NCBI GenBank assembly: GCA_028718785.1
Contig: JAQULB010000007.1
Location: 1 to 32,499, forward strand
Length of the DNA stretch: 32,499 bases
Reading direction: 5' to 3'
DNA from: Minisyncoccota bacterium
GTDB taxonomy: Bacteria > Patescibacteriota > Minisyncoccia > Minisyncoccales > CG1-02-41-26
The first letter of the stretch is position 1; every line of letters starts with the position of its first letter. The notes beneath the pieces are model-generated. The model ran no database searches and was not told the DNA's origin. It was given only the letters and a program-made list of their open reading frames with translations. This document shows, one piece after another, positions 1 through 32,499 of this stretch. The translations under genes were made by a program, and so were the position numbers.

Positions 1-30
1 CAATTCTTTAAAAATTTTAATTGAGGTCAT
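1..30 (-). CDS. N-terminus of an unknown protein leaving the window (MTSIKIFKEL...), putative SAM-riboswitch-controlled gene
   Basis: ATG at 30 on the minus strand, open to the window edge; lies downstream of the SAM-I riboswitch/terminator. Only 10 codons visible. Confidence 0.45.
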   Translation of the reverse strand, partial: MTSIKIFKEL

Positions 31-170
31 ACTTTGGTTTTTCACCCCTACAATGGGGGTGTTTTCATTTTAGCAAAAAATAGAGGTTTTAGTTATTCAT
101 AGGACATTTCGTAATTCAAAGTATATAGGGTTGCATATGTCAACATTTTAAATCCTCCTTTTTAATGAAC

Positions 171-197
171 TAAAAAACACTTCCTAGAAAGAAGTGT
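171..197 (-). terminator. Intrinsic terminator of SAM riboswitch expression platform
   Basis: Minus strand ACACTTC-tttctag-GAAGTGT followed by TTTTTA. Confidence 0.75.
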
Positions 198-209
198 GGC
201 TTTAGTCCA

Positions 210-332
210 TGACCTAAGCATCATCTTTCCAGGAAATTCCTGGCCGGAGTTAGCACCCACCAACTTCCGCCAAAGGCGAAATGGGGTTGCTGCAGGGTCA
301 TAGGGCCGTTCCCTTGCCTGCTCTTGATAACA
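210..332 (-). promoter_or_regulatory. SAM-I (S-box) riboswitch aptamer
   Basis: Minus strand reads GTTATCAAGAGCAGGCAAGGGAACGGCCCTATGACCCTGCAGCAACC...GGTGCTAACTCC...GGAAAGATGATGC, matching S-box conserved blocks (ATCAAGAG, GGCCCTATGA, GCAACC, GGTGCTAA.TCC, GAAAGATGA). Confidence 0.93.
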
Positions 333-460
333 AAACTATTCAATTAAGAACTACTTAAAATATACCAAATTAAAAACCGATGTCAATAGCCCTTTATTAA
401 AAAGTGTGTCAAAGTTAGCCGATCGGCACAGTTTGACACACTTGCAATAAATGATTTTGA

Positions 461-1111
461 CTACCTATAAACTGGATATTGCTTTGGGGCTATACCTCGT
501 TGGTCAGTGATAGCGGGAAACATTGTTTTCTTCTCGCTTGATTTTATAGCGCGTGTTCCTTTGTAAATAATTTGAAATTCATGGCCATCGCCAAAATCAA
601 AAATAAAATCAAGTATTGGATGTTTTAAATAGTCAATTTGGCAAATTTTTATCTCGTTGGATTTATAAGTTGGAAAAGGATCATCTTCCCAGCCCTCAGC
701 AAAAAACTCAAGCAGAGTTGATGGCTCGAAAAACTCTAAATTGCTTTCTGACTTTTTTTCTATACCAGGGATAGTAAAGCCATGCATATGGTCATAATTC
801 CACTTCATTCCAGAAACAATCATTTTTGCCAATTTCTCAAAATTTTGACTTCCTAAAATTTCAATTTCTCGCCAAAGCTTCGGCTTTCTTTCATAGGTAA
901 CACGAAAAATATAAACCGCAGTCGGCTCGCCATTAGCAGTAAAAACCTTAGCAAATTCTTTTTCATACCATTCATAATTTTTCAAAACCTCTTGCAAATA
1001 GTCAATATGCCTGCCTTCGGCAATAGCCGAATTAATTACTTCTCTAAAATCCCCTTCTTCAATTTTTGGTAAATCTTTTATCATAATTGTAATGCTAATC
1101 GGCGTCGGCAA
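461..1111 (-). CDS. Plasmid pRiA4b ORF-3-like family protein
   Basis: YIFRVTYERKPKLWREIEI...MKWNYDHMHGFTI...FDFGDGHEFQI...YPVYR pattern typical of the PRiA4_ORF3 family. Confidence 0.75.
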   Translation of the reverse strand: MPTPISITIMIKDLPKIEEGDFREVINSAIAEGRHIDYLQEVLKNYEWYEKEFAKVFTANGEPTAVYIFRVTYERKPKLWREIEILGSQNFEKLAKMIVSGMKWNYDHMHGFTIPGIEKKSESNLEFFEPSTLLEFFAEGWEDDPFPTYKSNEIKICQIDYLKHPILDFIFDFGDGHEFQIIYKGTRAIKSSEKKTMFPAITDQRGIAPKQYPVYR

Positions 1112-1267
1112 TTAAAGACGCGTTGCTTTCTCCAGCAGAGTAGCGATGCAAAAGAGAACCTATTAGGGTTTGATAAGGCAAGCCCTTTTCATTTGTCTAA
1201 TTTATATTTTTCCATTTTTTGTTTTCTTAATTTCATTTCATTATTATTTTATTACTTTTTTCATTGC

Positions 1268-1296
1268 TCGACAAACGGGTTTAGATTTGGTATTAT
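1268..1296 (+). promoter_or_regulatory. Sigma70-type promoter for the + strand small RNA candidate
   Basis: TCGACA (1268-1273), 17-nt spacer, TATTAT (1291-1296). Confidence 0.55.
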
Positions 1297-1302
1297 TAAA
1301 TC

Positions 1303-1396
1303 AACAAGAAGCTCGAGACAAATCCGCCGTATGGGGAAAGTCCGTAAGGGCTACCGAGCGTTCTGACCGCCCATTAATTGGGCGGTTATTTTGTTT
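1303..1396 (+). ncRNA. Structured small RNA candidate next to a DUF3800 gene (possible DUF3800-associated RNA motif)
   Basis: Closing stem GAAGCTCG (1308-1315)/CGAGCgTTC (1355-1363); hairpin TCCgCC-GTAT-GGGGA (1323-1337); hairpin GTCC-GTAA-GGGC with GNRA loop (1340-1351); terminator ACCGCCCA/TGGGCGGT (1366-1386) followed by TATTTTGTTTTC. Confidence 0.6.
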
Positions 1397-1920
1397 TCAA
1401 GAAGTTTGTATAGCTTTGTTGTTCGTTCTGTTGGTTTGTCGTAGTAAGATCGAACAAATCCAGCTAACGCATCTGCCAAACGTAAACCAGCAGAAGATTC
1501 ATCGTTTAGTGTCCTTATTTTATTTACCGAAATACCCTTATCACGCAAAACCTTTTTAAGCCGTTGACCATACCAACGAGGTTTTTTGCCATCAATTATT
1601 ATCTTTTTTATCTTTTTCTCAATAACCAAATATTCTAAGCTATATTCTAAAGCATTGGCCATATTGATTGGATTTTTCATAATCGCAACCTTAAAAGTAA
1701 AATTTAATTTACTAACAGCTTTTAAGAACTTTTCGCGAATTTCCCAGCCAGATTTAGAAGAAAAGTCAGACCAATGAAATTTTTTGATTCCTAAAGATTC
1801 TTCAATTTTCAAAATTTCAGTTTCAATCTGTTCCGCATCTTCAAAGCAAATTTAGGCAAAAGATATAACAGAATGATCAATTGATTTATGAATTCCCGAT
1901 TCATCAATAAAAATAAACAT
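1351..1920 (-). pseudogene. DUF3800-domain protein interrupted by an in-frame UAA at codon 23
   Basis: Start at 1920 gives MFIFIDESGIHKSIDHSVISFA*ICFEDAEQIETEILKIEESLGIKKF... in frame with ORF 1351..1812. FIFIDESG N-terminus and ...LRLADALAGFVRSYYD C-terminus are DUF3800-like; the stop is at 1852-1854. Confidence 0.75.
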
Positions 1921-1934
1921 AATTTTATTTTTAT

Positions 1935-2108
1935 TTACTTATTATTTTGTTTGCCTTTGTTTTTTATATGCTCCAAACGATTGGCTAAACTAAAACTTCT
2001 TCTTGATACAGCAAAAAGTTTATCGTTTCTGCCCTTACCTTCAACCTGACCTGTCTCTCCCCTGTCTTTTAATTTTCGCGAAAAAAAATTGTTAAAAAAT
2101 TTTTTCAT
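1935..2108 (-). CDS. Small basic protein, 57 aa, 14 nt upstream of the DUF3800 gene
   Basis: ORF MKKFFNNFFSRKLKDRGETGQVEGKGRNDKLFAVSRRSFSLANRLEHIKNKGKQNNK; not in the ORF track because of its length. Confidence 0.45.
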   Translation of the reverse strand: MKKFFNNFFSRKLKDRGETGQVEGKGRNDKLFAVSRRSFSLANRLEHIKNKGKQNNK

Positions 2109-2110
2109 AT

Positions 2111-2202
2111 CTTAGAAGTCGTTAATGAATGAAATGAATTTACGAATTCTTAGATCCTGTTAAACGCTTCTCTCATAAAGCGTTTAATCGGGATATTCCT
2201 TA
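2111..2202. repeat. Dispersed intergenic repeat, copy without inner insert (empty site)
   Basis: TTAGAAGTCGTTAATGAATGAAATGAATTTACGAATTCTTA|GATCCTGTTAAACGC...GCGTTTAATCGGGAT; related copies near 5461 and 8447. Confidence 0.8.
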
Positions 2203-2256
2203 AGTCGTTAATGAATGAAATGAATTTACGAGAACTTATACCCCGTTAAGTGCAAG

Positions 2257-2326
2257 CCTGCCCGCAGTGCTACCCGCCAGCAATGCTTCGCCATAGCGAT
2301 GCGGACTGACAGCGTTACAGGCGGGC
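2257..2326. repeat. Inner palindromic ~68-bp repeat element, copy 1
   Basis: CCTGCCCGCAGTGCTACCCGCCAGCAATGCTTCGCCATAGCGATGCGGACTGACAGCGTTACAGGCGGGC; near-identical to the copies at 5503 and 8486. Confidence 0.85.
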
Positions 2327-2398
2327 GATTAGCTTGCTACTTAACTGGGGTGGCTCCGAGCGTAAAAACCTCAAGGAGCTGTTTAACTGGGGTTGTTT

Positions 2399-3313
2399 TT
2401 ACGGGCTTAAAACTAAACTTTTTCTAACTGCGTCAAATTGATCAATTAAGGCCTGATGGTTAAATTCTTTTACAGCTCCCTCTGGGTAGTTATCAATATT
2501 TGTTGAATGGATAAAATACCTAACAGCCACACATGGGTTAGTGTCCCGTATTGCCCAAACAGTTTCTTCATAAAAATTTCCCGCCCCAGCCCCAGTTGAT
2601 GTGGCCACAGAATATTGAACATCATTGTCAATAGTTTCTGCTGGAGCGCCACTGTTGCCTAAATCTAAAAACAAACTGGCGTTGCAATCCACGCTATTTG
2701 GAATTGTTTCCACGGAAATTCCCGTGTCAAAACCAGAAAGGTTTGTGCCAGTGGCCATCTCAACCGGAATGATAAACTTAACACCATTAATATCTTTACC
2801 CGGCCCCAACTCTTGATAAACATAAGAAGTGTCAATAGTATAACCAAGCGGATAACGAATTGAAAACCCAAGGGTTGAACTTGCATAAACTTGAGGCAAA
2901 TTGCCCGGGTCAAGAGCCACAGCAACACAGCTCGAGTATGTTTGCATATCATTTTCCATAATAAAAGCGCTATTCCCCTTGCTCCAAAAAATAATTGCTT
3001 CATTACTTGTGGCATAACGAATACCGCTCCCGGAAATTGTTTGAGCCAAACTTAATTGCCGGCCATCGCTTAAAAATATTTCCACACTGCCAGTTGGAGT
3101 TGGCATTTCTCCGGGCTGAACAGTTGGCGCTTCTGGCCCCTTATAGTACTTGGCGTTGATTGTTTTTCCACCATCGCACAAGTAATCAACTTGGCTAATA
3201 GGTTGATTCTCTACATTAGCAGGCAAGGAAGATTTTTTTTGAAAAAACATCCAAGCCCAAACAACAGCCCCAAAAGCTATAATAATGATAATGAATATGT
3301 ATTTTTTTTGCAT
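2399..3313 (-). CDS. Membrane-anchored protein with MliC-like (lysozyme inhibitor) domain
   Basis: N-terminal TM/signal; YLCDGGKTINAKYY...VEIFLSDGRQLSLAQTISGSGIRYATSNEAIIFWSKGNSAFIMEND resembles MliC. Confidence 0.72.
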   Translation of the reverse strand: MQKKYIFIIIIIAFGAVVWAWMFFQKKSSLPANVENQPISQVDYLCDGGKTINAKYYKGPEAPTVQPGEMPTPTGSVEIFLSDGRQLSLAQTISGSGIRYATSNEAIIFWSKGNSAFIMENDMQTYSSCVAVALDPGNLPQVYASSTLGFSIRYPLGYTIDTSYVYQELGPGKDINGVKFIIPVEMATGTNLSGFDTGISVETIPNSVDCNASLFLDLGNSGAPAETIDNDVQYSVATSTGAGAGNFYEETVWAIRDTNPCVAVRYFIHSTNIDNYPEGAVKEFNHQALIDQFDAVRKSLVLSP

Positions 3314-3360
3314 ATTTTAAATAAAAATAATTATTATATTATAATAAATTTTTATATATA

Positions 3361-3402
3361 AAACAAAACTTTCGCTTAAAACAAAAAGCGAAAGTTTTGT
3401 TT
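3361..3402. terminator. Bidirectional terminator-like hairpin
   Basis: Perfect 17-bp arms AAACAAAACTTTCGCTT / AAGCGAAAGTTTTGTTT, T-rich flank. Confidence 0.7.
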
Positions 3403-3408
3403 TTAAAT

Positions 3409-4152
3409 TTATCTATAAATTGATTTTACTCCCAAACTATCTCCCCAGCCCAAAGTGTCTTTTTTTAGCTCGCCAGTAAATCCATAGCCATACATTGTTA
3501 AGTCGCGACTCGCTAAATCATAAAGATCGTCTAAGCCAACCCAATGGCCATTTTCATGGGTCATTATATTTTGCACGTCATAAGCGCCAGCTGTTCCTGC
3601 GCAATCAGTTGTATATGGAGTTACCGCCCATTTTAATTTTTTATTTAAAATCGTATCTGATTCCACCCACTGGCCTGTATTTTGATAATACCAAGTATAA
3701 GTAACCGCAATAGCATTGTTTGGCACGCTGCCCCAAGCCACTAAATTGATTCCATCATTTTGAGCCCTAACTGCGCCAGTAGCTCCTCCGTCCTGAAAAC
3801 TCAAACCGCTTGTTGCCCAGGCCTGAAAAGCATTGTCCACCGCTAATTTCAAACTATCGTTTGATATGCCAAAAGAATTGGTGTTGTAGTTAATCTTGTA
3901 AACAACTGCGCTATCTGGCAATTTCCAACCCGTTAAACCGTAATTTGCCACTTGTTCGTTAGCGGTAATTTGACAAACAGGACCTTGCGGCTTGCCCTTG
4001 TCTAGACCGGGCTTTGGGTAGTGCACAAAAACCCTTAGCTTAACATCGTTGTTATCATTTTTAGCTGAAGCGCTAGGCCCAGTTAACCCCAAAAATAATA
4101 ACCCCCCAACTAACAAACAAACGAATAACTTTAAATAATATTGTTTTTTCAT
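3409..4152 (-). CDS. Secreted matrixin-like zinc metalloprotease
   Basis: Signal peptide; zinc-binding motif HENGHWVGLDDLYD and downstream Met-turn-like TMYGYG. Confidence 0.85.
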   Translation of the reverse strand: MKKQYYLKLFVCLLVGGLLFLGLTGPSASAKNDNNDVKLRVFVHYPKPGLDKGKPQGPVCQITANEQVANYGLTGWKLPDSAVVYKINYNTNSFGISNDSLKLAVDNAFQAWATSGLSFQDGGATGAVRAQNDGINLVAWGSVPNNAIAVTYTWYYQNTGQWVESDTILNKKLKWAVTPYTTDCAGTAGAYDVQNIMTHENGHWVGLDDLYDLASRDLTMYGYGFTGELKKDTLGWGDSLGVKSIYR

Positions 4153-4190
4153 AAATTAAATTATTTTTTATTTTATCCGACTTTAGTTAA

Positions 4191-4757
4191 TTATACACTA
4201 ACCATATTTTCCTTCAATTCCTTTCTAATTTCTAAATAATCGGGTATAGTTTGACTTACTAAATTCCAAAATTTTGGGCCATGGTTAAATTCTTTTAAAT
4301 GGCACAACTCGTGAACAATAATATAATCAGCCAATCTCTGGGGCAACAAAACAATTTTATAATTAAAATTTAAATTGCCTTTTTTTGAACAACTCCCCCA
4401 CCGAGTTTTTTGGTTTTTAATATTTACCCTATTAACTTTTAATCCGTAAAATTTATTAAAATGTTCAATCCGCGCCAGCGCCAAAGTTAACGCCTGCTGT
4501 TTATATTTTATATAATCTTTTTTAGCGCCCTTAATAGCCACCTGCCCAGAAAACTTTTTGAAATACTCAAGTTTATCAATAACCCACTGCGATTTTTGAA
4601 CAATAAATTGCTCAATAATACTTTCACTAACATATTGTGGCGCTGTTACCACAAAACTGCCATCACAATAAATAGCCAACCTCATCCGCTTAGCCCTCTT
4701 GCTTACTTTAAGCGTATACTCCACTTTTTGTTTATGCAACTGAATCTCTTTTTTCAT
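4191..4757 (-). CDS. YgjP-like (DUF45) metallopeptidase family protein
   Basis: IIVHELCHLKEFNHGPKFWNLV, TRWGSCSKKGNLNFNYKIVLLP motifs. Confidence 0.92.
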   Translation of the reverse strand: MKKEIQLHKQKVEYTLKVSKRAKRMRLAIYCDGSFVVTAPQYVSESIIEQFIVQKSQWVIDKLEYFKKFSGQVAIKGAKKDYIKYKQQALTLALARIEHFNKFYGLKVNRVNIKNQKTRWGSCSKKGNLNFNYKIVLLPQRLADYIIVHELCHLKEFNHGPKFWNLVSQTIPDYLEIRKELKENMVSV

Positions 4758-5458
4758 ATCGTTGCTTCTTGACGATGAATTATACTGTGCATTCTAACAT
4801 CAAAAAAAGTTTTTAAAGATATAAACAAAATCAAAAAAGGAATATTTAAAAAAGTAAAAGAAAAGGCCCAGAAAATTCCCCCAACCATAATGATAATATG
4901 CATGGGAATAATCCTTGTGTAGGCAGAAGCCATTAAATAACCCGCGTTTGGCATGCGCGCTTTATCATTTTGGTAATTGACTAAAAACGAATAAAGATGA
5001 TTAAAGAAAAATATGCCCGCTCCTATTAAAATTCCTTCTTTATTAATATATCCCTTACTAAAGCTTGTTAAAAAAACGCCATAAACAAAATGGAAAAATC
5101 CATAATGAAAAGCAAAAAATAAAGCTATGCCAAGTTGAATTGTCCAGCTGGGAATATTGTAATATTTTTTTATTCCCCCGTTCCCCCCTTTCTCCATACT
5201 TACTTTACTCATCTGTGTGCGGTTGCCAAAAACAAGTATTTTGATAAAAACGAAAAGCCCAATAGTCAAACTTTGCAAGAAATAAGCCCACATTAAGTTG
5301 ATAATTGGCCAATGCTCAACTACAGCAAAAATCAGCAAAATAAAATTACTTAAAATCAAACTCCTAGCTGTTGGGTCTTTCAGGGCTTGCTTAAAACTAA
5401 AATCTTTTTCCCCAAACATCATCCCCGGCAAAATTTTTATTTTATTTATACTTTGCAT
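4754..5458 (-). CDS. Multi-pass membrane protein (DUF6498-like)
   Basis: Several hydrophobic segments; overlaps the downstream gene by 4 nt. Confidence 0.6.
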   Translation of the reverse strand: MQSINKIKILPGMMFGEKDFSFKQALKDPTARSLILSNFILLIFAVVEHWPIINLMWAYFLQSLTIGLFVFIKILVFGNRTQMSKVSMEKGGNGGIKKYYNIPSWTIQLGIALFFAFHYGFFHFVYGVFLTSFSKGYINKEGILIGAGIFFFNHLYSFLVNYQNDKARMPNAGYLMASAYTRIIPMHIIIMVGGIFWAFSFTFLNIPFLILFISLKTFFDVRMHSIIHRQEATI

Positions 5459-5502
5459 ATCTTAAAAATCGTTAACAAACGAAGTAAATTTAAGAATTGT
5501 TA

Positions 5503-5570
5503 CCTGCCCGCAGTGCTACCCGCCAGCAATGCTTCGCCATAGCGATGCGGGCTGACAGCGTTGCAGGCGG
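5503..5570. repeat. Inner palindromic ~68-bp repeat element, copy 2
   Basis: CCTGCCCGCAGTGCTACCCGCCAGCAATGCTTCGCCATAGCGATGCGGGCTGACAGCGTTGCAGGCGG between ...GAATTGTTA and GATCCTGTTAAACGC. Confidence 0.9.
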
Positions 5571-5639
5571 GATCCTGTTAAACGCTCCTCTCAAAGGACT
5601 TTTAATCGGGATATTTATTTTATGTAATTATTTTTTAAC

Positions 5640-6104
5640 TCAAAGCACACCCCCTGCGTAGAAAAAATAGTAAATTTGCTTCTCTTTTTTTAAAATTTTC
5701 TCAAGACCAGCCATTTTTTCGATTGAACCATTAAAATCAGGAGCGCAAGTATATTTGTAGCCATCTTTCTCCCATTCAACTGATTTCCAAATTCTTGCTG
5801 TTTCCCAATTCGCTAAAAGCGCGCCCCTTAAAATCTTGTCTACTTCACTTTCTGTCATGCCTTGATAATCGCCAAAATAAGACATTGACCAAACCGCCTT
5901 ACTATTAAAGTAAACTGCTTCCAGCCCCATAAAAATACCCGGGCCATTATAATAAACATCTCGATAAAGCCACTCCCCCTCCCCATACTCAAGCTGTTTT
6001 GAGCCAGCTAAAACCGGCTTCACTTTTCCCTTACTCCCTGCGTATGTTTTTGTCCTTGCCTGCAACAAAAACCGCAATAATTTTTCTTTGTTTTTCGCAA
6101 TCAT
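5640..6104 (-). CDS. DUF5680-like protein
   Basis: FLLQARTKTYAG...LEYGEGEWLYRDVYYNGPGIFMGLEAVYFNSKAVWSMSYFGDY...YFFYAGG pattern. Confidence 0.78.
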   Translation of the reverse strand: MIAKNKEKLLRFLLQARTKTYAGSKGKVKPVLAGSKQLEYGEGEWLYRDVYYNGPGIFMGLEAVYFNSKAVWSMSYFGDYQGMTESEVDKILRGALLANWETARIWKSVEWEKDGYKYTCAPDFNGSIEKMAGLEKILKKEKQIYYFFYAGGVL

Positions 6105-6125
6105 AATCTATTCTTATAAAATTAA

Positions 6126-7112
6126 CTATCTTTTTGCAATAAGGTTTAAAATCAAACCAATAACTTTGTCTTTATCTTTTGAATCACTACATGCAACAAG
6201 AATCGTTAGCGCAGTTAAAGCAGAAGGAGTAAGTTTGGACACATCTAAAATGTTGGCCTGCTTTAAAAACCACACAAAAGCAAACGCCCCACTTCTTTTA
6301 TTGCCATCAATAAAAGGATGGTCTTTTACCATAAAATATAAAAGATGAGCTGCCTTTTCTTCTGCGCTTTCGTATAATTCTTTACCGCCAAAAGATTGCA
6401 TCACATTGCCAATAATTCCTGCCACAAAACCTTCGCTTCTTTCCTTGCCAAAAATATCAGTCACTTCCGACCTAAGCATAAGCTCTTCTTTTAACCCAGC
6501 TAAACTTTTGACAATTTTTTCTGCTGTCAATAAAACCTTTTTCTTTGTAAGCTTTCCTTTTGGTAGAACGCCTTTATCATACGCTTCGAGTGATAGCCAA
6601 GTATCTGCAAAAAGCGATACGAGTTCAACTGCGTCTTCTGCCTCCACAATAGACCCAGCAGGTAAAAGCTTTTTGATATCTTCCACAATACTCAAGAATT
6701 GCGCATAATTCACTGCAATTCTTTTTTTATTCACAGCAAAACCATCCACAATATAGTTTCGCAAAGTTTTGGTTGCCCATTGGCGAAAGTGTGTGCCAAC
6801 AATAGAATTTATTCGATAACCAACGGCAATAATAACATCAAGATTGTATACTTTTATATTTCTTTTAATCTTTCTGCCTCCCTCTGTTTTAACTTGTAAG
6901 GATTCTTTACAAGTTGATTTTATGTCAAGCTCTTTTTCTTTAAAAATACTGCGTAAATGAATTGTAATATTTTGGGGCGTAACATTAAAAATTTTAGCCA
7001 TTTCAGCTTGTGATGCCCATATTGTTTCACGCGAAAAATCGCCTCGAAGTTCAATAGCTCCGGACTTTGCTTGATAAATGACTACCTGCGATTTTTGATT
7101 ACTTTTTTCCAT
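6126..7112 (-). CDS. RhuM-family protein with C-terminal Fic/Doc domain
   Basis: N-terminal DNA-binding RhuM-like region (QAEMAKIFNVTPQNITIHLRSIFKEKEL...YNLDVIIAVGYRINS); C-terminal Doc-like motif HPFIDGNKRSG. Confidence 0.9.
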   Translation of the reverse strand: MEKSNQKSQVVIYQAKSGAIELRGDFSRETIWASQAEMAKIFNVTPQNITIHLRSIFKEKELDIKSTCKESLQVKTEGGRKIKRNIKVYNLDVIIAVGYRINSIVGTHFRQWATKTLRNYIVDGFAVNKKRIAVNYAQFLSIVEDIKKLLPAGSIVEAEDAVELVSLFADTWLSLEAYDKGVLPKGKLTKKKVLLTAEKIVKSLAGLKEELMLRSEVTDIFGKERSEGFVAGIIGNVMQSFGGKELYESAEEKAAHLLYFMVKDHPFIDGNKRSGAFAFVWFLKQANILDVSKLTPSALTALTILVACSDSKDKDKVIGLILNLIAKR

Positions 7113-7129
7113 ATTGTCGAAAGGCCATA

Positions 7130-7684
7130 TTATCTAATTCCAGTGTCACAGGACAAATTAACTTCAATGATTTTTGATGGCTCGATGGTTATTTGTTTTG
7201 TTTCACACCTTGGCATCACATTTCCTCCAACTGGTTGAAGCGCATACTCTCCTGGTGGGAGCGTTATTTTATACTTGCCTTGCTGGTCGCTTTCTATTGT
7301 GGCAAAAGGCGAACTACTTGGAATCCCCACTGCAATCACCTGAATATTAGTGGCATAGGGCTTATCAACGCATTGAGGGTTGGGCGGATTTTGCATAACC
7401 GGGCAAGTTGGCCCAAGCGTAACCACCCCAAAAACTCCAGAATCAAAAGGTAAAATACCGTCGTTAGGCGATGGGCAAGGCCCTCCTTCGCATAAAGCTT
7501 CGACGGGGCAAGCAGCAAACTCGCAGTTGGGGCCAGTCCTGCCAACTGCTGAACCATCTGGGCAAAGCTTGGCTTCCATGGTGCAAGCAATTTGCTCTGG
7601 CTGGTTAAAAAACCTTAAATCAATCAAAACTGCCCCAAGCAAAACCAAAATAATTACACTTACAATAATAATTATTTTTTTCAT
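7130..7684 (-). CDS. Membrane-anchored protein with carboxypeptidase-regulatory-like domain
   Basis: N-terminal TM; ESDQQGKYKITLPPGEYALQP beta-sandwich signature. Confidence 0.65.
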   Translation of the reverse strand: MKKIIIIVSVIILVLLGAVLIDLRFFNQPEQIACTMEAKLCPDGSAVGRTGPNCEFAACPVEALCEGGPCPSPNDGILPFDSGVFGVVTLGPTCPVMQNPPNPQCVDKPYATNIQVIAVGIPSSSPFATIESDQQGKYKITLPPGEYALQPVGGNVMPRCETKQITIEPSKIIEVNLSCDTGIR

Positions 7685-7713
7685 GAATTTAATCGGGATG
7701 TTTCTTTTATTAA

Positions 7714-7878
7714 TTATTTTTTAATATTCTTTACAATAGCGAAAATATTTATTAAAGGAACAGAAAGCAAAAATACAAAAAGAGGCATGCTGTCGGTTGT
7801 ATACGCTATCATAAAATACACCACAAAACTAATCTGCGCCACACTAAGAAAAATTGCTAAATAATCTAAAATTTTCAT
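7714..7878 (-). CDS. Small membrane protein (54 aa)
   Basis: ORF MKILDYLAIFLSVAQISFVVYFMIAYTTDSMPLFVFLLSVPLINIFAIVKNIKK. Confidence 0.5.
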   Translation of the reverse strand: MKILDYLAIFLSVAQISFVVYFMIAYTTDSMPLFVFLLSVPLINIFAIVKNIKK

Positions 7879-7918
7879 ATTTTAAAAAGCGTTTAATTGG
7901 GGTGTTTTTGCTTTATTT

Positions 7919-8071
7919 TTACCTAAAAGCAAAAGCCATCAACACAATGGTTAAAAGGTTGAAAACCACCAACAACACTGCTTGTTGAGTTTTTGGAAGC
8001 GGGCGTATCAAAATATAAATCGTGTAGATTATAACAACAATGGCTGCGCCAATAAAATTTCCTTTTACCAT
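7919..8071 (-). CDS. Small membrane protein (50 aa)
   Basis: ORF MVKGNFIGAAIVVIIYTIYILIRPLPKTQQAVLLVVFNLLTIVLMAFAFR. Confidence 0.5.
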   Translation of the reverse strand: MVKGNFIGAAIVVIIYTIYILIRPLPKTQQAVLLVVFNLLTIVLMAFAFR

Positions 8072-8172
8072 AAAATTAAATTAAAAAATTAATTAATCCT
8101 GCGACCTTTATAAAAAACTTGTTATGCTTTTTTCCCAATCCCCACCACCTGATTTCTTTCTTATTTCCCCTG

Positions 8173-8439
8173 CTAATCCCCAAGCTGAATGACAAGCAAT
8201 CCATTTTTTTCTATTTCCTCCCTTTGGCCAAAATCATTAAGCTGGAGCTTTAAAATATAGCCAACCTTTTTCTCAATTTTTCTGCCAGTGTATTCTTTTG
8301 TTTGGGGATTCCACTCCTCCAATGCCAAAATATCACCCTCTTCAATATCGAAATCAGCCACTCTTAAATCAAACCTTTTCTTACCAGCCAACACTAATTC
8401 AAAATACTCTGGCCAAGTTTTCTTTTTAATAATTTTCAT
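8173..8439 (-). CDS. DUF3850 (ASCH-like) protein
   Basis: WPEYFELVLAGKKRFDLRVADFDIEEGDILALEEWNPQTKEYTGR is characteristic. Confidence 0.9.
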   Translation of the reverse strand: MKIIKKKTWPEYFELVLAGKKRFDLRVADFDIEEGDILALEEWNPQTKEYTGRKIEKKVGYILKLQLNDFGQREEIEKNGLLVIQLGD

Positions 8440-8485
8440 TTTTCTTAGAAATCGTTAATAAGCGAAGCGAATTTACGAATTCTTA

Positions 8486-8554
8486 CCTGCCCGCAGTGCT
8501 ACCCGCCAGCAATGCTTCGCCATAGCGATGCGGGCTGACAGCGTTGCAAGCGGG
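8486..8554. repeat. Inner palindromic ~68-bp repeat element, copy 3
   Basis: CCTGCCCGCAGTGC...GTTGCAAGCGGG between GAATTCTTA and GATCCTGTTAAACGC. Confidence 0.9.
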
Positions 8555-8614
8555 GATCCTGTTAAACGCTCTCTCATAAAGCGTTTAATTGGGATGTTCC
8601 TTATTACTTAATTT

Positions 8615-8809
8615 TTATTTTCTCCAGGGTTTTTCTAAAATAATGACAATAATAATTACAACGCACAAAAACACAATAAATATTAGTAATGGTTTAATCC
8701 ACGGCCAAAAGATTTTAACCTCATACAATAAGAAAAAATACGCCCCAACAACCAAGGCCTTAACAACCTCCCATATCATTTCCCAAAAATTTATATTGAT
8801 AAGCGCCAT
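8615..8809 (-). CDS. Small membrane protein
   Basis: 64-aa ORF with two hydrophobic segments. Confidence 0.4.
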   Translation of the reverse strand: MALININFWEMIWEVVKALVVGAYFFLLYEVKIFWPWIKPLLIFIVFLCVVIIIVIILEKPWRK

Positions 8810-8811
8810 AT

Positions 8812-9033
8812 TTAATAAGTTCTAAAAGACATTGTAGATGCCGAAGATCCGCTAACAAATACAGCAACATTTGTAAAATGACTATACCATTCCGCTCCTA
8901 TATTCTCCACAATATGTGGGACATCTTTTTCGCATTCTTCCTTAGTCAGCTGACAAACCACATTATTTTGAACGTAATGAACGCTGAAAATCGCTAAAAA
9001 GAAAGTTACAAATTTTTTAAAATTAATTTCCAT
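8812..9033 (-). CDS. Hypothetical small exported protein
   Basis: 73-aa ORF, hydrophobic N-terminus; 2 nt upstream of the next small gene. Confidence 0.35.
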   Translation of the reverse strand: MEINFKKFVTFFLAIFSVHYVQNNVVCQLTKEECEKDVPHIVENIGAEWYSHFTNVAVFVSGSSASTMSFRTY

Positions 9034-9146
9034 AAATTTATTCTTTTAATTCTCCCCAAGGTTTTTCGTTATAAATTGTGGCTGACCCCATTTCTTGACC
9101 CCATTTCTCCATTTCTCTGACCCCATTTCTCCGCCCATTCCCTTTT

Positions 9147-9171
9147 CTTTTTCCATTTTTCTAAACGGGTG
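9147..9171. repeat. 25-bp direct repeat, copy 1, beside abiE module
   Basis: CTTTTTCCATTTTTCTAAACGGGTG, identical to 10668-10692. Confidence 0.9.
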
Positions 9172-9178
9172 TAGTAAT

Positions 9179-9955
9179 TTACAACTTTGCTTGCTTAATA
9201 AACTCGGGAAACATTTCTAACTTTTTACTCTCGCTTGGGTTAAACAAAAATGGTTCAACATCTTTAGCTAATTCCTTAAAATCAAATTCACTAATTGCCT
9301 CCAGTAGCTTATTCTTTAACGAAACTGAGTCGCTTATCTCCATTTTTTCTTTTAAATATTCATAGTTTGGATTAGTAAAAGAAAGCAAAAAAATAATATC
9401 ATAAAAATCTCTACCTTTTGCTCTCTTACGATTTAACGCGGCATAAATTTTTTGCGATAAAATAACATCAGCGGGCACAGTAAAAACTGAAGTAAAAACA
9501 TCAAACTTATTTAAAATTTTCTTTTCTGGGGTAAAAGAAAAGCTATGCGGAGCTGTATCAATTTGGATCATTAATTTTTCGCTGGCCATCGGCGACAATT
9601 CATTTAAAAATAAAATTTTGGGCAGTTTTATTTTACATCTAAACGCCCCCTTAAAAACATTATCATTCTCAACCTCAAAACCCTGCTTTTCCAGCCCAGC
9701 TTTAACTGTGTTAGCTAAGCCAGTAAATTCTTCTTCGGTTAAGCCAAAATTGTCAAAATCTAAATCTTCAGAAAAGCGATTATTGTCATAAATAATCCGC
9801 AAAGCCGTGCCACCCAAAAATGCCAGCTTACTGGCAAATTCAGAGTTAAAAATTATTTCCAAAATTTTGTACTGCAAATACTCTCGCAAAAGATTTTTTT
9901 TGAAAGCTTGTAAGCTTTCTGGGTAACTTTGCTCAATTTGTTTTAAAGTAAGCAT
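9179..9955 (-). CDS. abiEii: AbiEii-family nucleotidyltransferase toxin
   Basis: FLGGTALRIIYDNNRFSEDLDFDNFGL nucleotidyltransferase motif; ...AALNRKRAKGRDFYDI. Confidence 0.92.
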   Translation of the reverse strand: MLTLKQIEQSYPESLQAFKKNLLREYLQYKILEIIFNSEFASKLAFLGGTALRIIYDNNRFSEDLDFDNFGLTEEEFTGLANTVKAGLEKQGFEVENDNVFKGAFRCKIKLPKILFLNELSPMASEKLMIQIDTAPHSFSFTPEKKILNKFDVFTSVFTVPADVILSQKIYAALNRKRAKGRDFYDIIFLLSFTNPNYEYLKEKMEISDSVSLKNKLLEAISEFDFKELAKDVEPFLFNPSESKKLEMFPEFIKQAKL

Positions 9956-9963
9956 AATTGTTA

Positions 9964-10578
9964 TTAATTTTTAATAAATTGCAAAAAATTTTCCACCCGC
10001 TTATTTAAATTCTTATTCTTAAATACGGCTAAATACTGATTTAGCTTTTGCATGTTTGCCTTAACTAAAAACTCTTGGGCGTTAAAGCGTAACTCAAAAA
10101 AATCAGCTGTTGTTTCCAACTGTGGGTTAATATACAAGTAATCTAAAACTGCCTTTTCAATTTCAGCCATCTTATAATTTTGATTTTGATAACTCACAAG
10201 AGAATAACCAAACATTAAACTTGGCTTAACCTTGTGGTAAATAAACTCGCCCAAAGGTGTCTTAAAATTGGCTGTCTTTTTTGTAGTGGCGCAAGTAACC
10301 CCATAAACACTTTCTGGAATTAAGCCATAATGCGAAAAAGCCATTTCAAAAGAAACATACGATGGTGCATAAAGCTTATTGGCAATCAAAAACAACGCTT
10401 GCTCATCAAGCTTGGTATCGCTAAAAACATAATACCCCCGGCGAATTTTTTTGATATATCCCTTGCTTTGCCATTCATTAAGACGGCGCAAATCAAAACC
10501 AGCTTCAACCTTGCGAATATCAGCCAATGAAAATACGAAGAAATTATTTAGTTTTTCCCTCAACTCTAAATACTGCAT
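9964..10578 (-). CDS. abiEi: AbiEi-like antitoxin / transcriptional regulator
   Basis: FSLADIRKV...RRLNEWQSKGYIKKIRRGYYVFSD winged-helix start and VSFEMAFSHYGLIPESVYGVTCATTKKT; adjacent to AbiEii. Confidence 0.9.
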   Translation of the reverse strand: MQYLELREKLNNFFVFSLADIRKVEAGFDLRRLNEWQSKGYIKKIRRGYYVFSDTKLDEQALFLIANKLYAPSYVSFEMAFSHYGLIPESVYGVTCATTKKTANFKTPLGEFIYHKVKPSLMFGYSLVSYQNQNYKMAEIEKAVLDYLYINPQLETTADFFELRFNAQEFLVKANMQKLNQYLAVFKNKNLNKRVENFLQFIKN

Positions 10579-10667
10579 ATATTTCCGAAAGATGTTATTT
10601 TTAACATTCTTTAGAACTATTATAACAGCCCTTCAAACTTAGTCAAGCTCAAAACCGCTCTCCGCCT

Positions 10668-10692
10668 CTTTTTCCATTTTTCTAAACGGGTG
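10668..10692. repeat. 25-bp direct repeat, copy 2, beside abiE module
   Basis: CTTTTTCCATTTTTCTAAACGGGTG. Confidence 0.9.
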
Positions 10693-10837
10693 GTGTAATA
10701 ATCTCTCCCAAAAAATCCACCCCCAATCCCCCATTGCCTCGCCGTAGTTTCAACGAAGGCGGGTCTTCATATTCGCCTCCTCTTGTGTAAATTTTTTTTT
10801 ATAAGTTTAATTCTTTATTTCCTCCACCACCTTAATC

Positions 10838-11308
10838 CTATCGCTCAAATTCAAGTAGTACCTTCAAATACTCCGCTTGGCTTTTATACGAAACCAAATT
10901 TTCTGATAGGTCGCCAATAGCACCTTCTTCTAATACTTTTTTACATAAACCACACTTGAATCCGCTTGGAGTAGCCACAAACAGCCAGGGATATTCCCAT
11001 CTTTCTATTAATTTTTTAGCATACCCTTTAAGATCCTCAATATTTAGCTTGCTTTGATATTTAACCTCAACAAGATAAACCTCGGTTTTATCATGGGAGA
11101 TTAAAACAAAATCTGGAGCATCGGCAATATTGTCTATAATTGTCTGCACTTTTACCAAACTTCTGTATTGAGCAAGAGTGGGCATGGTGTGTTCATATCC
11201 AAAGGGAATGATCGTATATCTACCCTCTTCGCGCATCATTTGCTCAAATATAACCTCCGCTATTTTTCCTTTAATTAATTTTCGAACAAAACCAATATTT
11301 TTATTCAT
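10838..11308 (-). CDS. Hypothetical protein, possible PD-(D/E)xK-like fold
   Basis: APDFVLISHDKTEVYLVEVKYQS contains a D...ExK arrangement; C-terminal Cys pair CGLC. Confidence 0.55.
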   Translation of the reverse strand: MNKNIGFVRKLIKGKIAEVIFEQMMREEGRYTIIPFGYEHTMPTLAQYRSLVKVQTIIDNIADAPDFVLISHDKTEVYLVEVKYQSKLNIEDLKGYAKKLIERWEYPWLFVATPSGFKCGLCKKVLEEGAIGDLSENLVSYKSQAEYLKVLLEFER

Positions 11309-11315
11309 AGGTTTA

Positions 11316-11402
11316 TTATTTTTTAAGATATAGTTGTTTTAAAATTAAAAATACCAAAAGCAATATTATAATTGTGGCAGATAGCCAGTTTTGAAAAGGC
11401 AT
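11316..11402 (-). CDS. Tiny membrane protein (28 aa), tentative
   Basis: MPFQNWLSATIIILLLVFLILKQLYLKK; immediately downstream of 11404-11553. Confidence 0.35.
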   Translation of the reverse strand: MPFQNWLSATIIILLLVFLILKQLYLKK

Positions 11403-11403
11403 T

Positions 11404-11553
11404 TTAATTATTTATTGGCCAAAAAACTAACGATACTGTGAGCCACATAACCTTTACTAAATCTGGATAGTTTGTCCAAAAAAATAAACCGAGCAAAAAT
11501 AAAATAAGCACCCCTATGCCTATTGTTAAATATTTTAATATCTTTTTCTCCAT
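11404..11553 (-). CDS. Tiny membrane protein (49 aa), tentative
   Basis: MEKKILKYLTIGIGVLILFLLGLFFWTNYPDLVKVMWLTVSLVFWPINN. Confidence 0.4.
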   Translation of the reverse strand: MEKKILKYLTIGIGVLILFLLGLFFWTNYPDLVKVMWLTVSLVFWPINN

Positions 11554-11637
11554 GAGTTTATTTCTCTAATTTCTATTAACCAAGTTATACATACAAAATA
11601 ATTCCCTATGAGCTGACGAGGAAAAGACAACAGCTTA

Positions 11638-11811
11638 CTATCTCTTATGTTTAGTTTTATCAACCAAAATAAAAGTTTTAGCCTCTTGTTGGTAAGGAGG
11701 AACGCGATCTCCTTTTGACAAAGTTATTTCCAACTTTGTACCTACTGGCCTATATTGGCCAGAAGTAAGAGTTTTTGGCCCAGTCCTTACTGTATTAATC
11801 TTGTTAGACAT
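11638..11811 (-). CDS. Small soluble protein (57 aa), YjzC-like appearance
   Basis: MSNKINTVRTGPKTLTSGQYRPVGTKLEITLSKGDRVPPYQQEAKTFILVDKTKHKR. Confidence 0.5.
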   Translation of the reverse strand: MSNKINTVRTGPKTLTSGQYRPVGTKLEITLSKGDRVPPYQQEAKTFILVDKTKHKR

Positions 11812-11861
11812 TGAACCTCGTTTATTTAATTATGTAGGGATGTCAACCTTTAATAAACCAT

Positions 11862-11899
11862 CCCCCGCCATAAAAGCCATAAAGCTTCTATGGAGGGGG
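11862..11899. terminator. Terminator-like hairpin
   Basis: CCCCCgCCATA...TATGGaGGGGG followed by TTTT. Confidence 0.55.
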
Positions 11900-11974
11900 T
11901 TTTAAAAGTGACTGATCTCTAACCTTAAATAAGGGGGGCAATGTTATCCCCGTCAGCTTAAAAAGAGCTAAGTT

Positions 11975-12241
11975 CTATTTACTAAAAATCCACCTATAAT
12001 TTTTCATTTTTTCAAAATATTCAAGCTCAGCTTCTTTCTTTTTTATTTTACAGCCCAAATCATCATCTTCTTCAACTGTTAAATAGGAGTGTCTTTGCGA
12101 TTTTGAATTTTTTAGTTCCGCTTGCTTAATTTTTGCCTCTCTTTCAAATTCAAATGATTTTAATTTTCTATTTTCTAAATAAAAATAAAGAGTTGAAAAG
12201 CCCAATAAAATGCTCGTAATTTTTGATATTATATCCCACAT
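11975..12241 (-). CDS. Small protein with N-terminal TM and charged coiled-coil
   Basis: 88-aa ORF 7 nt downstream of 12249-13070. Confidence 0.5.
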   Translation of the reverse strand: MWDIISKITSILLGFSTLYFYLENRKLKSFEFEREAKIKQAELKNSKSQRHSYLTVEEDDDLGCKIKKKEAELEYFEKMKNYRWIFSK

Positions 12242-12248
12242 ATTTTAT

Positions 12249-13070
12249 CTAAAAATTCCTAAACAATAAATAGCCACAAAACTTACATTTGAAGTCGTCC
12301 TCTAATGAGTGCGGATTAATTATTTGTAACTTTCTACATTTTTCACAACATGTAACGATTGGAAATAATGCCTCCATATCTTTTTTATTTTCTTCAAAAA
12401 AAGTTTCCAAATTTTCTGTAAAAATCTTGAATAATCCTACGTCTTCCTTACCCCCAAAAGAACAAACAGGCAACAACTCATGGAGCCAACCACTTTCTCT
12501 TTCCGAAGATTTTCCTGAAAATGGTTCTAACGCAAATGGATAATAGCTAAACCCATTATTGCATACTTTTTTGCCTTTTTTCACAACATAGGGCTGAATT
12601 ATTTTTATTAAATTATTATCCAATAGAGAAAAATACTTTTCGAGAATAAAAATTTCAAATAGAGAAACTCTGCCACTTCCAAACGATCTTAATTTCTCTA
12701 ACTGCTTTACAGTTTTATTTATCTTTTTATCACCACTATGTGTTGCTCCTACCCTACCTCTTTTATTTACTTTACAAGTTTTTATCTCAGCAACTTGATA
12801 AAGCCTTTCTTCCCTACAAATAGAAGGAAGTTTAGAAAAAGAAATTAAAAAATCTACATCTCCATTAACACCACTTCCAAAAATATCTAGCGGAATATTT
12901 ACACCAACCCAATACCAAAATGAACCCGAGGTATATAAATTTTGCAAAAAAATTGGTGATAAAATAAATCGAAATATCGCATTTCTCTCTCTTTCTTCAT
13001 TCCCTACGTTAAACAAAAAATTTTGCTTCTTTTTTTTAAAAGTATCTCTTATAGAACGTAGCCAACTCAT
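12249..13070 (-). CDS. Hypothetical protein: possible nuclease-like core plus C-terminal zinc ribbon
   Basis: DVDFLISF...LYQVAEIKTCKV (D...ExK-like) and CCEKCRKLQIINPHSLEDDFKCKFCGYLLF (paired CxxC). Confidence 0.6.
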   Translation of the reverse strand: MSWLRSIRDTFKKKKQNFLFNVGNEERERNAIFRFILSPIFLQNLYTSGSFWYWVGVNIPLDIFGSGVNGDVDFLISFSKLPSICREERLYQVAEIKTCKVNKRGRVGATHSGDKKINKTVKQLEKLRSFGSGRVSLFEIFILEKYFSLLDNNLIKIIQPYVVKKGKKVCNNGFSYYPFALEPFSGKSSERESGWLHELLPVCSFGGKEDVGLFKIFTENLETFFEENKKDMEALFPIVTCCEKCRKLQIINPHSLEDDFKCKFCGYLLFRNF

Positions 13071-13182
13071 AAAATTTATTTAATAGATCTTAACTTATTA
13101 AGGAATTTATTTAAAAAAAATAATTTGAAATAATGTGAATAATAGAATAATGGGATCCCTCGCCATTTCTTGGACTACTCAT

Positions 13183-13287
13183 TTATTTCCCAGATTTGGT
13201 GCGGTTGTCTTGTTTGCATAACATTTGGCAATTTTCTGCTATTGTTTTTCCTCCTTCGTGCCAGGGTTTTATGTGGTCAGATTCCAT
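13183..13287 (-). pseudogene. HNH endonuclease C-terminal fragment
   Basis: Minus-strand [34 protein letters not shown] matches the HNH core; no upstream half in frame. Confidence 0.7.
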
Positions 13288-13308
13288 CGCTACGACCAAA
13301 TTTCCTCC

Positions 13309-14001
13309 TTATATCAAATTTAATTCTATAAGACTTGAAAATTTATCTTTGGTAATAATGAGGTGGTCGGTGACAGTAATTCCTAAAATCTTACCAGCTT
13401 CCACTAGTCGTTTTGTAGTTACAATATCATCATCTGAGGGCTTGCTGTCGCCGGACGGATGATTATGGGCAACAACAACATGAGACGAGTTGTTCAAAAT
13501 CGCTTTCTTAAATACCTCGCGAGGATGCACAAGGCTAGCACTCAACGTCCCAACAGAAACCTCATCCACAATTAAATTATTTCGAACATCAAAGCACAAA
13601 ACGGTAAAATGTTCTTTCTTTTCTTTCCCAATTCTTTCTTTCAAGTATTCAAATAGTAACTGTGGCGAATCTAATCGTTTATTTGGAATAATTTTTTCTT
13701 TGGCATAACGCTCAGATATCGCTTGAAACAATTTAACGCCAAAAACATTAGATGGCCCGATCCCTTTAACCTGTTGTAACTCTTCTATTGTTGAATCCAA
13801 CACACCTGTTAATCCTTTAAACCTTACAATTGCTTCTTTCGCAGATTGTTTACAATCTTTTCTAGGCGTTCCGAGCGTTAAGAGTAGTTCAATAACTTCG
13901 TAATCAAGAAACCCATCGAGCCCAGATTGTAAAAATTTTTCTCTTAATCTTTTCCTATGCCCCTTCCCTTTATGTTGTTTGACAATTGATTGTATGCTCA
14001 T
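13309..14001 (-). CDS. radC: RadC family JAB/MPN protein
   Basis: HVVVAHNHPSGDSKPSDDDI and preceding HhH region (LQQVKGIGPSNVFGVKLFQAI). Confidence 0.95.
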   Translation of the reverse strand: MSIQSIVKQHKGKGHRKRLREKFLQSGLDGFLDYEVIELLLTLGTPRKDCKQSAKEAIVRFKGLTGVLDSTIEELQQVKGIGPSNVFGVKLFQAISERYAKEKIIPNKRLDSPQLLFEYLKERIGKEKKEHFTVLCFDVRNNLIVDEVSVGTLSASLVHPREVFKKAILNNSSHVVVAHNHPSGDSKPSDDDIVTTKRLVEAGKILGITVTDHLIITKDKFSSLIELNLI

Positions 14002-14002
14002 A

Positions 14003-15967
14003 CTAATTATCAGTCATTAATGAAATACCATCATCAATATTCTTATCAACACTATCCTTTGTATTACTTGCATTAAGCCTCTGTCTAAAATATTCTTGCG
14101 TCCCTGGATCTGTGCAATAAATATAACAACCCTTCATCCCTCGCGACATTAAAACGCGATAAATATTCTTTACATACTTGTCAAAATTATCTCTATTACG
14201 TCTTAACATTGGATCCGCAGTAGCTGTAATATCGCCCTCCAATCTATCTGTATTTGGATTATATTTTAAATCATTGCCTATTATTACACCGATGTAATCA
14301 AACTCAAAACCCTGTGCGGTATAAATACATCCAACCTGCTTAATGCCCACTGGCTTGTAAGCCCATTCATACCACTTAGCATACCCTCTTGGTGGAGTAA
14401 CATTATCATGAGTTTCCCATGGCATAGCAAAATCACCAATCACAATATCTTTTACCAATTCACCGTTTGAATCTAACTTTTGTGACCACGGCCAACAGAA
14501 TCCGGCTACTATACGAGAAAAATTACCTTTGCCCGGATTATTTTTTATACCCTCAGCTTCTTTTTCAAGTAGTACATTATAAAGTTCTTGCGGTGTATCA
14601 AAAATTTTAAAATCAAATTTGTTTGAATCAAAAAGAGTTAAGTTGTCTTTCGTATAACCAAGAACAGACTCTAACCATTTTAAATAATCATTTGATCCCA
14701 TGCAGCGAAATTGAGTTTCTAGAGTAACTTCATCGATTGAACATTCAAATTTTTTAGCAGTCTCTCTAATTAGCTCTGCACTTCCAATTTCTAATGACCG
14801 AATATTTTGAAAATCATCAATAAAAAATACCGCAGTTTTTGCAAACCTAATAATCTGATCAATTTGTGGCATTTCTGTTCTGTCATCGACTTTAGTAAAC
14901 TGGTTATTACTAGTTTTACCAATTCTATGCGCTTCATCGATTAAAACTAAATCGCCGTCATTTTCTTTAACTCTGGACGGAATAAATCGATTCAAATTAG
15001 AGATTAATACTTCCGCATCGCGACCAACTAATTTCGACAAACCACTAATAAACGGTTTAGATTTACAAGCATAGAATGTCTTATACTTCTTTTTCGCTGC
15101 CTCTGCTAAAATATTTAAAGCAATAACTGACTTTCCAGTACCTGGTCCACCATGTACAATAATAACTGCTTTTCCGCTATTTTTCTGAGTTCTTTTAATT
15201 TTTGACCAGATCAAATTTTTTGCAACTAACTGTTCATTCAGTAAAGAAAAAACTACTTCGTTGGAAATTATTTTAGATACATTTTCTAATAGCTTCTTCG
15301 AAGGTTTAATTTCGCTTTGCATAAAACGATTGAAAACCTCAAAACCGTTACCTTTGGATAACAAAGATTTAATTTTTTCAGCCAAAAATACTGTGTCACC
15401 TTCTGTATAAAGAGGATAATCTTTTATAATCTCTTCATAAACCGGAGCGAAAAGATCTTCGCCTTCAATTTTTTTATAGTTATGACAATAAGAGCAACTA
15501 AACAAAATTAATGGCTCTTTTTTTTCAAATTCAGCAACAAAAGATTTCAAGTAACCGTCGTATCCCTTGGTCTGCTCCGCAGGATGCGGAACAATTCTAC
15601 TCTTACCACCTGTATAAGTTTCTACAAAGTTACCTTCATATTCAAGTGACTTGACACTTGCCCATTGTTTTAATTCTATTAGAACTATATTGTCTTCGTT
15701 AGATTCGTCTTTACCAAATAGTAAACAATCAATTCGACTTTGGTTATAAGGAATTTCATACTCAAGGGCAATATTAATATCTTTTAAATCAGCCATCTCA
15801 ATTAAATCTTTTATTTTTGGTAGGGAATTTCGCCACGAATTCTTTTCACCGGCACCAATTTCTCTAACAAAAGAAACCTTAAAGGCATCCGCCATTAAGC
15901 TCGTTAATCTGTTTTCTCTAATATCTTTTAAAAAAGTTTCGCTATCTGCTTTATATATTAACGCCAT
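14003..15967 (-). CDS. DUF2075 SF1-like ATPase/helicase with N-terminal nuclease-like domain
   Basis: Walker A GGPGTGKS, Walker B LVLIDEAHR, C-terminal GCIYTAQGFEFDYIGVIIG...YRVLMSRGMKG; N-terminal SRIDCLLFG...NIVLIELKQW (D...ExK). Confidence 0.93.
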   Translation of the reverse strand: MALIYKADSETFLKDIRENRLTSLMADAFKVSFVREIGAGEKNSWRNSLPKIKDLIEMADLKDINIALEYEIPYNQSRIDCLLFGKDESNEDNIVLIELKQWASVKSLEYEGNFVETYTGGKSRIVPHPAEQTKGYDGYLKSFVAEFEKKEPLILFSCSYCHNYKKIEGEDLFAPVYEEIIKDYPLYTEGDTVFLAEKIKSLLSKGNGFEVFNRFMQSEIKPSKKLLENVSKIISNEVVFSLLNEQLVAKNLIWSKIKRTQKNSGKAVIIVHGGPGTGKSVIALNILAEAAKKKYKTFYACKSKPFISGLSKLVGRDAEVLISNLNRFIPSRVKENDGDLVLIDEAHRIGKTSNNQFTKVDDRTEMPQIDQIIRFAKTAVFFIDDFQNIRSLEIGSAELIRETAKKFECSIDEVTLETQFRCMGSNDYLKWLESVLGYTKDNLTLFDSNKFDFKIFDTPQELYNVLLEKEAEGIKNNPGKGNFSRIVAGFCWPWSQKLDSNGELVKDIVIGDFAMPWETHDNVTPPRGYAKWYEWAYKPVGIKQVGCIYTAQGFEFDYIGVIIGNDLKYNPNTDRLEGDITATADPMLRRNRDNFDKYVKNIYRVLMSRGMKGCYIYCTDPGTQEYFRQRLNASNTKDSVDKNIDDGISLMTDN

Positions 15968-15969
15968 AA

Positions 15970-16320
15970 TTAAAATTTGTTATACTTTGTAGCATTGCCT
16001 TTGGATTTTTCAATAGGGTATTTTTTCTCGTTTTTTATGATTTTTTTATCTAAGGCGTCCAAGATATCAATTTCTAAATCGTGGCTCATTAACAAAACCC
16101 AATACAAAACATCAGCTAACTCCCCCCCTATTTCGGCTTTGTTTGTTTTTACATACTTTTCCATCTCCTCGGTGTTTTTCCACTGAAAATGCTCCATCAC
16201 CTCCCCTGCTTCTAAAACAAGCGAAAGCGATAAATCCTTTGGATTATGAAACTGCTTCCAATCCCTTGCGTCCCGCAGGTCAATTATTCTTTTGGTTAAG
16301 CTTTCAATGTTGTTGTCCAT
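15970..16320 (-). CDS. MazG-like nucleotide pyrophosphohydrolase
   Basis: LRDARDWKQFHNPKDLSLSLVLEAGEVMEHFQW...EIGGELADVLYWVLLMSHDLEID. Confidence 0.93.
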   Translation of the reverse strand: MDNNIESLTKRIIDLRDARDWKQFHNPKDLSLSLVLEAGEVMEHFQWKNTEEMEKYVKTNKAEIGGELADVLYWVLLMSHDLEIDILDALDKKIIKNEKKYPIEKSKGNATKYNKF

Positions 16321-16322
16321 AG

Positions 16323-17213
16323 TTATTTATTATAAACAAAATCTTCAGCGATTTTCCAAACGCCTTTTTCGAGAAAGGCCTCTATGGTTTGCCTATTTGC
16401 CTTGTTGATTAAATTTGAATGAGAAAGTTTATTTATTTTTCCATATTCAGCGAGTGTGATAATTTTTTTACCTTCCAAATAAGCTAATCGTTTGTGATAG
16501 CTGTTAGTAAGGGCTTTGCCAACTATATCCTCCATAATAATAGTTTCTCCTTTTCCATCAAACTCCCTAAATGCATCATAATATTTTGCCCTATCAATAA
16601 ATTTTATATTTATTGGAACAAACCCCTCTCGTATTAATAAATAATTATTAATAACTCTTCCAATACGGCCATTGCCATCACAAAATGGATGGATATGCTC
16701 AAACGAAAGATGTATTTTTGCTATTCGTTTGATAATATTTTCATGGCTCATCGCGTTATATTCCGCCAGCATTCTTTTTAAAAGATCTATTACTTCTTTT
16801 GGATTAGGGGCTATATAACTTCCCACGCGAACAAATTCATCATCTTTTCTAAATCTTCCGGCAACATCATCACGGATATTTGAAATTAACATTTTATGAA
16901 GCAATAAAATTACCTCAAGAGAAATTTCTTGCTCTTTAGCTTTTCTGTCTATGTATGACACAACCCGCGCTAAATTTTTAGCTTCAAAAATTTCTCTTTC
17001 AGTGATAAATCTATCTAAATCAATCTGTAAGAGTATTTTTTCTGTCTCCTCAAGAGTAAGCGTGCTGTTTTCTATAGCGTTGGAATTGTATACCTGTTCA
17101 GCAACTTCGGTTTCTGCGATAAGCTTAATAAGCGCATCCTTGCCTGTAGCGACTTTATAGTACCTCTCACGAAGAGAATTTATTTTATTAAAAACATTGA
17201 GTGTTTTTGCCAT
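16323..17213 (-). CDS. Fic family protein (class II-type) with C-terminal HTH
   Basis: HPFCDGNGRIGR catalytic motif; SNAIEN fits the [S/T]xxxE[G/N] inhibitory motif; C-terminal ITLAEYGKINKLSHSNLINKANRQ resembles an HTH. Confidence 0.95.
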   Translation of the reverse strand: MAKTLNVFNKINSLRERYYKVATGKDALIKLIAETEVAEQVYNSNAIENSTLTLEETEKILLQIDLDRFITEREIFEAKNLARVVSYIDRKAKEQEISLEVILLLHKMLISNIRDDVAGRFRKDDEFVRVGSYIAPNPKEVIDLLKRMLAEYNAMSHENIIKRIAKIHLSFEHIHPFCDGNGRIGRVINNYLLIREGFVPINIKFIDRAKYYDAFREFDGKGETIIMEDIVGKALTNSYHKRLAYLEGKKIITLAEYGKINKLSHSNLINKANRQTIEAFLEKGVWKIAEDFVYNK

Positions 17214-17241
17214 ATACTTATATTTTATTATTTATAGCTTT

Positions 17242-17269
17242 ATTTTAGCTTTTTTCACGATTTTGTCAA
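17242..17269 (-). promoter_or_regulatory. Promoter of the fic-mazG-DUF2075-radC operon
   Basis: Minus strand TTGACA (17264-17269), 16-nt spacer, TAAAAT (17242-17247). Confidence 0.7.
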
Positions 17270-17315
17270 TATAATCGTGAAAATTGCTTTAAAAACATTA
17301 TTTTTCACGATTTTG
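17251..17315. promoter_or_regulatory. Operator-like repeat cluster overlapping the fic promoter
   Basis: Perfect 11-bp inverted repeat TTTTCACGATT (17252-17262)/AATCGTGAAAA (17273-17283) plus an exact 15-bp direct repeat TTTTTCACGATTTTG at 17251-17265 and 17301-17315. Confidence 0.75.
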
Positions 17316-17596
17316 ACGAGATAACCACAGGTTTTTAAAAAATGGGATGGACGGGGTGGACAAAATAAAGCCAAGGGTTGGGACAATTGCGCTTAAAAAT
17401 GGCTTAGGCCCTTCGGCGTGGCTCAGGGCAGGAAAATCAATGAAGATGAAAAATAAAACAATAACAATGTATGTTAAAACAGCAATTAAAACTTTGCGAA
17501 ACAAACTGGTTTCCCACGCCTTATCCGCTTCAACCCGAGCGCGTTGCGTTGCTTAATTTGCTCAATATCGCTTTTTAGTTGTTCTAATTCGTCCAT
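17298..17596 (-). pseudogene. Small membrane protein gene split by a frameshift
   Basis: Frame 1: MDELEQLKSDIEQIKQRNA...; frame 2: RVEADKAWETSLFRKVLIAVLTYIVIVLFFIFIDFP.... The frame changes near a GCAACGCAAC tandem at ~17540-17552. Confidence 0.65.
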
Positions 17597-17665
17597 ATTT
17601 ATATATTTTATATCCAAGGTTAAAAATTAAAGAAAAATACAATACAAAAAATCACCCTTGAAACA

Positions 17666-17690
17666 AAACCCCCGCCTGAAGCGGGGGTTT
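17666..17690. terminator. Bidirectional terminator hairpin
   Basis: AAACCCCCGC-ctgaa-GCGGGGGTTT. Confidence 0.8.
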
Positions 17691-17748
17691 GAAATTTTCG
17701 TTTACTACTTACTATCTCTACTACTTACCATAAACTATCTGATTCCCA

Positions 17749-18423
17749 TTATTTCAACTTTTCTTTAAGATTATCCAATGTTTCTTTGGCCATATCTTTT
17801 CCACCCAAACCAAACGCCAATCCACCAGCAATAACTATCAAAGCCACAACACCTGTTACCAATATTTGGATTATTTCAGGAGCAATACCTAATTGGCCCA
17901 AAATTGCCAATAAAGCAAATATCCAAACAGCCCATTTAACAATGGCTCCGGCCATTCCCACAAACTTAACATTCATTTTACCAACAAACGCTTTCATCAT
18001 TTTCTCAAAAAAGTCAGCCGCCACAACAGCCACAATAAATATGGCAACCGAAATTACCACATTTGGCAACCAAGCCACAATACCGCTTAAAAATCCAGCA
18101 AATTGAGTCATTCCCAAAATTTCAACAGCCGCTAACAAGAAAACGATTATTAAAATCCACTTGATTAAAGAGCCCACAAACTCAGACATATCCATTTTGA
18201 ATTCAGCTTTTTCCATGGCCTCTTGCCATTTGGCTTTTTCAAATATGGAATCAAATTTGGCTTTCTTTAAAATTAAAGCTATTAATTTGCCAATCCAAAC
18301 AGAAATAAGCCAGCCAACTATAAACACAATGGCCGCTCCAATTAACTTTGGCACAAAACTAATAAAACCACCCCAAAAACTTTGCAGGGCGCCTAATGTT
18401 ACGCTTGACCAATCTTGTATCAT
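17749..18423 (-). CDS. MscS-like / conserved TM helix protein
   Basis: Repeated TM helices with WLISVWIGKLIALILKKAKFDSIFEKA and ...GLAFGLGGKDMAKE. Confidence 0.88.
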   Translation of the reverse strand: MIQDWSSVTLGALQSFWGGFISFVPKLIGAAIVFIVGWLISVWIGKLIALILKKAKFDSIFEKAKWQEAMEKAEFKMDMSEFVGSLIKWILIIVFLLAAVEILGMTQFAGFLSGIVAWLPNVVISVAIFIVAVVAADFFEKMMKAFVGKMNVKFVGMAGAIVKWAVWIFALLAILGQLGIAPEIIQILVTGVVALIVIAGGLAFGLGGKDMAKETLDNLKEKLK

Positions 18424-18622
18424 ATTTTTAGTTTCTTACCTGCAACATTATGTATAATATTGCAAGCAAGTGTAGTTAAAATTTATACGCTTTACGCGTA
18501 AAAATACGACCTTTGTTTAAAATTATGTTTTGTTTATTTTATTATAACCAATCCCCGGCTATTTTTATATAGCAAGCCCTGTTGGGTTGTGGAAAACTAT
18601 TTTAACCCCCAAGTTATTTAAA

Positions 18623-18659
18623 ACAAAACCCCCTTCGCCTCAAACGAAGGGGGTTTTGT
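18623..18659. terminator. Bidirectional terminator hairpin
   Basis: Perfect 15-bp arms ACAAAACCCCCTTCG / CGAAGGGGGTTTTGT. Confidence 0.85.
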
Positions 18660-18664
18660 AAAAA

Positions 18665-19705
18665 TTAATCTGAAAAATTTTCAAACAAGCTTTGTCTTTT
18701 TATATGGGCCTCTGTGGCATCAACCACTTTTTTCATTTCTTTAACCACTTCGGCTGAGTACTGGCCATTGGCTGTTTCTTCAGAAAGCATAACAGCGTCT
18801 GCTCCATCAAAAATGGCATTGGCCACATCGCTCACTTCAGCTCTGGTGGGGCTATCGTGATCAACCATTGAGACCATCATTTGAGTAGCCACAATAGCTG
18901 GAGTGTTGTGCCAGTGGCACTGCCTAATAATTTCTTTTTGGATAATTGGCACTTGTTCCATTGGGACTTCAATGCCCAAATCCCCTCTGGCCACCATTAA
19001 AACATCGGCTTGTTTTATAATGGCGTCTAAGTGATCCAAGGCCACGGCTCGTTCAATTTTGGCCACAATTTTTACTTTATTTTTGCCAATAATTTTCTTT
19101 AACTTTATAATATCTTCAGCTGATTGCACAAACGACAAAGCAATAAAATCAACCCCGTATTTTAAAGCAAACTTCACATCTTTTATATCCTTGGCTGTTA
19201 ATCCGCCCTGCCTTAAACTGGTTCTGGGCACATTAATGGCCTTATGGCTAAACAAAGTGCCACCTCTTATAACATCAAAATAAATTTTGCCATCTTTAAT
19301 TTTTGAAACCTCAACCTCCATTTGTCCGTTAACCAAATAAATTGGCTCTCCTTTTTTCATATCAACATGCAAGTATGGATCGGATATTGGCAAGCAGCCA
19401 TTTGGTTTAACTTCTTTATCTTCTTGATGATAAAAGCAATAATTTTTACCAACCACAAGCTTAATCCCCTCTTCTGGCAAGTCGCCCATTCTAATTCTTG
19501 GGCCTTGCAAATCCTGCATAATTTTAATTTTGGTTTTGTGCTTTTTGTTATAATCCAAAACCATTTTTTTAATATGCAAAAAATCTTTTTCTAAAGCATG
19601 CGAAAAATTAACCCTGACAATTTCAGCGCCATTTTTTAAAATATTCTCAAAAACCTTTGGATCCCAGGACTTTGGGCCAATGGTGGCTATAATTTTTGTT
19701 TTCAT
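18665..19705 (-). CDS. pyk: Pyruvate kinase lacking the C-terminal allosteric domain
   Basis: MKTKIIATIGPKSWDPK start, MQDLQGPRIRMG, MVARGDLGIEVPMEQVPIIQKEII, AIVATQMMVSMVDHDSPTRAEVSDVANAIFDGADAVMLSEETANGQY; ends shortly after. Confidence 0.97.
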   Translation of the reverse strand: MKTKIIATIGPKSWDPKVFENILKNGAEIVRVNFSHALEKDFLHIKKMVLDYNKKHKTKIKIMQDLQGPRIRMGDLPEEGIKLVVGKNYCFYHQEDKEVKPNGCLPISDPYLHVDMKKGEPIYLVNGQMEVEVSKIKDGKIYFDVIRGGTLFSHKAINVPRTSLRQGGLTAKDIKDVKFALKYGVDFIALSFVQSAEDIIKLKKIIGKNKVKIVAKIERAVALDHLDAIIKQADVLMVARGDLGIEVPMEQVPIIQKEIIRQCHWHNTPAIVATQMMVSMVDHDSPTRAEVSDVANAIFDGADAVMLSEETANGQYSAEVVKEMKKVVDATEAHIKRQSLFENFSD

Positions 19706-19713
19706 AGACCTAT

Positions 19714-19742
19714 ATAATAGCAGATATTTCACTATAAGTCAA
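19714..19742 (-). promoter_or_regulatory. pyk promoter, predicted leaderless transcript
   Basis: Minus strand TTGACT (19737-19742), 17-nt spacer, TATTAT (19714-19719), then 8 nt to ATG (19705). Confidence 0.7.
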
Positions 19743-19787
19743 CACCCCGCTTGCCAAAAAACAAAGCGGGATGTTGAAATGTTATTT

Positions 19788-20984
19788 TTATTTATACCTT
19801 AAAGCGTCTAATGGATTGAGCTTGGCTGCTCTTCTAGCTGGCAAAAACCCAGCCACTAACCCCACAATAGTGGAAAGCAAAATGGCAAAAGCCACAAACC
19901 AAAGAGGGTAAGAAAAAATATTAGTGGCATTTCCCCCCAAACTTTTAGCCAACAATTTAAGCAAAAGATTAAAGGCCTGGCTCACAATAATACCCAAAAA
20001 TATTCCCGCCACCCCGCCCAAAAATCCAGTGATGATTGACTCGCTTAAAAACAAGGCCTTAATATCTCCCGGGGAAGCGCCAATGGCTCGCATAATGCCA
20101 ATTTCATTGGTTCTTTGCAATAAAGTAATGGTCATTGTGTTAACCAATCCAATAGCAGCCACAGCCAGAGCCACCACTCCAAAAACACCTAAAATAATTT
20201 GAATAATATTAAAAATTTTATTGGCCTGATCAACCGTATCAGAAAGAGCTGACACCAAAAATCCCTGACCAATCAAAGTATCTCGGGCAAGCTCTAATTG
20301 TTCGCTGTCTTTTACTTTTACTTTAGCAAACTGAAAATTTTGCAAAGGAAAATTTGTTAAGCTATTAATATCCAAATAAGCCTGGGGAGGAGTGTCTTGT
20401 TCATCTAAAACCCCCACAATTTCAAAACTGCCTACAAGTTGAGTGGGCATAAACTCAGAAGAACCATCGTCTTTTGGAGTAAACAATGTAAAGCTAACTC
20501 TTTTGCCTAATAAGCTTTCTTGTTCCACATTAAACAAATTGGCAAAACCGGAATTAACCACTACTTTTTGATTTTCTCCAATAGTAAAAGAACGCCCAAC
20601 ACTGGGGCTAACCCCGCTTAAAACAAACCAGTCCGGATTAATTAAATTAAGGCCAGTTTCTGAATTAATTTCATTCAAACTAACTTGAGCTGAAAAAATA
20701 GCCTGGGGAGAAACTTTTTCCACCCCGGGAATTAAAAGAATATTCTGCAAACTTTCATTATTTAAAGCAACAACATTGTTTTCGGTTGGGGCGATATCTA
20801 AAGTTAATAATGACTCTTGGGTGGTAATTTTTTCTAAAAGATTTTTTTGCAAACCAAAACCCAAAGAAACCAAAAACAAAATAGCGCCAATGCCCACTGC
20901 CACGCTTAAAATGGTAAAAGCCACCCTTACTTTTCGACTTTGCAAACTTTTATAAGAAAGCCAAATTAATTTTTTTATTTTCAT
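19788..20984 (-). CDS. MacB/FtsX-type ABC transporter permease
   Basis: N-terminal SLQSRKVRVAFTILSVAVGIGAILFLVS; RTNEIGIMRAIGASPGDIKALFLSESIITGFLGGVAGI; ends PARRAAKLNPLDALRYK. Confidence 0.95.
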   Translation of the reverse strand: MKIKKLIWLSYKSLQSRKVRVAFTILSVAVGIGAILFLVSLGFGLQKNLLEKITTQESLLTLDIAPTENNVVALNNESLQNILLIPGVEKVSPQAIFSAQVSLNEINSETGLNLINPDWFVLSGVSPSVGRSFTIGENQKVVVNSGFANLFNVEQESLLGKRVSFTLFTPKDDGSSEFMPTQLVGSFEIVGVLDEQDTPPQAYLDINSLTNFPLQNFQFAKVKVKDSEQLELARDTLIGQGFLVSALSDTVDQANKIFNIIQIILGVFGVVALAVAAIGLVNTMTITLLQRTNEIGIMRAIGASPGDIKALFLSESIITGFLGGVAGIFLGIIVSQAFNLLLKLLAKSLGGNATNIFSYPLWFVAFAILLSTIVGLVAGFLPARRAAKLNPLDALRYK

Positions 20985-22315
20985 TTTAGCCCGGTTAGTG
21001 TTTTATTAATTAAAATCATTTCCACTTTATTGGTGAGCTTTTTAGCTGTTCTTTTATCCAATCCCGCCCCACCTTTTTTAAAGCTTAAATCAAGCGCTTG
21101 CTCTAATTTTTTCTTGCTAAAAGTGTTGTTAATTCTTTGGGCAATAGCTTGGTCGATTCTATTGATTTGTTCAAAAGACAAATGGGCTTTTACACCATCT
21201 AAAAGCTGTTGCCTTAAACCTACCACCTTTTCTTTTTCAATATTAACTTCAAACCCCTCTTCTTTTTGCTCTATATCTAATGATTGTTTTGACAGCTCAA
21301 TTATTTTATCAGAAAACTCTCTGGCTTTTTGAACATACAGTCCAGCTCCACCTTGTTCGATTGGTTTGTCTAATAAGTGAAAAAGATTATTTTCATCAAG
21401 TTCTTTAGCAAGATATCTTTTGATTATACTTTCAATTACTTGCTGAGTTTCCATATTAACTGAATTTAAAAGATAATTGGCTATCAACTTAACCTGAAGT
21501 TCCTTTTCAGTTAAATGCGGATAAATCTGCGTTAACCGTTCAATATCTGAAATAGCAAGGTTTGAGGCCTTGGTGGCCATTGAAGACATTGGCTGATTTG
21601 ACAAAACTTGAGCTGGTTTTTTCTTAATATTGCGCGCCTCTTTAATAATTTGGCCGTCTTTCATATAAAAAATATGAGTGGCTCTTTCTAAATCTTTAGG
21701 ATTATGAGTTACTTGAATAATTGTTTTTTTATCTTTCTCATGCAACTCATCTAATAAATTCAAAACAATTTCTGCGTTCACAGAGTCAAGATTGCCAACT
21801 GGCTCATCAGCCAAAATAATTGGAGGATTTTGAATTAAGGCCCTTGCGATTGCCACTCTTTGTTGCTGACCACCAGACAATTGCATTGGCTTTTTATCTC
21901 TTAACTGGTCTATATTGAATCTTTTCATTAAAAAATCCGCTCTATCTTCCACTTCTTTTACTTTTTTACCAGAAAATAAATAAGGCAATAAAATATTTTC
22001 TTTAACAGTTAAGCTGGGAATCAAATAATAGGCCTGAAAAACAAAGCCTAAAGTTGATTGATAAAAATTAATCAATTCTTTTTGACTGATATTCCTTAAG
22101 TTATGACCGTTCACTATTAAACTGCCGCTTGTTGGCTTTTCTAATCCCGCAATAACATAGAGCAAAGTTGATTTTCCACAGCCCGAAGGCCCAAAAAAAA
22201 TTATGTATTCCTCCTTTTCAATTTGTCCGCTAATGTTGTTTAGGGCTTTTACTTCGTTGCTTTTTCCCAAGCCATAAACCATTGAGACCTTGTCAAATTT
22301 TATAATTGGCTCCAT
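20981..22315 (-). CDS. ABC transporter ATP-binding protein with ~200-aa C-terminal extension
   Basis: Walker A GPSGCGKST, signature LSGGQQQRVAIARAL, Walker B IILADEP; 4-nt overlap with the permease. Confidence 0.96.
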   Translation of the reverse strand: MEPIIKFDKVSMVYGLGKSNEVKALNNISGQIEKEEYIIFFGPSGCGKSTLLYVIAGLEKPTSGSLIVNGHNLRNISQKELINFYQSTLGFVFQAYYLIPSLTVKENILLPYLFSGKKVKEVEDRADFLMKRFNIDQLRDKKPMQLSGGQQQRVAIARALIQNPPIILADEPVGNLDSVNAEIVLNLLDELHEKDKKTIIQVTHNPKDLERATHIFYMKDGQIIKEARNIKKKPAQVLSNQPMSSMATKASNLAISDIERLTQIYPHLTEKELQVKLIANYLLNSVNMETQQVIESIIKRYLAKELDENNLFHLLDKPIEQGGAGLYVQKAREFSDKIIELSKQSLDIEQKEEGFEVNIEKEKVVGLRQQLLDGVKAHLSFEQINRIDQAIAQRINNTFSKKKLEQALDLSFKKGGAGLDKRTAKKLTNKVEMILINKTLTGLK

Positions 22316-22322
22316 AAAATAT

Positions 22323-25300
22323 TTATTTGCTCAACTTTTTCATAAACCCAAAGTTATCTTCGAAATTCTTAATAATTAAATCAATCACGTCTTGTTTGGG
22401 CTTGGGGGTTAAAAAGACATATTTTGGAGATATGGTGGTGTTTCCCCCTGCGTCTTGGGACTCCACTTGGAATTGATATACTTTTCCCGGCTTTAAAATA
22501 GTGGTGATAATAATATGGTCGTTAACTAATTTTTTATCTAATTCATTGCTTTGTTTTACCCCCTCGTCATCTGTAAACCCTTCATTAAAGTAAAACTGAG
22601 AAGTTGAGGGTTTGTTGGTTTTCCAAGTGATGATTGTTTGAATTTTCTCCACTTTTCCTGGCACTAAAGAAGCCGATATTCTCACTTGGGAAATAACAGG
22701 AGGGTCCGATCCAACCACAGTGGAAAATGGCAAAACTTGAGAGGTAGCGACAATTCCGTTTTCGCTTTGAGAGGTGATTTTTAAATTATAGTTTGTTAAA
22801 GGCATTAAACTTTCAATTTTAAACTGGTGGTCAATTAAATAGCTTTCGTCTTTTTTAATTATCTTTTCTCCAGTGGTGATATCGGTAATTTCAATTTCTG
22901 ATTTTGAAGGCATATCGGTTTTCCAGCTTAATTGGATTTCGGTTTCTCCAACAGACATTAAATTAGCTCCAGATATTTTTGGGGTTAAAGAGGTGGTTTC
23001 AAATGTGAGATCTTTTGAGGTTGCTTGTATGCCTAAACTATTTTTGGATTTAGCTTGAAAATGATACAACGTGGAGGGAGTTAGTCCGGTTAATTTAACT
23101 TCGTGCTGAATTGTTTGCTCATCAAGATTGCCCATTTCTAACTGATAATTTCCTGAAGAATAATCATTGTCTGGACTAAAAGCCACAACAGAGTTGGCTA
23201 ATTGATCTGTTGTCCAAAGAATTACAGCAAAGTCAGGGCCAGCTTGCACTTCGGGGTTTTCGCCAAGAATAGCTAAAGGACTTGATATATTCTTAGCAGA
23301 GCTATTGAGGGCCTCGGATATAGACATCAAGGATTTGGTTTGCTTGATTTTGGATAAAATGCTTAAAACATTGTTAACAAAACTTTCTTCTCCTTGAATG
23401 GGCACATTAACAGAGGTAGTGGCTTCGGGTTCTGTTTCAGTTGAAACCTCACCCAATGCCAAAGTGGTGAAGGTTTGGTCAGTGGAAGAAGCCAAATTGC
23501 CAAAAGTGTCTTTGCTTAAAACCCGGTAGTGATAAAGGGTGGATAAACTCAACCGCCTTAAATTAACAATATGGTTTTTATTGGTAAATGTGTAATCACC
23601 TGATGTATCCCCATACAAAATATTCTCTCCAAACTCTACAAAACTGTCAGCCATCTCATCTGTTTCCCAACCCACAACCGCTGAGTTGCTATTAACGCTA
23701 ATAGTTCGCACATTGGAAATAACTGGAGGAACTGTGTTTATGCCACTGCCCCCTCCTCCGCCTCCAGCAGAAACCACTGTGATATTAATAATATCTCCTG
23801 GCTCATCGGCAGTGGTAAAACTATAACTTGCTCCTGAATTGTCATCTTCAACCCCATTATCATTAGCATCAGTAGAAAACACTTTAAAATAATAAGTGGT
23901 GGTTTTTGTTAAACCAGTGATAGTAACTGAGTGTTGGGTGGTTAAAGTGGTATCTAATGTGGTGGTTGAGCCATAAGATTTAGTAGCGCCATAAACAACC
24001 TGCGAATTTGATTCTTCTGAGGTCTGCCAGGTAACCACAGCTGAAGTGTCATTAACAAAAGATAAAACATTGGAAATGCTTGGGGCTTCACTGTCTTCTA
24101 ATGTGGTAAAGTTGTAATAATTGATTGCTCCATTAACAATATTTTTATCTTCAGTGGTAATGGGGCCAGAACTGATTGAACGCGCATAAAAGTAGTATTT
24201 TGTTCCTTGAGTTAAATTGGATAAATTAACTGTATGGCTGGTGGTTTCGGTTTCAGAACCAAACGATAAAGCGTCTGCTAAGTCCGAACTAGTTGAATAA
24301 ACAACATAAGAAGAAGCAACAATATTTGTTGTCCAAGTGATTTGAGCGGTATTATTGGTGGCAGCGGCCACGGCCACATTGGAAATTGAAGGTCCAGAGT
24401 TTGTGGTAAAAGAAAATCCCAAACCGCTATTATCTGATGTGCCGGTATTGGAAGAAGGATCAGAACTTTGAATCCTGTAATAGTAAGTGGTGGAAGCGTT
24501 TAATCCAGATAAGACAATGCTGTGGCTGGTAACCATAGTGGCGATAGTGGAAGTGGAAGAAAAATCGCTAGGCGAAGTTCCATAGCTCACAATGGAATTA
24601 GACAATTCATCGGTTGTCCAGGTAATAGTGGCTGATTGGCTGGTTACTGAAGAAGAATCTTCACTGGTAATAGTTGGGGCTGTTGTGTCTGTGCCACCCT
24701 GGCCGTTAGGTCTATCAGAAACCACAGCTGAGTCAGCGGAAATATTGCTAATATTATCTTCTGAGGTGAGTTTGTAATAATAGGTGGTGGATGTTGAAAG
24801 ATTGGTTTCAAAAATATAGTTTAAGGTACGAGTGTCAATGGTGGCATAAGGAGAAGAGCCATAATCGCTTCCATCAATTGAGCGCCAAAGATTGTATTGT
24901 TTAAAGTCCCCTCTTGAGGGGTTATCTACTACATCCCATGCCACAAACAACCAGTATTCCCCTGCTTCCACATTGGAAATATCTCTAATAATAACATTGG
25001 CAGGAGCGTTTGGGGGGGTTGTGTCTAAAATAATAGTGTCTGTTGTGGTGGCAGAAACATTGCCATACGTATCTTTGTATAGAATATATACAGTTTTTGT
25101 TCCATCTCCTGAGGTTAAGCTCCAAATAGTAGAAGAAGAATAAGTTATCCATTGGCCTGAATTGGCATTTTCTGGTCCAGCTGAAAAATCGCTTTCATTA
25201 GAAATCATCATATATCCCAGAGAATCAGCTAAAATAGTGTCATCTGAAACAGACATGGTTAAGAAAACAGATGTGGAGCTTGCGTCAATATCTCCATCGT

Positions 25301-28300
25301 TTATGGAAAGAGTTGGAGAAGATGGATTTTTTGTGTCTAAAGTAAAAACAGCAGATGTGGCGCCTGTTGAGGTTGAAACCTGGTTAGCGGCGTTGCCATC
25401 ATTTGCCACCACCTTAATTGCGCAGGAATTTGTAAACACATTGGGAATATCTATTTTTGGTGAAAGCGTGGCTGTTAAGGTGGTGGAAGTGGCTGTTAAA
25501 TCAGCTTTCTCTCCTTGGTCAGCTGAATCTGCCACAATATAAACAACTGTGCTGGTGGCGTGAGTGGCTGCTCTAGTGGTTGAGGTGGCTGATCCCGGCC
25601 AATCCCCTCTTGTTAAACCGCTTAAAACATTGCTAATAGAATCATTGCTTGAGTAATTAATAACTTCTTGGTCTAACATTATATAACCAGACGAGGGTAA
25701 TTTAGAAGAATTAGAAATCGCTAAGGTGGTGGTTGAGGTTTGAGTTAAACTTGTAACTGTGGTTAAACCAATATCGTAAAAATAGTAAACCTCAGCTGTT
25801 GAGCTGTCTTCATCTAAAATATCGTATTGCAAGGTAATATCGCCAGTTGAATTTTGGTTTAAATCAGCAACCCCATCTTCATCTTTGATATTTGAAATAA
25901 CTGGGGGAGCATTAACCACATACTGGATTGAAGTTTGATAAGTAATTGGAGTATATCTGCCATCAGAAACCAAAACTAATTGATAAGCAAACCACTGGTC
26001 GTTTGAGCCATCAGTAAAGCTTGAAGGAATAATTGCGCAAGTAACAGCGCTAATGTCTGGGTTTCCTGTGGCAACTTTTACGCATCCTCCAGCTGTGGTG
26101 TTATTTGAATTCCAATAAGTAGTGATGGCTCCATCAGGCCCCAAAAAATCCGTGGAAGAAGCTATTAAGGGCGTGCTGTCTCCCGCATCGGGCGCTGTTT
26201 TAAGAATCATTCTCACTTCTGTGCTTGTGGGTAAAATAGTTTGTTCTTGCCACGACACCCCGCTAATTACCTCAACATTGCTTGATGAATCATACCAAGA
26301 AGAGGTTAAAGCAGGTGAGGTGGTGGCATAGTGTTCGTAATTTAAAGCAATGTCCCGCAAGGCCGGACTTTGAGCTGTGTTGTCTGTTGATAGAGAGGTC
26401 TGGTATTGGATATATATGTCTGTATCGTGAACGCAGGAATTAGAAGAAATATCTGCTCCATTGGTAATAGCTGAACAACTTGCAAAGTCCGTGGCATCAG
26501 ACAAATTGCTTTGATTGCCGGTTCGGGCTTTAAGGGTTATGGTCTGAAAACTATTATCTGACCAAGTTAAAGCGCCCAGACCCGAACTTGAAACATCCTT
26601 TATGGCTGAGGTAAAAGTGCCAGAGGACGCATAGGTGGCATAATATTTGCCAAACTTCAGGCCGTAATTAGCGCTTGATAAATAACTCACAAAAACCGGG
26701 CCATTAGCAATAGCCGTCACAGAAGAATACGTTCCAGTATCACCGCTTGTGTCAGGTGAGGATAATGTCCAGCTTGCTCCTTGGTTGCTTGATTGAGCGA
26801 GTTTTAAATCATCGTTAGTGTCATCATAATAGCTGATGTAAATATGGCTAGGGTCAACAGCCAAGATTGAAGAATAAAGTCCCACAACGCCCGTGGTATC
26901 TACTGAACTGGTTGCCCAAGTGGTTCCTCCATTGCTTGTTTTAGCAAACCTAATGTCGCCTGTAGTGGAAGCATAATAACTAATGTAAATATTATTAGAG
27001 TCAACAGCAAAAATAGAGGCATATAGGCCAACATCATCTGTGCTATCCACAAAACCTACTGCCCATTCCGTTCCCCCGTCAATTGATTTAGCAAACTTTA
27101 AATCTCCATTAGTGGCATCATAATAGCTTATATAAATATGGCTTGAGTCAACAGCAAAAATAGAGGTGTACAAGCCAACATCGCCCGTGGTATCGGGTGA
27201 AGAAAGCGTCCAACTGCTTCCCCCATTGCTTGACTTAGCAAACTTTAAATCGCCATTAGTGAAATCATAATAACTGATAAAAGCAGTATTAGCGTCAATA
27301 GCGTCAATGGAGGTATATAATCCAACATTGCCCGTGGTATTAACTGAACTAGTTGCCCAAGTGGTTCCTCCGTCTGTTGTTTTAGCAAAATTAAGATCGC
27401 TGGTGGTGGAGGCGTAATAACTAATAAAAGCAGTGTTAGCGTCAATAGCTTTTATCGAAGAATATCGGCCGCTATCGCCCGTGGTATCCACCGCCATTGG
27501 CGTCCATGTGGTTCCCCCATCAGTTGTTTTTTGAGATAAAAGATCTCCATTATCAGAATCATAATAACTAACAAAAATATTATTTACATCAACAGCAGAG
27601 ATTGAAGAATGGGCGCCAATTCCTCTTTGATAATCTAAGGCAACTTGATCGGCCGTTAAAGCGTAGTTATATATTTTCACATCGTCGATGATTCCATCAA
27701 TATCAGTATTTGTTGCATTTCCATAACGGCCAATCTCTACACCATAATTATTATTTACGGGATCACCTGCCAAGCTGTCACAGCCCACATTTACCCAACC
27801 ACTTAAAGATTGAAAACAAGAAAGCGTTTGTTGAACGCCATTTACATATAAACGAGTGGAATAATTGCCTGTTTCGTTCAGCCAGCGAGTAAAAACAATG
27901 TGATACCAAATTGTATTACTATTAAAAACAACGGCTTGAGTGGTAGCCGAAGTAGATGTGCCAAAAATATTTTCCCATCGAAATTCTAAAGCTCCTTCTG
28001 CTGTTGATCCGGGGGTACCCCCAGGCGAAAAAAGAATTTGATAATTGTCCGTGTCATCCCAAATAGAATTATTTTTTGCCACTATCCCTTGCGCGCCGGT
28101 AAATGTTTCACGCTTAACCCACGCAGAAGCAGTCATATTTTTTGTATCTAATGAGTTGTTGATGTCTGGAACAGCGATATAATCATTATTTGAATTTTCA
28201 AAGTCTAATGCCATACCATAAATGCCGTCTATCCATTGAGCGCCATGTATGACGCCTGTATTTCCGTTACCCGAAATATCAGAAACAGCGCTACCAGTTC

Positions 28301-28979
28301 CCTCATCCATTTTCCAGTGAGCCACTAATCCATCCGTAGTAGCGCTATCCACCGTGGAAGTAGTCCATTTCTCTGCAATATTTTTACTTAAAGCTACTTC
28401 ATTGTTGCTTGAGGTTGTATTTGAAAAAGAACCAGAAGTGAAATCTTCATTTAAAGTATCTACAATGCTTTGAGTGGTGGTAGTTAAGGAAATCTGCCCA
28501 GGTGTGGAAGTGGTGTCAATACCGCTGTCTCTGGCCTCGTAATCAGTCCAGCCAGTTTGGTTTGAGTTGTGGTTTGGATAAGAACCAGGCGAGGGCTGAG
28601 CATCCCAAGAGGTTTGGGTGAAAGTAAAAGTGGCTGCTTGGACTTTATTGAAAAACAAATTAGGAGAAATAATGGCTAAAAGTAAAACAACCACCACAGC
28701 TTTTTGCCAATTGTATTGTAAAAACCTAAAAGAGCTTTTAACAGGATTCTTTTTTAATTTTTTGAATTTGCGTTTGTTTTCTTTTTTAATTTTTTGAATT
28801 AAAAAAACAATATTTTCTTTTTTTTGATAATAACTATGTAATGTTTTGTATCTCAAAACAGAGATTTTGTAAAAAAGAAAATTTTTAAATAAAAAATGTT
28901 TAACATACAACCCAAAACCAACAACCATGGGCTGTTTTTTCTTAACAACTTTTTTAGCTTTAAGCTGGGCTTTCGCCAT
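22323..28979 (-). CDS. Giant surface/secreted protein: LamG-like, BNR-like propeller repeats, multiple FN3-like domains
   Basis: LamG-like VAHWKMDEGTGSAVSDISGNGNTG...; seven GLYxSIxAVDxxxIYISYYDxTNGDLKFAKSxxGGxxW repeats; many ATITWTTDExSNSxVxYG...LTxxTTYYFKVxSxD FN3-like units. Confidence 0.92.
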   Translation of the reverse strand: MAKAQLKAKKVVKKKQPMVVGFGLYVKHFLFKNFLFYKISVLRYKTLHSYYQKKENIVFLIQKIKKENKRKFKKLKKNPVKSSFRFLQYNWQKAVVVVLLLAIISPNLFFNKVQAATFTFTQTSWDAQPSPGSYPNHNSNQTGWTDYEARDSGIDTTSTPGQISLTTTTQSIVDTLNEDFTSGSFSNTTSSNNEVALSKNIAEKWTTSTVDSATTDGLVAHWKMDEGTGSAVSDISGNGNTGVIHGAQWIDGIYGMALDFENSNNDYIAVPDINNSLDTKNMTASAWVKRETFTGAQGIVAKNNSIWDDTDNYQILFSPGGTPGSTAEGALEFRWENIFGTSTSATTQAVVFNSNTIWYHIVFTRWLNETGNYSTRLYVNGVQQTLSCFQSLSGWVNVGCDSLAGDPVNNNYGVEIGRYGNATNTDIDGIIDDVKIYNYALTADQVALDYQRGIGAHSSISAVDVNNIFVSYYDSDNGDLLSQKTTDGGTTWTPMAVDTTGDSGRYSSIKAIDANTAFISYYASTTSDLNFAKTTDGGTTWATSSVNTTGNVGLYTSIDAIDANTAFISYYDFTNGDLKFAKSSNGGSSWTLSSPDTTGDVGLYTSIFAVDSSHIYISYYDATNGDLKFAKSIDGGTEWAVGFVDSTDDVGLYASIFAVDSNNIYISYYASTTGDIRFAKTSNGGTTWATSSVDTTGVVGLYSSILAVDPSHIYISYYDDTNDDLKLAQSSNQGASWTLSSPDTSGDTGTYSSVTAIANGPVFVSYLSSANYGLKFGKYYATYASSGTFTSAIKDVSSSGLGALTWSDNSFQTITLKARTGNQSNLSDATDFASCSAITNGADISSNSCVHDTDIYIQYQTSLSTDNTAQSPALRDIALNYEHYATTSPALTSSWYDSSSNVEVISGVSWQEQTILPTSTEVRMILKTAPDAGDSTPLIASSTDFLGPDGAITTYWNSNNTTAGGCVKVATGNPDISAVTCAIIPSSFTDGSNDQWFAYQLVLVSDGRYTPITYQTSIQYVVNAPPVISNIKDEDGVADLNQNSTGDITLQYDILDEDSSTAEVYYFYDIGLTTVTSLTQTSTTTLAISNSSKLPSSGYIMLDQEVINYSSNDSISNVLSGLTRGDWPGSATSTTRAATHATSTVVYIVADSADQGEKADLTATSTTLTATLSPKIDIPNVFTNSCAIKVVANDGNAANQVSTSTGATSAVFTLDTKNPSSPTLSINDGDIDASSTSVFLTMSVSDDTILADSLGYMMISNESDFSAGPENANSGQWITYSSSTIWSLTSGDGTKTVYILYKDTYGNVSATTTDTIILDTTPPNAPANVIIRDISNVEAGEYWLFVAWDVVDNPSRGDFKQYNLWRSIDGSDYGSSPYATIDTRTLNYIFETNLSTSTTYYYKLTSEDNISNISADSAVVSDRPNGQGGTDTTAPTITSEDSSSVTSQSATITWTTDELSNSIVSYGTSPSDFSSTSTIATMVTSHSIVLSGLNASTTYYYRIQSSDPSSNTGTSDNSGLGFSFTTNSGPSISNVAVAAATNNTAQITWTTNIVASSYVVYSTSSDLADALSFGSETETTSHTVNLSNLTQGTKYYFYARSISSGPITTEDKNIVNGAINYYNFTTLEDSEAPSISNVLSFVNDTSAVVTWQTSEESNSQVVYGATKSYGSTTTLDTTLTTQHSVTITGLTKTTTYYFKVFSTDANDNGVEDDNSGASYSFTTADEPGDIINITVVSAGGGGGGSGINTVPPVISNVRTISVNSNSAVVGWETDEMADSFVEFGENILYGDTSGDYTFTNKNHIVNLRRLSLSTLYHYRVLSKDTFGNLASSTDQTFTTLALGEVSTETEPEATTSVNVPIQGEESFVNNVLSILSKIKQTKSLMSISEALNSSAKNISSPLAILGENPEVQAGPDFAVILWTTDQLANSVVAFSPDNDYSSGNYQLEMGNLDEQTIQHEVKLTGLTPSTLYHFQAKSKNSLGIQATSKDLTFETTSLTPKISGANLMSVGETEIQLSWKTDMPSKSEIEITDITTGEKIIKKDESYLIDHQFKIESLMPLTNYNLKITSQSENGIVATSQVLPFSTVVGSDPPVISQVRISASLVPGKVEKIQTIITWKTNKPSTSQFYFNEGFTDDEGVKQSNELDKKLVNDHIIITTILKPGKVYQFQVESQDAGGNTTISPKYVFLTPKPKQDVIDLIIKNFEDNFGFMKKLSK
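26640..27620 (-). repeat. Coding tandem repeats (~147 bp period) encoding propeller-like blades
   Basis: About seven ~49-aa units with conserved ISYYD/GGxxW cores. Confidence 0.85.
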
Positions 28980-29068
28980 TACAATATTTTATTCAAATTA
29001 TTAATTATACCTTGAAAATAACTACTCGTTCAATTGTGGATAACTGACAATAAAACAAACAAAAAAAC

Positions 29069-29087
29069 CAGCTCCTTTTAGGAGCTG
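29069..29087 (-). terminator. Intrinsic terminator downstream of the GerMN gene
   Basis: Minus strand CAGCTCC-taaaa-GGAGCTG then GGTTTTTTTG. Confidence 0.8.
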
Positions 29088-29120
29088 ACAAGGTTGTAAA
29101 AATAAAAACTGCTCAATACT

Positions 29121-29996
29121 TTATGGCTGGAAAAGCTCTTGGGGCATAAACTTAACTTCGCTTACTTCAGGAAATTGTTTGGCTGTGGCTTCTATTTGAA
29201 ACCATAATATGCCTACTCGGCAGGAGCCCCCAACTGTTTGGTTGTTGGGGTCGTTAAAAGTTAAGGTTAAAACCCCATTATTTAAAGAAGCCACTTGCAA
29301 GGCAAATCCTTTTAAAGGATACTCTGTGGTAATACCTTGGGCCTTTTCTTGGCTGGTCAACTCCCCCTTTAGTAACAATTTAATAGTATCTTGAATGGGC
29401 GTTTGGGTTATAGGAATTTGCCTTTCAATTGCCACCAAACCCTTTTCACTGCAAAGAATATTGCCAGAGATGTCTTTGTCTAAGTTGGGATTGTAATAAA
29501 AAAGCTGAACTGGTCTTTTCCCTATATCTGCGTTTTTTAAAATAACGGGTATTTTAATCTCTTTTTCATTTTCTGACAAACCAGAAGGATTATCGTTATG
29601 TAAAATTAAGATAGCTTTCTCTGTTGTGGTGGCAATATCAAAATTTAAGTTGGCTGTAAATAAAACAAAATCAGTGGTCATCCAATCGTCTTGAGCGGTG
29701 GCAATTGTGTGGGCTATAGTATTGCCAAATAAATCAACTAATTCCACAGGAAAAGAGGCCTCAAAAAACCAATTGCCCCGCGCTTTACCAGTTATGGCAA
29801 AAGGGCTTTGAATGGTTTGGTTTAATTGCGGGTTTTCCACCTGAATTAAATCGCCATAATCATTAGGTGTTGTTGTGGTGGCGTTTTGGCTTGACACAAC
29901 CAATTGATTATTGAACTTATAAACAAACAAATACCAATTTACCACCCCAGCCAAAACAATAACAATTACTAAAATTATAATAAGTATTTTTTTCAT
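29121..29996 (-). CDS. Membrane-anchored Gmad2 + GerMN domain protein
   Basis: MKKILIIILVIVIVLAG anchor; Gmad2-like IQVENPQLNQTIQSPFAITGKARGNWFFEASFPVEL; GerMN-like VQLFYYN...IQDTIKLLLKGELTSQEKAQG. Start placed at the internal Met of the track ORF. Confidence 0.88.
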   Translation of the reverse strand: MKKILIIILVIVIVLAGVVNWYLFVYKFNNQLVVSSQNATTTTPNDYGDLIQVENPQLNQTIQSPFAITGKARGNWFFEASFPVELVDLFGNTIAHTIATAQDDWMTTDFVLFTANLNFDIATTTEKAILILHNDNPSGLSENEKEIKIPVILKNADIGKRPVQLFYYNPNLDKDISGNILCSEKGLVAIERQIPITQTPIQDTIKLLLKGELTSQEKAQGITTEYPLKGFALQVASLNNGVLTLTFNDPNNQTVGGSCRVGILWFQIEATAKQFPEVSEVKFMPQELFQP

Positions 29997-29998
29997 GT

Positions 29999-30217
29999 TA
30001 GAAATCGTTAATGAAGTTAAAGCCATGTTATGGCTTTAACGGGGTTGAAAACATATTATGTTTTCAACGGGTATTTCAGCCAAATACTTTTGGCGTTAAG
30101 AAATACCCCGGGCAATTCCTTAAAACCTTACAATACTTTTAGCAAAATACCTTTTGCATAAAATTGCCCAATGCCTACCTTAATTTTTTACAATATAATG
30201 AATTTACGAGTTCTTAC
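29999..30217. repeat. Interrupted copy of the dispersed repeat carrying a tandem hairpin array
   Basis: TAGAAATCGTTAATGAA | hairpins 30016-30040, 30044-30068, 30069-30108, 30110-30169 | ATGAATTTACGAGTTCTTA. Confidence 0.7.
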
Positions 30218-30223
30218 ACCCCG

Positions 30224-31021
30224 TTAAACACGACTTTCAGGGAGTTGTTTAACTGGGGTATCATCTAATTGTTTTCTCCCAAACCGTTCAAATGCCCGTA
30301 AAACCTCTAAGGGCACAGCAAATACAATGGTGTTTGACTGGTCAGAACTAATATCGTTTATGCTCTGCAAAGTTCGCAAATGCAAAGCGCCCTCAGAAGA
30401 GGCCAACATTTGAGCCGCTTTGGCCATATTAGCAGAAGCCATTACTTCCCCTTCAGCTTTAATAATAATGGCTCTTTTTTCTCTTTCTGCCTCAGCTTGC
30501 TTGCCAATTACTCTTTTCATTTCTTCTGGTAAAACAATATCTTTTAATTCCACATTTAAAACCTTAATGCCCCAAGGATCGCTGGCTAAATCAATAATAT
30601 CTCTTATGTTTGCTGAAACCCTATCTCTTTGAGAAAGCAAATCGTCTAAATCAACCTGGCCAACCGCGTTTCTCATAGTGGTTTGAGCTAACTGAGAAAT
30701 AGCGTAGAAAAAATCCTCCACCTCTAAAATCGCTTTTTGGGCCTCTTGCACTTTGTAATAAATAACCGCGTTCACTGAAACCGAAATGTTGTCTTTAGTG
30801 ATAGCTTCTTGATTTGGCACATCAACCGCTTTTACCCGCAAATCAACCTTTTTGTATGACTGAAAAATTGGGAAAACCAATCTCCAGCCCGGCTCCATTG
30901 TGCCTGTGTACTTGCCAAGTAAAAACTTAATCCCCTTTTGGTATTGGTTAATTTGCTTGATAGAAATAAGGATTATAAAAACTATAATTCCCGCGATCCA
31001 CAAAAGTATGTTTATTAACAT
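30224..31021 (-). CDS. Slipin / SPFH (band 7) family protein
   Basis: QYQKGIKFLLGKYTGTMEPGWRLVFPIFQSYKKVDLRVKAVDVPNQEAITKDNISVSVNAVIYYKV; PEEMKRVIGKQAEAEREKRAIIIKAEGE. Confidence 0.95.
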   Translation of the reverse strand: MLINILLWIAGIIVFIILISIKQINQYQKGIKFLLGKYTGTMEPGWRLVFPIFQSYKKVDLRVKAVDVPNQEAITKDNISVSVNAVIYYKVQEAQKAILEVEDFFYAISQLAQTTMRNAVGQVDLDDLLSQRDRVSANIRDIIDLASDPWGIKVLNVELKDIVLPEEMKRVIGKQAEAEREKRAIIIKAEGEVMASANMAKAAQMLASSEGALHLRTLQSINDISSDQSNTIVFAVPLEVLRAFERFGRKQLDDTPVKQLPESRV

Positions 31022-31098
31022 ATATTTTAGTTATTTTTATATTATACTAATATTAAACTTGAAATAAAAGATACTTCTTGTTATTATTTATCTTGTTC

Positions 31099-31172
31099 GG
31101 GCGATTAGCTCAGTTGGTTAGAGCATTCCTCTGATAAGGGAAAGGTCCGTGGTTCGAATCCACGATCGCCCA
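31099..31172 (+). tRNA. tRNA-Ile (GAT anticodon)
   Basis: GGGCGAT...CTGATAAG anticodon arm...GGTTCGAATCC...ATCGCCC A; CCA not encoded. Confidence 0.97.
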
Positions 31173-31186
31173 CCGTAAAAATTTAA

Positions 31187-31259
31187 GGGCCCGTGGCTCA
31201 GTTGGTAGAGCGCCTCATTTGCAATGAGGAGGTCAGCGGTCCGAATCCGCTCGGGTCCA
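31187..31259 (+). tRNA. tRNA-Ala (TGC anticodon)
   Basis: GGGCCCG...TTTGCAA...GGTCCGAATCC...CGGGTCC A; has the G3:U70 pair. Confidence 0.97.
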
Positions 31260-31263
31260 CATA

Positions 31264-31305
31264 AACTAAAACTCCGCATCGCATTAAACGAGCGGAGTTT
31301 TAGTT
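31264..31305. terminator. Bidirectional terminator between convergent tRNAs and 16S
   Basis: Perfect 14-bp arms AACTAAAACTCCGC / GCGGAGTTTTAGTT. Confidence 0.85.
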
Positions 31306-31320
31306 TTCCACATTTATACA

Positions 31321-31356
31321 CAAAACCCCCTATTGCGGTAGCAAAAAAGGGTTTTG
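31321..31356 (-). terminator. Second hairpin downstream of 16S
   Basis: CAAAACCC...GGGTTTTG arms. Confidence 0.55.
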
Positions 31357-31463
31357 ACAAAAGCAAAATAAGACGAGCCTAGGCCAAGATTTTGGGCTCT
31401 TTGGCCAATACCCGTAAAGTTAAAATCCAAATTTCAGATTTCAACCTTCATCGACAAAATTAG

Positions 31464-31594
31464 AATAGAAATGATCCATGGACAGCTTCCGCTACCCATG
31501 CCTTGTTACGACTTCGTCCTGGTTACTGAACCCGCCGTAGAACCATAAAAATGGCGCTTCGGGCGTTCCCAGCTTCCCTGACGTGACGGGCGGT
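31464..31594 (-). rRNA. rrs: 16S rRNA 3' exon (helices 44-45 and 3' tail)
   Basis: Minus strand ACCGCCCGTCACGTC...GAAGTCGTAACAAGGCATGGGTAGCGGAAGCTGTCCATGGATCATTTCTATT. Confidence 0.95.
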
Positions 31595-32499
31595 ATTGGG
31601 ATCAAAAACTTTTTATTTTATTGTCCCACACCACTGGGCGAACGGTTTTCCCGTACCCTAGCGGTTTCCAACCGATGTTTCTTGCCTAAAACTCTCATTG
31701 CCTCTTGTAGCTTTTTAATTTCGTTAACGCCTTTTTTAGTAAGATGTTGTCCCTTTTTTCTTTTTTCCACAATTTTCTTAAAAAGACAAAACCGTTTTGC
31801 CTGCTTGGCTTGCAACGGATTCTTTTCAAAAAATGGAATAAGAATTTCTGAAACTTCATCAAACCGGCTTACCTTGAATTTAACATGAGGATACCAACCG
31901 TATCGCTCATATTTACACTCATAAATTTTACCGCAACCAATAGTTTCTTTTATTCTGTGCAGAATTTCTTTGTCATCATCTCTGAGTTCAATAGAAAATT
32001 CTGGACGAACTAAAACTTTGTTTTTCATGCAGTCGTCTTTATAAATGCTAACCCAAAAGCTTCCCTCGCCGTCAACGAAACCAGCCACATATTGAGGATG
32101 GAGTTTTTTGATCGGTTGAATTCGTTCCTTCCTCGCTTTGGAGCGAGTACTATGAACTCTGCTGACTTCTTGCAATTGCATAAAATTTAAATTGCTTTAA
32201 ACTTTTTTACTGGTGTGGACTAGCCACAGTTTAATCATAAACTGTCCAGTAACAAATGCAAAATCTCGCTGGGTCACTAAACAAACTTTCTTCTCTATCT
32301 CGATGCTTCTACATTTAACAAGATATAATTTAAGGATAGCTTCTCCATGTACTCGCAGGATCGCCATCTTGCTAAACCACAACAAACATTCAAGCTAAAG
32401 AATGCTACTTTCGCCCTTCATCTTGCCCCTCACGAGACAAAACTGCGATTTCGCTTTTGGAAATCCTTAATTTCCCAAGTTGGATTTTAACCAACTAAT
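31595..32499 (-). other. Intervening sequence (putative group I-like intron) in 16S rRNA, truncated by the window edge
   Basis: 16S homology stops just 5' of ACCGCCCGTC and does not resume before the window end; the insert carries a LAGLIDADG ORF. Confidence 0.75.
31618..32181 (-). CDS. LAGLIDADG homing endonuclease (single-motif type)
   Basis: YVAGFVDGEGSFWVSI motif; PEFSIELRDDDKEILHRIKETIGCGKIY. Confidence 0.94.
   Translation of the reverse strand: MQLQEVSRVHSTRSKARKERIQPIKKLHPQYVAGFVDGEGSFWVSIYKDDCMKNKVLVRPEFSIELRDDDKEILHRIKETIGCGKIYECKYERYGWYPHVKFKVSRFDEVSEILIPFFEKNPLQAKQAKRFCLFKKIVEKRKKGQHLTKKGVNEIKKLQEAMRVLGKKHRLETARVRENRSPSGVGQ

Follow-up and report, generated by a model that had tools for sequence, protein, structure and literature searches.

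Among type IV restriction enzymes (VcaM4I, SauUSI, McrA, McrBC and Mrr), VcaM4I is an EVE-HNH protein that depends on 5mC/5hmC (PMC7897488), and MutT pyrophosphohydrolases are encoded beside SauUSI homologues (PMC7641849). Human dCTP pyrophosphatase 1 (DCTPP1; RS21-C6) is a house-cleaning enzyme with a Km near 100 µM, its values being 85 µM for 5-methyl-dCTP and 152 µM for dCTP (PMC4491611). MazG is also one of the predicted, unvalidated defence domains that DefensePredictor implicates in nucleotide modification (PMC13092281). A nuclease and a helicase share one chain in Nhi/AbiO, Gabija combines nuclease, helicase and nucleotide hydrolysis in a small operon, and PDC-S41 of PADLOC is a single-gene phage defence candidate for which no published test was found in the literature searched. 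The same literature yielded neither a description of a MazG–helicase pair nor a joint mention of DUF2075 with MazG or with Schlafen; DUF2075 appeared there alone, in unrelated papers.

We analysed a locus of four genes within a window of 32,499 nucleotides (the whole stretch of DNA presented above). Its features are as follows.

17242..17310, minus strand, Fic promoter and three operator-like sites (from sequence)
16323..17213, minus strand, Fic AMP-transferase, 296 aa (PF02661, 6e-22)
15970..16320, minus strand, MazG-like NTP pyrophosphohydrolase of the dCTP pyrophosphatase 1 type, 116 aa, core gene 1 (PF12643, 2e-17)
14003..15967, minus strand, nuclease-helicase, 654 aa, core gene 2 (PF09848, 9e-84)
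15302..15967, minus strand, N-terminal PD-(D/E)xK-like nuclease-like domain, residues 1–222 of the nuclease-helicase (D80, E98, K100)
14108..15172, minus strand, SLFN-g3 helicase domain, residues 266–620 of the nuclease-helicase (PF09848; GGPGTGKS, DEAH)
13309..14001, minus strand, RadC, 230 aa, recurrent accessory (PF04002, 3e-40)
13183..13308, minus strand, C-terminal fragment of an HNH endonuclease, a remnant (PF01844, 1e-10, profile positions 13–45 of 47)

The first-pass annotation had described four same-strand genes behind a single promoter; its coordinates are exact, with intergenic gaps of 2, 2 and 1 nt, a promoter of the form TTGACA-N16-TAAAAT precedes Fic, and the four families that it named (Fic, MazG-like, DUF2075 helicase and RadC) are all matched by Pfam. 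The HNH fragment, which it had missed, lies directly after RadC and in RadC's frame.

The 654-residue protein belongs to the Schlafen group 3 helicases, with PF09848 (SLFN-g3_helicase, formerly DUF2075) matching at 282 bits against a cut-off of 24 over the entire profile (1–354 of 354), and the Walker A and Walker B motifs of the helicase are present in all 52 sequences compared. The nuclease-like region that had been noticed at its N-terminus carries a conserved set of catalytic residues (D80 and E98 in 51/52, K100 in 52/52), and the order of helices and strands fits PD-(D/E)xK. The predicted structure of the whole protein (pLDDT 88.6) has RecD2, Dna2 and SLFN11 as its top Foldseek matches. 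A structure search with the isolated N-terminal domain returned no significant match, the best being Card1 with an E value of 0.023 and several restriction enzymes being listed; structure prediction, which had been proposed for this region, bears out the fold order but gives a weak match for this domain by itself. In the 654-residue protein, Pfam matched the helicase and otherwise gave weak generic models, with no recognisable modified-base-reading domain (SRA, EVE, YTH, McrB_N or similar); we therefore do not class it as a type IV member but only as possibly working like one. The architecture varies among relatives: the N-terminal nuclease is exchanged for a GIY-YIG domain in three loci (L095, L098 and L117; L116 falls just under the Pfam cut-off), all three of which retain MazG, and an S24 (LexA/UmuD-type) protease is fused to the end of the helicase protein in four others (L002, L072, L074 and L092).

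The best solved relatives of the MazG-like enzyme include DCTPP1 (7e-30 by profile and 1e-17 by single sequence). The proteins share the RDWxQFH and ExxE/ExxD motifs of human and mouse DCTPP1, and the active site is of the DCTPP1 type: the metal-binding residues E37, E40, E67 and D70 are found in 34/34 family members, as is W21, with W47 in 29/34. Loss of catalytic residues from most homologues, which had been named as grounds for rejecting the first-pass reading, is thus seen neither here nor in the nuclease. DCTPP1 is, however, a lone house-cleaning gene whose base-contacting His38 is replaced by I, L or V in the present family, which is encoded beside a nuclease; owing to this replacement, specificity for dCTP is not assured.

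These two genes form the core of the locus. When the helicases were clustered at 60% identity, MazG adjoined the helicase on the same strand within 300 nt in 30 of the 39 clusters, from both bacteria and archaea, and within 20 nt in 27. The 18 control regions, each 16 kb long and taken from the same contigs, contained no MazG match, and the adjacency is thus beyond chance. Since nine of the 39 clusters have no MazG nearby, MazG is not strictly required; within the window's own phylum the partner is present for 16 of 18 helicase relatives. The module is sporadic (25 of 380 genomes of the phylum), copies exist on plasmids and phages, and a helicase scan of a viral collection gave at least two loci among the matches listed.

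The genomic company of the pair points to modification-dependent restriction. In the viral collection, 36 of the 46 loci with MazG place an enzyme related to VcaM4I next to this same subfamily. One locus has the order MazG, helicase, EVE-HNH (L070; VcaM4I match 9.6e-81), another the order McrB_N/McrA-type HNH, MazG, helicase (L111), and SauUSI-like type IV enzymes occur in six (L015, L033, L037, L047, L065 and L117); Mrr-like and McrA-like genes also accompany MazG. In the 380 genomes of the phylum, all three full-length copies of a further nuclease are partners of MazG. A profile search found no solved relative of this nuclease, its Pfam EVE match is sub-threshold (E 0.024) and its profile bears a weak resemblance to that of the prophage EVE-HNH family, so that an EVE identity is not claimed for it. 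The defence-island setting proposed at first pass holds: PADLOC families numbered 45 in the test and eight in the matched control ORF sets, 118 PADLOC families were counted among 126 immediate neighbours, and the AbiE neighbour in the window is AbiEi/AbiEii (9179–10578). As type IV genes cluster with defence genes in any case, part of their association with the pair may reflect general island clustering.

Compared with the described systems, the pair resembles several without coinciding with any. The helicase protein is recognised by the PDC-S41 model (3.5e-20, 69.9 bits) over two stretches, the best spanning residues 3–314 of 654; the PADLOC run that had been suggested therefore gave a known candidate as well as AbiE, but PDC-S41 is a single gene, whereas the unit here is helicase plus MazG, with a nuclease that is PD-(D/E)xK-like or GIY-YIG. 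Nhi/AbiO matches in the helicase core (4e-11), but only over residues 241–421 (profile positions 178–329 of about 470), and the protein is not assigned to Nhi. SLFN11 and SLFN5 are matched in sequence and SLFN11 and SLFN14 in fold, but the Schlafen endoribonuclease core is unmatched, its place being taken by the PD-(D/E)xK-like or GIY-YIG domain. The general logic of Gabija is shared, and in L210 the gene after a MazG of this subfamily is OLD/GajA-like; the four genes here nonetheless lack an OLD/Toprim nuclease, join nuclease and helicase in one chain with a separate nucleotide hydrolase, and are not assigned to Gabija, no GajA or GajB model being among the PADLOC matches of the window proteins. 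Type IV systems share the MazG subfamily beside EVE-HNH and recur beside the MazG–helicase pair; they differ in that the present nuclease-helicase, whose modification dependence is a prediction, has no recognised modified-base-reading domain.

RadC consists of an HhH-type N-terminus (PF20582, UPF0758 N-terminal, 2e-10) and a JAB domain in which HNHPSGDSKPSDDD (the HxHPSG motif and the D of the JAB domain) is present, and it is a genuine member of the RadC family. It belongs to a defence-associated subclade that recurs with MazG or restriction genes and adjoins a C5-methyltransferase in L121; the genome's other RadC, 40% identical, lies outside this subclade. RadC is thus a recurrent accessory and not part of the core.

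We propose, with moderate confidence, that the locus is a two-gene type IV-like restriction module with an accessory RadC, in which MazG prevents 5-substituted dCTP from entering host DNA. The 654-residue protein would load onto invading DNA and translocate as an SF1-type helicase of the RecD2/Dna2/Schlafen class, and its N-terminal PD-(D/E)xK-like domain would cut, preferentially or only, DNA containing 5-substituted cytosines. The DCTPP1-like MazG would hydrolyse salvaged nucleotides such as 5-methyl-dCTP and 5-hydroxymethyl-dCTP to monophosphates, and this cleaning of the pool would keep host DNA clear of the mark by which cutting is triggered. An optional regulatory or processing part would be played by RadC or, in relatives, by the fused S24 autoprotease, and the mobile Fic cassette in front of the module supplies its promoter.

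The original reading joined all four genes into one functional unit, in which sensing by the nuclease-helicase is coupled to nucleotide depletion and AMPylation. The tight operon with its single promoter speaks for such a unit, as does the order Fic, MazG, helicase in two Bacillota loci (L038 and L044), the only places where a distant Fic lies upstream of the pair. Of the relatives of Fic within the phylum, however, none of the closest 29 (50–86% identity) adjoins MazG or the helicase. Recurrent co-location stands for MazG with the helicase, far beyond close relatives, and for RadC, but not for Fic; the coupling of protein modification to sensing finds no support. Three operator-like sites (TCGTGAAAA/TTTTCACGA; 17252–17260, 17275–17283 and 17302–17310) form a cluster at the promoter elements (TTGACA at 17264–17269, TAAAAT at 17242–17247) and occur nowhere else in the window; among the 28 Fic relatives scored, 24 keep this arrangement in front of the gene, in addition to the window. 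Fic itself, whose nearest solved relatives are FICD, is a class II AMP-transferase (HPFxxGNGR and, in an inhibitory helix ahead of the core, S/T-x-x-x-E-G/N; here HPFCDGNGR and SNAIEN), and its own S-x-x-x-E-N inhibitory motif means that it needs no partner for control. A Fic-based toxin–antitoxin pair was considered and rejected, as no antitoxin-like ORF was seen beside Fic and the inhibitory motif lies within the Fic protein. Fic is a separate, stand-alone mobile cassette outside the module, a passenger that had been a false lead, and the four-part unit is highly improbable.

Two further explanations retain the pair and differ over its function. The nuclease-helicase might sense phage DNA intermediates, upon which released or activated MazG would drain dCTP and halt phage replication, as in dCTP deaminase or dGTPase defence; an intact active site of the dCTP pyrophosphatase type, the defence setting and the DefensePredictor listing all agree with this. 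We nevertheless consider depletion, also part of the first-pass reading, possible but unlikely, given that the MazG subfamily has its best partner record with modification-dependent nucleases, for which no nucleotide sensor is needed, that DCTPP1 is a house-cleaning enzyme with a Km near 100 µM and that nothing resembling a control device for MazG was seen; the EVE-HNH, McrA-like, SauUSI-like and Mrr-like company favours pool cleaning. A DNA-repair and house-cleaning operon, with MazG removing damaged dNTPs, the helicase-nuclease and RadC processing damaged or stalled DNA and the defence neighbours incidental, would accommodate the adjacency of RadC, the S24 fusions, the resemblance of the SF1 helicase to RecD2 and Dna2 and the house-cleaning nature of MazG. 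It is harder to reconcile with the sporadic distribution, the plasmid and phage copies, the strong PADLOC neighbourhood and a RadC subclade that stands apart from the genome's other RadC and occurs with a C5-methyltransferase, and we regard it as distinctly unlikely.

The widespread MazG–helicase pair probably serves in the protection of microbes against viruses. More tentatively, it may exemplify a separate type of restriction, one that spares the host by keeping its nucleotide pool clean instead of methylating its genome: a pyrophosphatase of the dCTP type, dedicated to this task, would remove 5-substituted dCTP ahead of its incorporation into host DNA, and a partner nuclease (nuclease-Schlafen-helicase, EVE-HNH or others) would then treat any 5-substituted cytosine as foreign. 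Several unrelated modification-dependent nucleases would thus share one pyrophosphatase subfamily. Helicases of the DUF2075/SLFN-g3 group and small MazG-like enzymes are both common; no joint role assigned to them was found, and their pairing offers one that can be tested. If MazG guards the host from its own nuclease, this would answer a question rarely asked, namely how a cell that destroys DNA containing modified cytosine escapes being poisoned by the modified nucleotides that it salvages. The risk is expected to be acute for organisms with small genomes that depend on salvage, of which the present one, with its genome of 0.84 Mb, is probably an example.

The four minus-strand genes had been read in the first-pass annotation as a single defence or stress unit. 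The reading frames and their gaps of 2, 2 and 1 nt were reproduced from the sequence, and Pfam names them Fic, MazG-like, SLFN-g3_helicase (PF09848, formerly DUF2075) and RadC. Their relatives instead divide the proposed unit into a core pair (MazG and helicase), a recurrent accessory (RadC) and a separate cassette (Fic). The source genome consists of 841 kb in 18 contigs, with a completeness rating of 100%; a Patescibacteria/CPR lineage is suggested by its small size and context, and 'CPR' is used below in that inferred sense. The locus contains the following features.

9179-10578, minus strand: AbiEi/AbiEii type IV toxin-antitoxin pair (PADLOC 4e-65 and 2e-95)
13183-13308, minus strand: HNH endonuclease C-terminal fragment (last 41 codons, N-terminal half absent; HNH PF01844, 1e-10), directly after RadC in the same frame
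13309-14001, minus strand: RadC
14003-15967, minus strand: nuclease-helicase
15970-16320, minus strand: MazG-like
16323-17213, minus strand: Fic
17242-17310: triple operator-like CGTGAA/TTCACG sites around a sigma-70-type promoter upstream of Fic, conserved across phylum Fic genes

The AbiE neighbour noted earlier was borne out, both AbiEi and AbiEii being marked by PADLOC, and the HNH fragment probably represents the remains of an older gene of the island. Other minus-strand frames nearby are a 273-aa ORF (12249-13070) with no Pfam match, a GDVDF...EIK segment resembling PD-(D/E)xK and a zinc ribbon (CxxC...CxxC) at its C-terminus; a 156-aa ORF (10838-11308) with weak TnsA/PD-(D/E)xK similarity (0.004, below cut-off); and, upstream of the Fic promoter, a small membrane protein gene (17298-17660) with an apparent frameshift near its N-terminus. 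Elsewhere in the window are a SAM riboswitch (218-333, minus strand), a DUF3800-II RNA motif (1301-1368, plus strand; Rfam, 56.7 bits) antisense to ORF 1351-1812, and a homing-endonuclease-like ORF (31618-32206, minus strand) overlapped by a group II intron D1-D4 match; since tRNA-Ile and tRNA-Ala lie nearby, this intron is probably within an rRNA operon.

A scan of species genomes gave 80 helicase loci, distributed over Bacteroidota, Bacillota, CPR, DPANN archaea, haloarchaea, methanogens and Pseudomonadota, and profile searches place a MazG-like gene beside most of them. With helicases clustered at 60% identity, 39 clusters had enough flanking sequence; a same-strand MazG lies within 300 nt in 30 of these and within 20 nt in 27. 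Of 380 genomes from the phylum, 25 carry the helicase, and MazG adjoins it in 16 of 18 relatives. Eighteen control regions of 16 kb on the same contigs gave no match to MazG, helicase, RadC or Fic. Gene order varies: MazG is mostly upstream of the helicase, is downstream in one Clostridia group and is flanked by tandem helicases in four loci (L021, L023, L066 and L077). The pairing persists through these changes, as a functional link would predict, and MazG and helicase are the core of the system. A TPR-type protein of ~600-680 aa, likely a further accessory, precedes MazG in Bacteroidota loci and a Microcystis phage (L011, L017-L021, L110, L114).

The co-location proposed for all four genes thus holds beyond close relatives for this pair, and RadC lies near the helicase in 3/39 clusters; it fails for Fic, whose closest phylum relatives, the 29 retrieved with their loci (50-86% identity), have neither MazG nor helicase within ~1.5 kb. 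Upstream of phylum Fic genes (L150-L177) the series CGTGAA, ~20 nt, TTCACG, TTGACA, CGTGAA, TATAAT recurs. Across 29 Fic upstream regions, window included, the TTCAC-TTGA spacing is matched in 25 (0.06 expected) and all three operator-like sites in 21 (0 expected). From this pattern we read Fic as a self-regulated cassette, the conserved predicted operator-promoter suggesting an autoregulated mobile family. The single promoter proposed for the operon is present, but its triple-site arrangement assigns it to Fic; it may now also drive MazG-helicase-RadC in the window genome.

Phylum relatives of RadC with 60-74% identity occur in four genomes, the next being at most 42% identical except for partial matches; a second RadC, elsewhere in the window genome, shares 40% identity. 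The four contexts are MazG-helicase-RadC, RadC-MazG-helicase, RadC-MazG-nuclease and RadC-C5-methyltransferase, and in L085 and L006 the helicase has a more distant RadC next to it; RadC is therefore a recurrent defence-associated accessory. In two phylum genomes (L157, L131) Fic lies directly beside RadC with no MazG or helicase, by chance, as an island hotspot or through a functional link.

The confident AlphaFold model of the 654-aa helicase (pLDDT 88.6) has RecD2, Dna2 and SLFN11 among its best fold matches. In its N-terminal 220 residues, E69, R78-I-D80 and E98-L-K100-Q-W show little or no variation among 52 homologues, so that the predicted catalytic residues are retained, and the helix/strand order fits a PD-(D/E)xK nuclease. 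Folded by itself (pLDDT 89.6), this domain gave no significant match in a structure search (top, Card1, E 0.023), with the restriction enzymes BsmI, EcoO109I, BsoBI, Bse634I and BstEII among the weak, non-significant matches. For a PD-(D/E)xK-like assignment the motif thus gives good support and the predicted fold weak support. A GIY-YIG nuclease replaces the usual N-terminus in three MazG-retaining loci (L117, L098 and L095, above the Pfam cut-off; L116 is just below it), and this exchange of nuclease folds suggests that the domain is there to cut. Helicases of L002 (77% identity with the window protein), L092, L072 and L074, and a fragment, L099, carry a Peptidase S24 domain (LexA/UmuD type) as a C-terminal fusion; near-identical S24 modules sit on the quite different helicases of L002 and L092, and may form an SOS-type switch.

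Among solved structures, the MazG profile is closest to pyrophosphatase 4qgp (2e-33) and human/mouse dCTP pyrophosphatase 1 (DCTPP1; 7e-30, or 1e-17 with a single MazG sequence). Metal-binding E37, E40, E67 and D70 are invariant in 34/34 sequences; an aromatic residue is kept at DCTPP1 Trp47 in 34/34 and at Trp73 in 29/34, whereas His38 of DCTPP1 is replaced by I/L/V. Human DCTPP1 prefers 5-methyl-dCTP (Km 85 uM) to dCTP (152 uM) and reduces cellular 5-methyl-dCTP (PMC4491611).

MazG also accompanies other nucleases at loci without the helicase. Three phylum relatives (69-75% identity to the window MazG; L198, L201, L205) precede a nuclease with an N-terminal W...GD...HST pattern and a PD-(D/E)xK-like (L198, L205) or HNH (L201) C-terminus, in the order RadC-MazG-nuclease in L205. 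These are the only full-length copies in the 380 genomes, all MazG partners; having been found via MazG, they exclude MazG-less copies but form no independent sample. In L210, from a further phylum genome, MazG is followed by an OLD/GajA-like gene. A MazG-profile scan of a viral collection gave 45 loci, many of them almost duplicates of one another, with a total of 37 distinct MazG sequences; in 36/46 viral-collection loci with a MazG match (L231-L277) the adjoining gene belongs to one family, whose profile matches VcaM4I (PDB 6yex, 2.4e-7), an EVE-HNH endonuclease sensing 5mC/5hmC DNA (PMC7897488).

Restriction-type genes recur near the pair itself. In L070 (Mucilaginibacter) a full-length VcaM4I relative (9.6e-81) follows MazG-helicase after 78 nt. 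L111 (a Priestia plasmid) has the order MutT, DUF3578 gene, MazG, helicase, with a type I RM system adjoining, and the C-terminal HNH of the DUF3578 protein matches 5-methylcytosine-specific restriction enzyme A (1.7e-5). In L072 the gene 5 nt downstream appears Mrr-like on our reading of its translation. Six loci (L015, L033, L037, L047, L065 and L117) have SauUSI-like type IV enzymes close to the pair, L117 being an operon of NUDIX, SauUSI-like, MazG and GIY-YIG-helicase genes in that order; MutT genes beside SauUSI homologues have been noted (PMC7641849). In 18 matched genomes, 120 helicase-flanking ORFs matched 45 PADLOC models at 1e-15 and 120 control ORFs matched 8, a trend rather than a tally of systems because models overlap. 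At 1e-20, 126 immediate neighbours match 118 models, most commonly type IV methyl-directed restriction.

The window helicase itself matches PDC-S41, a single-gene candidate in PADLOC, whose PDC systems are unpublished, and MazG is among the predicted, unvalidated domains of DefensePredictor (PMC13092281). A literature search, with most subscription papers outside its reach, found no paper on DUF2075 together with MazG, of which an earlier description is possible, or together with Schlafen. From the observed pairing, domain swaps, residues and genomic company we infer restriction of DNA with 5-substituted cytosine coupled to pool cleaning: the nuclease-helicase would be the restriction enzyme, and MazG would keep 5-substituted dCTP out of the host nucleotide pool. 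In the main rival, which is also possible, MazG would be an effector that depletes dCTP. The scheme of restriction with pool cleaning would account for a single small pyrophosphatase being found with several unrelated nucleases, which share, as far as is known, a dependence on modification, and for MazG being helpful yet not universal.

Follow-up and report, generated by a model that had tools for sequence, protein, structure and literature searches.

Few segments of bacterial rRNA are as strongly conserved as the anti-Shine-Dalgarno (anti-SD) core. In the 32,499-nt stretch analyzed here (hereafter the window, which is the entire contig C7 of the 841 kb, 18-contig MAG G000), the 3' tail of the 16S rRNA carries TTTCT in place of that core. 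This raises the question of whether the tail belongs to a functional rRNA and, if so, how the mRNAs of this organism are recognized.

The 16S rRNA 3' tail and its surroundings

Read on the minus strand from 31512 to 31457, the locus runs GTCGTAACAAGG CATGGGTAGC GGAA GCTGTCCATG GATCA TTTCTATTCTAATTT, and the mature 16S 3' end would presumably be ...GAUCAUUUCU(N). The absence of CCTCC after helix 45, which the original prediction had pointed out, was confirmed, and no CCTCC was present in the next ~225 nt past TTTCT in transcript sense. Tails that keep CCTCC in genomes of the class read CCTCCTTTCTA at the core; the window tail TTTCTATTCTA can be aligned in two ways, either with TTCTA retained and CCTCC substituted or with CCTCC deleted. 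The Rfam bacterial 16S model gave no match in the genome, because just ~130 nt of 16S are present in the MAG. The features of the locus and of the rest of the window are collected in Table 1.

Table 1. Features located in the window, with strand and supporting evidence
Feature	Position	Strand	Evidence
16S rRNA gene 3' exon (E. coli ~1396 to 3' end)	31463..31594	-	16S signature sequences at 31595 and 31514; alignment with intron-less relatives; full-length 16S with same tail in family members
Helix 45, 10 bp, GGAA tetraloop	31477..31500	-	sequence; covariation, 24 sequences
Conserved GATCA, directly 3' of helix 45	31472..31476	-	sequence; genus and family comparison
TTTCT in place of anti-SD core CCTCC	31467..31471	-	sequence; genus, family and order comparison
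Group II intron interrupting 16S, 5' end beyond contig	31595..32499	-	Rfam RF02001 at 32278-32439, RF01998 at 32125-32206; same element in G001
Intron-encoded LAGLIDADG endonuclease ORF, 187 aa	31618..32181	-	Pfam PF00961, 5.4e-21
tRNA-Ile(GAT), convergent to 16S	31099..31174	+	ARAGORN
tRNA-Ala(TGC), convergent to 16S	31187..31260	+	ARAGORN
SAM riboswitch aptamer	218..333	-	Rfam, 77 bits
DUF3800-II RNA motif	1301..1368	+	

Across 24 sequences (23 from the order and one canonical-tailed), helix 45 showed 97.9% standard pairs vs. 77.3% when shuffled, 46 double-sided changes vs. 17.6, and a covariation of 0.554 vs. 0.183, with slid registers reaching at most 0.092. This strong covariation therefore indicates an rRNA under selection; together with the conserved tail, it upholds the earlier claim that helix 45 is intact, with compensatory changes, in a functional rather than a decayed rRNA.

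The intron, which the original prediction overlooked, interrupts the 16S upstream of the 3' exon, and the contig ends inside it. Its insertion lies just before the decoding-region ACCGCCCGTC; a different-looking insert close to the same 16S place was observed in G011, G014, and G020. The convergent tRNA-Ile/tRNA-Ala arrangement is also found in the genus-mate G001, and since other family members have tRNAs on the same strand as the 16S, an inversion of the pair in this genus is probable. The window contains no 23S after the 16S and tRNA pair. Elsewhere, a minus-strand ORF (1351-1812), for which no Pfam match was found, overlaps the DUF3800-II motif with its end.

Extent of the anti-SD loss

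Helix 45 could be detected in 10 genomes of the family, and every one of them has TTTCT at the same place; four contain a full-length 16S (1340-1414 bits, model positions 1-1533). Because G001 combines the same tail as the window, TTTCTATTC, with a different but compensated helix 45, and because all ten family genomes agree, the TTTCT tail is more than a product of chance. Relatives sharing this tail include one Candidatus Paceibacterota MAG and one Candidatus Gribaldobacteria MAG, which places the organism in the Patescibacteria/CPR.

The order was surveyed with a helix 45 pattern that neither requires nor excludes CCTCC, and matches were obtained in 123 of 247 genomes. Among these 123 genomes, no native tail contained CCTCC, the nearest being CCTCA in G035, G062, and G067. 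The comparison of related 16S 3' ends that the original prediction had proposed thus came out in its favor, on an order-wide scale that it had not recognized: tails without the anti-SD span order genomes from 35 families, are A/T-rich, and vary by family (TTTATTT, TTTTTTT, ATTAATT, CTACATT). Two canonical tails in the order (G155:C43 and G176:C33) look like contamination, since they follow a helix 45 of another, foreign type and G155 also has a native copy.

For the class, an even sample of 387 genomes yielded helix 45 in 263, of which 97 had a CCTCCT tail, none of them from the order studied here. Tails without CCTCC were found in families outside the order as well, which suggests several losses of the anti-SD within the class. 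In one genome of the CCTCC-bearing family f52, a tail of the type of family f43 was seen (G442:C15:37-92), probably representing contamination of that MAG.

Shine-Dalgarno use and the start signal

Use of the SD motif was surveyed in ORFs of 120 aa or longer, taking the first ATG as the start in place of measured starts, by comparing leaders with shuffled leaders in four family members, one further order genome, and three classmates. A 50 kb stretch of E. coli served as positive control and behaved as such, with weak SD motifs at 43.6% vs. 11.7% in shuffled leaders and a duplex energy difference of -1.23 kcal/mol. In codon-typical genes of the genome under study (n=519), strong SD motifs were present at 1.3% vs. 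0.4% shuffled and weak ones at 5.4% vs. 3.6%; the duplex energy of their leaders with a canonical tail equaled that of shuffled leaders (difference +0.03 kcal/mol), and no pairing with the genome's own tail was seen (difference +0.31 kcal/mol). The small excess of strong motifs possibly reflects older acquisitions. Within the window, GGAGG or AGGAG was upstream of 0 of 27 genes, in agreement with the lack of GGAGG-like motifs reported for the starts first inspected. Overall, the SD-independent initiation put forward in the original prediction is well supported, as codon-typical genes pair with neither the canonical nor the own tail and the E. coli control is positive. The classmate G478 keeps CCTCC yet is as SD-scarce as the genomes without it, and SD use was therefore probably scarce before the tail eroded; the order of events would be scarcity of SD use first and erosion of the anti-SD later.

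The genome-wide search for AGGAGG enrichment, named at the outset as a possible refutation, gave a divided answer: very little in codon-typical genes, and a real signal in a class of atypical genes that had gone unnoticed. Approximately 48 genes with a textbook SD (AAGGAGG) are scattered over contigs C1-C16 of G000 (e.g., C1:48772-50274, C2:157147-157590, C16:278-727). Strong SD motifs precede 19% of the codon-atypical fifth of genes vs. 2.2% when shuffled (odds ratio 17, p=5e-13), and the SD sites of atypical genes peak 5-9 nt before the ATG. The products include short unknown proteins, putative lipoproteins, a response regulator, a NUDIX protein, and an OMP decarboxylase-like protein whose gene adjoins that of a phosphoribosyltransferase. 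Within pieces of four relatives, homologues were found for 1 of 40 SD-marked proteins (80-300 aa) vs. 38% of the others (p=4e-7); conversely, the genome under study contains homologues for 0 of 9 SD-marked genes of G001 vs. 62 of its 70 others (p=1e-7). Given this atypical codon usage and the near absence of homologues in relatives, the simplest reading is that the SD-marked genes were recently acquired from SD-using bacteria by horizontal transfer. Contamination by whole contigs was excluded as their source, as the genes lie on 12 of the 18 contigs, mostly singly. A phage origin was also considered: of 10 genes tested, five had no Pfam or PHROGs match, the rest belonged to ordinary cellular families, and no viral hallmarks were found.

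The only strong start signal found in native genes is a U at position -1, present at 65% of native starts (n=470) vs. 34% in the background and 28% at internal ATGs; in the SD-marked genes it falls to 17% (p=5e-5). U-1 is also strong in the CCTCC-keeping G478 (77%) and weak in G192 (32%), a member of the same order, and therefore is not a direct consequence of the anti-SD loss. The start codon is where the least structure is predicted (-2.1 vs. roughly -4.3 kcal/mol at other positions); relative to shuffled sequences the value is only -0.14, and this low predicted structure follows largely from A/T richness. The genome encodes a short S1-domain protein (275 aa), and the rpsA model gave S1-domain matches throughout, with zero above the cut-off. 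A single tRNA-Met was identified by ARAGORN in the genome.

Combined, these results indicate that the tail is very probably part of a functional 16S rRNA whose anti-SD was lost by descent across the order, and that native mRNAs are recognized without tail pairing. Most likely, the 30S subunit would load on A/U-rich, weakly structured leaders, possibly with help from the short S1-like protein, and the start would be fixed by the initiator tRNA on AUG, with U at -1 favoring this choice through possible pairing to A37 of that tRNA. Such extended pairing between U-1 and A37 of the initiator tRNA is known from chloroplast and bacterial work. A broader version of this reading can be offered tentatively: an entire class within the Patescibacteria may initiate mainly without the SD, guided by an extended UAUG (U-1 with initiator tRNA A37), with the unused anti-SD decaying repeatedly and SD motifs found mainly on recent acquisitions, hence serving as a marker of horizontal acquisition.

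Among the alternatives, native mRNAs that are mostly leaderless could have replaced SD use. TATAAT-like hexamers do occur near the starts of unit-leading genes, with 37 of 179 TANAAT matches within 10 nt; however, these hexamers are spread over a wide range of distances, as far as ~35 nt, and the same start context is seen in downstream genes that closely follow another gene (142 of 533), which makes this account unlikely. It is highly improbable that the tail constitutes a new anti-SD (UUUCU) pairing with AGAAA-like leaders. Although UUUCU does not vary among the 10 family genomes and leaders are A-rich (AGAA at 14-16% vs. 10% shuffled), AGAAA itself reaches just 5.5% vs. 4.3% shuffled, own-tail energies relative to shuffled leaders are +0.31 in G000, -0.16 in G014, and +0.11 in G020, and the tails of other families are quite different. 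More generally, a variant but working anti-SD/SD pair was rejected, as own-tail pairing is no better than that of shuffled leaders.

The ~48 SD-bearing genes might instead be read by a second type of ribosome carrying another 16S copy with CCUCC. No such copy was found in the 841 kb MAG by pattern, DNA similarity, or rRNA signature sequences, as the original prediction would have it; this negative result is strong but not absolute, because the MAG contains neither the 23S nor most of the 16S body, the sole 16S piece being the 3' fragment. That gap and the existence of a genuine group of genes with well-spaced SD sites favor two ribosome types, but there is no native CCTCC tail in the 123 order genomes, the two canonical tails have a foreign-looking helix 45, and the SD-marked genes are strain-specific and codon-atypical rather than a conserved regulon, leaving this account very doubtful. 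An assembly error, a decayed 16S copy, or a foreign contig, to which the fragmentary 16S at a contig end might point, is ruled out for practical purposes by the conservation of the same tail in independent assemblies, including family members with full-length 16S, and by the helix 45 covariation.

Relation to known systems

The loss of the anti-SD and of SD use as such is already known, single CPR genomes included. The anti-SD-less bacteria of category iv (PMC10783764) have a CCUCC-free tail behind helix 45 and few SD motifs, and the CPR genomes tabulated there comprise Absconditabacteria SR1, Campbellbacteria, Wolfebacteria, and Peregrinibacteria. The genome studied here resembles them in its lack of CCUCC, intact helix 45, scarce tail-mRNA pairing, and a variant common to close relatives; the difference is that those lineages are represented by a single or few genomes each, whereas here the loss is order-wide, in genomes of 35 families, and SD motifs are restricted to strain-specific genes. 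In Amin et al. (PMC6107228), 128 taxa were reported without a consensus anti-SD, likewise with an intact helix 45, a 13-nt tail without CCUCCU, and no matching SD; these are mostly Chryseobacterium and relatives, Mycoplasma, and Carsonella, and, as far as the accessible text goes, Patescibacteria are not named. No CPR-wide account of anti-SD loss was found in the openly accessible literature and, judged provisionally against that literature, the spread of the loss through a whole order, the strain-specific genes marked by an SD, and the preference for U at -1 appear to be new.

The order-wide loss in small genomes, beside CCTCC-keeping sister families, provides a natural experiment on the selection that acts on SD pairing and on its replacement. 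In practice, gene finders that score SD motifs will misplace starts in these genomes, and the presence of an SD can flag acquired genes here.

Bacteroidia (e.g., Flavobacterium johnsoniae; PMC6847099, PMC9976891) share SD-less mRNAs and A-rich, weakly structured leaders with this order, but they keep an anti-SD that is sequestered by bS21, bS18, and bS6, whereas here the sequence itself is gone; their strongest start signal is A-3, as opposed to U-1. A sequestered anti-SD of the Bacteroidia type was accordingly rejected, as CCUCC is not retained in the window or in the 10 family genomes. Additionally, bS21 (PF01165, E<=0.001, a short and weak model) was detected in 13 of the 41 genomes sampled from the order vs. 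235 of 346 from the remainder of the class, which is suggestive of bS21 divergence in the order.
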